Below, one piece after another: positions 1 to 64,000 of a DNA stretch of 64,000 nucleotides (positions within the stretch are counted from its first letter, which is position 1; the number at the start of each line of letters is the position of its first letter). The DNA is from Microbulbifer bruguierae. Lineage in GTDB: Bacteria > Pseudomonadota > Gammaproteobacteria > Pseudomonadales > Cellvibrionaceae. The DNA lies in contig NZ_CP118605.1 of assembly GCF_029869925.1 (NCBI RefSeq), forward strand, positions 1,426,001 through 1,490,000. Direction: 5' to 3'. The notes under the pieces were generated by a model. The model did no database searches and was not told the DNA's origin. It worked only from the letters and a program-made list of their open reading frames with translations. Made by a program: the position numbers and the translations under genes.

Positions 1-2
1 GC

Positions 3-353
3 TTGATCGATGGTATCGGTGTAGTGCTGCAACGCCCGCCACTGCCCAACTGCTTTCACGACCACCAGCAGCGCCTGCGCCTGGTAACCACCGAACTGGA
101 CTTCGCCGATGTACTGGCCGCGGCACTGGATGAAATACGCGAGTACGGCAGCCAAAGCGCCGTGGTGCTGCACCACCTGCTGGATGCACTGCAGCAACTG
201 GCGGAAATCTGCAGCCGCGAGGAAGACAGGCGCGCACTGAAATACTGTGTCGAACGCCTGGCGGAAGACTGTGAAAAACAGATCGACGACAAATACGACA
301 CCACAACCATCCAGAAAAAAATCAATCACCTGCGCACCCAGCTCCTGCCCTAG
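3..353 (+). CDS. DUF2254 family membrane protein, C-terminal part
   Basis: This is the last ~116 residues of a gene that begins before the window; the frame is open to the left edge. The segment reads like the soluble C-terminal tail of DUF2254 proteins, predicted integral membrane proteins of unknown role. Matching parts are the 'LIDGIGVVLQRPPLP' stretch, an 'RLRLVTTELDFADVLAAALD' stretch and then 'EIREYGSQS', where this family has a conserved D-x-I-R-x-Y-G. The rest is helical and charged and ends in a Lys/Gln-rich tail. No membrane segment is present in the visible part. The family assignment is by recognition of these short blocks only. The gene is followed by a spacer and then bfr on the same strand, with no sign that the two form an operon. 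Confidence 0.6.
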   Translation: MIDGIGVVLQRPPLPNCFHDHQQRLRLVTTELDFADVLAAALDEIREYGSQSAVVLHHLLDALQQLAEICSREEDRRALKYCVERLAEDCEKQIDDKYDTTTIQKKINHLRTQLLP

Positions 354-663
354 CGCCTTCCGTAATGGAAACCCATATTCGCCACGCGCCCACAAACAAT
401 CTAAACGGCAATTATTCGCATTGATTTTTTCTGCCGTTTTCCAATTAATTTTCGTGCTTTTTCCCTGCACGTTCCGCGAAAATCGGCGCTTGACTTGCCA
501 AACCCTGCAACGCAAACTCACCCGCAAAGCCGTAGCGACCCTACAATTCGTGAGAGAAAAATGGGGTTCGGAAATCCGCAAGGATTTACCCCTATATCAT
601 TCGGTGCGCGCTTAGGATTTCTATGATTAATAAAACGTCCTTTCAGGACACAAGGAGATAGCA
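354..663 (+). promoter_or_regulatory. 310-bp spacer upstream of bfr
   Basis: No gene is apparent. The stretch should contain the bfr promoter. A TATGAT hexamer at 622-627 could be a -10 element but has no good -35 partner, and a TTGACT at 490-495 has no good -10 partner. A clear ribosome binding site (AGGAG) lies at 651-655, just before bfr. I cannot identify a Fur or IscR site with confidence. Confidence 0.3.
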
Positions 664-1146
664 ATGAAAGGCGATCCCAAGGTTATCGAACATTTGAACA
701 AGGCACTGGGCAATGAGCTAATCGCCATCAACCAGTATTTCCTGCACTCGCGTATGTTCAAAGACTGGGGCCTGAAGGAACTGGCAGACAAGGAATACCA
801 CGAGTCCATCGACGAAATGAAACACGCCGACTGGCTGATCGAGCGGATTCTGTTTCTCGAGGGCATTCCCAACCTGCAACACTTGGGCAAGCTGCTGATC
901 GGTGAAAACACCGAGGAAATGCTCAAGTGCGATCTCAAGCTGGAGCAGAAAGCCATTCCCGACCTGCGCGATGGCATCGCTTACTGCGAATCCGTGCGCG
1001 ACTACGGCAGTCGCGAACTGCTGGAGAAAATTCTCGAGTCTGAAGAAGAGCACGTGGACTGGCTGGAAACCCAGCTGGGCCTGATCGACAAGGTCGGCCT
1101 GCAGAATTACCTGCAAACCCAGATGGCCCGCGCTTCCGAAGAGTAA
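664..1146 (+). CDS. bfr: Bacterioferritin
   Basis: This is a 160-residue heme-containing ferritin that oxidises Fe(II) at a di-iron centre and stores it in a 24-subunit cytoplasmic shell. All ferroxidase ligands of the E. coli protein are present at the same numbers: Glu18, Glu51, His54, Glu94, Glu127 and His130. The axial heme ligand Met52 lies in the 'DEMKHAD' motif. The length matches the family and the ATG is preceded by a strong AGGAG. It is convergent with the monothiol glutaredoxin gene, and a bidirectional terminator separates the two. Having an iron-storage and an iron-sulfur trafficking gene side by side fits iron homeostasis, although they are not co-transcribed. Confidence 0.97.
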
Positions 1147-1160
1147 ACGTACTACCCATC

Positions 1161-1190
1161 TTGTAGGAGCCTGCTTGCAGGCGCCTACAA
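1161..1190. repeat. REP-like inverted repeat, family A
   Basis: This hairpin pairs TTGTAGG and GCCTGC with GCAGGC and CCTACAA around a TT loop, with one mismatch. It is the fullest copy of a repeat with core GTAGGAGCCTGCTTGCAGGC. Further copies in either orientation lie near 7791, 53127, 53232, 54837, 59461, 59508 and 63437-63490. Confidence 0.8.
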
Positions 1191-1211
1191 CAAAGTTGGG
1201 GAGAAAAGGCC

Positions 1212-1253
1212 GGGCACAAAAAAACCGCGAAATTTCGCGGTTTTTTTGTGCCC
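1212..1253. terminator. Bidirectional terminator between bfr and grxD
   Basis: This is a perfect 42-bp palindrome. A GC-rich stem (CCGCGAAA/TTTCGCGG) is flanked by A7 on one side and T7 on the other, then GGGCAC/GTGCCC. It has the form of an intrinsic terminator in both directions, as expected between two convergent genes. Confidence 0.93.
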
Positions 1254-1283
1254 CCAGAAACCTGATCCGGGTAACAGCAACGA

Positions 1284-1616
1284 TTACTCGCCCTGCTCGG
1301 CTCCCTTGGTCGCTTCTTCAATCAACGTCTTCAGTTCGCCGCTCTCATACATCTCCATGATGATGTCGCAACCGCCGATCAGCTCGCCCTTGACCCACAG
1401 CTGCGGGAAGGTCGGCCAGTTGGCGTACTTCGGCAGTTCCTGACGGATATCCGGGTTTGCCAGAATGTCCACATAGGCAAATCGCTGGCCACAGGCCATG
1501 ATCGCCTGGGATGCGCGCATGGAAAAACCACACTGGGGCGCATTGGGGCTGCCCTTCATATAAAGCAGAATGTCGTTGTCGGCGATCTGCTGTTTGATGT
1601 TCTCCAGAGTATCCAT
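1284..1616 (-). CDS. grxD: Monothiol glutaredoxin Grx4
   Basis: This 110-residue CGFS-type glutaredoxin binds a labile [2Fe-2S] cluster with glutathione and passes it to other proteins, usually with BolA partners. Visible motifs are the Lys of 'YMKGSP' before the active site, the single-cysteine 'CGFS' at residues 29-32, the 'WPTFPQLWVKGELIGGCDI' cis-Pro/glutathione-binding block and a conserved acidic tail. The frame stays open further upstream, but the family's usual start is the Met of 'MDTLENIKQQI', which gives the normal length. The gene is divergent from argD across a ~235-bp spacer and convergent with bfr. Confidence 0.95.
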   Translation of the reverse strand: MDTLENIKQQIADNDILLYMKGSPNAPQCGFSMRASQAIMACGQRFAYVDILANPDIRQELPKYANWPTFPQLWVKGELIGGCDIIMEMYESGELKTLIEEATKGAEQGE

Positions 1617-1851
1617 AGTGGAAGCAAACCTCGGGTTGGAAAATTTGCGGCCACGGGCGGGGCCCGAAGCCGATCGATCACGGGAAAGCGCGCATTGTAC
1701 CTGATTCCCTCCAGCGCGCACGCCCCGCTGGTGCCGTCGCCTCGCTGTGCTAGTATTGCCGGCTTCCCGGGGAATTCGCGGCAAAATAACGCGCCAAGCG
1801 CATTTTCTGCGGCTCCCCTTTTTGTGGCCCACCTACAGAGGAGATAGCAAA

Positions 1852-3039
1852 GTGGCCAATCCCGCACTGATGCAAAACTACGGTAACAGAACCCTGACCC
1901 TGGTCAGAGGTGAAGGCAATTACGTGTGGGACGATGCAGACCGACGCTATCTCGACGCTCTCTCCGGAATTGCCGTGTGCGGCCTCGGACACTGCCACCC
2001 GGCGGTCACCGCTGCCATCCAGGATCAGGCCAGCACCCTGTTGCACACCTCCAACCTGTACAACCTGCTGCCCCAGGAGAAACTGGCGGAACAGCTGGTC
2101 GCGCTGTCGGGTATGGACAATGTGTTCTTTTCCAATTCCGGTGCCGAGGCCAACGAGGCCGCGATCAAACTGGCACGCAAGCTCGGCAACGAGCGCGGTC
2201 TCGCCTGCCCCAAAATTATTGTGACCGAAGGCGCGTTCCACGGCCGCACCCTGGCCACCCTCACTGCCACCGGCAACCCCAAGGTGCAGCAAGGCTTCGC
2301 ACCGCTGCCAGAAGGTTTCCTGCGGGTTCCTTATAACGATGTGAAGGCGATCGAGAAGCTCGCCGCCGAGCACAGCGACATCGTCGCGATTCTGGTGGAG
2401 CCGGTGCAGGGCGAAGGCGGTATCCGCATTCCCGACGCCGATTATCTTCCCAGACTGCGCACCCTGTGCGATCAGCAGGACTGGTTCCTGATGCTGGACG
2501 AAATCCAGACCGCCAACGGCCGCAGCGGCAAACTGTTCGCCTACCAGCACTGCCCGGGCCTGTTGCCGGACGTGGTCACCACCGCCAAGGGGCTCGGCAA
2601 CGGTGTTCCCATCGGCGCCTGCCTCGCCCGCGGCAAGGCGGCCCAGCTGTTTACCGCCGGTACACACGGCTCCACCTTCGGTGGCAACCCGCTGGCCTGC
2701 CGCGCAGCGCTCGCGGTCCTGGAAACCCTGCAGGGCGAACAGCTGATCGAACGGGCCACGGAACTCGGCAGCCAGTTACTGGACCAGCTGCAACGCGAAC
2801 TGGCAGGCTGTCCCCATGTAAAAGAGATCCGCGGTCTCGGACTGTTGATCGGCATCGAGCTGGATCGCCCCTGCGGCGACCTGGTGGAACTGGCCCGCAA
2901 CCAGGGCCTGCTGATCAACGTCACCGCCGGCAATGTGGTGCGCCTGTTGCCGCCACTCACCCTGACCGATGCGGAGTGTCAGCAGATCGCCACCGGCGTC
3001 GCCGGCCTGATTCGCGACTTCGCCCAACAGGCCGCCTGA
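1852..3039 (+). CDS. argD: Acetylornithine/succinyldiaminopimelate aminotransferase
   Basis: This class III PLP-dependent aminotransferase of about 395 residues catalyses N-acetylornithine formation in arginine synthesis, and often the succinyl-DAP step of lysine synthesis. The PLP lysine sits in '[14 protein letters not shown]', the Asp of the ring-nitrogen contact in '[20 protein letters not shown]', and the phosphate-binding '[14 protein letters not shown]' block is intact. I chose the GTG at 1852 because a good AGAGGAGA site lies at 1837-1844 and the protein then begins '[15 protein letters not shown]', as in relatives. A downstream ATG at 1870 is the alternative. argF follows after 17 bp, so the two are surely one operon. 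No ARG box is obvious in the spacer. Confidence 0.95.
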
Positions 3040-3056
3040 ATACGGAGAAAACAACC

Positions 3057-3965
3057 ATGGCAGTCAGACATTTTCTCACCCTCCTCGACCTGAGCCGGGA
3101 CGAACTGCGCGCGGTGATCGAGCGCGCCATCGAACTCAAGGCACTACGTAACCAGGGCGTTTCCAGCGAGCCGTTCCGCAACAAGGTGCTGGGGATGATC
3201 TTCGAGAAATCCTCCACCCGCACCCGGGTCTCGTTCGAGGCCGGCATGGCGCAATTGGGCGGCAGCGCCCTGTTCCTGTCCCCGCGGGATACCCAGCTCG
3301 GCCGCGGCGAGCCTATTGAAGACAGCGCGCGGGTCATCTCGCGCATGGTGGACATGGTGATGATCCGCACCTTCGGCCACAACGTGCTGGAGCGCTTTGC
3401 CGAATACAGCAAGGTACCGGTGATCAACGCCCTGTCCGACAGTTACCACCCCTGCCAGCTGCTGGCGGATCTGCAGACCTATGTGGAACACCGCGGCAGC
3501 CCCGAGGGTAAAGTGGTGGCCTGGGTGGGCGACGGCAACAATATGTGCCACTCCTATATCAACGCCGCACGCCAGTACGACTTTGAACTGCGCATTGCCT
3601 GCCCCGAAGGCTACGACCCGGACGAAAGCATTGTCGCCGGCGATCGCGTATCCATCGTGCGCAAACCGGTAGACGCCGTGCGCGGCGCGGACTGGGTTGC
3701 CACGGACGTATGGGCCTCCATGGGTCAGGAAACCGAGCAGCAGATTCGCATCAAGGCGTTCGACGGCTTCCTGGTAGACCACGAGCTGATGAGCCACGCC
3801 AACAGCGATGCGATTTTCATGCACTGCCTGCCCGCCCACCGCGGCGAGGAAGTCAGTGGTGAGCTGCTGGAGGACGACGCCATCTCCGTGGTGTGGGACG
3901 AAGCCGAAAACCGCCTGCACGCGCAGAAGGCACTGATGGAATTCCTGCTGGACAACAGCAACTGA
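3057..3965 (+). CDS. argF: Ornithine carbamoyltransferase
   Basis: This 302-residue enzyme transfers the carbamoyl group from carbamoyl phosphate to ornithine, giving citrulline. The carbamoyl-phosphate binding motif '[10 protein letters not shown]' is near residue 48, followed by '[11 protein letters not shown]' in the middle. The ornithine-side '[12 protein letters not shown]' loop is near the C terminus and includes the catalytic Cys. Length and motif order match anabolic ArgF. The ATG at 3057 follows an ACGGAGAA site and lies 17 bp after argD, giving an argD-argF operon that ends at a strong terminator. Confidence 0.97.
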
Positions 3966-3974
3966 TACATCGGT

Positions 3975-4011
3975 AAAAAGGGGCGCCGGGCTACTCCGGC
4001 GCCCCCTTTTT
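3975..4011 (+). terminator. argDF terminator
   Basis: A GGGGCGCCGG/CCGGCGCCCC stem with a six-base loop is preceded by A5 and followed by a T-run. It starts 10 bases after the argF stop. Confidence 0.9.
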
Positions 4012-4282
4012 CTGATCACTTTTCGTACAAACCTCCCCCCCGTGCCCCGCCACACCACAGCAGGAACAATCCGTGCATTTTTTGACCTACCGGTGCCCTT
4101 TTGATCAGTGAATAATCAGCTCCAAATTATTATTGCTGCGCTTAATTTGAGGCGTGGTTGCTATTAAAAAATATTCTGAAAAATCCCGGGCAACCGACGC
4201 CATTGCTCATTTTTTATACCCAGCCAGTAACTACGGGCGCTAGCGAGCAGAAAATTTAACCGCCGCACCGACTACCCACAAA

Positions 4283-4444
4283 TTATCCACAACTAACCCC
4301 TAAGTTATCCGCCTTGAATTAGGCCCCCAACCGCATTATCTTGTTGGTCATTCGAGTACGGACCCCAACATATTGGGTTTCAGGGGCAAATGACCCCGCG
4401 GAAAACGGCACACCTCGCCTGAATCCAACCACAACATCTTGTGT
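4283..4444 (+). promoter_or_regulatory. nrdAB promoter with DnaA box and three NrdR-like boxes
   Basis: A consensus DnaA box, TTATCCACA, lies at 4283-4291, and a weaker one, TTATCCGCC, at 4305-4313. A sigma70-type promoter follows directly: TTGAAT at 4314-4319, a 17-bp spacer, then TATCTT at 4337-4342. Three 16-bp sites resemble the NrdR consensus ACACWATATATTGTGT: 4331-4346 (overlapping the -10), 4363-4378 and 4429-4444. Their centres are 32 and 66 bp apart, close to whole helical turns; a ~32-bp pair spacing is typical of NrdR. DnaA and NrdR control of nrdAB is established in E. coli; here it is inferred from the sequence. Confidence 0.7.
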
Positions 4445-4855
4445 TCCGACTCCGTCGCACCTACAACGATCGACCTGCAAACAGCCCGCGACCGGGCACG
4501 AGTGGCTTGGCCCGCAACTTGCGTGTTCCGTTCAAGTCCAGGTGCGCACAATCTGACGCAGTATCACGCAGTACCCCGCAAGAGTTACCCGAGCGAAGCC
4601 CTGGCTTCGTCATCACTGCTTGTGCCTGCCGGATCAATCCGGTCAGCCCGCGGCCGATGGCCCCGCGGCGGGAAAGAGTTACTAAAGAGATACTGCGGGA
4701 GAGAGAACAGGAAGAGATAGTAAAGGCGCCAGTAGACCCCAGCCGGTCGCGGGCTCCCGGATAAACCGTTTCGGCGACAAGCCAACGTTTCAAAATACCA
4801 AAGTAAAAACCAAAGCGAGTCACACGCGACGCGCACACTAACTACGGAGAATTTC
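4445..4855 (+). other. Long structured nrdA 5' leader
   Basis: If transcription starts near 4349, the message carries a ~500-nt leader with no convincing gene. It holds several stable hairpins: CGAAGCC/GGCTTCG at 4593-4608, CCGGAT/ATCCGG at 4628-4641, and a GC-rich stem around 4645-4672 (GCGGCC/GGCCCCGC). A purine-rich tract (GAGAGAGAACAGGAAGAGA) follows near 4700. No known riboswitch is recognised. The nrdA ribosome binding site is CGGAGA at 4845-4850. Confidence 0.4.
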
Positions 4856-7786
4856 ATGCACACAGAGACAGGGCGTTCTCAGCCTGTGCCAAATGGCACC
4901 ACCAAGGATTCGGTTAGCGACCAGGCCAGCAGCAACACCACCCTCGCTGCGACAGCCCCTGGCCAAGTCCGTGTGATCAAGCGTAACGGTACCGTCGTCC
5001 CCTATGACGACGGCAAAATCTCCGTGGCCGTAACCAAAGCTTTCCTCGCCGTTGAAGGTGGCACCGCGGCCGCCTCCAGCCGCATCCACGAGCGCGTGGC
5101 GGATCTGGTGTCCCACATCAGCGCTACCTTCAAGCGCCGTATGCCTTCCGGTGGCACCATCCACATCGAAGAGATTCAGGACCAGGTAGAACTGGAACTG
5201 ATGCGCGCCGGCGAGCACAAGATTGCCCGCGACTACGTACTCTACCGCGAAGAGCACGCGCGCCTGCGTAAAGAAAAAGAACAGCAGAAAGCCGCTGCCC
5301 AACAGCCCGCCGATGCCCACCCGAGCATCCGTGTAAAACTGGAAGACGGCAGCCTGATCCCGCTGGACATGGAGCGCCTGCGCACCATCGTCAGCGAAGC
5401 CTGTGAAGGCCTCACCGACGTGGACGGCGAACTGATCCTGTCCGAAGCGCTGAAGAACCTGTACGACGGCGTTTCCGAAACCGACATCAATACCGCACTG
5501 GTGATCACCGCGCGTACCCTGGTTGAGCAGGAGCCCAACTACACCTACGCCACCGCCTTCCTGCTGCTGGACAAACTGCGCGCCGAAGCCCTGCGCTTCC
5601 TGGACGTGGCTGAGTCCGCCACCCAGCAGGAAATGAAAACCCTGTACAAGCCGGCACTGGCCGCTTACGTCAAGCGCGGTATCGAGCTGGAACTGCTCGA
5701 CCCGGCACTGGCCAGCTTCGACCTGGAAAAACTGGGCGAGGCAATCAAGCCCGAGTGCGATCACCAGTTCACCTACCTCGGCCTGCAGACCCTGTACGAC
5801 CGCTACTTCCTGCATTCCGACGAAGTGCGTTTCGAACTGCCGCAGCTGTTCTTCATGCGTGTGTCCATGGGCCTCGCCATTAATGAAGAGAACCCCAACG
5901 AGCGCGCGATCGAGTTCTACAACCTGTTGAGCTCCTTCGACTACATGAGCTCCACCCCGACCCTGTTCAATGCCGGTACCCTGCGTCCGCAGCTGTCTTC
6001 CTGCTACCTGACTACCGTTCCAGACGACCTGCACGGCATCTACGGCGCCATCCAGGACAACGCCATGCTGTCCAAGTGGGCCGGCGGCCTGGGCAACGAC
6101 TGGACGCCCGTACGCAGCCTGGGTTCCTACATCAAGGGCACCAACGGCAAATCCCAGGGTGTGGTTCCTTTCCTGAAAGTGGCCAACGACACCGCGGTAG
6201 CGGTGAACCAGGGCGGCAAGCGCAAGGGCGCCGTGTGTGCCTATCTGGAAACCTGGCACCTGGACATCGAGGAATTCCTCGAACTGCGCAAAAACACCGG
6301 TGACGACCGTCGCCGTACCCACGACATGAACACCGCCAACTGGGTACCGGACCTGTTCATGAAGCGTGTGTTCGAAGACAAGGAGTGGACCCTCTTCTCG
6401 CCGGCGGACACCCCCGACCTGCACGACCTGTTCGGCAACAAGTTTGAAGAGCGTTACACCCACTACGAGAAAATGGCCGCCGAAGGCAAGCTGCGCCTGC
6501 ACAAGAAAGTGCGCGCGCTCGACCTGTGGCGCAAGATGCTGGGCATGCTGTTTGAAACCGGCCACCCCTGGATCACCTTCAAGGACGCCTGTAACCTGCG
6601 CAGCCCGCAGCAGCACGCCGGTGTGGTTCACAGCTCCAACCTGTGCACCGAGATCACCCTGAACACCAAGGCGAACGACGAAATCGCGGTATGTAACCTG
6701 GGCTCCGTAAACCTGTCCCAGCACATCGGCGAAGACGGCAAGCTCGACATGGGCAAGCTGGAAAGCACCGTGAAGACCGCCGTGCGCATGCTCGATAACG
6801 TCATCGACATCAACTACTACTCCGTGGAAACCGCGCGTCAGTCCAACATGCGCCACCGTCCGGTGGGCCTGGGCCTGATGGGCTTCCAGGACGCGCTGTA
6901 CAAGGCCGGCATCTCCTACTCCAGCGATGAAGCCGTGCAGTTCGCCGACACCACCATGGAAGCGATCAGCTACTACGCCATCTCCACCTCCAGCGACCTG
7001 GCGGCAGAGCGCGGCAGCTACGGCAGCTACGAAGGTTCCCTGTGGAGCCAGGGCATCCTGCCGATCGACTCCATCGAAATCCTGGCCAAGAACCGCGGTG
7101 AGCAGTTCATCGACCAGGACACCAGCAGCACCCTCGAATGGGATCTGGTGCGCGAGAAGGTAGCCAGCCAGGGCATGCGTAACTCCAACGTGATGGCCAT
7201 CGCCCCGACCGCGACCATCGCCAACATTACCGGCGTATCCCAGTCCATCGAGCCCACGTACCAGAACCTGTACGTGAAATCGAACCTGTCTGGTGAATTC
7301 ACCGTGGTGAACCCCTACCTGGTACACGACCTGAAAGCCCGCGGCCTGTGGGACAAGGTGATGGTCAATGACCTCAAGTACTACGAGGGTTCCGTGCAGA
7401 AGATCGACCGTATCCCGGCCGACCTGAAAGCCAAATACGCCACCGCGTTTGAAGTGGAGCCGCGCTGGATCGTGGACGCCGCCAGCCGCCGCCAGAAGTG
7501 GATCGATCAGGCCCAGTCCCTGAACCTCTACATCGCCGGCGCCGACGGCAAGAAGCTGGACCTGACCTACCGCATGGCCTGGTTCCGCGGTCTCAAGACC
7601 ACCTACTACCTGCGCGCACTGGCTGCTACCTCCACGGAAAAGTCCACCGTGACCACCGGCACCCTGAACGCGGTAAGTGCCGGCGGCAGCGCCCCGGTCG
7701 CCGCAGCACCCCAGGCCGAACCCGCCCCGGCTGCAGTGCCCAAAGCCTGCTCCCTGGACGATCCGGACTGCGAAGCCTGCCAGTAA
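4856..7786 (+). CDS. nrdA: Ribonucleoside-diphosphate reductase alpha subunit, class Ia
   Basis: This is the 976-residue catalytic subunit, which reduces ribonucleoside diphosphates to deoxyribonucleotides in the cytoplasm. Two ATP-cone allosteric domains lie at the N terminus: one from about residue 38 ('VRVIKRNGTVVPYDDGKI') and one from about 155 ('IRVKLEDGSLIPLDMERL'). That is the arrangement of the Pseudomonas-type enzyme, not the shorter E. coli one. Active-site elements are the 'SSCYLTT' cysteine near 380, the 'NLCTEI' Asn-Cys-Glu triad near 594 and the paired C-terminal cysteines 'CEAC'. An Ala/Pro-rich linker precedes the tail that carries those cysteines. nrdB follows 265 bp downstream. 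Confidence 0.97.
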   Translation: MHTETGRSQPVPNGTTKDSVSDQASSNTTLAATAPGQVRVIKRNGTVVPYDDGKISVAVTKAFLAVEGGTAAASSRIHERVADLVSHISATFKRRMPSGGTIHIEEIQDQVELELMRAGEHKIARDYVLYREEHARLRKEKEQQKAAAQQPADAHPSIRVKLEDGSLIPLDMERLRTIVSEACEGLTDVDGELILSEALKNLYDGVSETDINTALVITARTLVEQEPNYTYATAFLLLDKLRAEALRFLDVAESATQQEMKTLYKPALAAYVKRGIELELLDPALASFDLEKLGEAIKPECDHQFTYLGLQTLYDRYFLHSDEVRFELPQLFFMRVSMGLAINEENPNERAIEFYNLLSSFDYMSSTPTLFNAGTLRPQLSSCYLTTVPDDLHGIYGAIQDNAMLSKWAGGLGNDWTPVRSLGSYIKGTNGKSQGVVPFLKVANDTAVAVNQGGKRKGAVCAYLETWHLDIEEFLELRKNTGDDRRRTHDMNTANWVPDLFMKRVFEDKEWTLFSPADTPDLHDLFGNKFEERYTHYEKMAAEGKLRLHKKVRALDLWRKMLGMLFETGHPWITFKDACNLRSPQQHAGVVHSSNLCTEITLNTKANDEIAVCNLGSVNLSQHIGEDGKLDMGKLESTVKTAVRMLDNVIDINYYSVETARQSNMRHRPVGLGLMGFQDALYKAGISYSSDEAVQFADTTMEAISYYAISTSSDLAAERGSYGSYEGSLWSQGILPIDSIEILAKNRGEQFIDQDTSSTLEWDLVREKVASQGMRNSNVMAIAPTATIANITGVSQSIEPTYQNLYVKSNLSGEFTVVNPYLVHDLKARGLWDKVMVNDLKYYEGSVQKIDRIPADLKAKYATAFEVEPRWIVDAASRRQKWIDQAQSLNLYIAGADGKKLDLTYRMAWFRGLKTTYYLRALAATSTEKSTVTTGTLNAVSAGGSAPVAAAPQAEPAPAAVPKACSLDDPDCEACQ

Positions 7787-7790
7787 CTTT

Positions 7791-7844
7791 GTAGGAGCCT
7801 GCTTGCAGGCGAACTCACGAGCCTCGCGAAGCGAAGCTCGTGAG
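7791..7844. repeat. Family A REP-like repeat plus hairpin in the nrdA-nrdB spacer
   Basis: GTAGGAGCCTGCTTGCAGGC starts at 7791. It is followed by a separate stem, CTCACGAGC (7814-7822) with GCTCGTGAG (7836-7844), and a small inner CGCGAAGCG. It has no T-run, so it may act as an mRNA-stabilising or attenuating element between nrdA and nrdB, not as a terminator. Confidence 0.7.
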
Positions 7845-8051
7845 CAGAACCAAAGCCTCTCGGGGGAGAGCACCGCACGGACCAGTTACCCAGTAGCCGG
7901 CGCCGTGCAACCAAGACCATAAGCGCCACCCCGGCCCCGGAAATTGCTCACTAAAAAAGCAAACAAATCCGGGCCGGGCGCAGGCTGCAAAAAACACACA
8001 ATGCAGATGACCGTTTGGCACGGGAATCGCACGGAATTACAAGGGGAAGTC

Positions 8052-9338
8052 ATGCTCAGCTGGGACGATTTCGAGACTCAATCCAAAGCCGAACCCAAGG
8101 CCAAAGAACCGCAACCGGTGCCGGGCGCCCTGCAATCCGAGCAGGCAGTCACCGAACCCGGCGCTAGCTACCAGGTAGAGAGCGCCAGCAGTGCCCCGGC
8201 ACCGACCGCGGCCCAAGCCGAATCCTCGTTAACTGCAGCCGCCTCTTCTGCCGTAGAAGCCGCGCGCGCCGCCGTCGCCGACCTGGACCCGGCCCCGGGC
8301 CTCGAAGAACTGGAAATGGGCGCCGCCCGTATCCAGGTAGACGAAAAGCGCATCATCAACTGCCGCGCCGACCTGAACCAGCTGGTACCGTTCAAGTACG
8401 ACTGGGCCTGGCAGAAATACCTCGACGGCTGTGCCAACCACTGGATGCCGCAGGAAGTGAACATGAACAAAGACGTGTCCATGTGGAAAGACCCCGCCGG
8501 TCTGACCGAGGACGAGCGTCGCATCGTGGAATACTCCCTGGGTTACTTCTCCACCGCCGACTCCCTGGTAGCCAACAACCTGGTGCTGGCCATCTACCGC
8601 CACATCACCAACCCGGAATGCCGCCAGTACATCCTGCGTCAGTCGTTTGAAGAAGCCATCCACACCCACGCCTACCAGTACTGTGTAGAGTCCCTGGGCA
8701 TGGACGAAGGCGAAGTCTTCAACATGTACCGCGAAGTACCCAGCGTCGCCAAGAAAGCTGCGTGGAGCCTCGCGCACACCGGCTCCATCAGCGACCCCAA
8801 CTTCAAGACCGGCACCGTAGAAACCGACCAGGAACTGCTGCGCAACCTGATCGCCTTCTACGCCGTTACCGAAGGTATCTTCTTCTACTGTGGCTTCACC
8901 CAGATCCTGTCCATGGGCCGCCGCAACAAGATGACCGGCGTTGCCGAGCAGTTCCAGTACATCCTGCGCGACGAGTCCATGCACCTGAACTTCGGCATCG
9001 ACGTGATCAATCAGATCAAACTGGAAAACCCGCACCTGTGGACCGAAGCGTTCAAGCTGGAAGTAACCCAGATGATCCTGGAAGGTATGGAACTGGAAGT
9101 GGCCTACGCCCGCGACACCATGCCCCGCGGCGTACTCGGCATGAACGCAGCGATGATGGAGGAATACCTCCACTTCATCGCCAACCGTCGCCTGAGCCAG
9201 CTGGGCCTGAAAGAACAGTTCCCGGGCGCCCAGAACCCCTTCCCCTGGATGTCCGAGATCATGGACCTGCGCAAGGAGAAGAACTTCTTCGAAACACGGG
9301 TTATCGAATACCAGACCGGCGGTGCACTACAGTGGTAA
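8052..9338 (+). CDS. nrdB: Ribonucleoside-diphosphate reductase beta subunit, class Ia
   Basis: This 428-residue subunit houses the di-iron centre and stable tyrosyl radical that starts catalysis in NrdA. Iron-ligand helices are visible as '[16 protein letters not shown]' (about residue 200) and '[13 protein letters not shown]'. The C terminus, which docks on NrdA, ends 'YQTGGALQW'. The ATG at 8052 follows an AAGGGGAAG site; the frame is open further upstream but without a better start. Residues ~15-85 form an Ala/Pro/Glu-rich, probably unstructured extension before the conserved '[19 protein letters not shown]' start of the fold. Presumably co-transcribed with nrdA. Confidence 0.97.
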
Positions 9339-9409
9339 ACCACTAAATGCATCGACTGTAGAAAAGGATTTACTACAACGAAGAGTCGCTCACAGGAAGA
9401 GAGGTATTG

Positions 9410-9435
9410 AAGCGGGCGTAATGCCCGCTTTTTTT
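9410..9435 (+). terminator. nrdAB terminator
   Basis: AAGCGGGC pairs with GCCCGCTT around a five-base loop, and a T-run follows. It marks the end of the core region; base composition becomes clearly AT-rich from here. Confidence 0.92.
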
Positions 9436-9604
9436 ATTCTTATGGCATGCAATTTAGTTAATTGAATTCCAAATTTAGCAAGCCACTTTACATATTTACT
9501 AGTAAGCCCTGTTATTCGTACAGAGAAACTGAACAATAAAAATGTAGCCTGTCGGAGTTTGATGGTAACGCCGACAATCTGCCAATCAAGGTTTTCACCT
9601 ATAA

Positions 9605-10849
9605 ATGAGTATTCGCAAAGAAATCACCGATGTTTTCACCCCGAGACAAAGCGAAGTTAATACAGAGATGTATGTGTTGCGACCTCTGTATGAAAAGTCA
9701 CTTGGAAGATCACTAAAAAGAAATTCTCATACACTAATTTTCGGCGACAGCGGAAATGGAAAATCGTGGCTCTACAAGAAAGTTCTAAAAGAAAACTCGA
9801 TCCCATACGTTGTAGCCAACTGCGCTAATGCATCCAGATTAAAGTCTATAACGAGTGAAATTTGCAGCTGCCTCATAGAGCCTGGCACAGTCACAAAATT
9901 AGGGTTCAATGAAGAAAAGGCGGCTGAAGTAAGTGCATACTTTGCCAAAGGTGGCATAAAACATAACGGGAGCTATGACATAACCCAAGAGGAACCCCTT
10001 CTCAAGGCATTTAAGTTATTTGCGGACACCACGCCAAATAAAAAAATTATTGTACTTGATAACTTGGAATCCATTTTTGGCTCCAAAGACTTAATGGATG
10101 AATTGGCCGACATAGTCATTTTGCTCGATGATGAACGATATGCATCATGCAATATAAATCTTCTTATAGTAGGCATCCCGAATGGGGTACTACAGTATTT
10201 TAATGAAACCAAAAACCTAGAGTCAGTTGCCAACCGCATTCAAGAAGTCGAAAAAGTAACAGGTCTTGGCTCCGGACAAGTTATGGAAATAATAAAAAAA
10301 GGATTTGATCAGCTATCTATAAATATTACTGGTCAATCGCTGCTCGATCTATCAGACCACGTATGGGACGTTACACTCGGCATCGCTCAACGCGTACACG
10401 AATATTGCGAGTGTCTAGCATATGAAATCGAGGATAACGACTGGAAATATGATAAGTCTCTACTTCACAAAACCGACTTATCCTGGCTAAGACAAGGACT
10501 ACGCCAAAGCTATCAAGTTATTGAAAACCACCTAAATAGTAGAGAAACGGCCGTAGCAAGAAGAAATCAAGTAATATTTTGTATTGCCAAAATAAGACGC
10601 CATCAATTTGACTCTAACGATATCGACAATCTCATCAGAAAAGAATTCCCAAGCACGATACCGGTAACCAACATGGGAATCGGATCGATACTAGGAGAAC
10701 TCACAAAAGGTGAAAAGCCCCTCTTAAACAAAAATGAGAAGAGCAACTCCTACTCAGTGAGAGACCCTCGCTATTTGATGTGCATCAGAGTTGCCCTATA
10801 TAAAGACCATATTTCCGAAAAAGTAATGAAAAAACATTTCAAGATATAG
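9605..10849 (+). CDS. Orphan AAA+ ATPase of an accessory island
   Basis: A 414-residue P-loop ATPase. Walker A 'GDSGNGKS' is at residues 47-54, and a Walker B-like 'KKIIVLDNLE' is near 145-154, followed by a long regulatory helical region. The final ~100 residues contain a 'FDSNDIDNLIRKEF' segment and a 'YSVRDPRYLMCIRVALY' segment that could form a winged helix. The layout resembles Orc1/Cdc6-, TniB- or STAND-like ATPases found in mobile and defence loci, but I cannot name a family. Codon use is AT-rich, unlike nrdAB just upstream. A 167-residue unknown gene follows 106 bp later. A defence or mobile-element role is inferred from context only. Confidence 0.7.
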   Translation: MSIRKEITDVFTPRQSEVNTEMYVLRPLYEKSLGRSLKRNSHTLIFGDSGNGKSWLYKKVLKENSIPYVVANCANASRLKSITSEICSCLIEPGTVTKLGFNEEKAAEVSAYFAKGGIKHNGSYDITQEEPLLKAFKLFADTTPNKKIIVLDNLESIFGSKDLMDELADIVILLDDERYASCNINLLIVGIPNGVLQYFNETKNLESVANRIQEVEKVTGLGSGQVMEIIKKGFDQLSINITGQSLLDLSDHVWDVTLGIAQRVHEYCECLAYEIEDNDWKYDKSLLHKTDLSWLRQGLRQSYQVIENHLNSRETAVARRNQVIFCIAKIRRHQFDSNDIDNLIRKEFPSTIPVTNMGIGSILGELTKGEKPLLNKNEKSNSYSVRDPRYLMCIRVALYKDHISEKVMKKHFKI

Positions 10850-10867
10850 GCAATTCAATAAACAATA

Positions 10868-10892
10868 AATGGCCAGATCAAAATTTGACGCA
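10868..10892 (+). repeat. Island motif copy 1
   Basis: This copy reads AATGGCCAGATCAAAATTTG then ACGCA. It belongs to a recurring intergenic motif of the form GGGGTCAGA followed by TCAAAATTTTGACG. It lies between the AAA+ ATPase and the next gene. Confidence 0.65.
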
Positions 10893-10955
10893 GAACCACA
10901 TAAAAAAAGCAACCAAAAGCTGATTTGGCTCCATTTTTCAAAGGCAAATAGTTAA

Positions 10956-11459
10956 ATGAGAGATCTAATATCACGACATCGCCAGGATTTTAGTGAACTA
11001 AGGCGTCTTTGCCTTACCTGTCACGGGCTTGACTTTACAAGCAGCAGCTTTTCCTCGCGTGATTGTCGACTAAAAATTACAGAAAACTTGGAATCTGCTC
11101 TTCAAAACTTAATTTCAAGCAATCTCCTGAATCTCGCCATTGCGATCAGAATTAATTTATATCAAGAAACCATTTCAAACCCCAATATAGAGCTTCCGGA
11201 ATCATCTTGGCTTTATTATGACGACGAACTAATTGATAGACCTGCAACACTGAAACAGGTCTGCGACAAAATCATACACGCCAACACTGTTGCAAAGCCC
11301 GTGCTCCCACCAGAACTATGGGAGGGTAACAGCAAAATCGCAATTCAGCTTAAGGGAGTAGAATTCGGGAAAAAGGCGTGGACACTGAATATAGTACTTG
11401 AGAGGTTTGCCGAAGACATCCTTAATCTTTTAGATTCAATAGAATCTGACGGTATTTAG
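10956..11459 (+). CDS. Unknown 167-residue protein paired with the AAA+ ATPase
   Basis: I do not recognise a family. The protein is soluble, with no signal peptide or membrane segment. It is mostly helical at the N terminus ('LISRHRQDFSELRRL') and has a Cys pair in 'LCLTCHG'. A beta-rich C-terminal half follows ('KIAIQLKGVEFGKKAWTLNI'). The ATG at 10956 follows AGTTAA, a poor ribosome binding site, so the start is uncertain. It lies on the same strand as the AAA+ gene, with one motif copy between them and another directly after its stop. AT-rich codon use suggests the two arrived together. It may be the effector or partner of the ATPase. Confidence 0.55.
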   Translation: MRDLISRHRQDFSELRRLCLTCHGLDFTSSSFSSRDCRLKITENLESALQNLISSNLLNLAIAIRINLYQETISNPNIELPESSWLYYDDELIDRPATLKQVCDKIIHANTVAKPVLPPELWEGNSKIAIQLKGVEFGKKAWTLNIVLERFAEDILNLLDSIESDGI

Positions 11460-11465
11460 GAATCA

Positions 11466-11492
11466 ATCGAGTCAGAGCAAATATTTGACGCA
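11466..11492 (+). repeat. Island motif copy 2
   Basis: It reads CGAGTCAGAGCAAATATTTG then ACGCA, beginning 7 bases after the previous stop. Exactly 39 bases separate its GACG from the ATG of the NYN fragment, the same distance as in copy 7 and the intact NYN gene. Confidence 0.7.
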
Positions 11493-11529
11493 AAAATGTC
11501 GCCTGAGCCGATACACCTATGAAATAAAG

Positions 11530-11721
11530 ATGGACGAAATCAAGCAAAAGATTGCCCTTTTCATCGACGCCGACAATGCCCCAGCGGCTAAGTTTGAAGA
11601 TGTACTGAGCGAGGCCGCGAAGTATGGTGTCGTCACCATTCGCAAGGCTTATGGCAACTGGAAATCACCTACCCTCATGAATAAATGGGGTCGAATAAAT
11701 GGGGTCGGAGTAAAGTTTTGA
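11530..11721 (+). pseudogene. Truncated NYN-domain gene, 5' fragment
   Basis: The first 45 residues, from 'MDEIKQKIALFIDADNAP' to 'GNWKS', are nearly identical to the intact NYN gene at 13970, with mostly silent nucleotide differences. After 'GNWKS' (about 11667) homology stops. The frame runs 18 more codons into a doubled motif (AATGGGGTCG repeated) and ends at the TGA inside it. It keeps only the first acidic patch of the NYN nuclease fold (DADN) and cannot be active. The divergence at silent sites argues for an old paralogue cut short, not a fresh duplication. Confidence 0.85.
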
Positions 11722-11725
11722 CGTA
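11684..11725 (+). repeat. Island motif copy 3, with a partial copy
   Basis: A partial copy (AATGGGGTCG at 11684-11693) is followed immediately by a full one starting AATGGGGTCGGAGTAAAG and ending TTTTGACGTA. It marks the point where the NYN fragment is broken off. Confidence 0.7.
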
Positions 11726-11826
11726 GAATTCACTCAATTCAGATAATCCTCGACACTAATCAGCAAACTCATTTAGAAGAATAAAAGTGAACAAAAGCAG
11801 CTATTTGATAACAGGCCTGAAAACAT

Positions 11827-11850
11827 TAGAGTCAGAGTAGAATTTGTACA
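11827..11850 (+). repeat. Island motif copy 4 (degenerate)
   Basis: It reads TAGAGTCAGAGTAGAATTTG then TACA. The GTCAGAGT half is intact and the distal half has decayed. It lies in a 210-bp spacer with no gene, upstream of the membrane protein gene. Confidence 0.55.
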
Positions 11851-11931
11851 CACGAGTGCTTATACCAAAACTTTGCTCTACTCCCCGTTTTCGCGTTTTT
11901 TAAATAATCTGCTTGACGACTTAGGGAAGGT

Positions 11932-12795
11932 ATGAACGAAGGCATACTTAGAAATTTTACTTGGCCGCTCCTGATCACAATTGTTGTTGCAATAGGTGCA
12001 TTCTCGGGAGCTTTCGACTCTGAAGCCGAAGAAGCGGTGGAGACTGCGTTGAAGCGCTCTCTTGTTACCTTCGGAATAGCGCGCAGTTTGAACGCTGTCA
12101 TCTCAGTAGCACAGGGAACCGAGGTTAGCGTCACCCCACTAGGAATGGGCTTGACATTGGCGCCAGGCGAGGTACTGGATCCACTGAACGATCTAGTGGA
12201 GCGTTTTTCTGGCTTTATGTTAGTAAGCTCAGTAGCGCTTGGAACGCAAAGGGTATTGATAGAAATATCGAGCTGGCTGCCGTATTCAATATTTCTTGTC
12301 GCGCTAGGCTTTTCTTCGTTGGTCTTACGTTCTTTTGGAGCTCAATCTATTTCCGAATGGCGGCATTATCTATGGCGAGGATTTGTAGTTCTCGCTATGG
12401 TAAGATTCGTCGTTCCCATTGCGGTGGTCGGGTCAGAGTGGATGTATTCAAGCTTTTTGGAAGCCCAACACGTCGAAGCAGAACAGGGGATTTCTGAAGC
12501 GTCGAGCCGTGTTCGTACGATCAATGCCGAGCGCGGTGCAGAGATTCCGGAGGAATCTGTACAAGGGTCATGGGAAAAGCTCAAAGAATGGGCGGCAGGG
12601 GTGAAAATCAAGGCGGCCTCAGCGGTACAACTTGAACGCTATTCCGAGGCCATGAAGGAAACTGCAAAAGATACGGTTGAACTTATCGTGGTCTTCTTTC
12701 TCAGTACTTTTATATTCCCAATTGCAATAGCGATAGCGCTTTGGCGGCTCGCAAAGTGGGCACTGGCACGCCCAACCATCAAAGACAATGACTGA
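11932..12795 (+). CDS. Unknown island membrane protein
   Basis: This 287-residue protein has about five hydrophobic segments: residues ~10-28, ~95-110, ~117-135, ~150-170 and a strong one near 245-270 ('LIVVFFLSTFIFPIAIAIAL'). Between the fourth and fifth is a charged, helical, probably extramembrane region of about 70 residues ('ISEASSRVRTINAERGAE'). The tail is short and basic-acidic. I recognise no family; it could be a membrane-bound effector or a sensor. It sits alone between motif copies, which suggests it is an independent cassette. The ATG at 11932 follows AGGGAAGGT, an acceptable ribosome binding site. Confidence 0.6.
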   Translation: MNEGILRNFTWPLLITIVVAIGAFSGAFDSEAEEAVETALKRSLVTFGIARSLNAVISVAQGTEVSVTPLGMGLTLAPGEVLDPLNDLVERFSGFMLVSSVALGTQRVLIEISSWLPYSIFLVALGFSSLVLRSFGAQSISEWRHYLWRGFVVLAMVRFVVPIAVVGSEWMYSSFLEAQHVEAEQGISEASSRVRTINAERGAEIPEESVQGSWEKLKEWAAGVKIKAASAVQLERYSEAMKETAKDTVELIVVFFLSTFIFPIAIAIALWRLAKWALARPTIKDND

Positions 12796-12825
12796 AAAGA
12801 CTGGAATACGAAAAATTGCGAAAAA

Positions 12826-12902
12826 TTGGGGTCAAAAAATTGGAGTCAGAACAGAATTTCTGGCGCACAAATTAAAATAGGGTCAGATCAACATTTCGAC
12901 AC
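12826..12902 (+). repeat. Island motif copies 5 and 6
   Basis: A partial ATTGGGGTCA (12826-12835) precedes TTGGAGTCAGAACAGAATTT (from 12841) and ATAGGGTCAGATCAACATTT (from 12878, continuing CGACA). This is the densest cluster of the motif and lies between the membrane protein gene and the esterase gene. Confidence 0.65.
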
Positions 12903-12981
12903 TGCATAACACAAAACACGTAAAAGAATTTTTTACTGATCATCGCACTATGCATTAACACCGCACGCCATTGGAGGAATT

Positions 12982-13899
12982 TTGAATAAACAGCGATCTC
13001 CTTTCATGTTGATCATCGTACTGTTCGTTACAACCTGCTTAGCTGCCAGCAATCAGGACAGCAATAAGTTCGACCCTACCGGCAGTCAGGTGGTACCACT
13101 GGACTTTCTTCCGGCCTTGAAAGGTGACTACTTCCGGTTGGACTCCGAAATTATTGGCCGCTCCTACCATATCTATATTCGCTATCCTGAGGGCTACGAC
13201 CAAAACCAGGAACGACACTACCCGGTGGTTTATCTGCTCGACGGGGATTCCCTGTTTCCTATACTGGCCGCCAACCACCTGTTCCTGACCTACGATGACA
13301 AGCTTCCAGAGGCTATCATTGTCGGCATTGCCTACGGTGGCTTTGATGCCGCCACCAATCGGCGCAGTTACGACTTCTCAACACCGGCAGAGAACAATCA
13401 GATAAAGCAAGGTGGTGCCGAGGACTTCCTCGCGTTTCTGGAAACGGAGTTGCTGCCACACGTAGAAGAAAAGTACCGGGCCGACCCGCAGCGCCGCATC
13501 CTGTTCGGCCAGAGCCGGGGTGGCTATATGGTGTTGTACACGGCGATGCAGAAGCCGGACCTTTTCTGGGGCCGAATAGCCAGCAACCCCACCTTGAACC
13601 CCGGACGGGAGCAGTTTTTCGCCACTCCCGCCGAGGCTTCCCGCCATGATCTGACTCTGGTGGTCACCAGCAGTGCCCACGATATCCCTGCCCTGCGTGC
13701 CAGCGCTCTGGAATGGCAAGATTATTGGGCAAACAGGGAAAGTACCCCTTGGAAAATAGCCTTCAATACTACGCCGAACGGAACGCATGCTGCGAACAGC
13801 ACCGATAGCTATCGATTCGGCCTGCATCAAATATTTGCTGAAGAATTACAGGAAGCTGAAGAACATAAAGAAGCCGATGGCACGGCGTATACAAACTGA
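12982..13899 (+). CDS. Secreted alpha/beta hydrolase, esterase family
   Basis: A 305-residue hydrolase of the esterase D/siderophore-esterase type. A signal peptide is visible ('FMLIIVLFVTTCLAAS'). The nucleophile elbow 'FGQSRGGYM' is at about residue 175, with 'YPVVYLLDGDSLF' oxyanion-side strand and a candidate catalytic His in 'NGTHAAN'. The start is taken as TTG at 12982 because GGAGG lies just upstream (12973-12977); the next ATG (13006) would shorten the signal peptide by eight residues. Base composition is closer to the core genes than to the neighbouring ATPase. The substrate is unknown. Flanked by motif copies on both sides, like the other island genes. Confidence 0.8.
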   Translation: MNKQRSPFMLIIVLFVTTCLAASNQDSNKFDPTGSQVVPLDFLPALKGDYFRLDSEIIGRSYHIYIRYPEGYDQNQERHYPVVYLLDGDSLFPILAANHLFLTYDDKLPEAIIVGIAYGGFDAATNRRSYDFSTPAENNQIKQGGAEDFLAFLETELLPHVEEKYRADPQRRILFGQSRGGYMVLYTAMQKPDLFWGRIASNPTLNPGREQFFATPAEASRHDLTLVVTSSAHDIPALRASALEWQDYWANRESTPWKIAFNTTPNGTHAANSTDSYRFGLHQIFAEELQEAEEHKEADGTAYTN

Positions 13900-13904
13900 T
13901 ATTA

Positions 13905-13932
13905 AATGGGTTCAAATCAACGTTTTGACGTA
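13905..13932 (+). repeat. Island motif copy 7
   Basis: It reads AATGGGTTCAAATCAACG then TTTTGACGTA. It starts 6 bases after the esterase stop and lies 39 bases before the ATG of the intact NYN gene. Confidence 0.65.
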
Positions 13933-13969
13933 TACATTACCTTAAACCCAGAATTACCACGGATGTAAG

Positions 13970-14689
13970 ATGGACGAAATCAAGCAGAAGATTGCCCTTT
14001 TTATCGATGCCGACAATGCCCCGGCGAGCAAGTTTGAGGATGTCCTGAGCGAGGTCGCCAAATACGGCGTGGTCACCATTCGCAAGGCCTATGGCAACTG
14101 GAAGTCATCGTCTCTAAAAGGCTGGGAAGATCTTCTGCACGAACATGCTATTCAGCCAGTGCAGCAGTATGATCTGACCAAGGGCAAGAACGCCTCCGAT
14201 ATTGCGCTGGTGATCGATGCGATGGATGTGATGTACACCAAGGACATCGACGTGATGTGCTTTATCTCATCGGATTGCGACTTTACCCCGATGGTGACCA
14301 GAGCGCTGGCCGAGGGCAAGGTGGTGCTCGGGTTTGGCGAGCGCAAGACACCGCCGCCCTTCGTGAATGCCTGCTCCAAGTTCCTTTTCCTCGACAAATC
14401 AGACGTGGTCAAGGAAGAGAACGGTGATAAGCCCAAGAACATCAAATCGGATACCAAGCTGATTACCCTGCTGCGTCAGGCGATCGAAGCCACCGAGGAC
14501 GATGATGGCTGGGCCGTACTGGGCGCCGTCGGCTCCAACATTTCCAACAGAGCATCCTTCGACTGCCGCAACTACGGTTACAAAAACCTGAGCAGCCTGT
14601 TCCGCTCCATCGACCTGTTTGAGTTGAAGCGGGGTCCGGGAAAGTCATATCTGGTCAGGGATATCAGAAGAAGCAAAAAGAGCGGATAG
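13970..14689 (+). CDS. NYN-domain ribonuclease-like protein with OST-HTH domain
   Basis: A 239-residue LabA/DUF88-type protein. The N-terminal NYN (PIN-like) domain shows the acidic metal-binding residues in 'LFIDADNAP', 'KNASDIALVIDAMD' and 'FISSDCDFTPMV'. After a charged linker (~150-165), an OST-HTH/LOTUS-type domain runs from 'LITLLRQAIE' to the end ('NLSSLFRSIDLFELKR'). The family is thought to act on RNA; the cellular target here is unknown. A truncated paralogue sits 2.4 kb upstream with the same spacing to an island motif, so this gene marks the right side of the island. The gene itself has ordinary core-like composition. Confidence 0.88.
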   Translation: MDEIKQKIALFIDADNAPASKFEDVLSEVAKYGVVTIRKAYGNWKSSSLKGWEDLLHEHAIQPVQQYDLTKGKNASDIALVIDAMDVMYTKDIDVMCFISSDCDFTPMVTRALAEGKVVLGFGERKTPPPFVNACSKFLFLDKSDVVKEENGDKPKNIKSDTKLITLLRQAIEATEDDDGWAVLGAVGSNISNRASFDCRNYGYKNLSSLFRSIDLFELKRGPGKSYLVRDIRRSKKSG

Positions 14690-14722
14690 CCTCATCGTGA
14701 TCTATGTCCGGTAACAGGTGCA

Positions 14723-15280
14723 ATGGCCTATCTACAATCATTCGGGGAAGGTATAACGTCAAACCAGACAACCAACCGAAAACAACCAGTGGCTCCCGTG
14801 CAACCGTTTACAACCCAATTTACCCTGTCCCGAGAATACCTTGCCGAGTGTTTCGATCAGTCTTTGCCCTATGGGAAAGGTGCCCAGCCCAACTATCTCT
14901 TTCCGGTTTTGCTGTTTGCGGCGGGTGCCGGGTTACTGCTGTTTACCGGGCAACCCAAAGTCGCCGGTTACCTGTTGATCGCGCTGGCCATTCTGGAGCT
15001 GCTGCATATTCGCTTCCGGCGCGCCTGGTGGTTAACGCGGCAGATGTGGGGAAAAGGTGCCGGTGCTGAAGTGCAACTAACCATCGATGAAGAAGGCATC
15101 CAGACGCAGAATGCCTATGCGCAAACCGCGCTGTTGTGGTCGGATATCGAGCGTGTTATTGAAACCGATTTGGGGCTGATTCTGGTGGCCAAATCCGGTG
15201 GCCGGCAGTACTTATCCAAATCCCTGTTTACTACGGATTTGGTGAACGAGATTATTGCCAAAGGCAATGGGCGAGCCTGA
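14723..15280 (+). CDS. YcxB-like membrane protein
   Basis: A 185-residue protein with two adjacent membrane segments (about 58-78, 'LFPVLLFAAGAGLLLF', and 80-95, 'VAGYLLIALAILELL'). A soluble C-terminal domain follows with the pattern of the YcxB family: 'LTIDEEGIQTQNAYAQTALLWSD', then 'LILVAKSGGRQYLSKSLF'. Function is unknown. The first 25 residues are not conserved-looking and the true start may be further in. The next gene begins 33 bp downstream on the same strand, so they may be co-transcribed. Confidence 0.7.
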   Translation: MAYLQSFGEGITSNQTTNRKQPVAPVQPFTTQFTLSREYLAECFDQSLPYGKGAQPNYLFPVLLFAAGAGLLLFTGQPKVAGYLLIALAILELLHIRFRRAWWLTRQMWGKGAGAEVQLTIDEEGIQTQNAYAQTALLWSDIERVIETDLGLILVAKSGGRQYLSKSLFTTDLVNEIIAKGNGRA

Positions 15281-15313
15281 TCCGGCACCAAATAGCTTAA
15301 GAGCCCCAATACC

Positions 15314-16363
15314 ATGCCGACAACCACCGAAATCAAAACCGCCATTATCGGCTACGGCTTTTCCGCCACCACCTTCCACCTGCCGTTTATCCTGAACCTG
15401 CCCCAGTTTCGCTTTACTGCGGTAAGCACCTCGAAAGGCGAGCAGGTACGGCAGCAGTATCCTGACGTCGCCGTGTATGCGGATGCGGAAACCCTGCTGA
15501 CAGAAAGCGATGCCGAGCTGGTGATCATCACCGCCCCCAACGACGCGCACTTTGCACTGGCCAAGCTCGCTCTGCAGCAGGGTAAACATGTGGTGCTGGA
15601 AAAACCGTTCGTTACCCGCGTCGAACAGGGCGAAGAGCTGATCACGCTGGCGCGGCAACAGCAGCGGGTGTTGAGCGTGTACCACAACCGCCGCAGGGAC
15701 GGCGACTTCCTCACGGTGCAAAAGCTCATAGCCGATGGCCGCCTGGGCGAGGTGCGCTACTTTGAAAGCCATTTCGACCGCTTCCGCCCCGAGGTGCGCC
15801 AGCGCTGGCGCGAGTCCAATGTAGAGGGCGGCGGTATCCTGTTCGATCTGGGGCCGCATCTGCTCGACCAGGCGCTACAACTGTTTGGCCCGCCGACAGC
15901 AATCACTGCACAAGTACGCACGCTAAGACCACAGGCGGAAGTCGATGACTTTTTCCATATCACCCTGCACTACCCGGAGCGGCTGGCGATCCTGCGCAGC
16001 AGCCCCTACAGTGCCTCACCGAACCTGCGCTTCGAGGTGCAGGGCGAAACCGCGAGCTATGTAAAGCACGGCCTGGATCCGCAGGAAGACCGCCTGAAGG
16101 CCGGGAAACTACCGGTGACCGCAGATTGGGGACAGGAGGAGCCAGATCAATACGGCCAGTTATACACCGCTGACAACGTAACCCCGGTCACAACCGAAAT
16201 CGGCGGCTATCAGCATTACTATCAACAGCTGGCGAGCGCCATTCTGGAGGGCGGTGAGGTCCCGGTAAGCGCGGAGCAGGCCCTGTGGAATATCCGATTG
16301 ATCCACCTGGCAAAGCAAAGCAGTGCCAGCGGCCAAACAATCAAGGTGGATGAGGGTCTGTAG
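15314..16363 (+). CDS. Gfo/Idh/MocA family oxidoreductase
   Basis: A 349-residue NAD(P)-dependent dehydrogenase. The N-terminal Rossmann fold starts at once with 'TAIIGYGFSATTFHLPF', of the GxGxxA type. The 'LEKPFVTRVEQGEEL' block carries the catalytic-side Lys of the EKP motif, and 'ILFDLGPHLLDQALQLFG' contains the conserved His region of the C-terminal domain. It most resembles the YdgJ/YhhX subgroup. Substrate unknown; probably a sugar or inositol-type polyol. No sugar-utilisation genes are nearby. Confidence 0.88.
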   Translation: MPTTTEIKTAIIGYGFSATTFHLPFILNLPQFRFTAVSTSKGEQVRQQYPDVAVYADAETLLTESDAELVIITAPNDAHFALAKLALQQGKHVVLEKPFVTRVEQGEELITLARQQQRVLSVYHNRRRDGDFLTVQKLIADGRLGEVRYFESHFDRFRPEVRQRWRESNVEGGGILFDLGPHLLDQALQLFGPPTAITAQVRTLRPQAEVDDFFHITLHYPERLAILRSSPYSASPNLRFEVQGETASYVKHGLDPQEDRLKAGKLPVTADWGQEEPDQYGQLYTADNVTPVTTEIGGYQHYYQQLASAILEGGEVPVSAEQALWNIRLIHLAKQSSASGQTIKVDEGL

Positions 16364-16502
16364 GCACTCACTGTGTAGATTGTGTCAGGAACAACTTGAT
16401 GAATAGCCACCACCCTCCTCTGAAACTGTTTCGTTTACCGTCACTCTACGCCTTAATTTCCCTTAGACTTAACCACTCAGCCACCTAGCACGACATCGAA
16501 AA

Positions 16503-17183
16503 ATGCCTTACGTACTGATCACCCTGGCCATAGCCGCACTGATCGTTGGCCCCCAGCTATGGGTACGGTTTGTGCTCTGGCGGCATTCAAAGGAAATTGG
16601 TGATATGCCTGGCTCGGGTGCGGAACTGGCCACACATCTGATCGAGCGCTACCAGCTTGACGGGGTGAAAGTCGTCGAGGCAAACAAGGATGAAAACTAT
16701 TACTCGCCGTCAGAAAAAGTGGTGGCCCTGAGCCCGGAGGTTTACCACGGCAAGTCGGTTACCGCCGTGGCGGTGGCCGCCCATGAAGTGGGCCATGCCA
16801 TGCAGTTCTGCCGAGAAGAGCCCATCTCCCGATTGAGAGACAAATATCTCACCAAGGCCCATCAGATCCAGCGTATTGGTGCGGGAATTCTTGTGTTCGC
16901 GCCCATCGTCACACTCGCGATCAAATCACCGGTAATTTTCTTGTGGATTGGTGCTATTGCGGTAATCACCATGCTCGCCTCCGTGCTGATGTACGTTGCC
17001 ATACTGCCGGAAGAGTATGACGCCAGCTTTAACAAAGCACTGCCGATACTGAAGGAAGGCTACCTTCCTCAACACCTGATGAGCGCAGCACACAGTGTGT
17101 TAAAGGCGTGCGCCCTGACCTATGTAGCGGGCGCACTGCTGGATGTACTCCGATTGTGGCGCTGGATACGATTTTTCAGATAG
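16503..17183 (+). CDS. Membrane zinc metallopeptidase, YugP-like
   Basis: This 226-residue protein has an N-terminal membrane segment and the zinc motif 'HEVGHAMQ' at about residues 94-101. Two further membrane segments follow (about 122-140, 'IGAGILVFAPIVTLAI', and 145-165). The 'YYSPSEKVVALSPEVYHG' stretch before the motif is typical of the neutral zinc metallopeptidase family that includes B. subtilis YugP. The natural substrate of this family is not known to me. It is convergent with the LysR gene, with only six bases between the stops. Confidence 0.82.
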   Translation: MPYVLITLAIAALIVGPQLWVRFVLWRHSKEIGDMPGSGAELATHLIERYQLDGVKVVEANKDENYYSPSEKVVALSPEVYHGKSVTAVAVAAHEVGHAMQFCREEPISRLRDKYLTKAHQIQRIGAGILVFAPIVTLAIKSPVIFLWIGAIAVITMLASVLMYVAILPEEYDASFNKALPILKEGYLPQHLMSAAHSVLKACALTYVAGALLDVLRLWRWIRFFR

Positions 17184-17189
17184 GTGGTC

Positions 17190-18104
17190 TCAGTCAAACG
17201 CATCCCAGTACGGCGGATCGCCAAAATAACTACTGATAAAGTCGATAAACACCCTGAGCTTGGTGGCCAATAAATTCCTGTGCGGGTACACCGCGTAGAT
17301 CCCCAGCGTCTCCGGCGCGAATTCCGGAAGAATCACGTTCAATTTACCCGCTTTGATCGCTTCACCGACGATAAAGGTCGGCTGTAATGCATAACCTTCT
17401 CCGGCGATAGCGGCCTGCATCAATATTTCGCCGTTATTGCATGAAATACTTGTTGCTGCACTCATCAACCGGTTTCTTTTCAGGGCGGTCATCAGGCGGG
17501 AGTCACCGGAGCTCGATTCCAGATAGCTGTAGCGCAGGTAGTGTTCAGGCTTCAGGTCTTCCGGAACCTGCGGTACGCCGTGCCGCTGCAGATATTCCGG
17601 CGACGCACATACCACTAGCCGTATGGGGGCCAGTCGCCTGGCAATCAGTGAAGAGCTTTTCAGTTTGCCGATACGCAGCGCTACATCAAACCCTTCTTCC
17701 ACTACATCCACCTTGCGATCGTTAAGTTGCAAGTCGATGCCTACCGCCGGGTGTTCTTTTTTAAATTCCCCGATCAATGGTGCCAGGTGACGCGTGGCGA
17801 AGGTGACCGGGGCGCTGATACGCAGTAGTCCCTGGGCTTCGCTTTGCATTTCCCCCAGCTGACTTTTCATGTCCGCCAGGCTTTCCAGAATCTGCCGGGC
17901 AAACTGATAGCACTGCTCGCCCTCCTGCGTCAGATGTACGCGCCGCGTGGTGCGGTTGAACAAGCGTACCTTGAGGTGCTCTTCCAGCTGCGACACGTAC
18001 TTGCTCACCAGCTGATTCGACAGCTCCAGCTTGTCCGCGGCTTTGTTAAAGCCACCCTCGTCAGCGACCGCCACAAAGGCGTTCAAAGCGTCAATTCGGT
18101 CCAT
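17190..18104 (-). CDS. LysR-family transcriptional regulator
   Basis: A 304-residue regulator. The N-terminal winged helix-turn-helix is at residues ~3-60 ('ALNAFVAVADEGGFNKAADKLELS'), followed by a linker helix and the periplasmic-binding-like effector domain ('GLLRISAPVTFATRHLAPLIGEF'). It belongs to the large group of CrgA/AaeR-like regulators whose targets are often neighbouring redox or DoxX genes. It is transcribed away from the DoxX gene across a 159-bp spacer holding a CAACAATAC/GTATTGTTG inverted repeat, so it probably controls that gene and itself. Confidence 0.93.
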   Translation of the reverse strand: MDRIDALNAFVAVADEGGFNKAADKLELSNQLVSKYVSQLEEHLKVRLFNRTTRRVHLTQEGEQCYQFARQILESLADMKSQLGEMQSEAQGLLRISAPVTFATRHLAPLIGEFKKEHPAVGIDLQLNDRKVDVVEEGFDVALRIGKLKSSSLIARRLAPIRLVVCASPEYLQRHGVPQVPEDLKPEHYLRYSYLESSSGDSRLMTALKRNRLMSAATSISCNNGEILMQAAIAGEGYALQPTFIVGEAIKAGKLNVILPEFAPETLGIYAVYPHRNLLATKLRVFIDFISSYFGDPPYWDAFD

Positions 18105-18126
18105 AAGACGTACTCAGCCCAATTAC

Positions 18127-18181
18127 CAACAATACGTTGATAGTAGACCAACGAAATACACGTTTATAGGTGGTATTGTTG
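18127..18181. promoter_or_regulatory. Candidate operator between lysR and doxX
   Basis: CAACAATAC (18127-18135) is repeated in inverted form as GTATTGTTG (18173-18181). The left arm also pairs locally as CAAC-AATAC-GTTG. A divergent spacer with spread inverted half-sites is the usual layout for LysR regulators. The assignment is inferred from position and symmetry. Confidence 0.45.
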
Positions 18182-18263
18182 CCATTACACTGATTTTCAA
18201 GCTGGTGAGGTCGTTAGAGAGGTTGTTACACCAGACCCAAACCCAACAACTCGGAGAACGGTT

Positions 18264-18755
18264 ATGAATACGCAAGTGATCAACAAAGTTTTGAACTCAA
18301 ACGCTGGAGTGGGCGCATTCGCATTGCGCGTACCGGTCGGCATCATCCTCGCCGCCCACGGTGCCCAGAAGCTGTTTGGCTGGTTTGGCGGCTACGGCCT
18401 CGAAGGTACCGGCCAGTGGATGGCGAGCATCGGCCTGGAGCCCGGATATCTGATGGCCCTGCTGGCGGGTAGCGCGGAATTCTTCGGCGGACTGGCGCTG
18501 GTGCTGGGCCTGTTGACCCGCCCAGCGGCGGCGGTGAGTGCCGTCACCATGCTGGTGGCGATCTTCACCGCCCATATCAGCAACGGCTTCTTTATGAGCA
18601 ACAATGGTTATGAATACGCGCTGGCGCTATTCGCGGCAACTCTGGCCCTGGCCATTCAGGGTGGCGGTGCCTACGCCGTTGACAATGGTCTGAGCCAGAT
18701 CGTCGCAGACGATACCAACGGGCGAGCCGAGCAACCCGCCGTACGCACGGCCTGA
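18264..18755 (+). CDS. DoxX family membrane protein
   Basis: A 163-residue protein with four membrane helices, fitting DoxX. The first helix carries 'RVPVGIILAAHGAQKLFGWFGG', the family hallmark, followed by 'LAGSAEFFGGLALVLGLLTR' and two more helices ending in 'ALALFAATLALAIQGGG'. DoxX proteins are linked to thiosulfate:quinone oxidation or redox stress in different organisms; the activity here cannot be told from sequence. The divergent LysR gene is the likely regulator. Ends at a clear terminator before pilU, which is convergent. Confidence 0.9.
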   Translation: MNTQVINKVLNSNAGVGAFALRVPVGIILAAHGAQKLFGWFGGYGLEGTGQWMASIGLEPGYLMALLAGSAEFFGGLALVLGLLTRPAAAVSAVTMLVAIFTAHISNGFFMSNNGYEYALALFAATLALAIQGGGAYAVDNGLSQIVADDTNGRAEQPAVRTA

Positions 18756-18778
18756 TAGGAATGATTGGAAAACGCACC

Positions 18779-18801
18779 ATTCGCCCCCGGCCGGGGCGAA
18801 T
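18779..18801. terminator. Terminator hairpin between doxX and pilU
   Basis: ATTCGCCCC pairs with GGGGCGAAT around CGGCC. It sits between two convergent genes; it lacks a T-run. Confidence 0.65.
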
Positions 18802-18835
18802 GTCTGCATCCCCCTCCACGAAGGCGTGAAGAGAA

Positions 18836-20020
18836 TCAGTAATGTACCAGCTCTTCCTCTTCCTCCTCGATGGCCGCCAGAGAGAGTGAAAGTCCACCGC
18901 CGGTCTTGGCACCGTCCTCTTGCCCTTCACCGTCCGACTCTACCACCTTGGGCTTCTTGCCCTCTTCGTACAGCTTGATACGCAGGCGCAGGTTGTTGGC
19001 AGAGTCCGCGTTTTTGATCGCTTCTTCGTAGCTGATACGGCCTTCCACATAGAGTTTGAACAGGGCGCCGTCAAACGTCTGCATCCCCATGTTCTCGGAC
19101 TTTTCCATCATTTCCTTGATGGAGTGGAATTCGCCCTTGAGGATCAGCTCATTGATGGTCTGGGTGCCCAGCAGAATCTCCACCGCGGCACAGCGCTTGC
19201 CATCCACGGTGGGCACCAGGCGCTGGGAGACGAACGCGCGGATATTCTGCGACAGCGACATCAGCAGCTGTGGGCGGCGCTCTTCCGGGAAGAAGTTCAC
19301 GATGCGGTCCAGCGCCTGGTTGGCGTTGTTGGCGTGCAAGGTGGAGATGGCCAGGTGGCCTGTCTCGGCAAAGGCGATGGCGTGCTCCATGGTCTCGCGA
19401 TCACGGATCTCACCGATCAGGATCACATCCGGTGCCTGACGCAGGGTGTTCTTGAGAGCGGCGTGGAAACTGCGGGTATCCACCCCCACTTCGCGCTGGT
19501 TGATCACGCTCTTCTTGTGCCGGTGCACATATTCCACCGGATCCTCGATGGTGATGATATGGCCACCGCTGTGGGTATTGCGGTGATCGATCAGTGCCGC
19601 CAGGGAGGTGGATTTACCGGAGCCGGTACCGCCCACAAACAACACCAGGCCGCGCTTGGCCATCACCACGTCCTTCAGGATCGGCGGCAGCTTCAGGTCA
19701 TCGAACTTGGGAATTTCGGTGACGATATTTCGCGCAACAATGGAGACCTGATTGCGCTGCCAGAAGATATTGATACGGAAGCGACCCACGTTGGGAATGG
19801 TCATCGCCAGGTTCATTTCCAGCTCGCGCTTGAACTCCTCACGCTGCTCCTCATCCATGATCTCCATGGCGATTTTCTCAATTTCACCGGGAGCCAGAGG
19901 CTCTTTGCCCAGCGGTTTCAGTACCCCCTGGAACTTGGCGCAGGGCGGCGCCCCGGTACTGAGGTAGAGATCAGAGCCATCGTTTTTGGCGAGTACACGG
20001 AGATAACCGGTAAAATCCAT
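18836..20020 (-). CDS. pilU: Type IV pilus retraction ATPase PilU
   Basis: A 394-residue GspE-family hexameric ATPase that assists PilT in pilus retraction and twitching. Visible elements are Walker A 'GGTGSGKST' (about residue 130), the Asp box around 'IITIEDPVEYVH', Walker B 'VILIGEIRDRETMEHAI' and the His box 'HLAISTLHANNANQALDR'. The start 'MDFTGYLRVLAKNDGSDLYL' matches PilU, and the length is PilU-like rather than PilT-like. pilT is not next to it in this window. The C-terminal tail (last ~40 residues) is acidic with a Glu run. Confidence 0.92.
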   Translation of the reverse strand: MDFTGYLRVLAKNDGSDLYLSTGAPPCAKFQGVLKPLGKEPLAPGEIEKIAMEIMDEEQREEFKRELEMNLAMTIPNVGRFRINIFWQRNQVSIVARNIVTEIPKFDDLKLPPILKDVVMAKRGLVLFVGGTGSGKSTSLAALIDHRNTHSGGHIITIEDPVEYVHRHKKSVINQREVGVDTRSFHAALKNTLRQAPDVILIGEIRDRETMEHAIAFAETGHLAISTLHANNANQALDRIVNFFPEERRPQLLMSLSQNIRAFVSQRLVPTVDGKRCAAVEILLGTQTINELILKGEFHSIKEMMEKSENMGMQTFDGALFKLYVEGRISYEEAIKNADSANNLRLRIKLYEEGKKPKVVESDGEGQEDGAKTGGGLSLSLAAIEEEEEELVHY

Positions 20021-20484
20021 TGCTACAGTTCCTGCTGGCGCGAAAATCATCGATCGCGAAGCTTAACCAAAACTGTGAAATGCAGCAAAGAAAAACCGGA
20101 CGAACTGCCAATGTACTTTCGTGCCTTTGTGAGGTGAATCCTGATATAGCAAAGGGTTTACTTACCTCAGCAGCCTGGCAGCGGCTCACGCAAAGCGGCC
20201 GTTTCCAAGCCTCAGTACAACAAGATTAGACTCGACCTTTCTTGCGAGGCCATATAAGCCCTCTCCTTGGATCCACTTCCCCTGTACCTGGGGACTCCAG
20301 ATCAATCTTCGGACTATTTTTTACTCAGCTTCTGGTTTGTCATACCGAGTCTTCCTTGCTAAATTCGAACGCTCGACCTGCTTGACAGCTCCAGAACCTG
20401 CCTAACATACCCGGCACCAGGTCAAACAATTGATTTACACAGGAAGCTCGCACTAGTGCGCGAGTGTTTTACACGGAGAGTAGT
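20021..20484. other. 464-bp spacer between pilU and the DUF3592 gene
   Basis: No convincing gene. It must hold the pilU promoter on the minus strand and that of the DUF3592 gene on the plus strand. A 12-bp perfect palindrome, CGCACTAGTGCG, lies near 20449 and a ribosome binding site CGGAGAG at 20474-20480. Confidence 0.4.
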
Positions 20485-21063
20485 ATGCATTCGATAGTCT
20501 TCATGCTGGCCGGATTGTTATGTGTTGCTTTGGCGTTGATTGGGAAAAAGACGAGGCAAGCATTTATCGCCGAGTCATTTCTGGTGCGGGGTAAGGTAGT
20601 AGATATCAAGGAAGAGCGACAGAAATCCGGTGACTCAACAAACACGTTTCACTTCCCGATCATTGAATACAAAACCAGATCTACCTTCCGATTCAAGGCG
20701 GAGGTTGATGCCGATCAGCACCTTCTGAACGTGGGCGATTCCGCGGCGGTAATGGTCAGCAAGAAAAACCACAAGATCGCGAAGCTTAAAAATGGCACCA
20801 AGGAATTATATCTTTTGTTAAATGCCTTGATGGTTCTGGGGATTTCCGGATGTGTACTGTCGATCTACCTATTTGACCCGAAGGAATTCAACCTTGATTT
20901 CATCAAGGATCCGTTTACGCTGCTATTCACTGTCGCAGTAATTGGATTCCTTACCTCAAAAATGTACCCGCCCCTGAAGCTGTATTTTAATAATGGGCCA
21001 CGATATTCGGAAAATGCCTACGAAGTTTCCAACATTAAAACATCGCTAGAAAATCTGGAATGA
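20485..21063 (+). CDS. DUF3592 domain membrane protein
   Basis: A 192-residue protein with the DUF3592 layout: an N-terminal membrane segment ('SIVFMLAGLLCVALALIG'), then a beta-rich soluble domain ('VRGKVVDIKEERQKSGDS', 'FHFPIIEYKT', 'VGDSAAVMVSKKN'), then two more membrane segments near residues 115-135 and 150-168. Function unknown. I chose ATG 20485 because CGGAGAG precedes it. The next small gene begins about 90 bp later; both may belong to one unit. Confidence 0.75.
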   Translation: MHSIVFMLAGLLCVALALIGKKTRQAFIAESFLVRGKVVDIKEERQKSGDSTNTFHFPIIEYKTRSTFRFKAEVDADQHLLNVGDSAAVMVSKKNHKIAKLKNGTKELYLLLNALMVLGISGCVLSIYLFDPKEFNLDFIKDPFTLLFTVAVIGFLTSKMYPPLKLYFNNGPRYSENAYEVSNIKTSLENLE

Positions 21064-21150
21064 CTTTATCGCATGCCAGGAACGTCACCACCCTCTACAT
21101 TGCCGCCCACGCATTGATAACACAACTGGATCAATATAAAGAGGGAACCA

Positions 21151-21645
21151 GTGAGCTCATATCAGCGAGTCAACAAGGAAACAACGATCATGGATAAACA
21201 CTGGGAGACCGGCTTCACGACGCCGTTAAAAGCAAAATTAGCGCTGTTTTTACTTTCCTTTTTCGCCGTCCTGGGATTTGGCCTTACCGGCTATAAAATG
21301 GGGAGTATTGCGCCAATCACGATTGCCGTTTTTCTCTGTGTTTTACTCTGGGGTACGGCGTTTCGTAAAAGCTGGTTTCATATAGACGAACTCCATAAGA
21401 CCGTTACCATCAAGACCCGTTTTTTTCTTACCTGGCGGAAAACACTGTCCTATAGAGGCAAATTCTTAACAGAGAGCAGCTCTCGAAGCATCTCCCAGGA
21501 CCATGGATCGAGAGGCTCTGGCAGCAATGAAATCTATCTGACCGAAAGACATGCCACGAAAGGAGAACTCATTTTTTCCTCCAATGTGAGTGAAGACTAC
21601 TTTCGGGTAATCGAATACCTTGGCACTTATATCACGGTCAAGTGA
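21151..21645 (+). CDS. Small unknown membrane protein
   Basis: A 164-residue protein with two membrane segments (about 30-47, 'LALFLLSFFAVLGFGLTG', and 53-69). A soluble domain begins 'SWFHIDELHKTVTIKTRFFLT' and looks like a PH-type beta domain of the kind found in YcxB- and DUF3592-like proteins. The start is GTG 21151 with AGAGGGAACC before it; ATG 21190 is an alternative. No named family recognised. Its neighbour upstream has a similar membrane-plus-beta-domain design. Confidence 0.6.
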   Translation: MSSYQRVNKETTIMDKHWETGFTTPLKAKLALFLLSFFAVLGFGLTGYKMGSIAPITIAVFLCVLLWGTAFRKSWFHIDELHKTVTIKTRFFLTWRKTLSYRGKFLTESSSRSISQDHGSRGSGSNEIYLTERHATKGELIFSSNVSEDYFRVIEYLGTYITVK

Positions 21646-21942
21646 GCAGTGGTGTAAGGTATTCACTGCTCGCCGACAGGTCGTCTCTAACCCGTTCATA
21701 ATTCATTGTTCACGCGAGTGATTCGCTGTAACGCGTTGACTGCCTTATCCGTATGGGCACCCTGAGAATACTGCGGCTGATTGCCAGTCCGTTGACCTTA
21801 TACGAACTGCTCAATGGTGCGAGTAAAAGCTATATCGGACGATGCGGAGAACCCGGAAGCCACAATGACCTTCAGCAACACCGGCTTATCGATTATTCCG
21901 AAAGATCAGCAACCGCCCCCCCAACCTTTGAATATCGTGTAA

Positions 21943-23748
21943 TTACGCGAACTCTTCCGGCACGATGAGACTGACAATCTGCCAGCCCTCTTTTAGTGAA
22001 AATTCGTGAGAGGTCGTATAGATATGGATTTTTCCGTGTGGATCCAGCGCGTAGAGTCGTGTGGCGCGGCTGCCGTAGGTTTCCCTGTAATCTTCTATGG
22101 TAAAAGCTTCTGTGAGGCCAGTAGTCCTGATGGTTGCCCCCTTTGCCACTAGACTGGCCAGGCGACTATAGGTAGCGTTTCCTGAAAACAGCTCCAGCCT
22201 TTTTGCGTATTCTTCCGACACCTGGTGACTGGCTCGCCCTTCCGAAGCGCCATGACTCAACCCCAGCACGGTACCTTTCCCCAGCAAATGTTCGAAGTGG
22301 TAGGTCACCAGAGGATTGAGCTGTTTGTAAGGTGACAACACCAGAACCTTGCCTACGGTGGAGAGATCCATGGTCAGGCTCGCATGCTCCGAAATTGGAT
22401 TACCGTAGTAAGTGGGGATATTTGCCATCCGCGCTTCGCGGATGGCATCCCAGTTGGTATCGGCAATTCTGACCGGAACGCCCTTATCCATCAGATCTTT
22501 TGCCAACAAACGCGCGAACTTGCCGCCGCCAAAAAGCAGGTAACCATTTGGATAGGGCGCGCGGACACCCAGTATCTTGGCAATGGTTTTGGAGGTCAGA
22601 CTTTGCAGGACCACGGTCGCGATGATCACCAGAAACACCATCGGCACCAGCAACTCGGATTTTGGCAACCCCAGGGTATCCAGTTTCAGCGCAAACAGGG
22701 CGGATACCGCAGCGGCAACAATACCCCGCGGGGCGATCCAGCTGAGCATCGCCAGTTCGCGCCAACTCAGACCGGACCCGGGTGACGACAGAAACACCGA
22801 TAGTGGTCGGGCGACAAACATGATGGCCGCCAATACGATGACCGCGCCCCACCCCAACTGGGTAATCGTGAAAAATTCCAGCCGCGCGGCAAGCAGGATA
22901 AATAGCGCGGAAATCAGCAGTACGCTGAGGGTCTCCTTGAATTCGAGAATGTCGTCGACATTCAGGTTTTTCATATTGGCCATCCAGATTCCCATTACGG
23001 TAACCGTGAGCAGGCCGGATTCGTGGGTCATCAGGTTGGATGCGGCATAGGCGCCCAGCATCAGAGTAAGCACCGCGGTATTGCGCAGGTAGTGGGGTAT
23101 CCAATTGTTTCTGAGCAAGGTGCCGAGAAAATAACCCATCAATGACCCCACCCCGAATCCGATTACCACCACCTTGAGGAAGGTCACCAGTGCGTGCTCA
23201 AAGGCCGCGTGGGATGCGACGATGTACTCGTAAACCAGCACGGCCAGCAGTGCGCCGATGGGGTCAATAACAATGCCCTCCCAGCGCAGGATGTTGGAGA
23301 TCCGGGTATTCGGCCGCACTGAACGCAGCATCGGTACGATGACCGTAGGCCCGGTAACGGTGACGATGGCGCCAAACAATGCGGCCAGGTGTATTGGCAT
23401 ACCGAGGGCATAGTGCGCCGTGGGCGTGGCGATCAGCCAGGTTATCAATGCCCCCAGCGTACACAGGTTACGCACCATGGTGCCGTGCCCGGCGATGTCG
23501 GAAAACTTGAGGGTCAGCGCCCCCTCAAACAGGATGATAGCGACCGCCAGCGAAACCAGCGGAAAAAACAGGTCGCCGAACAGAACATCGGGGTCGAGCA
23601 CTCCCGTCACAGGTCCAAGCACAAGGCCCGCCACCAAAAGGGGCAAAATGGCCGGCAGCTTGAGCATATACGCCAGATACTGACACGCGATCGAGACAAT
23701 CCCCACCATTACCAGCAGGGCCATTGGATTCGAAAGGATTTGTTCCAT
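21943..23748 (-). CDS. Cation:proton antiporter with TrkA-N-type domain
   Basis: This 601-residue inner-membrane protein has an antiporter domain (residues ~1-390, about 12-13 helices) followed by an RCK/TrkA-N-like Rossmann domain ('GYLLFGGGKFARLLAKDL') and a final beta domain. The helices 'FGAIVTVTGPTVIVPMLRSV' and 'EGIVIDPIGALLAVLVYEYI' carry the core Asp and the T-x-P motifs of CPA1/NhaP-type Na+(K+)/H+ exchangers. Domain order is like bacterial NhaP2/CvrA-type proteins. The Rossmann loop reads GGGKFA, not the classical GxGxxG, so nucleotide binding is uncertain. Transcribed alone. Confidence 0.85.
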   Translation of the reverse strand: MEQILSNPMALLVMVGIVSIACQYLAYMLKLPAILPLLVAGLVLGPVTGVLDPDVLFGDLFFPLVSLAVAIILFEGALTLKFSDIAGHGTMVRNLCTLGALITWLIATPTAHYALGMPIHLAALFGAIVTVTGPTVIVPMLRSVRPNTRISNILRWEGIVIDPIGALLAVLVYEYIVASHAAFEHALVTFLKVVVIGFGVGSLMGYFLGTLLRNNWIPHYLRNTAVLTLMLGAYAASNLMTHESGLLTVTVMGIWMANMKNLNVDDILEFKETLSVLLISALFILLAARLEFFTITQLGWGAVIVLAAIMFVARPLSVFLSSPGSGLSWRELAMLSWIAPRGIVAAAVSALFALKLDTLGLPKSELLVPMVFLVIIATVVLQSLTSKTIAKILGVRAPYPNGYLLFGGGKFARLLAKDLMDKGVPVRIADTNWDAIREARMANIPTYYGNPISEHASLTMDLSTVGKVLVLSPYKQLNPLVTYHFEHLLGKGTVLGLSHGASEGRASHQVSEEYAKRLELFSGNATYSRLASLVAKGATIRTTGLTEAFTIEDYRETYGSRATRLYALDPHGKIHIYTTSHEFSLKEGWQIVSLIVPEEFA

Positions 23749-24003
23749 GGGGAAAGATCAGCCGATTGCAGCAAGTACCTGAGTGCACAAGTATAACTTA
23801 GTGAATAGGGCCGAATACCCGATGCGTCGAAGATGAGCTCGGGAATGAAACTCGGAATGCACTCTGTACGCGCACTAGATGCCGAAGAGAAATTGAGGCG
23901 GGTTTGGCAGAAATTGCCCATCATGTGCCTGGTCGTGCCAATGCGAGTTGCACGGCACGACGGCGTCGATACCAGTCAGAGTGAACCAATAAATATCAGA
24001 TGC
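23749..24003. other. Spacer between antiporter start and the D-amino-acid locus
   Basis: About 255 bp. No gene, repeat or terminator is clear. It separates the antiporter from the last gene of the minus-strand operon that ends at 24004. Confidence 0.3.
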
Positions 24004-25656
24004 TTATTCTTTCACGCCTGACTCTGCCACCCGCACCAGATCGAGGTCGTGAAAATCAAATGAAAAATCGGTCGCCGGAGAAACCGCTTTCATTCGAATT
24101 CGCTCGACGCCGCCTTCCGGTGTCAGAGTGAAGGAAACATAGGCATCCGCATTCAGGCTGCGGGTCTCCCAGCGGGCAATAAACGTATTGAACTGGAAGT
24201 GTTCCAGGGGACCACTAAGCAACTTGCTGCGACCGGAGCTGAACCACAGTTCTCCATCGACATTTTTGCCGATGCTGATGTCGCCGTACCAGGGATCTCG
24301 GTAAGTTCCTACGTACGCATCCAGCGGCAAGCTCGGGGCACTGTCGCGCACCCGGGATGATTCCGCTTCGGCAACAACGGAGGCCGCGTGCTCGCGCTTG
24401 CCGTTCACCACTTCATCGATAATGGCGATCCAGTCTTTGCCATATTCCTGTGTACTTCCGCTCAAAAACTGGTCGAGAATATCGTTAACCACCGCCAGCG
24501 GCGCCGCTGTCATGGCATTGTTACTGGCGAATACCGCCAGCCCCTGCTTTGGCATCAGTGCGATATAACTGGTCATTCCCCAAAGGCCACCGCTGTGTGT
24601 GTAAATGGGCTGGCCGTAGAACGTCGATACATTCCAGCCCAGCGCATAGGCACTGAGGAAGGCTCCAGAGTGCTCGGCCAGATAACCGCGCGGTGTAGTG
24701 ATCGTCACCGGTTTGAAAAGCTCCGCCACCTGTTCTGAACTCAACAACTGCTTTCCATCGGATGCCACCCCGTTATTCAACAGAAAGTTCATCCACGCCG
24801 TCATGGATTCGGCGCTACAGTTGATCCCCCCCGCTGCCGCCGTCAGTTCCGACTCCATTGATGCCGTCGTCTCGAACTTGCCTTCCCGATACAGGTGCGG
24901 TGTCGCCTTGCTGGTCCGTTTCGCGGTACGTGACAGGGATGCCCGACAATCTTTCATACCTAACGGGAACAGCAACCGCTGTTCGACAAACTGTTCGAAC
25001 GGTATACCGGAAACCCGACTGACAACTTCGCCGGCAACGATATACAGCAGATTGTCGTAGTCATACCCGGAGCGAAAGCTCGATTTGGGTTTAAGGTGCC
25101 GCATTGCCCGCACGACATCAGCACTGGTGGATTCCGCCTCGGGAAAAATCAGCAGGTCGCCAGCCCCCAACGGCAGGCCGCTGCGATGGGTAACCAGATC
25201 GCGAACGGTAAACTCCCGGGTGACCCAGGGATCGTACATCTGGAACTCGGGTAGATAATCGATGACCGGTGTATCCCAGCCCAATTTGCCATCATCTACC
25301 AGTATGGCAAGCGCGGCATTGGTGAAGGCTTTACTGACGGAAGCGATCTGAAATAACGTCTGCTCCGTAACAGCCCCGCGCTTGCCGACCTCGGTAACAC
25401 CGTGTCCCTCGGAGTAATAGAGCTTGCCGTCATAGACGACGGAAACTGCCATACCCGGAGCGTGAAAAATTTCCATAGCCCGGACCACCGAGCGGTCGAT
25501 CGCCGCTGGTGCCGGCGTACTGGCATAAGCCATCGTTGCCGCCATACTCAGCAGAGCACCAGTGAAAATTCCCAAAGTGCGGTAGCGCCAACCTGTGCCC
25601 GATCCATTTTCAGTACTCTGATTCCGGGCAGGCAATTTTAAAGAAATATACGGCAT
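24004..25656 (-). CDS. Exported serine hydrolase, beta-lactamase/D-peptidase fold
   Basis: A 550-residue member of the class C beta-lactamase/PBP4*/esterase family. A twin-basic-free signal peptide ends near 'MAYASTPAPA'. The catalytic SxxK is 'SVSK' in 'LFQIASVSKAFTNAAL', and the second motif is likely the Tyr in 'FRSGYDYDNLLYIVAG'. The third is 'HSGG' in 'IYTHSGGLWGM'. Residues ~440-550 form a separate C-terminal beta domain (DUF3471-like, 'AYVGTYRDPWYGDISIG'). The chosen ATG has GGAG just upstream. It is the last gene of the operon that includes dgcN and dgcA; removal of D-residues from peptides is the likely job, but esterase activity cannot be excluded. Confidence 0.85.
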   Translation of the reverse strand: MPYISLKLPARNQSTENGSGTGWRYRTLGIFTGALLSMAATMAYASTPAPAAIDRSVVRAMEIFHAPGMAVSVVYDGKLYYSEGHGVTEVGKRGAVTEQTLFQIASVSKAFTNAALAILVDDGKLGWDTPVIDYLPEFQMYDPWVTREFTVRDLVTHRSGLPLGAGDLLIFPEAESTSADVVRAMRHLKPKSSFRSGYDYDNLLYIVAGEVVSRVSGIPFEQFVEQRLLFPLGMKDCRASLSRTAKRTSKATPHLYREGKFETTASMESELTAAAGGINCSAESMTAWMNFLLNNGVASDGKQLLSSEQVAELFKPVTITTPRGYLAEHSGAFLSAYALGWNVSTFYGQPIYTHSGGLWGMTSYIALMPKQGLAVFASNNAMTAAPLAVVNDILDQFLSGSTQEYGKDWIAIIDEVVNGKREHAASVVAEAESSRVRDSAPSLPLDAYVGTYRDPWYGDISIGKNVDGELWFSSGRSKLLSGPLEHFQFNTFIARWETRSLNADAYVSFTLTPEGGVERIRMKAVSPATDFSFDFHDLDLVRVAESGVKE

Positions 25657-25734
25657 GAGCTGCTCCACAGACGCGGCCGATCGGGCGTGTCTTTATCAAT
25701 TATTTTTCTGGATATATACGGATAAAAATTTTCT

Positions 25735-26772
25735 TCAGGCCATTTCTGCCGCAGGCGCAACCTCGGCGGTCAGCTGTTCGAGAATGGGTTCAACCCCGTC
25801 AACCAGAGGATCCACACAGGGTAACCGGAGTTCCCGCTCCAGTTGTCGTAGATACTCTTCGCGCTCGGCCGATCGCAGACCTGACGTATTTACACTGACA
25901 CCCACACAACGGATACCGGGATTGGTCAGCTCCCCGATAGATACAATTCGCTGGATGATTTGTGCAATACCTGCCAATGGCACCTCCGGCCAGCCGGCGA
26001 TGTGAGTGCGGCCGGCTTCATGACAGACCACAAACGCATCCGGCTGCGAACCCATCAACAGCCCCATACTCACGGCACCGTAGGCCGGATGGGTAATGGC
26101 ACCCTGCCCTTCGATCACATCCCAGTGCTCGGGTGTATTTTCCGGGGAAAGTAATTCGGCAGCACCGGAAAGAAAATCCGAGACAACAGAGTCCATGGGG
26201 ATACCCCGCCCGGATATCATGATGCCGGTCTGGCCGCTGGCCCGAAAATCCGCGTCCATTCCCCGCTGTTTCATTGCCGCGTGCAGGGCCAGTGCGGTGT
26301 ACTTCTTGCCAACCGCGCAGTCTGTACCAACGGTCAGCAGGCGTTTGCCTGTGCGCCTTTTACCGCTACCCACCGGCAGTGCCGCGGGAGGTACACGGAC
26401 ATCGACCAGCTTCGCACCGGAACGTTTTGCCGCGGCCGCGAGATGCGGAATTTCCTGCAGGCGCCCGTGCGCGCCGGAAACAATATCAAGCCCCGCCTCT
26501 GCCGCCTGAACAAGCGTGTCCAGCCACGAGGTCGGAACCACGCCACCTACGGTGGCGGTACCGATAATCAGCGAACCTACGCCCGCGTTTGCGGCTTCCT
26601 CAATCGTCATCGGCGGCAACCCGAGATCCACACTTCCACCCGCCAGAGTCAGTTGCCCCGCGCATAGCTCCGGTCGCCACTGCGCCAAGCCGGCCCCCGT
26701 CTTGGCGTAGGTCAGTTCGGTGACATCTCCGAGAAAAATCAGATACGGCGATTTCAAGGTAATCAGGTTCAC
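25735..26772 (-). CDS. dgcN: DUF1611 protein, DgcN-type D-glutamate N-acetyltransferase
   Basis: A 345-residue DUF1611 protein. The family has an N-terminal Rossmann-like part ('YLIFLGDVTELTYAKTGAG') and a P-loop-like C-terminal part. The nucleotide-loop motif 'GTDCAVGKKYTALAL' and the 'DVIEGQGAITHPAYGAV' block are both present. DgcN from marine Pseudoalteromonas N-acetylates D-glutamate for conversion to the L-form by DgcA; that activity is assigned here from family plus the DgcA neighbour. Its start overlaps the permease stop by four bases (TCAT/ATGA type), so the two are translationally coupled. The DUF1611 family also has members of other function. Confidence 0.82.
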   Translation of the reverse strand: MNLITLKSPYLIFLGDVTELTYAKTGAGLAQWRPELCAGQLTLAGGSVDLGLPPMTIEEAANAGVGSLIIGTATVGGVVPTSWLDTLVQAAEAGLDIVSGAHGRLQEIPHLAAAAKRSGAKLVDVRVPPAALPVGSGKRRTGKRLLTVGTDCAVGKKYTALALHAAMKQRGMDADFRASGQTGIMISGRGIPMDSVVSDFLSGAAELLSPENTPEHWDVIEGQGAITHPAYGAVSMGLLMGSQPDAFVVCHEAGRTHIAGWPEVPLAGIAQIIQRIVSIGELTNPGIRCVGVSVNTSGLRSAEREEYLRQLERELRLPCVDPLVDGVEPILEQLTAEVAPAAEMA

Positions 26773-27911
26773 GGTTGGCCAGTCTCCTGTAAATCAAGGG
26801 GCTGAAACGGGTCGGCTTCAGCTTGTGCGACGCTTGGGCGGTTCACAATTTTCCAAACGCCCAGAGTCATGAGTGGCAGAATGAATATGGTGAGAAACAC
26901 CAGGGTCAAAGCCCCATAGCCCTGAGCAATCAGGTCCACAATACCGAAGCGTTCTGCGGCAAATATGGAAATACCGAGCAACAGCACAGCAACCGCGGCC
27001 CGCTGGTAAGAGGGCATTTCGCGCTGGCTTTCCTGACGTAAACCCGCGAGACGCTCGTTCACTGCATGCAATAACGCCGTGCCCGTCTCAATAAATGTTC
27101 CGAATACGACGACCTGAAAAATCACCTCAAGCCAGCCGACATTCAGTAGCGACATCAAATACGTGGCCGGCACCGCCTGTTCCCCAATTTCAGGGTAGGC
27201 CGCCATCATCGCGACGAAAAAACTCATCGCCGGAATGATTGCCAGTACACCAGCCATCAATCCTGCACCTACCGCCTCACGGCGGCGGCTAAGGCCTGAT
27301 ATCGCAAACAGTACCGCAGGCAGAACCGCCAGGTTATAGCCACTGTACAGTACACCACTTTGCAACCAGCCACTGCCAGTATCGGCTTCGCGGTAGGTTT
27401 GCGTGATGTCGCTGCCAAAACTCCTGAACGCCAGTACGAACATCAACCCGTACACCAGGTACAACAGGAAGGACCATCCGGCCAACGCGCGCTTGATTGT
27501 CTCGGAGCCGAAAAAAAGCAATAACACGATAGCCGACATCAGCAGCAGGGTTCCGGCCAGCGACGGAACCCCGAATGTCTGTTCCACCAGCTGCCCGGCA
27601 GCGGAACCGATGACCGATAAGGTGAGTAGCAGCTGAATACAGAATGCCAGTTCAAAGATCCCCCAATAGGACCCCAGCAGCTTCTGACAGAAATGACGAT
27701 AGTCAAACGCGCGAAATACCCGCGCAAATTCAAAACCGATCGCCAGCACTACGCCGAAAACGACACCGGCAGTGAGCAGCCCCAACAAGCCACCGACAGG
27801 CCCGCTGGCGAAAAAAAAGGCGATCAGCTCACGGCCGGTCGCATAGCCCCCGCCGATAACCACAGACTGAAAGATAAGCCCCGGAAGTAGATAATTTCTG
27901 TACCAGTTCAT
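26769..27911 (-). CDS. YkvI-family inner-membrane transporter
   Basis: A 380-residue polytopic protein with about ten helices and the start 'LLPGLIFQSVVIGGGYATGREL', the signature of YkvI-like proteins in the APC/LeuT-fold superfamily. The unwound-helix motif 'GGGYATGRE' is where amino-acid transporters of this fold bind substrate. No transport substrate is established for the family as far as I know. Its place between the deacylase and dgcN, with a 4-bp overlap with the latter, points to import of a D-amino acid or N-acetylated derivative. Confidence 0.82.
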   Translation of the reverse strand: MNWYRNYLLPGLIFQSVVIGGGYATGRELIAFFFASGPVGGLLGLLTAGVVFGVVLAIGFEFARVFRAFDYRHFCQKLLGSYWGIFELAFCIQLLLTLSVIGSAAGQLVEQTFGVPSLAGTLLLMSAIVLLLFFGSETIKRALAGWSFLLYLVYGLMFVLAFRSFGSDITQTYREADTGSGWLQSGVLYSGYNLAVLPAVLFAISGLSRRREAVGAGLMAGVLAIIPAMSFFVAMMAAYPEIGEQAVPATYLMSLLNVGWLEVIFQVVVFGTFIETGTALLHAVNERLAGLRQESQREMPSYQRAAVAVLLLGISIFAAERFGIVDLIAQGYGALTLVFLTIFILPLMTLGVWKIVNRPSVAQAEADPFQPLDLQETGQP

Positions 27912-28009
27912 CGAGGCGCTCGCTTTGCTTTGGTAGTTGAGATTTCTGTGTTCAGACTACTGTCTACGAATGTCAGTCAACAGGCTCTCAAGCGCACACT
28001 CCCTGCACG

Positions 28010-29578
28010 TCACAAATTCCTGACGGGAAGACCGGGCATAGCCCGGGTATCGAGCACACCCTTGTCCACGAGTATTTCGCCGTTGACGAGTACATAATCA
28101 AACCCCACCGAAGTGCTGGCAGGCTTTATATAAGTCGCTCGATCGTCGATTTCGTCGAGATCAAAAATAACGATATCGGCATCGGCGCCCACTTCGATGC
28201 GTCCCTTGTGACGCATCTGGGGAACTGACTCCTGCAAAATCTTTGCCGGCCCGTAGCTCACACGTTCAACGGCCTGCAATAGCGAGAGCTGCTGGGTATC
28301 GCGGACATAGTGACGGATAAACCGCGCATAGGTGCCGGCGCTCCGCGGATGACTCCAGGCGTCGTCGGGTAACGGCCAGGTGTCCTGAGGCAGCAGCTCG
28401 CCCTCTTTCAGCCAGTCGCCGCCGTCGGTGGCAATGACACCGCCGGGGAACAACAATGCCTGATCGAGTAATGCCTGATCCTCTTTCACCGAGGTATCCA
28501 GCAGGTGCACGACAATACTGGTACCGGGAGCCTCTTCCTGCAGTCTGGCAAATTCCTTCTCGGACAGACGCGCACCATTCATATCGAAGTTGTGCGCCGA
28601 GATATTACCCACCCGTGCACGCCAGTTTTCTGCACGGAACATCGCCGCACCGATATTCGTGGCACCGGCGCCATAAGGGTAGGCCTCTGTGGACAGTGCG
28701 ACGCCTGCGTTCTGGGCATTGGCAATCATCTTGCTGATGGGCCCTATATCTCTCAGGCTTATGGAGTTCATATGCACTATATGTGCGTGAGCACCGGTAC
28801 CTGCGGCCGCCGCGATGATCTCGGCCATGGCTTCAAATGAGCTGTTGGGCTCAAGCATGGATAAAAAACGGGCGTGAGTGTAGGTGGGCATATTGCTCGC
28901 CGCCGCGAGCTCGGTCATATGAAAATATTCTTTACGCCCTGCACCCGGTGCATATCCAAGTAGAAAGCCAATTCCCAGGCCGCCCTCTTCCAGCCCGGTA
29001 CTGACCCGGCCGGAAATACGCTGGAGCTGCTCCGGGGTCGAGATACTGTTCTGCCAATCCGGATTGGCGAAATTATTTTCGAACCAGTGTGGATCGTCCG
29101 CCGGTGGATCACCGATAAACTCTGCCATGCGTGCGTTCGCCCAGTTTACCGAAGCACCGTAATTGATCGGCCGACCTTCACTACCCAGCCGCTGGTACCA
29201 TGCGGCAACCGGCCACACCCCGGACTCAAGTTCAAGCGCCGTGGTGACCCCGTCCAGCGCCTGTACGCGATTACTGAGAATCGTCTGGCCGTGAGCATGC
29301 ATATCGATAAAGCCGGGGCTGACCACCCGGCCTTCAGCATCAATCACTCGTTTCGCGCGGATGGCTTCGCTGCCGATAAACTGAATCTTGCCGTCGCCAA
29401 CACCGATATTCAGTACCGCATCGGTACCACTCTTGGGGTCAATCACCCGACCACCGATAATCGCAAGATCCAGGTCTTGTGGTTGGGCAACCACCTCCGT
29501 GACGCCCGCAACCACGGCTATCACACCGGTGATGGTACCCACAAGAATCTTACGGAAAAAGGTGCTGTCTCTTTTCAT
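28010..29578 (-). CDS. Exported amidohydrolase, N-acyl-D-amino-acid deacylase type
   Basis: A 522-residue protein with a signal peptide ('ILVGTITGVIAVVAGVTEVVAQ') and then the amidohydrolase fold. Recognisable parts are 'LAIIGGRVIDPKSGTDAVLNIG', the metal motif 'GFIDMHAHG' near residue 93, 'HIVHMNSISLRDIG' and the closing 'GADADIVIFDLDEIDD' beta-sandwich segment. This pattern is that of D-aminoacylase/N-acyl-D-amino-acid deacylases. The export signal places it in the periplasm, whereas well-studied D-aminoacylases are cytoplasmic. It lies 24 bp after dgcA and fits a role in freeing D-residues from acylated peptides. Confidence 0.85.
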   Translation of the reverse strand: MKRDSTFFRKILVGTITGVIAVVAGVTEVVAQPQDLDLAIIGGRVIDPKSGTDAVLNIGVGDGKIQFIGSEAIRAKRVIDAEGRVVSPGFIDMHAHGQTILSNRVQALDGVTTALELESGVWPVAAWYQRLGSEGRPINYGASVNWANARMAEFIGDPPADDPHWFENNFANPDWQNSISTPEQLQRISGRVSTGLEEGGLGIGFLLGYAPGAGRKEYFHMTELAAASNMPTYTHARFLSMLEPNSSFEAMAEIIAAAAGTGAHAHIVHMNSISLRDIGPISKMIANAQNAGVALSTEAYPYGAGATNIGAAMFRAENWRARVGNISAHNFDMNGARLSEKEFARLQEEAPGTSIVVHLLDTSVKEDQALLDQALLFPGGVIATDGGDWLKEGELLPQDTWPLPDDAWSHPRSAGTYARFIRHYVRDTQQLSLLQAVERVSYGPAKILQESVPQMRHKGRIEVGADADIVIFDLDEIDDRATYIKPASTSVGFDYVLVNGEILVDKGVLDTRAMPGLPVRNL

Positions 29579-29602
29579 CGTTATACGCTCCAGGTCCAGC
29601 CT

Positions 29603-30586
29603 CTATCCCCACAACTCTGCACTGGGTGGTGAGAGTTTTCCCCAGTCGCAGGTAATTGGCGGTTCCCGATCCTTTTTCAGATAAAACGCTCCGTCAAGGT
29701 CCACAAACTTGCACAATTGCGCCACCACATAACCCGGAGCCATGGCCAGGGAAGTTCCCACCATATTACCCACCATAAGATCCAGTCCGCGCTCCTGAGC
29801 TTTTTTTGCCAGCGCCAGGGCTTCTGTCAGACCGCCGGTTTTATCCAGTTTGATATTAATTACCTGGTAGCGGCGGGCAGCCTGGTCAAATTCACTGGTA
29901 TCCAGACAGGATTCATCAGCGCACAATGGCAGCGGGCACTGATAACCTTCCAGCGCTTCATCTCCTCCCCGTGGCAACGGCTGTTCGATCATACTCACGC
30001 CCAGCTGCTTGAACTTTGGTGCGAGCTCCTGCAACTGCTCGAAAGTCCAGCCCTGGTTGACGTCGACGATAATCTCCGCATCCGGGCGAGCAGAACGGAT
30101 GGCCGTCATCCGCTCCAGGGCCAATTCACCATCGAGTTTTACCTTGATCTTACTGCTTGCGATGTCCCGCGCCTTCTCCGCCATCGTTTCCGGGGTTCCC
30201 AGACCTACGGTAAAGAAACTGTGGGTTTCCGCCGGCTCAATGCCGGTGAGATCCCAGATTTTCTTTTTCTCCAGCTTCGCCTCGAGATCCCAGAGCGCGC
30301 AGTCAATAGCATTGCGCGCCCCCCCGGCGGGTAACAGTTCGTACAGTTGCTGCCGACTTAAACCGCTGGTCAGCGCCTCCCTGACGGACTCGGCTTGCGC
30401 GAGAATGCTGCTGCCGGTTTCATCCAGGTAATACACGCCGGAGGCTTCTCCGTTTCCCGTTACCCCGTTTTCGGAAATACACACGTGCAGAATTTCGACA
30501 TTGGTAAATACATGTCCGGTAATTTTGAACGGAGATTCAAGCTCCCAGGATTCCACCAACAAGCTGACTTCGCGTTTTTTGTTCAT
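29603..30586 (-). CDS. dgcA: Enolase-superfamily racemase, DgcA/dipeptide-epimerase type
   Basis: A 327-residue member of the muconate-lactonising subgroup of the enolase superfamily. The catalytic Lys pair is in 'KIKVKLDG' (~148-152) and the opposite Lys in 'NIKLDKTGG' (~245). The metal ligands are the Asp, Glu and Asp of 'IIVDVNQGW' (~171), 'MIEQPLP' (~200) and 'CADESCLD' (~222). Relatives are L-Ala-D/L-Glu epimerases and DgcA, which racemises N-acetyl-D-glutamate. With dgcN two genes downstream, the DgcA role is the better guess. Met 30586 was chosen because AGGAAG precedes it; the frame is open for 30 more codons. Confidence 0.85.
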   Translation of the reverse strand: MNKKREVSLLVESWELESPFKITGHVFTNVEILHVCISENGVTGNGEASGVYYLDETGSSILAQAESVREALTSGLSRQQLYELLPAGGARNAIDCALWDLEAKLEKKKIWDLTGIEPAETHSFFTVGLGTPETMAEKARDIASSKIKVKLDGELALERMTAIRSARPDAEIIVDVNQGWTFEQLQELAPKFKQLGVSMIEQPLPRGGDEALEGYQCPLPLCADESCLDTSEFDQAARRYQVINIKLDKTGGLTEALALAKKAQERGLDLMVGNMVGTSLAMAPGYVVAQLCKFVDLDGAFYLKKDREPPITCDWGKLSPPSAELWG

Positions 30587-30607
30587 ATCGCTTCCTGTTT
30601 TATTGTC

Positions 30608-30632
30608 AGGTGAGCCACCGGGTGGCTCACCT
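30608..30632. repeat. 25-bp near-perfect palindrome in the operon spacer
   Basis: AGGTGAGCCACC and GGTGGCTCACCT surround a single G. It lies in the 94-bp spacer between the first serine hydrolase and dgcA. On the minus strand there is no long T-run after it, so it could be an mRNA-processing or attenuation stem or an operator, not a simple terminator. Confidence 0.6.
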
Positions 30633-30680
30633 TTATCGATTGCATTACCTGCGCCGTGAATACATCGGCGCGACATTCGG

Positions 30681-32597
30681 TTACAGGAAGTGGTAGCCGA
30701 GCATATTCCAGTAGTAGTAGAACCAGGTCATAAACACTGCACCCAGTGTTACCGCTGTGAAACGCACACGCGGCAGTACACCGTTGAACACACCTTGCTG
30801 CCACACGCCGATATTGCGATATACCAGGTAGGCGGTCAGCAGACTGGCGACGATTGGCAGAATCAGCCACAGCTTCAGAGAAAGCGGCACACCTTCAAAC
30901 AGGTTTTCCATCACAGTGGCCAGAACCACGGCACCTATCACCAGCACCGCAAGGTGTGCCGCGGCGGCATATACCGCCGCCCTGGTTGCAGATTTTTCCG
31001 CTGCGGGCATGGTACGCACAGTGCGACGCTGGTAGTAACGACGCAGCAGTACCGCGATGAAAATCAGCACGGACAACGCCAGCAGGGCAAAGTTGAACGT
31101 TGAAGTGTCATAGAACGGCAGCTTGCGCAGTGACATGAATGGGAAACCATCCATCACGAAGCCGGTAATTTCACCCTGGTCGTTTTCCTGGAACGCGAGC
31201 AGTTCAGGATTGATACCGCTGGCCAGGGTAGTGCTGGAATCCAGCGCACGGAACAGGTTGGTGTCCACCTCGACGTATTGCTTGGCCTTGTCCGCCATCG
31301 CCACCATCAGTGTATTGTCACCGGTAGGTGCCACTTCAATAGCGCCACTCAAGCCGAGGACTTTTTCAAAGTTGTTAAAGTTGGAGCGCCAGAAGCCGTA
31401 GCTGCCGGCATACTTGCCTGAGCGCTCGGCGAAATCCTGCGGAGCCGCAGGTACAGTGCTTTCCGCGCGGGAAACAAATTCCTCATACAGGGTTGGGGCA
31501 AATGCGGAGCGCGGCACACGACCGCCTGCGCCGGAGAAAGAAACGAAGAAAGCCAGACCATTTTCGCGGTCAATACCCAGTTGTGAGTGGAACCACTGGA
31601 GGTCGCCACCGTGTCCCCACACTTCGTGGCCAGCCAGGTCATTCGCGTAGAAACCAAGTCCCATGCCGAGAAGGCGATCATCGTGCGAGAATTGCTTACT
31701 CAGCATCTGATCAACGGTTTCTTCTTTAAGTATGCGATTTCCGTCCAGCTCCCCGCCATTCAGAATAGCCTGGGCAAAACGAAGCATATCCGTACCACTG
31801 GAAGACAGGCTGCCGGCAGGACCGAAGTTGCTGACCAGTTCAAACGGCTTTTCCACAAACTTGCCCGCCTCAACCGCATAACTTTTCGCCATTTGTGGTT
31901 TAAGGCGCTCGGGTAGAGGCTCTTCGAATGTAGAGTTATTCATTCCCAGCGGCTGGAAAATATTCTGCTCAATATATTGATTGAACGGTACGCCGGACAC
32001 ATTCTGCACAATCAGTCCTGCCAGGGCGGTCGCGTAATTGGAATACGCAGTCTGGGCACCAGGCGGGTTGACCCGCCCGAGCTGTAGCCGCGCCATCGCC
32101 TCATCCAGGGGAAGAATATTATCGGGGCTCTGCAGAATCAGATACGCCAGAGCACCCTCTTCAAAACCCGCGGTATGGGTAAAGATGTGGCGCAGGGTGA
32201 TGGGCTGATCGTAGGTTTCCTTGATTTTGAATGTCTTCAGATACTGATTGACATCGGTATCCAGCTCCAGCCGGCCCTGCTCTACCTGCTGCATCACGGC
32301 GACCCAGGTAAACAGCTTGGAGACTGAACCGGGGCGAAACAGGGTTTTTTCCGGATTTACCGCCAAGCGGTTTTCGATGTCCTGATAGCCATACCCTTTG
32401 GCCACCAGGAGATTTCCATCTTTGGCGACCGCAACCACACCGGAAGGGCTGTCGTGGTTCAACATCAGAGGATTAACCAATCCATCCACGAACGCTTCGA
32501 CCCGGATCGGGTCATCGAGCGAAGACGCTGTTGCGGTGCCGATGGAAAGAAGCAAAGCGGAAAACCAGCTGAGCAGTTTGAGCGAGACTCTTTTCAT
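30681..32597 (-). CDS. Exported serine hydrolase with C-terminal membrane domain
   Basis: A 638-residue fusion-like protein. After a signal peptide ('LLSWFSALLLSIGTATAS') comes a class C beta-lactamase/D-peptidase domain: SxxK is 'SVSK' in 'FRPGSVSKLFTW', YxN is 'YSNY' and the third motif is 'HGG' in 'EVWGHGGDLQW'. From about residue 505 to the end, four to five membrane helices follow ('FALLALSVLIFIAVLL', then several more). The hydrolase would thus be held on the periplasmic face of the inner membrane. It is the first gene of the minus-strand operon and is divergent from the AraC gene. Likely D-peptide trimming before import; substrate not proven. Confidence 0.85.
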   Translation of the reverse strand: MKRVSLKLLSWFSALLLSIGTATASSLDDPIRVEAFVDGLVNPLMLNHDSPSGVVAVAKDGNLLVAKGYGYQDIENRLAVNPEKTLFRPGSVSKLFTWVAVMQQVEQGRLELDTDVNQYLKTFKIKETYDQPITLRHIFTHTAGFEEGALAYLILQSPDNILPLDEAMARLQLGRVNPPGAQTAYSNYATALAGLIVQNVSGVPFNQYIEQNIFQPLGMNNSTFEEPLPERLKPQMAKSYAVEAGKFVEKPFELVSNFGPAGSLSSSGTDMLRFAQAILNGGELDGNRILKEETVDQMLSKQFSHDDRLLGMGLGFYANDLAGHEVWGHGGDLQWFHSQLGIDRENGLAFFVSFSGAGGRVPRSAFAPTLYEEFVSRAESTVPAAPQDFAERSGKYAGSYGFWRSNFNNFEKVLGLSGAIEVAPTGDNTLMVAMADKAKQYVEVDTNLFRALDSSTTLASGINPELLAFQENDQGEITGFVMDGFPFMSLRKLPFYDTSTFNFALLALSVLIFIAVLLRRYYQRRTVRTMPAAEKSATRAAVYAAAAHLAVLVIGAVVLATVMENLFEGVPLSLKLWLILPIVASLLTAYLVYRNIGVWQQGVFNGVLPRVRFTAVTLGAVFMTWFYYYWNMLGYHFL

Positions 32598-32799
32598 TAT
32601 GAAGGTTCCGGTTTGTACATTGGTTTTATTGTTGCTCGATCATATATTTGACACCCTCTTGCCTGTTAGGCCAAGACGCCAGCATAATGTGCAGATTCGG
32701 CAGTTTTGCAGTATCACCGGCAATGCACGATCAATACACTCCATGATCCATGTGAGTTGAGATTGACTGTATGTTGGGAGATTGAGGCGTACCTGACAG
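32598..32799. promoter_or_regulatory. Divergent control region between the operon and araC-type gene
   Basis: About 200 bp that must hold promoters for the six-gene minus-strand operon and for the regulator on the plus strand. No consensus promoter or strong repeat stands out. The ribosome binding site of the minus-strand gene appears as AACCTTC on the plus strand near 32603 (GAAGGTT on the coding strand). Confidence 0.4.
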
Positions 32800-33861
32800 A
32801 TGCTTTACGGAGACGAGTACTACATTGAGGTTCCCCCCGGTCTTGAGCTGGAAGATACACCCACCTCACGGCTGGAACAGATGTTCAGCGATGCGCAACA
32901 GCTCACCCGGTTCAGTACCACTCCAGACCACCACGCGATACACGACCTGGGCTCAGAGCGCTTTGATGGCCTGCTGAGTTACCGGATCAATAAAGATCGC
33001 CTGATCGATATCAACGAAGTCATCCCTCGCGCCCGCCTGGTGGTCCGCAACGAGGTAGCCGATATCATCTCTTTTCAGTTTGTGTCCACGGTCAAACGTT
33101 CCGAATATCTCGGCGGGCACAAACATGTACACAATCTAGGGCCGGCGCTGATCGTCTCGGTAATCCCGGAAAGAGAAGTCACCTATCGCCTGCCCACCCC
33201 CAATGTCCAGATCCGACACGTGGTGGTCCACGCAACACTGTCCAACCTGCTGGAACAAGCGGGAGAAGACCCTGCCACTTATCCGCACTGGTTGCGCCAA
33301 TGTATTAATGGCGACGATAGCAAGCCACGCCAGCGAGTATTCTTTCTCGAAGACGTACAGCGAGATTCCATCTGGTCGTGTTTTCACATTCCCGTTTCCG
33401 GAACTCTGCTGAAGCACTGGATTTCCGCGAAATTTGACGAGCTGCTGTGTGTTGGTTTACAGATTCTGAAAACCAGTGGCAGCCAGATGCAGACGCCCGT
33501 CGTCGATACAGATCTCCCTTACAGCAAAAAAATTCACCGTGCCCGCACTATTCTCAGCATGGAATATGCCAACCCGCCACCGCTGCCCAAGCTTGCACAA
33601 CAACTGGGCATTTCCGAAACGCGATTGAAGAGTGGCTTCAAATCAATGTTCGGAAACACCATCATGCAATACTGTATTCACCAGCGTATTGAAGCGGCAA
33701 AGCTGCTGCTGGCAGACAATCGACTGTCCATTGCTGAAATTGGAAATATAGTGGGATACGAAGATCACTCGGCTTTTTCCCGCGCGTTTCGTCGTGGCTG
33801 TGGACAGACGCCAAAGGGATGGCGACAGGCTGCACAGGGATTGGGCAACCCCACGCCGTGA
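32800..33861 (+). CDS. AraC-family transcriptional regulator
   Basis: A 353-residue regulator. The C-terminal ~100 residues contain two helix-turn-helix motifs ('LPKLAQQLGISETRLKSGFK' and 'SIAEIGNIVGYEDHSAFSRA'), closing with 'FRRGCGQTPKGWRQ' as in AraC/XylS proteins. The N-terminal ~250 residues should be the ligand-sensing part; no known fold is recognised, though it reads like the PchR/siderophore-type group. It is divergent from the hydrolase-dgcA-deacylase-permease-dgcN operon and 128 bp before the TonB-receptor gene, so it most likely activates both in response to a peptide or amino-acid ligand. Confidence 0.92.
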   Translation: MLYGDEYYIEVPPGLELEDTPTSRLEQMFSDAQQLTRFSTTPDHHAIHDLGSERFDGLLSYRINKDRLIDINEVIPRARLVVRNEVADIISFQFVSTVKRSEYLGGHKHVHNLGPALIVSVIPEREVTYRLPTPNVQIRHVVVHATLSNLLEQAGEDPATYPHWLRQCINGDDSKPRQRVFFLEDVQRDSIWSCFHIPVSGTLLKHWISAKFDELLCVGLQILKTSGSQMQTPVVDTDLPYSKKIHRARTILSMEYANPPPLPKLAQQLGISETRLKSGFKSMFGNTIMQYCIHQRIEAAKLLLADNRLSIAEIGNIVGYEDHSAFSRAFRRGCGQTPKGWRQAAQGLGNPTP

Positions 33862-33989
33862 AATGGTGCGCTATGCCGATTCGATATGTACTGCTCAGAG
33901 CGCTACCGGATCTGCATAGCATTTGGTCGAATCGGACTAATTCCCCAGTGAAAGTAACGGCTAAGATCCTTGCGGGAGGTACCCAAAAA

Positions 33990-36356
33990 ATGTGGTTCTC
34001 CAGAGGAGCCACTCCGCATAAAAAATCCAACCGGGGGGTCGTGGCAAAAATGCCCAGTTCAATTTCATTCAAAGTGGCAAGCCTGTATTCAGGCATCATG
34101 CTTGCCAGTGGGATCGGTTACAGCGCGACCGCGTCTTCCGTCGAAGCCGCCAGCAGGGTCGTAGAAGAAGTCATCGTTACCGCACAAAAGCGCAACCAGG
34201 CACTTTCGGATATCCCCATGTCGGTGAGTGTGCTCGGCGGGGAAGAGCTGGAGAGACAGCAAGCCACCAATTTTGAAGATCTGGTAAACAAGATTCCCGG
34301 ATTTAGTGTAACCGGCAATACCGCCGGTATTTCCCGAATTACGTTGCGCGGTATCAATACCGGCGGCGTGGCCTCAACCGTTGCGGTTTATGTTGACGAT
34401 GTGCCCTTCGGCTCCAGCAGCGGCCTGGCCAACGGTTCCATTCTGGCGGGAGATTTTGATACGTTCGACATGGCCCGCGTAGAAGTATTGCGCGGCCCAC
34501 AGGGCACCCTTTACGGCGCCAGCTCTCTTGGCGGGGTACTCAAGTATGTGCCGAACGCCCCCACCACTGAACGCTTCGAAACCCGTTTCCGCACAACTCT
34601 GGAAAGTGTAAATGAGGGAGGCCTTGGCAACGCCACAACCGGCGTCGTCAACCTACCGATCAGCGAGCATCTGGCCATCCGCGCCAGTGGCTTCTACCGC
34701 GAAGATGCCGGGTATATCGATTCCATTGGCAACAATCCGATTCCCAGTATGACTGACCCGGACGCCAATATTTTCGAGGGCACTCAGGTCGAGGAAGACA
34801 TCAACTCCGTGGAAAGTTACGGCGGACGAATCGCCGCCCTGTACGAGCCCTCGGAAGCCTTCTCCCTGAATGTGCTGGCGATGCTGCAAAAAATTGATAC
34901 GGGCTCATCCAATATAGTCGACGCAGATCCCGCAACCCTCAAACCTCTCCACGACAGCCCCATCAAATCCCGCTACCACGACGACTTTTCCAATATCGAA
35001 TATCAGGTGTACAGCGCTACCGCAAAATGGCATTTTGACGCGGTCACACTGGAATCCATTACCAGCTACGGTACCTTCGAGCAGAATTACCAGGACGACC
35101 TCGCGGCGGCGGAACTGGTGCCCGGTACCTACCTTTCCTCACTCCTGACGTTCTTGCTCGAGGTGGATCCGGCCACCATGCCGCTCAGTGTGGTGCAGGA
35201 ACAGACCACCGCTACCGACAAGTTTTCCCAGGAGCTGCGCCTGCTGTCCCAGGACAACGACACACTGGAGTGGATGACCGGTGTGTACTACACCAAAGAA
35301 GATTCCGGTATCGATCCGCAGGTATTCACCCCCATCAATACCCTTACCGGCGAGGTTGCCGTGGGTATACCCACCGTTGCGGAACTCACCCTTCCCTCGA
35401 CCTTTGAAGAAATGGCCGTGTTTGCCAACGGCACCTGGTATATCACCCCCAGTTTCGAACTCGATTTTGGCGCACGCGCCAGTAGAAACGAACAGTCAGC
35501 CAGTCAGGTTCAGGACGGTTTTCTTGTCGGCGGTGCGCTTGCCTACGACGAGACCAACTCCTCGGAAAGCCCCTTTACCTATTCACTCTCCCCCCGCTAC
35601 GAATTCAGTGATTACACCTCGGTATACGCGCGCGTTGCGACCGGCTACCGTCCCGGCGGCCCCAATATACTGCCGCCCGGCGTACCGGCAGACACCCCCA
35701 GAACCTATGATTCCGACACCCTCACCAGCTATGAGATCGGCGTAAAAACCGGTAGCGAAGACGGCAGGCTCGCCCTGGATCTGACCGCGTTCTACCTGGA
35801 TTGGGATGACATTCAGCTGTACGCGCTGGTGAACAACTTCGGGGTTAACGGCAATGGCGGCACCGCGGTAAGCCGGGGATTCGAATTCACCGCCAGCTTC
35901 CTGCCTGTCGACGGCCTCAACCTGTCACTGAACGGCGCCTATACCGATGCCTACCTGACAGCAGACACAGATCCACTGGTCGGCGGTCTCGATGGCGATC
36001 CACTGACCTTCGTGCCTGAGTGGAGCTTTGGTCTCAACGGTAGCTACGAATGGGATATTTCCTCGGATATCGCAGCCTATATCGGTGGCGACCTGGGTTA
36101 CACCGGCGAGCGTCCCGCCGGCTTTTCCAACCGGGATACGGAGGGTAACCTGCGTATCGCGGACAGCTACACCATGGTAAACCTGCGCAGTGGTGTCGAT
36201 ATAGGTCGCTGGACCATTGAACTGTATGGAAAAAACCTCGGCAACGAGATCGGTATTACGGCCATTGAATCGGAAGGCTCACTACCCAACGGCGCTGTAG
36301 GCCTTGGAATGCTTCGCCCCAGAACTCTGGGTGTGTCAGTGGGCGCGCAATTCTGA
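33990..36356 (+). CDS. TonB-dependent outer-membrane receptor
   Basis: A 788-residue outer-membrane transporter. After an N-terminal export signal comes 'VVEEVIVTAQKRNQALSDIP', containing the TonB-box-like start of the OAR-type receptors. The plug domain runs through 'RITLRGINTGGVASTVAVYV' and 'VEVLRGPQGTLYGASSLGG', and the beta-barrel ends in 'LGVSVGAQF' with the aromatic C-terminal residue. The ATG at 33990 has GGGAGG at 33974-33979; a second Met at 34050 is possible, while the longer upstream frame overlaps the araC gene and is rejected. Its place suggests uptake of peptides or glycopeptides, not a siderophore. The ligand is inferred. Confidence 0.9.
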   Translation: MWFSRGATPHKKSNRGVVAKMPSSISFKVASLYSGIMLASGIGYSATASSVEAASRVVEEVIVTAQKRNQALSDIPMSVSVLGGEELERQQATNFEDLVNKIPGFSVTGNTAGISRITLRGINTGGVASTVAVYVDDVPFGSSSGLANGSILAGDFDTFDMARVEVLRGPQGTLYGASSLGGVLKYVPNAPTTERFETRFRTTLESVNEGGLGNATTGVVNLPISEHLAIRASGFYREDAGYIDSIGNNPIPSMTDPDANIFEGTQVEEDINSVESYGGRIAALYEPSEAFSLNVLAMLQKIDTGSSNIVDADPATLKPLHDSPIKSRYHDDFSNIEYQVYSATAKWHFDAVTLESITSYGTFEQNYQDDLAAAELVPGTYLSSLLTFLLEVDPATMPLSVVQEQTTATDKFSQELRLLSQDNDTLEWMTGVYYTKEDSGIDPQVFTPINTLTGEVAVGIPTVAELTLPSTFEEMAVFANGTWYITPSFELDFGARASRNEQSASQVQDGFLVGGALAYDETNSSESPFTYSLSPRYEFSDYTSVYARVATGYRPGGPNILPPGVPADTPRTYDSDTLTSYEIGVKTGSEDGRLALDLTAFYLDWDDIQLYALVNNFGVNGNGGTAVSRGFEFTASFLPVDGLNLSLNGAYTDAYLTADTDPLVGGLDGDPLTFVPEWSFGLNGSYEWDISSDIAAYIGGDLGYTGERPAGFSNRDTEGNLRIADSYTMVNLRSGVDIGRWTIELYGKNLGNEIGITAIESEGSLPNGAVGLGMLRPRTLGVSVGAQF

Positions 36357-36375
36357 TTTTCATCCAGACCTTGAA

Positions 36376-36410
36376 CCGGCGCCCCTCGTGCAATCCATGA
36401 GGGGCGCCGG
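36376..36410 (+). terminator. Hairpin after the TonB-receptor gene
   Basis: CCGGCGCCCCTC pairs perfectly with GAGGGGCGCCGG around an 11-base loop, 20 bases after the stop. There is no T-run, so it may reduce rather than stop transcription into the permease gene. Confidence 0.7.
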
Positions 36411-36482
36411 CTCTTCAATACCATTACCCTTTGATGCATGATGTAACCCCGCCCCCAGAACAAAAATAAAGGAATTACTCCG

Positions 36483-37679
36483 GTGCCCCTGATTTCCACT
36501 GATCAAACGTTTGCCCTTTGCGCCGTAATCATGGCAATCATTTCTTTCGGTATGTGGGCGGAAAAAACACACTGGGGTCAGAAACTGGGTGGGCCACTGA
36601 TTCTTCTGGCCACGTCCATGCTGGCGGCTAATAGCGGACTTATTCCGTTCAGTGCGCCGGTTTACGATGTCATTGCGTCGCTGCTCGTCCCCATGGCCAT
36701 ACCCCTACTGCTGTTGCGTGCAGACTTCCGCAGTATTTTTGTGGAATCCGGTTCCATGCTGCTGGCGTTTATCATTGCCGCGGCGGCGACCGCCATCGGC
36801 GCGCTCGTGGCAGCCTCGGTTCTGGACCTCGGCCAACAGGAAGCGCAGATTACCGGCACCATCGCCTCCAGCTACATCGGCGGCTCCCTGAACTTTGTTG
36901 CCACCGCCGAAGCGGTGGGTATCAAAGACTCATCACTCTATGTGGCCGGTTTATCGGCAGACGCCGCCGGTGCGGTATTCTTCCTCGTTTTATTGATGCT
37001 GCTGCCAACGTTTCAGTACATTCGCACGGCACTGCCCTCAAAATATATTGATATCAACGGTGGCAAGGCATTGCCCGCAACCCTCAGCGAGTCTGACAAC
37101 GACACAAACGCCGATACAATCCCCGATACAATCCCCGATACAAGCACCGGCAGCGAGCCCTTCCAGTTGACTCGCATCGCCAACGGCCTGACGGTCAGCC
37201 TTGTGATCTGCGCGCTCGCTGCGGCCATCACTTCGCTGCTGGATATCGGCGCGCTGTACATACTCGTGGTCACGGCCCTGACCCTGGTTGTGGCAAATTT
37301 TGCCAAACCGATCGTCAGGCAGGTCTCATCCGAGTTCGAGATCGGCTCGCTGTTCATGTATATCTTTTTTGTTGTCATCGGCGCCGGTGCCAATCTCAGC
37401 CAGGTAGTCGGCGCCGCACTCCCGATCGCGTTGCTGATCGTCGTCATGGTGCTGGTACATTTCTGCATACTGCTGTTTGTCGGCAAGCTGATGAAGCTCG
37501 ATCTAGCCGAAGTCATCATTGCGTCCAACGCCTGCATTCTGGGCCCGGCACCTGCAGCCGCCCTCGCGGCCAGTAAAGGCTGGCAGGCACTGGTTGCGCC
37601 AGGTATTCTCGTCGGTCTGTTCGGCTACGCAATCGCCACTTTCATCGGTGTGGCAATCGCCAGCATCCTCGCGCTTTAA
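36483..37679 (+). CDS. DUF819 family inner-membrane protein
   Basis: A 398-residue, ~11-helix protein of the DUF819 (YjcL-like) family. Family marks are 'GPLILLATSMLAANSGLIPF', 'GTIASSYIGGSLNFVATAEAVG' and 'SNACILGPAPAAALAASKGW'. The family is distantly like Na+-coupled sulfobacin/glutamate-type carriers, but no substrate is established. A central hydrophilic loop carries a tandem 'TIPD' repeat coded by a 12-nt direct repeat (from 37113). The GTG start follows AAAGGAATT. It directly follows the TonB-receptor gene and may import the product of the locus. Confidence 0.82.
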   Translation: MPLISTDQTFALCAVIMAIISFGMWAEKTHWGQKLGGPLILLATSMLAANSGLIPFSAPVYDVIASLLVPMAIPLLLLRADFRSIFVESGSMLLAFIIAAAATAIGALVAASVLDLGQQEAQITGTIASSYIGGSLNFVATAEAVGIKDSSLYVAGLSADAAGAVFFLVLLMLLPTFQYIRTALPSKYIDINGGKALPATLSESDNDTNADTIPDTIPDTSTGSEPFQLTRIANGLTVSLVICALAAAITSLLDIGALYILVVTALTLVVANFAKPIVRQVSSEFEIGSLFMYIFFVVIGAGANLSQVVGAALPIALLIVVMVLVHFCILLFVGKLMKLDLAEVIIASNACILGPAPAAALAASKGWQALVAPGILVGLFGYAIATFIGVAIASILAL

Positions 37680-37779
37680 TTGACCGGGGCAGTCACGTCG
37701 ATATTGCTAAAATCTATGGGACCAGACTTAGGAGTAGCGTACCCTTGCGGGGTAAGCCCATAGAAGAGTTATCCAAGCG

Positions 37780-38166
37780 ATGAGCAATGACGATCTGAAC
37801 GCAATCCTCGAACTGGACTGTGAAGCCCGCTACGAATATTTCCTCGATATCGTCGGTGAGGAGCGGGAGGTCTGGATTCTGATCAATAGCGAGGAACACT
37901 TCCTCAAGCTGCACGCCGAAGACCAGGGGGACTTTGAATATCTTCCTCTGTGGCCGAGCGCCGCTTTTGCGGAAGATTACGCCGCGAACGACAGCGATCT
38001 TACCCCGCGCAGCATTCCCCTGCCCCAGTTCCTGAACCGCTGGCTTCCCGGGCTGGACAAAGACGGCATCGACGTTGGGGTATTTCCCGGCGCAGACAAA
38101 AGTGTCTGGATCACCGGACCGGAAGATTTGGGACAGGATCTGCGGGACGAACTTGCACGGTTCTGA
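37780..38166 (+). CDS. DUF2750 protein
   Basis: A 128-residue acidic soluble protein of the DUF2750 family, seen from 'ARYEYFLDIVGEEREVWIL', 'LPLWPSAAFAEDYA' and the closing 'DVGVFPGADKSVWITGPEDL'. Function is unknown; family members are usually stand-alone. It sits outside the D-amino-acid genes in theme and probably has its own promoter in the ~100-bp spacer. Confidence 0.85.
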   Translation: MSNDDLNAILELDCEARYEYFLDIVGEEREVWILINSEEHFLKLHAEDQGDFEYLPLWPSAAFAEDYAANDSDLTPRSIPLPQFLNRWLPGLDKDGIDVGVFPGADKSVWITGPEDLGQDLRDELARF

Positions 38167-38169
38167 ACA

Positions 38170-38187
38170 AGCGGGCGTAAGCCCGCT
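38170..38187. terminator. Hairpin between convergent genes
   Basis: AGCGGGC pairs with GCCCGCT around GTAA. It lies just after the DUF2750 stop and before the DUF4862 gene on the opposite strand. No T-run. Confidence 0.6.
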
Positions 38188-38218
38188 ACTTTGTGTCAGA
38201 TAGAACAGGCAATATCGA

Positions 38219-39184
38219 TCAGGCGGCTGCGCGCTGCAGCATCTTCAGCGCACTTTCGATGTAGGCGAGCCGCTCACTGACGGTCAGGGACTCCGGACGC
38301 ACCCCGATCTTGATCCCCATAACCTCGACAGCCTGGGGACCGGCAGCGTCGATGCAGCGCTGGAATTCCGTTTCGGTAAGCAAGGAGCTGGCCTCAAACG
38401 ACCCGGTATCCGGCGTTCCCGCCGGCGGCATATGCGTATCCTGCCAGGCACCATAGGGGCCATCTGCACCGGAGACACCGGAGAACATCAACCCTCGCAA
38501 CAGCCCTGCCGCATATGCCGCCTTCAGATGCTGTACCGGCCCATCCACACTGCGCGCTTCCAGTACTGAGCGACCCCAGTTGATGCACAGGCCAATATTG
38601 CTATCGGTCTTGCGATTGAGTTCATTCACAGCCTCAATTTCCGCCTCGATGCGCAGAAAACCCTTGGCGGGTGTCTGGCCCTCAACATAAGTGTCGCAAT
38701 GTTCTATCACCAGGGCTGCGCCGTCCCAGTCCCAGCTCGACATTTCTTCCAGCGAAGCCACAAGTGCAGCCACATCCGGGCGTACCCCCTCAGCCGGGCG
38801 CGGCGCAGTGTGGATCATCATCGCCTTGACTGCCTGACGCCCAAGATGACGGTTGAGCTTGTGGATGGCCTGCCGCGCCTGCTCATAAAACGCGAGCGCT
38901 GCCTGCCGCCCCGCTGCCACGCTGGACGCAATACCAAAACCCGCATTCTCCGAGAGCCGCCCCATTACTCCGGGAATACCGGTGAACACAAAATCCCAGC
39001 ACGGATCTATGGTCGCAAGGAACCATTCGTCATCCTGCCCGTGCAACGCCCCGGTAAACGGGTGCTCCAGTCCGCGGATGCCGGGGATAGCCTTGAGGCC
39101 ACTGAAGTACGCGGTCTGGACCTCCGGGTCCCAGGATTGAGTAACCGGGGCTGTCGCATAGGCACCCACATAAAAACCCGTCAT
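38219..39184 (-). CDS. DUF4862 protein, TIM-barrel-like
   Basis: A 321-residue protein that I place in DUF4862 from 'IPGIRGLEHPFTGALHG', 'DFVFTGIPGVMGRL', 'LVIEHCDTYVEGQTPAKGFL' and 'INWGRSVLEAR'. The spacing of acidic and His residues at strand ends is like xylose-isomerase TIM barrels. No function is known to me. It is divergent from a MarR gene whose promoter holds symmetric ACTTG/CAAGT elements, so the pair is probably a regulator-enzyme unit. Its link to the D-amino-acid genes is by proximity only. Confidence 0.75.
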   Translation of the reverse strand: MTGFYVGAYATAPVTQSWDPEVQTAYFSGLKAIPGIRGLEHPFTGALHGQDDEWFLATIDPCWDFVFTGIPGVMGRLSENAGFGIASSVAAGRQAALAFYEQARQAIHKLNRHLGRQAVKAMMIHTAPRPAEGVRPDVAALVASLEEMSSWDWDGAALVIEHCDTYVEGQTPAKGFLRIEAEIEAVNELNRKTDSNIGLCINWGRSVLEARSVDGPVQHLKAAYAAGLLRGLMFSGVSGADGPYGAWQDTHMPPAGTPDTGSFEASSLLTETEFQRCIDAAGPQAVEVMGIKIGVRPESLTVSERLAYIESALKMLQRAAA

Positions 39185-39256
39185 GGTGTTTCCCTATCTC
39201 TCGCTTCCAATGTTCAACTCGAAATCAGTCGGCTGTTGCAGCCACATTCGCCCCTG

Positions 39257-39289
39257 ACTTGACAGAGGCAAGTGCACACATATACTTGC
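39257..39289 (+). promoter_or_regulatory. MarR-gene promoter with overlapping operator-like repeats
   Basis: A near-consensus promoter: TTGACA (39259-39264), 16-bp spacer, TATACT (39281-39286). It is overlaid by GCAAGT (39268-39273) and ACTTGC (39284-39289) as a 10-bp-spaced inverted repeat, and by ACTTG (39257-39261) with CAAGT (39269-39273). A repressor binding here would block both -35 and -10, fitting autoregulation by the MarR protein. Confidence 0.7.
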
Positions 39290-39318
39290 GCAATCAAGCA
39301 TTTGTGAAGGATTAAATT

Positions 39319-39741
39319 ATGCCACAGGAAACGATCAGTGCCACCCTGCTTCTGCAGAATGCTCTACAGGCGTCGCGAATCTCCAAAAAAATGGAAAGCC
39401 GCTTGAGTGTTCACGGTATCAGTATGACCGAGTATCTGGTGATGCAGAGTCTAAGCCAGGACGCGTTCAGTGAAGTTTCACGGATAACACTGGCGGATCA
39501 CCTGGGCATGAGTGCGTCGGGAGTGACGCGTCTGCTGCTGCCCATGGAAAAAAACAAAATTATTGAAAAAGTCAAAAACCCCCGCGACGCCAGACAGAGC
39601 CGGGTCAGGCTTTCAGCCACCGGTAAGAGAGTATTCGAAGAAGCCCGCGTTACCTTTGAACAGATATCCAGTGATCTGGCCTGCAACCTGACGCAAACCC
39701 AACAGGAGCGATTGGTGGAGCTGCTGGAGAAGATCCAGTAG
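39319..39741 (+). CDS. MarR-family transcriptional regulator
   Basis: A 140-residue winged-helix repressor. The recognition region 'LADHLGMSASGVTRLLLPMEK' is followed by the wing 'NPRDARQSRVRLSATGKRVFE', the MarR signature D-x-R. The start ATG follows AAGGATT. It is divergent from the DUF4862 gene with the operator-bearing promoter between them. The ligand is unknown. Confidence 0.93.
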   Translation: MPQETISATLLLQNALQASRISKKMESRLSVHGISMTEYLVMQSLSQDAFSEVSRITLADHLGMSASGVTRLLLPMEKNKIIEKVKNPRDARQSRVRLSATGKRVFEEARVTFEQISSDLACNLTQTQQERLVELLEKIQ

Positions 39742-39809
39742 TAAAACAGAAAACATACTCCGGCAAAACATACCCAGGCATGTGTAGCGAGGGGGAATCG
39801 CGATTCAAG

Positions 39810-40643
39810 TTACTCCGGGGGAGAAACATTCAAACACACAATGCTCAGCGACTCCCCCCGCTCCCCACGAAACGTATCGAGAAAATGACAGTCGCCAACC
39901 GCCGTCACCTCAGGCACATAAGTGTGCCCCATATAGACGCGATCAATTCCGTCGATAGAAAATGGGCGCAGCTGGTCGGCGGCGGTAGCTTCCGCATAAG
40001 TGACACTGTCGGCAAGGGCTTGCCGGTATTCCGGCTGGCTTCCCACACGCTCCCCCTCCACCAACACATTGCGATACAGATGCGTTACCAGCTTCCTGGG
40101 CCACAATAGTGACTTGGCTGCGATATCCACAATTGGGTTCGACAGGGGGGCCCCCGCTATCCACTGTGCATTTATCGCATCCAGTAATCGGGTCACCACG
40201 ACCCAGCTACTCTGCGGCACATCCGCGTGCACCAGTCCCGCAGTCCCCTGCGCTATATCCGTTTCAATCTCCATAGCCCAGGGCCACTGGCGGACCTTGT
40301 CGACAAGGCGCTGCTGTTCGATTTCAGGTAATTCGTAAAACCAATCACCGCCATTGGCAAAATGCAGCGGCGCCGATGCAGAATCCTCGAACCCCGCGAT
40401 CATCATGGCTTCATGGTTGCCCAGAATACTGAAGTACACCCGCTGGTCGATCATATCCAGCAGGGCCACACTATCTGGCCCACGATCAATAATATCCCCG
40501 AGACAGAAAAGTCGGTCGCGTGCGGGATCGAATGCCAGCGCATCCAGCTGATTCAGTAGTTGCTGAAGATGCCCATGCAAATCGCCTACAACAAAATCAC
40601 GCCCGACAATATTTCGTCCCACAGCTCGGTAGGTAGCCATCAT
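39810..40643 (-). CDS. Metallophosphoesterase, PrpA-like protein phosphatase
   Basis: A 277-residue calcineurin-type phosphatase. Metal-ligand motifs are in order: 'VVGDLHGH' (GDxHG), 'LGDIIDRGPDS' (GDxxDRG) and 'ILGNHEAMM' (GNHE), then a distal His in 'DRVYMGHTYVPE'. This is the bacterial Ser/Thr phosphatase (PrpA/PrpB, lambda-phosphatase-like) subgroup, which may also act on diadenosine tetraphosphate in related families. Length is slightly greater than usual, from an insert around residues 120-200. Transcribed alone. Confidence 0.88.
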   Translation of the reverse strand: MMATYRAVGRNIVGRDFVVGDLHGHLQQLLNQLDALAFDPARDRLFCLGDIIDRGPDSVALLDMIDQRVYFSILGNHEAMMIAGFEDSASAPLHFANGGDWFYELPEIEQQRLVDKVRQWPWAMEIETDIAQGTAGLVHADVPQSSWVVVTRLLDAINAQWIAGAPLSNPIVDIAAKSLLWPRKLVTHLYRNVLVEGERVGSQPEYRQALADSVTYAEATAADQLRPFSIDGIDRVYMGHTYVPEVTAVGDCHFLDTFRGERGESLSIVCLNVSPPE

Positions 40644-41049
40644 TCCGTGTATTCAATCCTCACACAGATAGTACATTAGCATGTCAGCAGAAGACTGTAG
40701 CGCTGAATTCATCGGTTGTCAGGAATAAACCGAACTGAAGTGGAAATATCCCGCTCCGGCGCGAATTCAATGGGGCCCTAGTGCGTCATACCGTTTTTGT
40801 ATGCGCCTGTGCGCCGGTTCATACCACGGAGCGACCCACACCAGAAGGGATCAGGAGGGAAGAACAGCGGGCAAGCGAAGGGCCCGCGGAATTAAATTTA
40901 TACAATCAAGTGGCGGGGCAATCAATATTTGTCGAACCGACCACGAAGCCCTGCTATATGTAAACCGGATCTCATTGAGCCTCTCAGTGACAGAATTCAA
41001 TCACCGTTCCCCAACACAGCCTTCCCTGGCACATCAGCCATAACGTCGA
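40644..41049. other. 406-bp spacer without a gene
   Basis: Only short frames of unnatural composition occur. I see no RNA gene, terminator or repeat of note. Confidence 0.4.
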
Positions 41050-41295
41050 TTAATGCCGATGCTTCCTGGCCTGCTGATACAGCGTATCTTTTAGACGCGC
41101 CCGCTGGGTTTTCAGTTCTTTGAAATGATCATCATCCGTAGTAATACCGCGCTCCTCCAGGCCACGAATGGCCTTGTCCAGTTTATGGTAATTGTCACGG
41201 TCCGTTTTGAATTGAATACTGTCCTGAATCAGGTGGCGGATACTGTCGGCAAGGTCGGGGAACTCGGTTTCCAGAGTGCGTGAGGGATTAGCCAT
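41050..41295 (-). CDS. YdcH-family small protein (DUF465)
   Basis: An 81-residue, highly charged helical protein of the YdcH/DUF465 family: 'FPDLADSIRHLIQDSIQFK', then 'YHKLDKAIRGLEERGITTDD' and 'KELKTQRARLKDTLYQQARK'. Such proteins are predicted coiled coils of unknown function. The ATG is preceded by AAGGAGCTGCAG on the coding strand, a strong ribosome binding site. Confidence 0.88.
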   Translation of the reverse strand: MANPSRTLETEFPDLADSIRHLIQDSIQFKTDRDNYHKLDKAIRGLEERGITTDDDHFKELKTQRARLKDTLYQQARKHRH

Positions 41296-41407
41296 GGACT
41301 GCAGCTCCTTATGATTGGTGCTTCCCTCAGTGTAGTCTCTGCGCGCGCGGTAACCACAAGCCAGGCCATCGGTTAAAAACAGCCAGCCGGGACAAAGCGG
41401 CGATCAA

Positions 41408-41459
41408 GAAATAAAAGTAGAAAATTAAATCCAACAAATGAAATAAAAGTAGAAAATTA
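41408..41459. repeat. AT-rich 20-bp direct repeat
   Basis: GAAATAAAAGTAGAAAATTA occurs at 41408-41427 and again at 41440-41459, a period of 32 bp. It lies downstream of the glutamine-synthetase-like gene and upstream of ydcH. Confidence 0.8.
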
Positions 41460-41559
41460 TCTCGAGGAATCTCTGAATTTCCCGGAGCAGCCCAGTCCGC
41501 ATTAGAACTGAGGCCCAGCTGGATTGAGCGCTCCGGCCCCCAATATACCGGCTTAGACC

Positions 41560-42948
41560 TCACACACTCAGCAGCAGGTGCTCCCGCTCCCACGGCGAAA
41601 TTTCCCGGTGGAACTGGCGCAACTCTTCTTTCTTTACATCGGCATACAATCGGCAAAAATCCTGCCCAAGCACCTGGTGTATCTCCTCGGCGTTCTCAAA
41701 AATTCGCAGGGCTTCATCAAACGTCGTCGGAATATAGGAACGAGACTCCCGCTCGTCATCGAGCTCTCCTTGCAACGGTGCATCCGGCTCGATTCCGTGC
41801 AGCATACCCAGGTAGCCACACACCAGACTCGCTGCGATCGACAGGTATGGATTGGTATCCACCCCGATTACCCGGTTCTCCAGCCGGCGATCCTGGGCGC
41901 CCGAGTTAGGTACACGCAAGCCGGTGGATCGGTTGTCGTAGCCCCAGGCGAGATTGGTTGGCGCACTGGAATTGGCTTCCGACTCGAAGCGACGATAGGA
42001 ATTCACATTCGGCGCGATGAAGGGCATCACCTCCATCAGGTACTTCTGGGTACCGCCGATAAAATGGCGGAATAAAGCGGTCGCATTGCCGTCTGCGTCA
42101 GAGAAGATATTCTTGCCAGTGTTTATATCCACCACACTCTGGTGTACATGCATGGCACTGCCGGGCTGATCCCGCATGGGTTTTGCCATAAACGTGGCAA
42201 ACATTCCATTGTTCAGCGCGGCCTCTTTAATAATGCGCTTGAAGTAAAACACCTGGTCGGCGAGCAACAGTGGATCACCGTGAGTGAGATTGAACTCGAC
42301 CTGGCCGGCACCATCCTCCTGAACTACGGAATCGATATGTAATCCCGCGGCCTCCGCATAGTCGTAAATGGTATCGATCACCGGGCCGTATTCGTCAATG
42401 GCAGACATCGAATAGGACTGGAGCGCAGTGCCAGATCGACCATTTCTGCCAACGGGAGGCTGGACCGGCTCGTTTGGATCAACATTTGGCTGGGTTAAAT
42501 AGAATTCCAGCTCAGGAGCAACCACCGGTCGCCACCCCTTGTCTCGATACAGGCCGATTACCCGCTTCAGAACATTACGCGGCGCGCAGGGGATTGGGTT
42601 CCCATCCAGATCGTTCAGGTCGTGGATGATCTGCAGCGCCGCCTGCTTGGCCCAGGGTACCGCCATCGCCGTGGACATATCCGGCACCAGTAACATATCG
42701 CTCTCAGCCCATTGATTGGCAATTTCCATCTCCACATCCTGGCCGGAAATGGTCTGATAGAAAATGGAAACCGGCAGATAGATCGGACTTCCTGGAGAGA
42801 ACTTACTCAATGGCATCGCTTTACCACGCGACATGCCATTCAGGTCCGGGACGATGCACTCTACCTCATCCAGTCGCCGACCGGCGAGATAAGTTTTGAA
42901 TGCGGTGGGCAGGGTTTCAAGCCATGTACGGTTATCGGACTGACTCAT
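41560..42948 (-). CDS. Glutamine-synthetase-family gamma-glutamyl ligase, PuuA-like
   Basis: A 462-residue protein with the glutamine synthetase fold. Active-site elements are 'VAPELEFYL', 'QEDGAGQVEFNL', 'GSAMHVHQS' and 'RVPNSGAQDRRLENRVIGVDTNPYL' in order. The subgroup is that of PuuA-type gamma-glutamylputrescine synthetases, not housekeeping GlnA, since the N-terminal beta-grasp is short and the adenylylation tyrosine loop is absent. Which amine it uses is unknown; no other puu gene is nearby, although a gabD lies at 51.6 kb. The gene appears monocistronic. Confidence 0.82.
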   Translation of the reverse strand: MSQSDNRTWLETLPTAFKTYLAGRRLDEVECIVPDLNGMSRGKAMPLSKFSPGSPIYLPVSIFYQTISGQDVEMEIANQWAESDMLLVPDMSTAMAVPWAKQAALQIIHDLNDLDGNPIPCAPRNVLKRVIGLYRDKGWRPVVAPELEFYLTQPNVDPNEPVQPPVGRNGRSGTALQSYSMSAIDEYGPVIDTIYDYAEAAGLHIDSVVQEDGAGQVEFNLTHGDPLLLADQVFYFKRIIKEAALNNGMFATFMAKPMRDQPGSAMHVHQSVVDINTGKNIFSDADGNATALFRHFIGGTQKYLMEVMPFIAPNVNSYRRFESEANSSAPTNLAWGYDNRSTGLRVPNSGAQDRRLENRVIGVDTNPYLSIAASLVCGYLGMLHGIEPDAPLQGELDDERESRSYIPTTFDEALRIFENAEEIHQVLGQDFCRLYADVKKEELRQFHREISPWEREHLLLSV

Positions 42949-43108
42949 GGGTGCTCCGGTGAATGACGGACTATTGACTGCAGTGTACTGGAATTTGATT
43001 AACTAGGTCCGCTGACCGTGGAAAAATAAGCGACCGATACTGAGAACGGTGATCCAAAAGAGTTGACTGCTACAAACGCGGGCAATAATTACCAACAAGC
43101 TTCTTCGA

Positions 43109-44302
43109 CTACCCAATATAATCAGAAAGATATTCAAGGAGCCACTTCATCTGCTCTCCCTTCACCGAATTAGGCATATCAGCATTAGCCAGCCATACAA
43201 ATATATCCCCCACCTGCGTCACCACCACCACACCGGACATGCCCGGCAAGTAACCTTCTTTGACATTTAGATATCTCTGGTTGTGTGCTTTGTACAGGTA
43301 AAATGCCTTACCGTAACACTGGCGAAAAACACTGGTATCGCAATTCTGCATATCCTCTGGCCGGGTGATAAAACCGGGATATTTTCGTTCAATAAGATCT
43401 GTCATCAGGTGTCCGTATGCTAGCGCACTTCCAGACAGCCCCGCGGTGGCAGAAACCGCCAGATAATCAAAGTTACCGGTGAACCGCTCACCGTAAAACT
43501 CGTTATTCCTGAAATCACGTTTGACTTCGTCCTTAGCACTCACTTCCTCAATGAAGCGTATACCCAGATTTTCCAAGGATAAAAGATCACTCAGCGCCTC
43601 GCGAACAGGAGTCTGTTGATAGTGGGCAATCACCTCACCCAGTAAGCAGTGATTGATGTTTGTGTACTGGGTGTCGGAGCCAGGTGCAAACTTCAAATGG
43701 GCAGAAGTCAGCTTATCCAGTGCATAAGGGCACCAGGGTTTGCGCCGGGAGTTAAATATCTGGTTGTTTTTTCCTACCAGTCCAGCACGATGCTCCAACA
43801 AATGCTGAATTTGGATCTCCGCGGCCTCAGGCTTGCCCTCCTCACCAGACACCAATTCCGGGAAAAACACATCCAGCACCGGTGTGTTCATTGACAAGCG
43901 CCCTTGGCGCTCCAGCTCCAATATTGCAGCCGCGGTAATCGGTTTGGTCATGCTGGCATAGCGAAAGCGAGCCGTTTCATTGAGGGAATCAGAAATTAGC
44001 GGTGTGCCGATCCAACCCGTTTCACAATGATGTTCATCGCCATTCGCTCTGATTAATATCAGCTGACTGGAAATTGCGCGCATTTTCGGGATCAGATCTT
44101 TGGCCAGACTGGAAAGCCACTGAGGAGTTCTGTTACTACAGGAAACTGGAGCAAGGAACGCTTGCACAGGGAATAGCGCCTTCATCACACCGTTGCGATC
44201 GGCAATCCAGAAATGTGTGCCGGTAGCCAAACCGGTCAAAACAACCAACAATACAATCAGATCAACTCTGCGGTTCCTAAGCCAAACACCCAGACTCGAC
44301 AT
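43109..44302 (-). CDS. Membrane-anchored serine hydrolase, class C beta-lactamase fold
   Basis: A 397-residue protein. An uncleaved N-terminal membrane anchor ('VDLIVLLVVLTGLATGTHFW') precedes the hydrolase domain. SxxK is 'SMTK' in 'FRYASMTKPITAAAIL', and YxN is 'YTN' in 'DTQYTNINHCLLGE'. The third motif is less clear; 'GMSGVVVV' near the end may stand for it. The frame extends to a GTG at 44350, but that codon lies in the pilA terminator, so the ATG at 44302 is chosen. It directly follows pilA on the same strand beyond the terminator and may be unrelated to pili. Confidence 0.8.
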   Translation of the reverse strand: MSSLGVWLRNRRVDLIVLLVVLTGLATGTHFWIADRNGVMKALFPVQAFLAPVSCSNRTPQWLSSLAKDLIPKMRAISSQLILIRANGDEHHCETGWIGTPLISDSLNETARFRYASMTKPITAAAILELERQGRLSMNTPVLDVFFPELVSGEEGKPEAAEIQIQHLLEHRAGLVGKNNQIFNSRRKPWCPYALDKLTSAHLKFAPGSDTQYTNINHCLLGEVIAHYQQTPVREALSDLLSLENLGIRFIEEVSAKDEVKRDFRNNEFYGERFTGNFDYLAVSATAGLSGSALAYGHLMTDLIERKYPGFITRPEDMQNCDTSVFRQCYGKAFYLYKAHNQRYLNVKEGYLPGMSGVVVVTQVGDIFVWLANADMPNSVKGEQMKWLLEYLSDYIG

Positions 44303-44339
44303 CACATTACCAATAACCAAGTTGAAGACCTGAAGAGAC

Positions 44340-44365
44340 AAAAAAGGCACCCGAAGGTGCCTTTT
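44340..44365 (-). terminator. pilA terminator
   Basis: AAAAGGCACC pairs with GGTGCCTTTT around CGAA; on the minus strand a T6 run follows. It ends the pilA message 20 bases past its stop. Confidence 0.9.
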
Positions 44366-44385
44366 CCGATTCGAATTCGGACAGA

Positions 44386-44904
44386 TCAGGGATCCGCCGG
44401 CTCCTGAGGTTCAGCGGGTTCGTTACCCTCATCATCACCGCCATCACCTTCAGCAGTAGCAAGATCTACGGAACAACCAGCCGGGCGGAACTTGGCATCT
44501 GCAGAAGAGCCGCAGGTCCAGTTGCCGCTGGTGTCGCGGTACCAGCCCAGTTGAGATGCAGTCTCACCGACCAACACAGCGGCAGCCTTGCCACCGAAGG
44601 TCGCAACCAGAGAAGCGGTATTGGCTTCCAGATCAATAGTGGCGGAGAGACCGTCAGGTTGCAGATCGGTAGCACCGAGCAGGTTGCTCGTGCTCCAGCC
44701 AAAGCTACATTCGGTATCATCCATACCTTCCATCATGCAGGATTCTACCGCGGTGCGCATAGAACCCACTTCGCTCATTACACGGCCAACCTGTGATTTG
44801 GCCACATAGGTCTGGTACTGCGGAATCGCAATAGCCGCCAAGATGCCGATGATCGCAACCACGATCATCAATTCAATAAGAGTAAAGCCCTGTTGCTTTT
44901 TCAT
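44386..44904 (-). CDS. pilA: Type IV major pilin PilA
   Basis: A 172-residue type IVa prepilin. A six-residue leader ending in Gly precedes the cleavage site ('KKQQG/FTLIELMIVV'), with Glu5 of the mature protein present, then the hydrophobic helix 'VAIIGILAAIAIPQYQTY'. The C-terminal D-region is bounded by a Cys pair (near 'WTCGSS' and 'AGCSVD'). The last ~20 residues are an unusual acidic, Pro/Glu-rich tail. The ATG at 44904 has GGAG eight bases before; a nearby upstream Met is less likely. Gene layout pilA / pilBCD divergent is standard. Confidence 0.95.
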   Translation of the reverse strand: MKKQQGFTLIELMIVVAIIGILAAIAIPQYQTYVAKSQVGRVMSEVGSMRTAVESCMMEGMDDTECSFGWSTSNLLGATDLQPDGLSATIDLEANTASLVATFGGKAAAVLVGETASQLGWYRDTSGNWTCGSSADAKFRPAGCSVDLATAEGDGGDDEGNEPAEPQEPADP

Positions 44905-45410
44905 TGTAACCGTCTCCATAAGACTGTTGTTTTAAGTGAAATCCGGTGAGGAAGTCGCCAATTACGATACCTGTAATGTGGCAAAACGCGCAAGCACGGA
45001 AATTGCGCGCAAACGCTAGTTTGGGAGGAAAATCACCTTACGACAGGTTAAATATTGGCCGACACTTATATTTTTCAACCAAAACATGGTATCGAGTGAC
45101 GCATTTTGTCAGCTTTGACCGGAGTGCTTTAAATGTTTGCTGTGCATTTCATAGGTACGAATCAGAGGTCCAAATACCTGAATTCGACTCAAGCCTGAGA
45201 TGGCAGCACTCGGGATCCAAATATGTTCAGGAGCAGATACCTGGTTCACACCCTGACAGCCTGGCGCTTTGGGATCATTGGCGGGTATCCCGATATTCGC
45301 TATATTGGAGCACTTGCTGCTATCAGGAATTCCTTGCTATAGCAGCCACTTACGTACAAGCTTTAAACAAAAGAAATAACTTTTAATCGGCACACTAACA
45401 GCGGTTCCCC
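44905..45410. promoter_or_regulatory. Divergent pilA-pilB control region
   Basis: 506 bp between divergent pilus genes. A sigma54 promoter with PilR control would be expected for pilA by analogy with Pseudomonas, but I find no clean GG-N10-GC element on the minus strand. A 146-codon open frame at 44946-45386 is judged spurious. Confidence 0.35.
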
Positions 45411-47123
45411 ATGAGCAGCACTCCCTTAAGTGGTCTGGCCAAGCGGCTGGTTTCTGACAATGCTATCGATGAGGCCACGGCTCAATCTGCCATCAAGGCA
45501 GCCAAACGCGAAGGGCAAACCTTTGCCCAGCACGCGGTAGAAGCCAAGCTGATTAAAAGTCGAGAGCTGGCCAATATCGCTTCGCAAGCGTTTGGCAGCC
45601 CATTGTTCGACCTTTCCAGCTACAACTTTGATTTACTGCCCCACGGTATTGTTGACGAGAAGTTGATCAGCAAGCACTTTGCGCTGCCTTTGTTCAAGCG
45701 CGGTAACCGACTATTTGTCGCCGTCGCCGATCCCACCAATCTGGCAGGCCTCGATGAAATCAACTTCAACACCGGTCTCAGTACCGACGCGGTATTGGTT
45801 GAAGCCGACAAGCTCGCCAAAGCCATTGAGAGCTACCTGTCTAACAACGGGGATATAGGTAAAGGCCTGGAGGGACTGGATGACGAAGACCTTGACAGCC
45901 TCAGCATAGAAAGCGGCGATACAAATCGTGAAGAAGACAACGAGCCCGGTGGCGACGAGGCTCCGGTTGTACGTTTTGTAAACAAAGTACTGCTGGATGC
46001 CATCCGTACAGGTGCCTCAGATATTCACTTTGAACCCTACGAGAAAACCTATCGAGTACGTTTACGCACTGATGGCGTTTTGCATGAAGTTGCCCGCCCC
46101 CCTATCCAACTGGCTACCCGAATTTCCGCCCGCCTGAAAGTAATGTCGAAGATGGACATCTCTGAACGGCGGGTTCCCCAGGATGGACGGATCAAAATGA
46201 AGCTGTCCAAAACCAAGGCGATTGACTTCCGGGTAAACAGCCTGCCCACCCTCTGGGGCGAGAAAATTGTTCTGCGGATTCTGGACCCCTCCTCCGCGAA
46301 ACTCGGGATTGACGCTCTGGGGTACGAGGAAGAGCAGAAGAAAATCTATATGGATGCCCTGGCTCAACCTCAGGGCATGATCCTGGTGACAGGCCCCACT
46401 GGCTCCGGTAAAACCGTATCCCTTTATACGGGTCTGAACATTCTGAATACCGCTGAGCGCAATATTTCTACCGCCGAAGACCCGGTGGAAATCAACCTGG
46501 AAGGCATCAATCAGGTTAACGTCTCCAACAAGGTGGGACTCAATTTTGCGGAGGCACTGCGCTCCTTCCTCCGACAGGACCCTGATATTGTGATGGTGGG
46601 TGAGATTCGGGATCTGGAAACCGCAGAAATTGCGATCAAGGCCGCCCAGACCGGTCACTTGGTGCTATCCACCCTGCATACCAACTCTGCACCGGAAACC
46701 CTGACCCGCCTGATGAACATGGGGGTACCAACCTTCAATATCGCCACCTCGGTAAGCGTGATTATCGCTCAGCGGCTCGCGCGACGCCTTTGCGGGGAGT
46801 GCAAAAAGCCGGTCCAGCTGCCAGACGAAGTGCTGAAAGACGAGGGTTTTGATACGGTCACCATCCCAAAGAATGAATGGCAAATTTACCAGCCTGTCGG
46901 TTGCGAGCACTGCTCCAATGGCTATAAGGGACGCGTAGGTGTGTATGAAGTAGTTCGCATAACTGACGGAATTTCACGCATTATAATGGAGGGTGGTAAT
47001 TCCATTCAGATTGCCGATCAGGCAAGGAAGGAGGGGTTCAATAACCTCCGCACCTCGGCACTGCGCAAGGTGACAATGGGTATCACCAGTCTCGAAGAGG
47101 CCAACCGGGTTACCAACGACTAA
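45411..47123 (+). CDS. pilB: Type IV pilus extension ATPase PilB
   Basis: A 570-residue GspE-family hexameric ATPase that powers pilus assembly. The N-terminal MshEN-like domain ('LAKRLVSDNAIDEATAQSAI') is followed by an acidic linker (~155-180). The motor core has Walker A 'GPTGSGKT' (~328-335), the Asp box, Walker B 'VMVGEIRDLETAEIA' (~393) and the His box 'HLVLSTLHTNSAPETLTR'. The zinc four-cysteine module ('LCGEC' and 'CEHC') is near 459-500. pilC and pilD follow on the same strand. Confidence 0.96.
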   Translation: MSSTPLSGLAKRLVSDNAIDEATAQSAIKAAKREGQTFAQHAVEAKLIKSRELANIASQAFGSPLFDLSSYNFDLLPHGIVDEKLISKHFALPLFKRGNRLFVAVADPTNLAGLDEINFNTGLSTDAVLVEADKLAKAIESYLSNNGDIGKGLEGLDDEDLDSLSIESGDTNREEDNEPGGDEAPVVRFVNKVLLDAIRTGASDIHFEPYEKTYRVRLRTDGVLHEVARPPIQLATRISARLKVMSKMDISERRVPQDGRIKMKLSKTKAIDFRVNSLPTLWGEKIVLRILDPSSAKLGIDALGYEEEQKKIYMDALAQPQGMILVTGPTGSGKTVSLYTGLNILNTAERNISTAEDPVEINLEGINQVNVSNKVGLNFAEALRSFLRQDPDIVMVGEIRDLETAEIAIKAAQTGHLVLSTLHTNSAPETLTRLMNMGVPTFNIATSVSVIIAQRLARRLCGECKKPVQLPDEVLKDEGFDTVTIPKNEWQIYQPVGCEHCSNGYKGRVGVYEVVRITDGISRIIMEGGNSIQIADQARKEGFNNLRTSALRKVTMGITSLEEANRVTND

Positions 47124-47300
47124 TAACCAACTCGTCACAGCGACCTTGACGCAGTCTTGAAAGCCGAATTCTGCCAGACATGGATTTCGGATTAACCTCG
47201 AAAAGACGATTGCGATTCAGGTCCAGAATGGCGAACAACAAAATACATGTATTTCGGGGTCAAATTGACCTCGTTTTTAAGACCAACGGGAAATAGAGCC

Positions 47301-48515
47301 ATGGCCAAAGCTGCCGCCGCAGTTGCTTACACCTATAAGGGCGTGGACGCCAAAGGCAACAAAGTTGCTGGCGAGATCAACGGCACCAATCCGGCCCTGG
47401 TTAAGGCCCAACTACGCCGCCAGGGAATTATTGCAAACCGGGTACAGAAAAAGCCCAAACCGCTATTTTCTGCCAGCAAAAAAGTCTCACCTTCCGATAT
47501 TGCCCTGTTTACCCGACAACTCGCCACCATGATGAAAGCCGGTGTCCCGCTGGTACAGAGCTTTGAAATTGTCGCTGATGGCTCCGATAACCCCGGGGTA
47601 AAAGAGCTGATTTCCAAAGTCAAAGACGAAGTTGCCTCCGGTACAGCTTTTGCCGATGCGCTACGCAAACACCCCCTGTATTTCGACGATCTGTTCTGTA
47701 ACCTCGTCTCATCAGGTGAACAATCCGGTGCGCTCGAGACCATGCTCGACAGAATTGCCACCTACAAAGAAAAAACGGAATCCCTCAAGAAAAAGATCAA
47801 GAAAGCCATGACCTACCCGGTAATGGTTATCGTAGTCGCGATTGTGGTTACCGCGATTTTGCTGGTGAAAGTTGTGCCGCAATTTGCATCGACCTTTGCC
47901 GGCTTCGGCGCAGAGCTGCCCGCATTTACGCTTTTTGTAATGGGAATTTCGGAGTGGATGCAGGAATACTGGTTGATATCCTTTATTTGCATTGTTGTCG
48001 GCATTGGCGGCACGATTGAAATAAAAAAGCGCAATAAAAATGTTGCCAACTTTTTTGACAAGCTGATGCTCAAAATTCCGGTACTTGGCCTGATCACCTA
48101 TAACTCCATTGCCGCACGCTTTTCACGTACCCTGGCCACAACCTTTGCCGCCGGTGTTCCGTTGATTGATGCCCTCAAATCCGTGGCTGGGGCCACTGGC
48201 AACGTCGTATACGAAGAGGCGACGCTGAAAATTCGCGACTCCGTTGCGACCGGCATCCCTCTCAATGCAGCAATGGGACAGTCTGGCCTCTACCCCAACA
48301 TGCTGGTGCAAATGGCAGCCATCGGCGAAGAATCCGGTGCACTGGATGAAATGCTGGGTAAAGCGGCGGATTTTTACGAAGAAGCCGTAGACAACCTTGT
48401 AGATAACCTGACGACCATGCTGGAGCCAATGATTATGTCCATCTTGGGCGTGCTGGTTGGCGGACTGCTGGTTGCCATGTATCTGCCAATCTTCAACCTG
48501 GGCAACGTGATTTAA
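47301..48515 (+). CDS. pilC: Type IV pilus inner-membrane platform protein PilC
   Basis: A 404-residue GspF-family protein with two repeats of cytoplasmic helical domain plus membrane segment. Family marks are 'DIALFTRQLATMMKAGVPLVQSFEI' and 'RFSRTLATTFAAGVPLIDALKS', one per repeat. The membrane helices are near residues 170-195, 215-240 and 370-395. Start ATG 47301 lies 177 bp after pilB, following GGGAAATAGAG. It couples the ATPases to pilin insertion. Confidence 0.96.
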   Translation: MAKAAAAVAYTYKGVDAKGNKVAGEINGTNPALVKAQLRRQGIIANRVQKKPKPLFSASKKVSPSDIALFTRQLATMMKAGVPLVQSFEIVADGSDNPGVKELISKVKDEVASGTAFADALRKHPLYFDDLFCNLVSSGEQSGALETMLDRIATYKEKTESLKKKIKKAMTYPVMVIVVAIVVTAILLVKVVPQFASTFAGFGAELPAFTLFVMGISEWMQEYWLISFICIVVGIGGTIEIKKRNKNVANFFDKLMLKIPVLGLITYNSIAARFSRTLATTFAAGVPLIDALKSVAGATGNVVYEEATLKIRDSVATGIPLNAAMGQSGLYPNMLVQMAAIGEESGALDEMLGKAADFYEEAVDNLVDNLTTMLEPMIMSILGVLVGGLLVAMYLPIFNLGNVI

Positions 48516-48526
48516 AAGAACCCGAT

Positions 48527-49411
48527 ATGTTCGAATACTTTTCTACTTACCCAGCGCTGCTACTTAGCAGCGCTTTTGTTTTAGGCCTGCTGATCGGCAG
48601 TTTCCTGAATGTTGTTATCCACCGTCTACCCATCATGATGGAGCGGGAGTATCAGCGGGATTTTTACAGTTACTTTGACAAGCAACCTTCCAAAGAAGAA
48701 CAAAAGCAACTAAGCGAAACCTACAATCTCGTTCTCCCCCACTCCCACTGCCCCAAATGCAAGACGGAGATCAAGCCCTGGGAGAATATCCCCATCATCA
48801 GCTACCTGATGCTGCGGGGTAAATGTGGCCGCTGTGGTACGCCCATATCCAAACGCTACCCGCTGGTAGAGCTGGTGACCGGCATCCTGACGGCGGTGGT
48901 GGTGTGGCAGCTTGGCTTTACCTGGCAGGCGCTGGCGGGGGTGTTTTTTACCTGGGCGCTGGTGGCCTTGACCGGGATTGATTTTGACAAGCAGTTGCTT
49001 CCCGACAATATCACTCTGCCGCTGCTGTGGGCGGGGCTGGTGATCAACCTGTGGGGTGTATTTGTGCCGCTGCAGGAAGCGGTGATCGGGGCAATAGTCG
49101 GCTACCTTTCCCTGTGGAGTGTATTTCACCTGTTCAAGCTGGTGACCGGCAAGGAAGGCATGGGTGCGGGGGATTTCAAAATCCTTGCGGCCATTGGCGC
49201 CTGGTTCGGCTGGCAGTCCGTATTGTTGGTAATTCCGCTGTCCGCGGCGGTCGGCGCCCTCGTGGGGATTTTGTGGACAGTGATTTCCGGACGGGACAAG
49301 AATTTGCCGATCGCCTTTGGGCCATATCTCGCTGGCGCAGCCTGGATTGCCATGTTGTGGGGAGAAGTGATTATGGGGTGGTATTTTCGGATTTCTGGGT
49401 TGAATAGCTAG
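48527..49411 (+). CDS. pilD: Prepilin peptidase/N-methyltransferase PilD
   Basis: A 294-residue inner-membrane aspartyl protease that cleaves PilA and methylates its new N terminus. The first helix and 'LLIGSFLNVVIHRLP' are typical, and a zinc-binding four-cysteine loop ('CPKC' then 'CGRCG') is at ~80-105. The two catalytic Asp are in 'LTGIDFDKQLLPDNITLPLLW' and 'GMGAGDFKILAAIGAW'. Eleven bases after pilC, so pilBCD form one operon, with coaE next. Confidence 0.96.
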   Translation: MFEYFSTYPALLLSSAFVLGLLIGSFLNVVIHRLPIMMEREYQRDFYSYFDKQPSKEEQKQLSETYNLVLPHSHCPKCKTEIKPWENIPIISYLMLRGKCGRCGTPISKRYPLVELVTGILTAVVVWQLGFTWQALAGVFFTWALVALTGIDFDKQLLPDNITLPLLWAGLVINLWGVFVPLQEAVIGAIVGYLSLWSVFHLFKLVTGKEGMGAGDFKILAAIGAWFGWQSVLLVIPLSAAVGALVGILWTVISGRDKNLPIAFGPYLAGAAWIAMLWGEVIMGWYFRISGLNS

Positions 49412-49418
49412 TTGGTTT

Positions 49419-49444
49419 GCCGAGCTGGCGCTCGGCGTTCCCGG
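49419..49444. repeat. REP-like hairpin, family B
   Basis: GCCGAGC and GCTCGGC form a stem, followed by GTTCCCGG. This short copy belongs to the second repeat family, also found at 50296, 51608 and 58105-58211. Confidence 0.65.
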
Positions 49445-49460
49445 GAAGGGGCGAGTTGGT

Positions 49461-50072
49461 ATGTTTACGGTTGGATTGACTGGTGGTATCGGTAGCGGCA
49501 AATCAGCTGCGTCCGCACGGTTCCGAAGCCACGGCGTAAACGTGGTGGATGCGGACCAGGCGGCGCGGCTTGTGGTTGAGCCCGGGCGGCCGGCCTTGGC
49601 GGCAATTGCAGAGCATTTTGGGGCGGAGATGGTGCTGGCAGATGGGAGCCTGGACCGTGCGGCACTGCGCAAGCGCGTATTTGACGAGCCGGCGGAACGG
49701 CGCTGGCTGGAGCAACTGACCCACCCATTGATTCGCGAGGAAATTGTTTCGGCACTCGCTGCTAGCCCGCAAACTCACCCGGCCCCTTACGCGATTCTTG
49801 AATCACCACTGTTAATCGAGTCCGGGCAGTCTGCGATGGTCCAGCGAATCTGTGTGATCGACTTGCCGGAGCTGACTCAACTGGAGCGGGCTTCGTCACG
49901 GGATGGCAATTCGCCTGAACAGATTCGCAAGATTATGGCGGCGCAGCTACCGCGAACACAGCGGTGTGCAAAGGCGGACGATATTCTGGATAATAGCGGC
50001 TCACTTGATTCCCTTTATGCTCAGGTGGATGCCCTCCACACGAGGTATCTCCAACTGGCTTCTGAATTCTGA
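49461..50072 (+). CDS. coaE: Dephospho-CoA kinase
   Basis: A 203-residue P-loop kinase for the last step of CoA synthesis, adding phosphate to the ribose 3'-OH. P-loop '[11 protein letters not shown]' starts at residue 5, followed by '[15 protein letters not shown]' and the '[27 protein letters not shown]' lid region. The gene follows pilD at 49 bp and precedes yacG, the usual pilD-coaE-yacG order in gammaproteobacteria. Confidence 0.96.
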
Positions 50073-50086
50073 TTGTTGTGATTCTC

Positions 50087-50293
50087 ATGTCTGACCGCCC
50101 TACCCTCAGCTGCCCTACCTGCAAGAAACCCATTGAGTGGAGTGAACAGTATCCGCACCGGCCATTTTGCTGTGAGCGCTGCAAGTTGATTGATTTAGGC
50201 GAGTGGGCCAGTGAGGGCCACAAGATCCCCGGGCAGCCGGTTTATGATGACGTTCTGAGTGACGATTTGGATCCGAGCAAGACTCGCCACTGA
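50087..50293 (+). CDS. yacG: DNA gyrase inhibitor YacG
   Basis: A 68-residue zinc-ribbon protein that binds GyrB. The zinc ligands are 'CPTCKK' and '[20 protein letters not shown]' in the typical order. The ATG at 50087 gives the usual length; a GTG nine bases upstream is also possible. Lies 14 bp after the coaE stop. Confidence 0.92.
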
Positions 50294-50295
50294 AA

Positions 50296-50328
50296 CCGGG
50301 AATGCAGAGCCCCAGCTCGGCATTCGTG
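50296..50328. repeat. REP-like hairpin, family B
   Basis: GAATGC (50300-50305) and GCATTC (50320-50325) with inner GAGC/GCTC. It follows the yacG stop and may serve as its terminator. Confidence 0.6.
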
Positions 50329-50373
50329 GCTGGAGTCTTCGGCTTCAATAAAGAGTTTCGCGTTCCCGCCGCG

Positions 50374-50871
50374 TTAATCGGCCAGCCACAGCCTTGCCTG
50401 TAAGCCCCATTTCGACGTCATTCCCGACGTTACCGCACTGACTTTGCCCTGCCTATCCACGATGACGATTGTTGGCGTCACCTGTAGGCCCCAGCTATTG
50501 CTGAGTTGGCCCAAAGGGTCGTTGATGGTGGTGAAGTTCAGGTCGTGCTTTTGCTGGTAATTGGTCACGTCCTGTTCGCTTCCAGACTGCAGGGCAATGG
50601 TGAGAACCTGATGGTCTTGCGCCAGCTGTGAAACTGCCGGGGAAACGGCGCGGCAGTAACCACACCAGGTCGCCCAGAAGTAAATCAATACCGGGCCGTT
50701 TTCGGTCATTTCCGCCAGGTTGACTGCCTGCCCGCGGGTATCAGTGGCAACCATTTGAGGAGCCATACCCTTTGGCATATTGCGGCTGTGGTACCAGGAT
50801 ACGGCACTGAAAATGGCCCCTGCCAGCAGGATAAACTTGACCAGCGACCACAGCCGCTGACGCCACCTCAT
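50374..50871 (-). CDS. TlpA/ScsD-like thioredoxin-fold protein
   Basis: A 165-residue membrane-anchored thioredoxin-like protein. An N-terminal signal anchor ('LVKFILLAGAIFSAVSW') is followed by a periplasmic thioredoxin domain with the CxxC 'WCGYC' (~residue 70) and the cis-Pro loop 'VTPTIVIVD'. This is the TlpA/ResA/ScsD class that reduces disulfides or helps copper resistance. Its start overlaps the trmO stop by four bases, so translation is coupled. The exact partner is unknown. Confidence 0.85.
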   Translation of the reverse strand: MRWRQRLWSLVKFILLAGAIFSAVSWYHSRNMPKGMAPQMVATDTRGQAVNLAEMTENGPVLIYFWATWCGYCRAVSPAVSQLAQDHQVLTIALQSGSEQDVTNYQQKHDLNFTTINDPLGQLSNSWGLQVTPTIVIVDRQGKVSAVTSGMTSKWGLQARLWLAD

Positions 50872-51590
50872 TGCTCTGCTTCCTTTCTCAGCGAGTCTGC
50901 TCTGAGCACATCCAATCCCGTCACTTCGATGGTTCCATTGTCGTAGCGCCACTGCAGGTTATAGCCGCACAGCTCCATACCGTATATCCGTTGGGGATCC
51001 GGTTGCTGGTAGGCGGGCTTTGGATCCTGGGCCAGTACTTGTTGTATCAATGCGGGGAGGTCGGTACCCCAGTCGTCCTGGTATTCGCGGGCTTTGGCCG
51101 TTACCGCTGGAGGGATTATGACCGGCACAGGTGCGGGGGCCTGCTCCGCGAGTTGGCTGTGAGCAGAGGGTACCGAATCGGCATAGGGGATATAGGGTTT
51201 GATATCCAGAATGGGGGTTCCGTCCAGCAGGTCGGCACCGGCGACGATCAGTTCCACCCTTGGACTTGAACGCACCTCGATCAGACGCACTACAGAGAGA
51301 CCGATGTTGTTTGGTCGGAACGGCGAGCGGGTGGCGAATACACCGAGTTTTTTATTGCCCCCCAAGCGCGGCGGGCGGACTTTCGGGGACCACTGGCCGG
51401 CCACCTGATGGAACTGAAACGTTAGCCAGAGATGGCTGTGTTGCTCCAGACCAGCGATAGTTTCGGGATCGTTGTAGGGGGTCAGAAGTTCAATGGCCGC
51501 GCGGCTGGCATCCGCCAACAGGGGCTGGCGAGGGATGCCGAATTTTTCGGTGAAGCAGGAGTGGGTGGTGGCTATTGGGACTATGGTCAT
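50868..51590 (-). CDS. trmO: tRNA-m6t6A37 methyltransferase TrmO
   Basis: A 240-residue TsaA/TrmO protein that methylates t6A at position 37 of certain tRNAs using SAM. The N-terminal beta-barrel has 'FGIPRQPLLADASRAAIELL', 'LVFQFH-like' 'WLTFQFHQVAGQW', 'GVFATRSPFRPNNIGLSVVRL' and 'LDGTPILDIKPYIPYADS', all family signatures. The Met in 'MTIVPIATTH' was chosen because it aligns with the family; the frame is open 19 codons further. Confidence 0.93.
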   Translation of the reverse strand: MTIVPIATTHSCFTEKFGIPRQPLLADASRAAIELLTPYNDPETIAGLEQHSHLWLTFQFHQVAGQWSPKVRPPRLGGNKKLGVFATRSPFRPNNIGLSVVRLIEVRSSPRVELIVAGADLLDGTPILDIKPYIPYADSVPSAHSQLAEQAPAPVPVIIPPAVTAKAREYQDDWGTDLPALIQQVLAQDPKPAYQQPDPQRIYGMELCGYNLQWRYDNGTIEVTGLDVLRADSLRKEAEQ

Positions 51591-51607
51591 TTTTTCTATT
51601 TCGTGTG

Positions 51608-51632
51608 AACTGGGAGCGCAGAGCTCCCAGTT
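51608..51632. repeat. REP-like hairpin, family B
   Basis: AACTGGGAGC and GCTCCCAGTT surround GCAGA. It sits in the 53-bp gap between gabD and trmO and may act as a weak terminator for gabD. Confidence 0.65.
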
Positions 51633-51643
51633 CGGCAGTCGGC

Positions 51644-53101
51644 TCAAATACCGCCCATGCAGAGGTATTTGATTTCCAGGTAGTCGTCGATACCGTATTT
51701 GGAACCTTCGCGACCGGTGCCGGATTGTTTGATACCGCCAAAGGGCGCCATTTCGTTGGAAATAATCCCTTCGTTGATACCCACCATACCGTATTCCAGA
51801 CCCTCCGCTACACGCCAGATACGGCCAATATCACGGGCGTAAAAGTAGGACGCGAGGCCGAATTCGGTGTCGTTGGCGATTTGGATAGCTTCTTCCTCAC
51901 TGCTGAATTTATACAGTGGGGCGATGGGGCCGAAAATTTCTTCGCGGAAGAGTTTCATGGTGTCGTCTACACCGGACACCACCGTGGGGGTATAGAAGCA
52001 CTCACCCAACTCACTGGGACCGCCTTCATTCAGGTTTTTGGCACCCTTGCTAATGGCGTCTTCCACCAGCGCCCTGACATCGTTCACGGCCCCCGGATTG
52101 ATCATGGGGCCAACGTCTACCCCCTCTTCCATGCCGTTACCCAACTTCAGTGCGTTGACCGCTGCGCTGAATTTTTCCGCGAACACATCGAATACACTTT
52201 CCTGAACCAGAATCCGGTTGGCGCACACGCAGGTCTGGCCGGCATTGCGATATTTACACACGATCGCACCTTTGACGGCTTCGTCGATGTCCGCATCATC
52301 AAAAACAATAAATGGCGCATTGCCTCCCAGCTCCATGGAGGTTTTCTTGATGGTCTCGGCACACTGCGCCTGCAGCTGTTTACCCACGGCAGTGGAGCCG
52401 GTGAAGGTAAATTTGCGCACCAGGGGGTTGGTGGTCATTTCCTTGCCGATTGCCCGCGAGCTTTTCCCCACCACAACGCTGAATACACCTTTGGGCACAC
52501 CGGCTTGCTCTGCCAGCACCGCCATTGCCAGGGCAGAGAGTGGCGTCTCTGAAGCGGGTTTGGCGACGAAAGTACAACCGGCGGCCAGTGCCGGGGCCAC
52601 TTTGCGCGCAATCATGGCACTGGGAAAATTCCACGGGGTGATGGAGGCGGTGACGCCCACGGGCTGCTTGATAACGACGATGCGCTTGTCTTTGGAGGGC
52701 GGTGCGATGACGTCGCCGTAGGCGCGCTTGGCTTCTTCGGCAAACCACTCGAGATAATTGGCACCGTAGAGAATTTCGGTACGAGCCTCGGCCAGGGGTT
52801 TACCCTGTTCCGCGGTGAGAATTTTTGCCAGGTCGTCGGCATTGTCGACAATAAGGTTGTACCAGTCGCGCAGAATTTTCGCGCGCTCCTTGACGGTCAG
52901 GTCTCGCCATTCTGGCCAGGCTTCGTTCGCTCCCTCAATGGCACGACGGGTTTCGTCTGCGCCACAGCTGGCAATGGTGGCGACGGTTTCGCCGCTGGCG
53001 GGGTTAATAACGTCGAGAGTTTCACCAGAGTCCGAGTCAATCCACTGGCCATTGATGTAGGCGTGTTTGCGCAGCAGGTCGGGATTTTTGAGGTTCAACA
53101 C
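51644..53101 (-). CDS. gabD: NADP-dependent succinate-semialdehyde dehydrogenase
   Basis: A 485-residue aldehyde dehydrogenase converting succinic semialdehyde to succinate in 4-aminobutyrate breakdown. The catalytic Glu and Cys are in 'SMELGGNAPFIVFDDAD' and 'NAGQTCVCANRILVQ'; the CxC at the active site is shared with E. coli GabD. The substrate-side 'EIFGPIAPLYKF' and the closing 'GGIKQSGTGREGSKYGIDDY' are typical. No gabT is adjacent. The PuuA-like ligase ten kb away could feed the same route. Confidence 0.93.
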   Translation of the reverse strand: MLNLKNPDLLRKHAYINGQWIDSDSGETLDVINPASGETVATIASCGADETRRAIEGANEAWPEWRDLTVKERAKILRDWYNLIVDNADDLAKILTAEQGKPLAEARTEILYGANYLEWFAEEAKRAYGDVIAPPSKDKRIVVIKQPVGVTASITPWNFPSAMIARKVAPALAAGCTFVAKPASETPLSALAMAVLAEQAGVPKGVFSVVVGKSSRAIGKEMTTNPLVRKFTFTGSTAVGKQLQAQCAETIKKTSMELGGNAPFIVFDDADIDEAVKGAIVCKYRNAGQTCVCANRILVQESVFDVFAEKFSAAVNALKLGNGMEEGVDVGPMINPGAVNDVRALVEDAISKGAKNLNEGGPSELGECFYTPTVVSGVDDTMKLFREEIFGPIAPLYKFSSEEEAIQIANDTEFGLASYFYARDIGRIWRVAEGLEYGMVGINEGIISNEMAPFGGIKQSGTGREGSKYGIDDYLEIKYLCMGGI

Positions 53102-53126
53102 GGGGGCTCCTTGTGTTTATTTGAGG

Positions 53127-53255
53127 TTCATCTGCAGGCAGACTCCTACAGGATCGGGAGCGCGGCGTTGCCGCTCCGCAACCGGTTTGTTGGACACGCC
53201 TTGCTTTGCCCAACCTACATGGGGAATGAGAGTTCGCCTGCAGGCAGGCTCCTTC
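53127..53255. repeat. Pair of family A REP-like repeats with a family C hairpin
   Basis: Two copies of the TTCGCCTGCAGGCAGGCTCC type element (53127-53150, partly degenerate, and 53232-53255) flank a TTGGACACGCC...TTTGCCCAAC hairpin near 53190-53214. The 268-bp spacer between gabD and der holds nothing else. Confidence 0.65.
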
Positions 53256-53369
53256 AGAGAGCCCGCTGGAAACGCCGGGCTAGCCTGGCGTTTGCGCCAA
53301 GTTTAGCCCCGCGTGAATTTGATCACCTTTACTTCACGGGTATTGCGCCGCCCCGCGCGAATCCCTGCT

Positions 53370-54764
53370 TTATTTTTTCTTTTTCACAAACTTCATCAGG
53401 CGGCGCTTTCTCGCCTTTTGACGGTCAGTGAGCTTGTTCTTTTTGCCCGCGTAGGGGTTTTTACCGGTGCGGAATTCGATTTTCACCGGTGTACCGTGCA
53501 GGTCCAGGGCCTGACGATAGGTTTTTTCGAGGTAGCGAACGTAGTGGTTCGGCACATCCTCGGTCTGGTTTCCGTGGATCACAATGATCGGCGGATTTTG
53601 TCCACCGGCGTGGGCATAGCGCAGTTTGATGCGATGGCCGTTGACCAGTGGTGGTTGGTGCTCACTTACCGCCCACTGCAAAATACGTGTGAGATGGTTG
53701 GTCGAGAGCTTGTCTGTTGCCGACTGATACGCGGCCTCGATGGACTGATACAGGTTGCCAACACCAGTGCCGTGCAGGGCGGAAATAAAGTGAATATCCG
53801 CAAAATCCACAAACCGCAGGCGACGCTCCAGTTCGGTTTTAACGAATTCACGATGGTCCGGGTCGAGGCCATCCCATTTGTTCAGCGCTACCACCAGCGC
53901 GCGACCAGCCTGGATAACGCTGCCCATCAGGTGCATGTCCTGGTCCACCAGGCCTTCACTGGCATCGATCACCAGTACCACGACGTTGGCATCTTCCACC
54001 GCCTGCAGGGTTTTGACGATGGAGAATTTCTCCACCGATTCCTTGACGTTCTTGCGCCGACGGATACCCGCGGTGTCGATGATCGTGTAAGGCTTTTCGT
54101 CGCGGGTGTAGTTGATGTACACGCTGTCGCGAGTAGTGCCGGGCTGGTCGAAAACCACCACGCGGTCTTCACCGAGCAAACGGTTTACCAGGGTGGACTT
54201 GCCCACATTGGGACGACCGACGATGCCGATCTTGATGCCAGTGGCTTCTTCCTCGACTTCTTCTTCACCGCTTTCCGGCAGGCCCTGGACCAGGCGCTCC
54301 ATCAGTGAACGCACACCGCGGCCGTGGGTGGCAGTAGTGGGGAAGAGTTCACCGATCCCCAGCTCATAAAATGGTGCCAGGGCGATATCCGGGTTAACCC
54401 CGTCGACCTTGTTGGCAACCAGAATGGTGGGCTTGGAACGGGTGCGCAGGCGCTCGGCGATCATGTCATCCGCCGGCGTCAGGCCGGCACGGCAATCCAC
54501 CATGAACAGCACAAAGTCGGCCTCTTCGATGGCCTGCATGGATTGCTGGGCCATGGCGGCGTCAATGCCCTCTTCGCCACCGCTGATACCACCGGTGTCG
54601 ACCAGGATCATTTTGCGGCCTTCAAACTCCGCTTCACCGTACTTACGGTCACGGGTGAGGCCGGCATAGTTGGCCACCAGGGCATCGCGGCTCTTGGTGA
54701 GCCGGTTGAACAGGGTGGATTTTCCCACATTGGGGCGCCCTACAAGGGCGATTACAGGCAACAT
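53370..54764 (-). CDS. der: Ribosome assembly GTPase Der
   Basis: A 464-residue double-GTPase needed for 50S subunit maturation. Two P-loops, both '[10 protein letters not shown]', start at residue 9 and near 181; 'DTGG/DTAG' G3 and 'NKVD/NKWD' G4 motifs follow each. The C-terminal KH-like domain ends with a very basic tail ('[19 protein letters not shown]'). It is the last gene of the conserved block on the minus strand. Confidence 0.97.
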
Positions 54765-54810
54765 AATTCGAGTCTACGTAGGGCAAAAATAGATTTGCCA
54801 GAAATACGAA

Positions 54811-54860
54811 CGCCCGCGAGAACGCGGGCGGTCTTGGTTCGCCTGCAGGCAGGCTCCTAC
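54811..54860. repeat. Hairpin plus family A REP-like repeat
   Basis: CGCCCGCG and CGCGGGCG with an AGAA loop (54811-54830) are followed by the TTCGCCTGCAGGCAGGCTCC element at 54837-54860. It lies between bamB and der and may reduce read-through. Confidence 0.7.
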
Positions 54861-54890
54861 AACAGGGTTAAAAACCCTGAAAAATCCCGA

Positions 54891-56051
54891 TCAGCGCTCC
54901 AGAGTCAGCGCAACCAGTTCGCCGTCGTCAGACAGCGCGAACAGCAGGTCGCCATCCACCAGCAGCGGGATGCGCACCGGATCTCTGTCGATACGGGTGC
55001 GGCCGACAAAGCGACCCGTGGACGGATCCAGGGCGTGCAGATAGCCCTCAAAATCCCCCACAACCACGACATCACCAAAGTAGGTGGGGCCGCTCAGCTG
55101 GCGACGCAGCAATTCGCTGTTGGTCCACAAAATCTGCCCATTACCTACATTGTAGGCGTGGACACTGCCGTCGGCGCTGCTCAGGTACACCTGACCGGCG
55201 CCCACGGAAACACTGTGGTTGGTGGACGCATCACGAGCCCAGAGTCCGCGACCTTCATCCCGGGACAGTGCCACCACCCGCCCCTGGTAACTGGCGGCAA
55301 ACACCAGTTCACCGCGCACCAGCGGCGCGCCGTCGATATCCACTACACGGTCGAGCTCGGCTGACCCCTGGGGAATCGCAACCCGCTGCTCCCAGCGGGT
55401 AATACCGTCGGTCGCGCTGAGGGCGATCAGCTTGCCGTTATCGAGGCCGGCAAACACCAGACCCGCGGAAATCACCGGACTGGAAGTGCCACGCAGGGTC
55501 AGTACCGGCAACTGCGTATTGTGGCGCCAGCGCTGTTCACCGGTACTGGCATCCAGCCCCAGCAGCTTGCCGTCCACGGTCTGCACCACCACCATGCCGG
55601 ATCCTACTGCCGGAGTGGCAACAACTTCGCCGCTGAGCTGCGTGGTCCAGCGCTGCTCGCCGGTATTGAGATCCAGCGCGACTACCCTGCCGCGGTAATC
55701 GGCAACGACCGCCAGACCAAGACCAACGCCGACACCACCGCTGATGGACTGGTCGATATCGACCCGCCACAGGCGCTTGCCGCTGGTGCGGTCAAAGGCG
55801 TAGACGTCGCCGTCACTGTTGGCGGCAATGACCTTGCCATCAATGATGCCGGGCTTGAGCATGGCATAACGCAGGGCGTCGATGTCGCCAATATTGTTGG
55901 ACCAGACTTCGCGCAGCTTGACGCTTTCGCTGATTTCCACCAGCTCTACGGGATCCGTGTCTTCCTTTTCATCGTTGGAAGCACAGGCACTGATCATCGC
56001 TGCCAGGGCCACGGCGACGATCCGGTTGAGCGCCTTGTGATTAACAATCAT
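54891..56051 (-). CDS. bamB: Outer-membrane assembly lipoprotein BamB
   Basis: A 386-residue lipoprotein with an eight-bladed PQQ/WD-like propeller. The lipobox is 'ISAC' with Cys at residue 23. Blade motifs repeat as 'YAFDRTSGKRLWRVD', 'VALDLNTGEQRWTTQL' and 'LGLDASTGEQRWRHN'. It supports BamA in outer-membrane protein insertion. Its start overlaps the yfgM stop by four bases. Confidence 0.96.
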   Translation of the reverse strand: MIVNHKALNRIVAVALAAMISACASNDEKEDTDPVELVEISESVKLREVWSNNIGDIDALRYAMLKPGIIDGKVIAANSDGDVYAFDRTSGKRLWRVDIDQSISGGVGVGLGLAVVADYRGRVVALDLNTGEQRWTTQLSGEVVATPAVGSGMVVVQTVDGKLLGLDASTGEQRWRHNTQLPVLTLRGTSSPVISAGLVFAGLDNGKLIALSATDGITRWEQRVAIPQGSAELDRVVDIDGAPLVRGELVFAASYQGRVVALSRDEGRGLWARDASTNHSVSVGAGQVYLSSADGSVHAYNVGNGQILWTNSELLRRQLSGPTYFGDVVVVGDFEGYLHALDPSTGRFVGRTRIDRDPVRIPLLVDGDLLFALSDDGELVALTLER

Positions 56052-56761
56052 TGCGCGTCGCTCTCCTTGTCTGCTTCGCTTCCGCTGTCTGCGTTATTCG
56101 CCGCAGGCGCTTCTCCCAGGCTTTCAATTTTCAGTTCCAGCAGGCGGCCATTGGCAGCCTGTTCCGGCAGCAGCTGAGCGCGGGCTTCCAGGTATGCGCT
56201 GCGGGCAGCTTCCTTGTCGCCTTTTTGCATCAAGATGTCGCCGCGGGTCTCTGCGTAAAGTGCCGCGAAAGAAGCGGGCACATTACCTTCCAGCAGCGCC
56301 AGCGCTTCGCTGGTTTCACCTCGGGCTGCTTTTACCGCCGCCAGACGGCGCTTAGCCACCAGTTTCAGTGCTTCTTCACCGGAGTTGTCCAGTACCCACT
56401 GCAGCTCCCTGGCTGCTGCTTCCAGATCGTTTTTCTGCGCCGCCAAACCGGCCAGTTGCAGCGATGCCTGAGCCGAGTAGATGCGCGCAGCGTAGGAGTC
56501 TTTAAGCTCGCGGGCCAGGGATTGGGCGGTAGTCAGCTGTTTGTTGTCCGGGTTGCCCTGGTTGGCAGAAACGGCTTCTACAAAGCTCTGATACACGTTG
56601 GAGGCGGCTTCCGCTTCCGTGCGCTCCTTGCCCTGCCACCACTGCCAGCCAAAGTAGGCAGCTAACGCCAGTACCACACCGGTAACGATCCCGGTGCCAT
56701 TTTCTTTCCACCAGCGCTTGAGCGATTCAATCTGTTCTTCTTCGGTCAAATGGTCAGCCAT
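56048..56761 (-). CDS. yfgM: YfgM-family ancillary SecYEG translocon protein
   Basis: A 237-residue inner-membrane protein. A short cytoplasmic start ('EEEQIESLKRWWKENG') precedes one membrane helix ('GIVTGVVLALAAYFGWQWW'), then a periplasmic TPR-like domain with an acidic tail. In E. coli YfgM works with PpiD at the translocon. The order hisS-yfgM-bamB-der supports the call. Confidence 0.93.
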   Translation of the reverse strand: MADHLTEEEQIESLKRWWKENGTGIVTGVVLALAAYFGWQWWQGKERTEAEAASNVYQSFVEAVSANQGNPDNKQLTTAQSLARELKDSYAARIYSAQASLQLAGLAAQKNDLEAAARELQWVLDNSGEEALKLVAKRRLAAVKAARGETSEALALLEGNVPASFAALYAETRGDILMQKGDKEAARSAYLEARAQLLPEQAANGRLLELKIESLGEAPAANNADSGSEADKESDAQ

Positions 56762-56812
56762 TACTTATTCGCCTTATTCTCAACATCCAATCTATAAAAC
56801 GGTTTGCGGGCA

Positions 56813-58075
56813 TTATGCCTGCAGAATTTTCGGCAGTTCCGCCAGCTCGACGGTCTGCTGCTCGGCATCCGAACGCAGGGATTTGACCGTCACCTTGCCG
56901 GCTGCCGCTTCATCTTCGCCGATGATCAATGCGTATTCCGCATTGCTCTTGTCGGCCTTTTTCATCTGACTCTTGAAGCTGCCGCCACCGCAGTGTGTCT
57001 GCAGCCGCAGCCAGGGCAATTCCGTGCGCAGCTGTTCCGCCGCCGCCAGGGCTTCGGATTGTACATCACCCACAGCAACCAGATAGGCGTCGATCTGTTG
57101 ATCCAGGGCCTCCGGCAGCACCTGCAGGGTCTCGAGCAGCAACACCAGGCGCTCGACACCGAGGCCAAAGCCCACCGCCGGGGTGGGCTTGCCGCCCATC
57201 TGCTCCACCAGGCCATCGTAGCGGCCGCCTGCGCACACTGTGCCCTGGGCACCGAGACTGTCGGTCACCCACTCGAACACGGTCTTGCCGTAGTAATCCA
57301 GCCCGCGTACCAGGCGCGGATTGACCTCGTAAACCACACCTGCGGAGTCCAGGAATGCGCGCAGCTGTTCAAAGTGCGTACGGGATTCCTCGTCGAGGAA
57401 GTCCAGTAGACAAGGGGCATCCGCCAGCAGTTCCTGCGTCCCGGCATTTTTGCTGTCGAGAATACGCAGCGGGTTGCGCTCCAGGCGACGCTGACTGTCT
57501 TCATCCAGCTGATCCTTGCGTGCGGACAGGTACTCCACCAGCGCATCGCGGTAAGCCGCACGGCTCTCGCTGTTGCCCAGGGAGTTGAGCTGCAGGGATA
57601 CGTGTTCGGATACACCCAGCTGCTTCCACAGACGAGCCGTCATCATCAGGATCTCGGCATCGATGTCCGGGCCTTCGATACCGAACACCTCCACCCCAAA
57701 CTGGTGGAACTGACGCAAGCGACCTTTCTGCGGGCGCTCGTAGCGGAACATGGGACCGAAATACCACAGGCGCTGGGGCTGGATCAGCAGGTTGTTCTGA
57801 ATCGCAGCGCGCACGGTGCCGGCGGTGCCTTCCGGGCGCATGGTGACACTGTCACCGCCCTTGTCATCGAAGGTGTACATTTCCTTTTCGACGATATCGG
57901 TAGCCTCACCGACAGCGCGCGCGAACAGCTGGGTCGCCTCCAGAATCGGGGTGCGGATTTCACTGTAGCCGTAACGGGCGAAGAGTTCGCTGAGGGTACT
58001 TTCCACGTACTGCCACACCGGGGATTGGGTGGGCAGCAAATCGTTCATGCCGCGAATGGCGCGAAGTTGTTTCAA
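56813..58075 (-). CDS. hisS: Histidyl-tRNA synthetase
   Basis: A 420-residue class II aminoacyl-tRNA synthetase. Motif 1 region '[19 protein letters not shown]', motif 2 '[21 protein letters not shown]', the histidine motifs '[16 protein letters not shown]' and '[15 protein letters not shown]', and motif 3 '[15 protein letters not shown]' are all visible. The C-terminal anticodon-binding domain ends the protein. Length is typical. Confidence 0.97.
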
Positions 58076-58104
58076 CGGTAGTCCTTAAAATCTTGGCGGT
58101 TTCT

Positions 58105-58211
58105 GGAGCGCGGAGCTCCAGCTCCGCTTCGCGTGCGTAAGCAGCACGCGTAAATCCGATGTTTGGGCACGGGCTCTGCGCCCGCGTGGCGGAGCTGGAG
58201 CTCCGCGCTCC
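58105..58211. repeat. Large inverted repeat between hisS and ispG, family B
   Basis: Perfect 23-bp arms (58105-58127 and 58189-58211, starting GGAGCGCGGAGCTCCAGC) enclose a second stem, GCGTGC/GCACGC, at 58131-58149. Each arm is itself partly palindromic (GGAGCTCC). It fills the hisS-ispG gap and looks like a BIME-type element. Confidence 0.85.
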
Positions 58212-58217
58212 CGGCGG

Positions 58218-59339
58218 CTACTCGATCGTTTCTTTGGCAATGATACTGGCTTCCTGAGCGGCCTTTTGGGCAGCTTTCTCGCGGATCAGTTTTTCCAGAT
58301 CATCCACCAGATTGTCATTCTTGAATTTGCGGTCTGGCTGGCCGTCTACGTAGATGGCATGACTCGGCGTGCCGCCGGCGAGACCGATATCCGCTTCTTT
58401 TGCCTCGCCCGGGCCATTCACGATGCAACCAATTACCGCCACGTCCAGTGGCGTGGTGATATCTTCCAGACGGGTTTCCAGCTCGTTCATGGTCTTCACC
58501 ACATCGAAGTTCTGGCGAGAGCAGCTGGGGCAGGCGATAAAATTGATGCCTTTGGTGCGCAGGCGCAGGCTCTTGAGCAGATCCCAACCCACCTTAACCT
58601 CTTCCACCGGATCCGCGGCGAGGGATACCCGCAGGGTATCGCCAATCCCGTCCAGCAAGAGCGCGCCAAGGCCAATTGCCGATTTCACTGTGCCTGCGCG
58701 CAGGCCACCGGCTTCAGTAATACCCAGGTGCAGGGGCTGCTCAATCTGGGTAGCCAGTTTGCGGTAGGCGGCGGTGGCCATGAAAATATCGGAGGCCTTG
58801 ACGCTCACCTTGAAGTCCTGGAAGTTCAGGCTATCGAGGATATCTACGTGACGCAGGGCGGATTCCACCAGGGCATCTGGCGTGGGCTCACCGTATTTTT
58901 TCTGCAGGTCTTTTTCCAGAGAACCGGCGTTGACGCCGATGCGGATCGGGATATTCAGATCCCGCGCCTTGTCCACCACTGCGCGAATGCGGTGTTCGCG
59001 GCCAATATTGCCCGGATTGATGCGCAGGCAGTCTACCCCGAGATCCGCCACTCGCAGGGCGATGCGGTAATCGAAGTGGATATCCGCTACCAGCGGCACA
59101 TTCACCTGTTTCTTGATCTCGCCAAAGGCTTCCGCGGCGTCCATGGAGGGCACGGAAACTCGCACGATATCGGCACCGGCCCGCTCCAGGCGCTGGATTT
59201 GATCCACGGTGGCCGCCACGTCGCAGGTTTCGGTATTGGTCATGCTCTGCACCGAGATGGGCGCACCGCCGCCGACCGGCACATTGCCCACCATGATCTG
59301 GCGCGACACGCGGCGAACTATGGGTGACTCGAACTGCAT
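58218..59339 (-). CDS. ispG: 4-hydroxy-3-methylbut-2-enyl diphosphate synthase IspG
   Basis: A 373-residue [4Fe-4S] enzyme of the MEP isoprenoid pathway. The TIM-barrel starts with '[20 protein letters not shown]', and cluster cysteines are in '[13 protein letters not shown]' and '[22 protein letters not shown]'. Motif order is canonical for the proteobacterial two-domain form. Confidence 0.97.
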
Positions 59340-59460
59340 AACAAGACCTGCGTTGGCTGAAGAGCGGGTTAAAACCGTAGGTGAAAAACGGGGAGGATTA
59401 TAGAGAGATTGGGCGCAAAGCTACAGGGCGCGGGGAAAAATGTACTGTGGCAATCTGTAG

Positions 59461-59530
59461 GTAAGAGCCTGCTTGCGGACGAAAGCTGCTGCGCTTCGCG
59501 CCCCTCACTGCCTGCAGGCAGGCTCCTACA
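59461..59530. repeat. Inverted pair of family A repeats
   Basis: GTAAGAGCCTGCTTGCGGAC (59461-59480) and CTGCCTGCAGGCAGGCTCC (from 59508) face each other, giving a long hairpin just after the rodZ stop. It separates rodZ from ispG. Confidence 0.7.
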
Positions 59531-59538
59531 AGGATTTG

Positions 59539-60615
59539 TTAGCCGCCTACTGTGAGTTTACGGGTGCGGCGGTTGCCCAGAGGGGCGCTGTCGACTTCTT
59601 TGCCGGCATAACTCACGGTGGTGGCTGCGGCGTTACCCAGCATCACGCTAAAGGGAGCCTCACCAGTCAGCTGTACGGTAGAGCCCGCAGGCTGCAGCTT
59701 CGACAGTAATTTGTTGCCCGCGGCATCGGTCACTTCGACCCAGGATTCGGCGGAGAACGACAGGGCCAGCGCCGAGTCCTCAACTGGAGCAACCAGAGAT
59801 TCCTGCACCTCCGGCACCTCCGACCCCACTGACTCCACAGTTTCCACCACAGCAACCGTGTCCGACCCTGTTGACGTGGGCCCGGTCTCCTCTGTCACCG
59901 ACTCATCAGGGGCTTCAACCTGAGCTTCTGCAATCTGAGCAACCTCGGCATCGGTCTCCGGCTGCCCGCTCTCCCACTCTGCAGGAGTTTCTACCACGGT
60001 GGCCATTTCCGCCGGTGGCAGCGCACGTTCACTGAGCTCGGGGCCACCTTCCGACTCCGCCGCACCCGCGGCCAGCTGGCCGGACACTTCCAACTCCGCG
60101 GCAACAGCACCGGATTCCTCCTGCGCCACTTGGGCAACAGACGAGTGCAGACGAGCAATACCCTGCTGATCGATCCACCAGTAACCAGCGGCGGCAGCAA
60201 CGGCAAGCAGCAGGAAGACGGGGCGGAACGCGGCCCCTCCTTCCCGAGCGCCGCGAGGCTTTGCCATTACCGGACCGAGCTTCGCCTGCCCCGGCACCAC
60301 CTTCGGTTCCTCAGGCACCTGCCGGGAAAATATCTCCAACACAGGGCCCGCATCCAGCTTCAACTCTTTGCAGACGTTGCGGATATAACCGCGCACATAG
60401 GTGGCTCCGGCAAAGCGCGCGAAGTCATCCTGCTCAAGAGCCTCGAGTTTGTCGCCGCTCATACACAGGCGCTGGGCCAGCTCCGCCCGGGTCAGGCCTG
60501 CAGCTTCGCGGGCCTCCCGCAACTGCGCGCCGACGCGGGTCACTGGCACTGCGCCAGTAGCGGAATTTACCGCGTCCTGAATCTGGTTATTTGGGATCGG
60601 GTCATTACTGCTCAT
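59539..60615 (-). CDS. rodZ: Cell-shape protein RodZ
   Basis: A 358-residue bitopic membrane protein. An N-terminal helix-turn-helix (XRE-like, 'QLREAREAAGLTRAELAQRL') that binds MreB is followed by one membrane helix near residue 135 ('FRPVFLLLAVAAAAGYWW'). A long Glu/Ser/Val-rich periplasmic linker (~155-270) then leads to the DUF4115 beta domain ('SFSAESWVEVTDAAGNKLL'). The start overlaps the pilW stop by 11 bp. Confidence 0.93.
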   Translation of the reverse strand: MSSNDPIPNNQIQDAVNSATGAVPVTRVGAQLREAREAAGLTRAELAQRLCMSGDKLEALEQDDFARFAGATYVRGYIRNVCKELKLDAGPVLEIFSRQVPEEPKVVPGQAKLGPVMAKPRGAREGGAAFRPVFLLLAVAAAAGYWWIDQQGIARLHSSVAQVAQEESGAVAAELEVSGQLAAGAAESEGGPELSERALPPAEMATVVETPAEWESGQPETDAEVAQIAEAQVEAPDESVTEETGPTSTGSDTVAVVETVESVGSEVPEVQESLVAPVEDSALALSFSAESWVEVTDAAGNKLLSKLQPAGSTVQLTGEAPFSVMLGNAAATTVSYAGKEVDSAPLGNRRTRKLTVGG

Positions 60616-61435
60616 TTTCGGCCATCATCTGCTGGTACTTCAGCGTTTCCGCTGAGTAGGGAAAGAGGTTTTTCAGCGCCAGGGCGTAACTCCTTTCCTT
60701 GTCCCGATTGCCGAAGATTTTCTCGATGCGAATCCCCAGCCATAGGGATTGCGGTATCTGCCGGTTCTTTTCGCTGAAGCGATCCAGGTACTGCTTTGCC
60801 TGGGAGTAATCCTGTTTTTCGAATTTCAGCTCTGCCAGCTCCAGAAGCGCGATGGGGAGATCCGGACTGAGCGCGAGAGATTTCTGGAAGGCTGTCTCGG
60901 CGCCGTTCAGGTTGTGCAACCTCAACTCGGCGCGGCCCAGGTTGGCCAGCGCATAGGAGCGACGGTTATAGGCGAGATCCTCCGAAGCCACCCTGAACTG
61001 CTCTCTGGCCTGCTGGTAGCGCTCCTGCTTGTAGAGAAAAGCACCGTAGTTGACCCGCGCCATGGAAAAATTGTGATCGTAGCGGAGCGCCTTTTCAAAA
61101 TGGGATTCCGCCACTTTGTTTTCGCCATCCGCCTGATAGAGCAGCGCAAGACCGTGATGGGCCTGGGGGTCTTTTTTGCCCAGCTTGAGGGCTTGCTGGA
61201 AATGGTGACGGGCCACCTCACGATTTTCGTCACCACTCTGGAGGTAGCGCAAACCCAGCTGAATGTGGGTTTCGCGAGCCTTGTCGAGGTCGACCTGTCG
61301 ACCGGAGTTGGTGGTAACACAACCACTGAGCAGCAGGGATACGAGTAACCCGGCCAGGAGCGCCGGGTTGGGAATTCTTGCAAACACGAGCTTCACCTTG
61401 TCTTTATTGGGTGCGATATACAGCTGATGCACCAA
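60605..61435 (-). CDS. pilW: Type IV pilus biogenesis lipoprotein PilW/PilF
   Basis: A TPR lipoprotein that pilots secretin assembly. A lipobox 'LSGC' follows 'LLAGLLVSLL'; then six TPR units ('LGLRYLQSGDENREVARHHF', 'ARVNYGAFLYKQERYQQARE', 'YALANLGRAELRLHNLNGAE' and so on). The start is uncertain: the listed ATG gives 276 residues, while the GTG at 61387 with AAGGTGAAG before it gives a more usual short signal peptide. Order rlmN-pilW-rodZ-ispG is conserved. Confidence 0.9.
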   Translation of the reverse strand: MVHQLYIAPNKDKVKLVFARIPNPALLAGLLVSLLLSGCVTTNSGRQVDLDKARETHIQLGLRYLQSGDENREVARHHFQQALKLGKKDPQAHHGLALLYQADGENKVAESHFEKALRYDHNFSMARVNYGAFLYKQERYQQAREQFRVASEDLAYNRRSYALANLGRAELRLHNLNGAETAFQKSLALSPDLPIALLELAELKFEKQDYSQAKQYLDRFSEKNRQIPQSLWLGIRIEKIFGNRDKERSYALALKNLFPYSAETLKYQQMMAENEQ

Positions 61436-61453
61436 CGTGACGTCGGTGAATGA

Positions 61454-62611
61454 TCAGGTCTGCCCGACGATCCGCACCGGGCGTTCCGCATTGCGGTAGC
61501 GCTCCGAGCGACGAGTGCGGTCGTTTACCTGACCAGCCAGCTGACCACAGGCTGCGGCGATGTCATCGCCCCGGGTGGTACGCACGGTTACGGTATAGCC
61601 TTTGTCCAACAAAATCTGTTGAAAACGTCGCAAAGCGTTGTTACTGACCCGCTGATAATCGGACAGCTCGAACGGATTGAAGGGTATCAGATTTATCTTT
61701 ACCGGCACATCGCGCAGTAACTCTGCCAGCTGCTCGGCATGTTCCGGCCGATCATTCACGTCCCGGATCATGGTGTATTCGATGGTCATCTTGCGATGGT
61801 TGTCCGGCATATTCTCGATATAGCGCTTTGCGCTATCGAGCAACATGGCAATGGGGTACTTCTTGTTGATGGGCACCAGCACGTTACGCAGCTCATCATT
61901 GGGCGCGTGCAGGGAGATCGCCAGGCTCACATCGGTCACTTCCGCCAGGCGGTCGAGGGCCGGCACCACACCGGAAGTACTCAGAGTTACCCGACGCTTG
62001 GAGATGCCATAGGCATTGTCTTCCATCATCAGGTTCATGGAATCGACCACGTTGTCGAAATTGAGCAGCGGCTCACCCATACCCATCATCACCACATTGG
62101 TGACCTTGCGTGGACCGTTAGGCTGCAACTGACCAAAAGATTTACACGCGATCCACACCTGACCAATGATCTCGGCAGCGGTCAGGTCGCGGTTGAAACC
62201 CTGCTTGCCGGTGGCGCAGAAGCTGCAATCCAGGGAGCAGCCAACCTGGGAGGACACACACAGGGTGCCGCGGTCGCCATCGGGGATGTAGACCGTCTCG
62301 ATCACATTGCCGCCGCTGACTTCAATCAGCCACTTGCGGGTGCCATCAGCGGAGTCCATCTGTTTCAGGACGCTGGGGGCGCGGACTTCGGCGATCTCTG
62401 ACAGCTTGGCCCGCATGGCCTTGCTGACATTGGTCATCTGCTCGAAATCATCCACACCATTCTGGTGAATCCACTTGAGTACCTGCACCGCGCGAAAGCG
62501 CTTCTCGCCCAAACCGGCAAAGAAGTCCGCGAGCTTGTCTACGGACAGGCCCAGCAGGTTCACTTTCTCGCTTTGTTCGCTAGCAGCTTGCACTACTTGT
62601 ACGTCAGTCAT
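61454..62611 (-). CDS. rlmN: Dual-specificity rRNA/tRNA methyltransferase RlmN
   Basis: A 385-residue radical-SAM enzyme methylating A2503 of 23S rRNA and A37 of tRNAs at C2. The cluster motif is 'CSFCATG' in '[19 protein letters not shown]'; '[13 protein letters not shown]' and the methyl-carrying Cys in the C-terminal '[14 protein letters not shown]' are present. ATG 62611 has AGGTGAACCC upstream; the longer frame lacks support. Confidence 0.96.
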
Positions 62612-62751
62612 GGGTTCACCTTGCATCCACTGTGGATGCGGAAATTCGGTTTTGGCATCGCCGGGTTGCTGGGCACGCTGCGCTCTACCCAACCTGCTTT
62701 ACATCACGGCAGGTGGGCAAAGGAGCACAGCGACGTGCCCAACTTTATCAA

Positions 62752-63177
62752 TCAGCGTGCGCAGATTTCTTCGGCTGCGAAGAAGTAGCTCACTTCGCGC
62801 TCGGCGGAAGCAGCGGAGTCGGAGCCGTGTACCGCGTTAGCGTCGATGCTGTCAGCGAAGTCTGCACGGATGGTGCCAGCTTCCGCTTCCTTCGGGTTGG
62901 TAGCGCCCATCAGATCACGGTTGGCCTTGATGGCGTTCTCGCCTTCCAGCACCTGAACGACAACCGGGCCGGAAGTCATGAAATCTACCAGATCCTTGAA
63001 GAACGGACGCTCTTTGTGCTCAGCGTAAAAGCCTTCTGCTTTTTCCTGAGACAGTTGAACCATTTTCATGGCAACAATGCGCAGACCGGCTTTTTCGAAG
63101 CGGCTCTCGATTTCACCGATTACGTTTTTGGCTACAGCGTCCGGCTTGATGATGGACAGGGTGCGTTCCAGGGCCAT
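62752..63177 (-). CDS. ndk: Nucleoside diphosphate kinase
   Basis: A 141-residue phosphotransferase balancing NTP pools. '[15 protein letters not shown]' opens the protein, and the catalytic His is in '[20 protein letters not shown]'. ATG 63177 is preceded by GGAG; an upstream Met four codons earlier is less likely. Family B/C-type repeats fill the gap to rlmN. Confidence 0.97.
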
Positions 63178-63223
63178 GATTTTCTCCAATTGAGGTTTTA
63201 AAAAACAAGGTTTTAGGCAGATA

Positions 63224-63249
63224 CGAAAAGAGCAACCGCAGTTGCTCTT
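63224..63249 (-). terminator. Terminator of the isc operon end
   Basis: AAGAGCAAC and GTTGCTCTT form a stem with a CGCA loop; on the minus strand TTTT follows. It lies between iscX and ndk, 340 bases past the iscX stop. Confidence 0.75.
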
Positions 63250-63436
63250 CCCTGAATTCTTTCAGACCGCGATCTGGCGATTATTTGATCAATCACCGTT
63301 CGCGGAGCGCGGATTATACGCGTAGATGCGTGAACTTTGTACTGCAGACGTGTCTATTTGGTCGGATTTTCAGGTGTGTACAGGACGCACGGCATGACAC
63401 GGGTATCAGCGAGCTGACATCAGAGAGCTAATAGAA

Positions 63437-63570
63437 ACCTGCCTGCAGATGAAGCTTTCCCGGCTCCGGGCCGTTCGCCTGCAGGCAGCGCACATGGCCG
63501 GTGGGGCACAGTGCTTGATAACTGGACCAGCGGCATTGTTGGGCAGGTCGCGGCAATCCTATGCCCAACA
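63437..63570. repeat. Degenerate REP-like repeats downstream of iscX
   Basis: Fragments of family A (CCTGCCTGCAGATG near 63438 and TTCGCCTGCAGGCAG near 63474) are followed by a GTTGGGCAGG...CCTATGCCCAAC hairpin (63538-63569, family C-like). No gene lies in 63250-63589. Confidence 0.55.
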
Positions 63571-63589
63571 TGCCCCCAGATGCGACGGA

Positions 63590-63784
63590 CTACTCGTTCT
63601 CTTCGATCCAGGCCGCCTGAATGGCCTCCAGGATCTTTTCACCGCAGCGCTCCGGGTCGTCATCAAACCCCGGCAGGCCCATCACCCACTTGCGCAGGTC
63701 GACGAAATTGACCGCAAGCGGATCTACATCCGGATAACTGTCAGTCAACTCGATCGCAATATCGTGAATATCCGTCCACTTCAT
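63590..63784 (-). CDS. iscX: Fe-S cluster assembly protein IscX
   Basis: A 64-residue acidic protein that binds IscS and modulates iron delivery. 'MKWTDIHDIAIELTDSYPD' and 'DLRKWVMGLPGFDDDP' are diagnostic. It follows fdx by 13 bp, the standard end of the isc operon. Confidence 0.96.
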   Translation of the reverse strand: MKWTDIHDIAIELTDSYPDVDPLAVNFVDLRKWVMGLPGFDDDPERCGEKILEAIQAAWIEENE

Positions 63785-63797
63785 GGCGCTCTCTCGC

Positions 63798-64000
63798 TTA
63801 ATGTCGCTCGGAAACCTGGTTGATGGTGTACTTGGGAATCTCTACCACCAGGTCTTCATCTTCCACGATTGCCTGGCAGGACAGGCGGGACTCCGGTTCC
63901 AGGCCCCAGGCCTTGTCCAGCAGATCCTCTTCCAGCTCATCCGGCTCTCCGAGGGAGTCGAAGCCCTCGCGCACGATCACGTGACAGGTAGTGCAGGCAC
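63798..64000 (-). CDS. fdx: [2Fe-2S] ferredoxin of the Isc system, C-terminal part
   Basis: The gene runs off the right edge. The visible part begins 'ACTTCHVIVREGFDSL', which holds two of the four cluster cysteines (C-x2-C), continues 'DELEEDLLDKAWGLEPESRLSCQAIV' with the fourth, and ends 'VVEIPKYTINQVSERH'. This matches adrenodoxin-type Fdx of the isc operon. Confidence 0.95.
   Translation of the reverse strand, partial: ACTTCHVIVREGFDSLGEPDELEEDLLDKAWGLEPESRLSCQAIVEDEDLVVEIPKYTINQVSERH

Follow-up and report, generated by a model that had tools for sequence, protein, structure and literature searches.

Nine genes of Microbulbifer bruguierae, occupying positions 24004-37679 of the window (the whole 64,000-nucleotide stretch of DNA analysed here), form one cassette, and their reading as a locus for the utilisation of D-amino-acid peptides is well supported. 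The explanation we favour, and regard as probable, is an accessory cassette for nutrient uptake that serves D-amino-acid-containing peptides or their N-acyl derivatives. An ORF check of the window verified all nine genes at the coordinates listed below, and matches in Pfam and NCBIfam upheld the family calls of the initial annotation.

24004..25668, minus strand: SH1, exported serine hydrolase of the beta-lactamase/S12 family with a C-terminal DUF3471 (PF00144, PF11954)
25735..26772, minus strand: DgcN-like protein (DUF1611; PF07755/PF17396), predicted D-amino-acid N-acetyltransferase
26769..27911, minus strand: inner-membrane carrier of the YkvI family, predicted to be an amino-acid-type transporter with a LeuT fold
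28010..29578, minus strand: exported amidohydrolase of the PRK09061 subfamily (NF006560), distantly related to D-aminoacylases and changed at anchor residues
29603..30586 (ORF opens at 30676), minus strand: DgcA-like enolase-superfamily racemase/epimerase (NF042940)
30681..32597, minus strand: SH2, peptidase-like periplasmic protein of the S12 family with membrane helices at its C-terminus, an architecture like that of Lip3/ClbP
32663..32703, no strand assigned: 41-bp block, candidate operator/promoter
32800..33861, plus strand: AraC-family regulator (PF12833)
34050..36356 (ORF opens at 33819), plus strand: TonB-dependent outer-membrane receptor (PF07715, PF00593)
36483..37679, plus strand: DUF819 inner-membrane carrier of the CPA/AT clan (PF05684)

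Two of the starts probably lie downstream of the respective ORF starts: the receptor probably begins at the ATG at 34050, which is followed by a signal-like peptide, and DgcA probably at 30586. The tight packing of the six genes on the minus strand is consistent with one operon: YkvI shares 4 bp with DgcN, and the remaining gaps measure 24 to 98 bp if DgcA takes its later start. The 41-bp block in the divergent intergenic region is identical in the congener G047 (alignment of the window with L134 intergenic DNA). Given genome totals of 11 PF00144 proteins and 69 Plug domains, 0.03 and 0.21, respectively, would be expected by chance in 13.7 kb, and 2 and 1 were observed.

The cassette and its linkage in other genomes

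All nine genes are collinear in G047, at protein identities of 78 to 88%, and in 3 of the 13 congener regions fetched, the flanking genes adjoin each other and the cassette is absent; the cassette status of the nine genes follows from these empty sites together with the collinear copy. The genes are present or absent as a set among the genomes compared, and gene order favours the linkage that the initial annotation had proposed.

The wider comparison used 80 dgcN loci from named genomes, the best 80 of 339 confirmed matches obtained with patterns from the window DgcN. Counts were taken from tblastn because the ORF caller yields some spurious frames; loci cut by contig ends (e.g., L016, L018, and L025) were kept. 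YkvI was found in 14 of these best 80 of 339 loci, one of the 14 (L039) being the G047 locus itself. The amidohydrolase accompanied dgcN in 12 of the 14 loci with YkvI versus 2 of the 66 without it (Fisher p 1e-10), the TonB receptor in 11/14 versus 3/66 (p 1e-8), and an SH2-type peptidase in 9/14 versus 2/66 (p 4e-7). DgcA and SH2 are each missing from 5 of the 14 YkvI-type loci, in some cases explained by contig ends. An FCD/GntR-type regulator occurs in 11 of the 14, SH1 in 4, an M19 dipeptidase in 3, DUF819 in 2, and AraC and a class-IV aminotransferase in 1 each. A TonB receptor, periplasmic hydrolases, and DgcN/DgcA, proposed earlier as a unit, do recur together beside dgcN elsewhere, as these counts and the receptor test below indicate; AraC and DUF819 do not belong to this core in general.

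It is improbable, in our estimate, that the neighbourhood is of mixed function, its genes acting on unrelated substrates and joined by chance or by one transfer. The scarcity of AraC, DUF819, and SH1 in YkvI-type loci would fit such a history, as would the distribution of dgcN, which is present in just 3 of 48 genus members and missing from 45, but the core set recurs in both Gamma- and Alphaproteobacteria, and the receptor and peptidase families track it.

Receptor, carriers, and hydrolases

The receptor combines Plug (PF07715) and beta-barrel (PF00593) domains. When loci with an S12 peptidase and/or YkvI are taken as extended, the window receptor was the best match among the genome's own receptors for 16 of 19 places in extended loci and for 0 of 7 elsewhere. 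This recount took in all 27 receptor-like places in 90 loci, of which 17 gave first rank (16 of 26 counting G047 once); an earlier run on 18 chosen receptors, with an own-receptor set of 69 rows in which one place stood twice, had given 16. A siderophore receptor was rejected on its TIGR01783 score (136.5 against a cut-off of 223.5), and a plant-polymer receptor on the absence of glycoside hydrolase families among the nine genes. The AraC regulator (HTH_18, PF12833, 72.1 bits) is 88% identical in G047.

YkvI has no match in Pfam or NCBIfam and takes its name from the source databases' label on its relatives; its predicted structure has the LeuT/APC fold. The DUF819 carrier (PF05684, 220.6 bits) is of a family placed in the CPA/AT clan in PMC8396727. 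It has matches at 1e-20 in 4 of the 339 genomes, its own included, and around it in the 3 other genomes, no common theme was seen when ORF starts were judged by eye without a family search. A Neisseria M15-DUF819 pair reported in PMC12671195 is a lead only.

SH1 matches PF00144 (209.5 bits) and PF11954 (80.3 bits), carries SVSK and H-S-G motifs and an N-terminus that reads as an export signal, and finds ClbP and D-amino acid amidase amid many beta-lactamases in the PDB. SH2 likewise falls in the PF00144 family. True class C beta-lactamases were rejected for both, with NF033085 scores of 90.4 and 97.4 bits, far below the cut-off of 415. In structure comparison, the fold matches of SH2 include ClbP, D-amino acid amidase, and the DL-peptidase Lip3; its SxxK, Tyr, and HxG active site is invariant in the 34 sequences aligned. 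The match to Lip3 covers 475 residues up to the C-terminus. Towards the C-terminal membrane domain, the rows of 9sn1 and of full-length ClbP extend to residues 589-638, at an rmsd of 2.7 to 6.9 over whole rows. Esterases and beta-lactamases also have S12-family folds and tie or almost tie with Lip3, so that activity on D-peptides cannot be read from the fold of SH2. Serine hydrolases from such dgcN loci matched SH2 best among the genome's 11 in 14 of 20 cases, a set that leaves out the copies in L012, L022, L031, and L082, whose frames were broken by the ORF caller. SH2 proteins in dgcN loci are 28 to 46% identical to that of the window, apart from G047 and one partial sequence at 54%; its closest relatives, at about 60%, are numerous and are known here by sequence alone.

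The amidohydrolase belongs to the PRK09061 subfamily (NF006560, 644.9 bits against a cut-off of 340), and its N-terminus likewise reads as exported. Its best PDB match, the N-acyl-D-glutamate deacylase 3gip, scores only 105 bits. According to PMC12017989, a lysine anchoring the substrate's alpha-carboxylate is strictly conserved in N-acyl-D-amino-acid deacylases of the OngB, AfDam, and BbDam types. This lysine is asparagine in 14/14 of the amidohydrolases aligned, the window's included (the out-of-frame row H2_L015 was excluded), and the Tyr (YPY) and Arg (HPR) contacts are kept in all 14.

These features bear on the hypothesis that the substrates are nonribosomal or acylated D-peptides such as lipopeptides, the locus serving to detoxify and feed on the peptides of other microbes. 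Lip3 cuts the DL-amide bonds of the lipopeptide syringafactin, as reported in PMC13188892, and the extent of the Lip3 and ClbP matches to SH2 favours the hypothesis, as does the loss from the amidohydrolase of a residue that aids binding of a free alpha-carboxylate and that a blocked substrate would not need. Yet the fold likeness of SH2, at 20% identity, is equalled by an esterase and by an archaeal PBP homologue, and a single anchor-residue loss may have other causes. We consider this hypothesis rather unlikely.

DgcN, DgcA, and the D-residue

DgcN scores 455.5 bits with NF041892, under the curated cut-off of 480; its closest solved structure is 7xrj (329 bits), and a single position (Ser versus Thr) separates the DgcN of extended loci from those of other dgcN loci. 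DgcA scores 413.4 bits with NF042940, above the cut-off of 400, and 295.5 with the epimerase family NF011708, under the cut-off of 343; its top PDB match is 1jpd (256 bits). One DgcA loop reads ITG in the window and in 11 of 13 extended-locus rows (the exceptions being IAG in L082 and ISR in L187). It reads ARG/SRG in 1jpd and 4gfi, and arginine also stands there in the Glu-type epimerase of E. coli; as third loop residue, arginine is found in 1jpd, in 4gfi, and in 44 of the remaining 55 rows from the 80 loci. An arginine-bearing loop may be tied to glutamate specificity, although it is no proven defining feature. The D-x-D motif appears as DLDG in the window DgcA and is kept in 13/13 extended-locus rows, 1jpd, and 4gfi.

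The initial annotation had the locus turning D-Glu into L-Glu. On the strict form of this hypothesis, the locus releases D-Glu, which DgcN and DgcA then convert. The DgcA equivalog score, its best PDB relatives (the L-Ala-D/L-Glu epimerase 1jpd, and 4gfi), the deacylase as the amidohydrolase's closest solved relative, the single position at which DgcN separates extended from other loci, and the presence in the genome of the ArgJ and ArgE families, both over cut-off, all speak for it. The DgcN score below cut-off, the DgcA loop unlike the Glu type, and the amidohydrolase anchor residue unlike that of N-acyl-D-amino-acid enzymes speak against it. On these sequences, D-glutamate is not supported as stated, and we judge the strict hypothesis doubtful, if somewhat less so than the other rivals of the favoured explanation. 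D-Glu is just one candidate, alongside other D-residues and blocked or acylated D-peptides.

A further possibility is that the locus scavenges murein peptides, the DgcA-like enzyme acting as a dipeptide epimerase on L-Ala-D-Glu or related peptidoglycan dipeptides. Against this counts that 2zad, a T. maritima protein and presumably that species' L-Ala-D/L-Phe/Tyr/His epimerase, has the same loop, as do the missed epimerase cut-off and a profile search in which murein hydrolase, amidase, and LD-carboxypeptidase families were absent among the nine. A T. maritima epimerase is reported in PMC3605383 to act on L-Ala-D/L-Phe, Tyr, and His. In favour stand the conserved D-x-D motif, the relation of SH1 and SH2 to AmpH and DD-peptidase types, the M19 dipeptidase in relatives' loci, and the function of such epimerases in murein degradation described in PMC5808125. 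We consider murein scavenging, too, rather unlikely; peptidoglycan is a possible source of the peptides.

Proposed route and known systems

We return to the favoured explanation, the utilisation of D-amino-acid peptides or their N-acyl derivatives. Weighing against it are the low identity of SH2 proteins in dgcN loci, the S12 folds that tie with Lip3, the themeless surroundings of DUF819 elsewhere, the rarity of dgcN in the genus, and the YkvI-type loci that lack DgcA or SH2. The sequences show the gene content, the limits and linkage of the cassette, the predicted folds of SH2 and YkvI, and the ArgJ and ArgE families, from which we infer the substrates, directions, and localisations of each step as follows. 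The TonB receptor would import the compound, membrane-anchored SH2 together with SH1 would cleave bonds beside D-residues in the periplasm, and the exported amidohydrolase would strip an acyl or aminoacyl group. YkvI, perhaps with DUF819, would then take the released D-amino acid or short peptide through the inner membrane. The D-amino acid would next be N-acetylated by the DgcN-like enzyme and inverted at its alpha-carbon by the DgcA-like enzyme, leaving an N-acetyl-L-amino acid for a housekeeping enzyme to open (for glutamate, ArgE or ArgJ).

Within dissolved organic matter, the D-amino acids that derive from cell walls and from peptides of microbes make up a large pool that is used slowly (PMC12363236). 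The DgcN-DgcA route as known begins at the free D-amino acid, and the locus suggests prior steps of outer-membrane capture, periplasmic trimming, and inner-membrane uptake. It offers testable roles for orphan families (YkvI, PRK09061 amidohydrolases, SH2-type peptidases, and one TonB-receptor family) and cautions against reading DgcN/DgcA labels as D-glutamate without a test. More speculatively, and with odds we would put well short of even, this may be an undescribed class of D-peptide locus, spread over Gamma- and Alphaproteobacteria and, in reduced form, Bacteroidota, that feeds on acylated or nonribosomal D-peptides. Such a locus would combine a TonB-receptor family of its own, a DL-peptidase tethered to the membrane, an exported amidohydrolase of a new type for substrates without a free alpha-carboxylate, and a DgcN/DgcA pair re-tuned to non-glutamate D-residues. 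A weak search of the open-access literature, in part swamped by unrelated papers, found no description of the combined unit.

Among known systems, the ong cluster for oxidised chitin in Pseudoalteromonas is likewise a marine nutrient cluster with a TonB receptor and a D-aminoacylase-type enzyme, but it is a carbohydrate pathway with a kinase, a deaminase, and a hexosaminidase, and the cluster list in the passages of PMC9537276 names no DgcN, DgcA, or S12 peptidase. The window amidohydrolase belongs to the same amidohydrolase family as BbDam (3gip), AfDam (1m7j), and the deacetylase OngB and has their HxH, Tyr and Arg contacts, and Asp, enzymes from which it and its relatives differ in the Lys anchor, now Asn, and in the Cys metal position, now Ser, Ala, or Gly. 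SH2 shares with Lip3 and ClbP the S12 fold and SxxK/Tyr/HxG, and its C-terminal membrane helices may correspond to theirs, but it is only about 20% identical to them, and its peptidase activity is putative. DgcA shares its superfamily and D-x-D motif with 1jpd and 2zad; its loop is closer to that of 2zad than to that of 1jpd, and it misses the epimerase cut-off. A parallel in gene content is the DgcN-DgcA D-glutamate pathway (ISME J 2023 17:537), which PMC10845958 and PMC12363236 cite. The cassette resembles it in clustering DgcN- and DgcA-family enzymes in a genome with ArgJ and ArgE families, departs from it in a DgcN below the equivalog cut-off and a DgcA loop of another type, and goes beyond it in adding a TonB receptor, two S12 hydrolases, an amidohydrolase, and two carriers; judged by its sequences, it may be a new version of the DgcN-DgcA route.

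A divergent nine-gene cassette and its distribution in the genus

Positions 24004 to 37679 of the window, in a closed genome of 4.48 Mb, are filled by nine ORFs, and their family assignments confirm the nine genes first annotated there.

Genes of the cassette as assigned by family searches (minus strand in order of transcription)
SH2, minus strand: S12-family serine hydrolase with C-terminal membrane helices
DgcA-like, minus strand: enolase-superfamily enzyme; start probably 30586, downstream of the ORF start
Amidohydrolase, minus strand: predicted to be exported
YkvI, minus strand: carrier
DgcN-like, minus strand: DUF1611 enzyme
SH1, minus strand: S12 family plus DUF3471
AraC, plus strand: regulator
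TonB receptor, plus strand: start probably 34050, downstream of the ORF start
DUF819, plus strand: carrier

Two more S12/PF00144 serine hydrolase genes lie nearby (window 43109 to 44350 and genome C1:1422018-1422995, both minus strand), so that 4 of the genome's 11 fall inside ~48 kb.

Relatives of dgcN occur in 3 of the 48 genomes of the genus. The gene-order comparison proposed in the initial annotation found all nine genes together in G047, collinear with the window at 78 to 88% protein identity, and in none of 13 congener regions fetched beside the left-flank gene (presumably an NhaP-type antiporter), one of which had a weak receptor match (29%). With a relative of window gene 37780 as right-flank marker, the flanks adjoin without the cassette in three of these regions, where 157, 243, and 264 bp separate the aligned parts; the left-flank gene and 37780 are 14.0 kb apart in the window. 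Other DNA lies between the flanking genes in eight regions, and the 37780 relative was not found in two. The empty sites and the collinear copy indicate that the annotated boundaries coincide with those of a unit carried either complete or not at all. The cassette's nearest relative is labelled uncultured Microbulbifer. In G047 (locus L134) the 37780 relative is found beyond the other end of the block, implying that one of the two, block or gene, has changed its relative position.

The third genus member with dgcN, G041, carries a different version of the cluster (L135, G041:C29): a PAF-AH-like hydrolase, YkvI, DgcN, a receptor, an enolase-family enzyme (31% to the window DgcA), SH2, and a relative of the M19 dipeptidase in locus L022. 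That enolase-family enzyme shares 68% identity with the one of Polaribacter locus L019, which suggests transfer between phyla.

Linkage around dgcN across genomes

One scan of named genomes, with uniform queries and thresholds throughout, gave YkvI in 14 of the best 80 of 339 dgcN loci; one of the 14, L039, is the G047 locus.

Genes found in loci with YkvI vs other loci (best 80 of 339 dgcN loci)
Amidohydrolase: 12/14 vs 2/66
TonB receptor: 11/14 vs 3/66
FCD/GntR-type regulator: 11/14 vs 1/66
DgcA: 9/14 vs 49/66
SH2: 9/14 vs 2/66
SH1: 4/14 vs 1/66
M19 dipeptidase: 3/14 vs 0/66
DUF819: 2/14 vs 0/66
AraC: 1/14 vs 0/66

L023, counted among the 66, is plainly of the same type with YkvI missing. 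All 12 loci in this set having amidohydrolase, YkvI, and DgcN keep them in that order on one strand; L012 has a second amidohydrolase between YkvI and DgcN. Hosts include Parahaliea, Kordiimonas, Pseudokordiimonas, Thalassotalea, a Caulobacter MAG, and alphaproteobacterial MAGs. Polaribacter L019, a likely Bacteroidota counterpart, has an S12 hydrolase that is 26% identical to SH2, an amidohydrolase, an enolase-type enzyme, and DgcN in a row. The unit is rare: a sample of 369 genomes of the class, our own among them, contained YkvI relatives (1e-20) in 3 and DgcN relatives in 18. At L192 (G306:C19), a distant YkvI relative (36%) stands beside a gene that we take from its N-terminal sequence to be HyuA/oxoprolinase-like.

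The genome has 69 Plug domains, the window's receptor included. When its own receptors were ranked against every receptor-like place in 90 loci, the window receptor came first at 16 of 26 places (G047 counted once): 16 of 19 in loci with S12 peptidases and/or YkvI, the misses being two in L013 and one in L135, and 0 of 7 in other loci (L014, L017 twice, L034, L037, L052, and L072). A smaller run placed it first for 16 of 18 chosen receptors. On these sequence comparisons, the receptor is assigned to the cassette. Among 20 serine hydrolases from such loci, the best match was SH2 for 14, SH1 for 3, and another paralogue for 3; the contexts compared are those of locus-borne hydrolases, and the very many SH2 relatives at ~60% identity count against its tie to the locus.

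Which D-amino acid

Conversion of D-Glu to L-Glu by DgcN and DgcA, as initially proposed, is not supported as stated: DgcN scores 455.5, under the curated cut-off of 480, and DgcA (413.4, over its cut-off of 400) has an ITG-type loop. This loop, near the N-terminus, probably reads the substrate side chain. The window DgcA has ITG, as do 11 of 13 extended-locus rows (exceptions L082, IAG, and L187, ISR), whereas the third residue is arginine in 44 of the 55 other DgcA rows from the best 80 of 339 loci, as in 1jpd (E. coli L-Ala-D/L-Glu epimerase) and 4gfi. The split is imperfect: L028, L032, L033, and L034 have ITG and L038 has LTG with no YkvI nearby, so the loop may reflect the descent of DgcA and not the type of locus. 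The ITG loop is shared with T. maritima 2zad, presumably the epimerase characterized from that organism. An epimerase from T. maritima is reported to be active on L-Ala-D/L-Phe, Tyr, and His (PMC3605383).

The amidohydrolase also departs from known types. A lysine anchoring the alpha-carboxylate is strictly kept in OngB, AfDam (1m7j), and BbDam (3gip) (PMC12017989), whereas 14 of 14 cluster members have Asn there and retain the Tyr and Arg contacts. The lysine is present in L190, the standard D-aminoacylase-like paralogue of this genome. Given the DgcN score, the DgcA loop, and this Asn, it would be unsafe to assume either D-Glu or plain N-acyl-D-amino acids, and we regard D-Glu as less likely than not to be the substrate of the locus.

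A second, lysine-bearing amidohydrolase type occurs in several extended dgcN loci (L012, L023, L025, L026, L030, L186, and L187). The genome also has a second PRK09061-type amidohydrolase (C1:615624-617114, L189; 440.9 bits) beside a weak match of Xaa-Pro-dipeptidase type; the 20 kb fetched around it showed no DgcN.

A proposed route

The TonB receptor would take up the substrate, SH2 and SH1 would cleave DL bonds, and the exported amidohydrolase would carry out deacylation or a similar reaction; YkvI (and DUF819) would mediate uptake across the inner membrane, DgcN would N-acetylate, DgcA would invert, and a housekeeping enzyme would make the final release. We infer every functional step from the families, the folds, and the linkage of the genes. 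For the release step the genome encodes members of the ArgJ and ArgE families that exceed their cut-offs, which would serve only for glutamate. AraC probably regulates through the divergent region, where a stretch of 41 bp (32663 to 32703) is identical in G047.

The initial reading is partly supported: conserved linkage holds, a D-peptide utilisation unit is a function we consider reasonably probable, and D-Glu as the substrate is not supported as stated. We class the cassette as a variant among DgcN-DgcA-type pathways.
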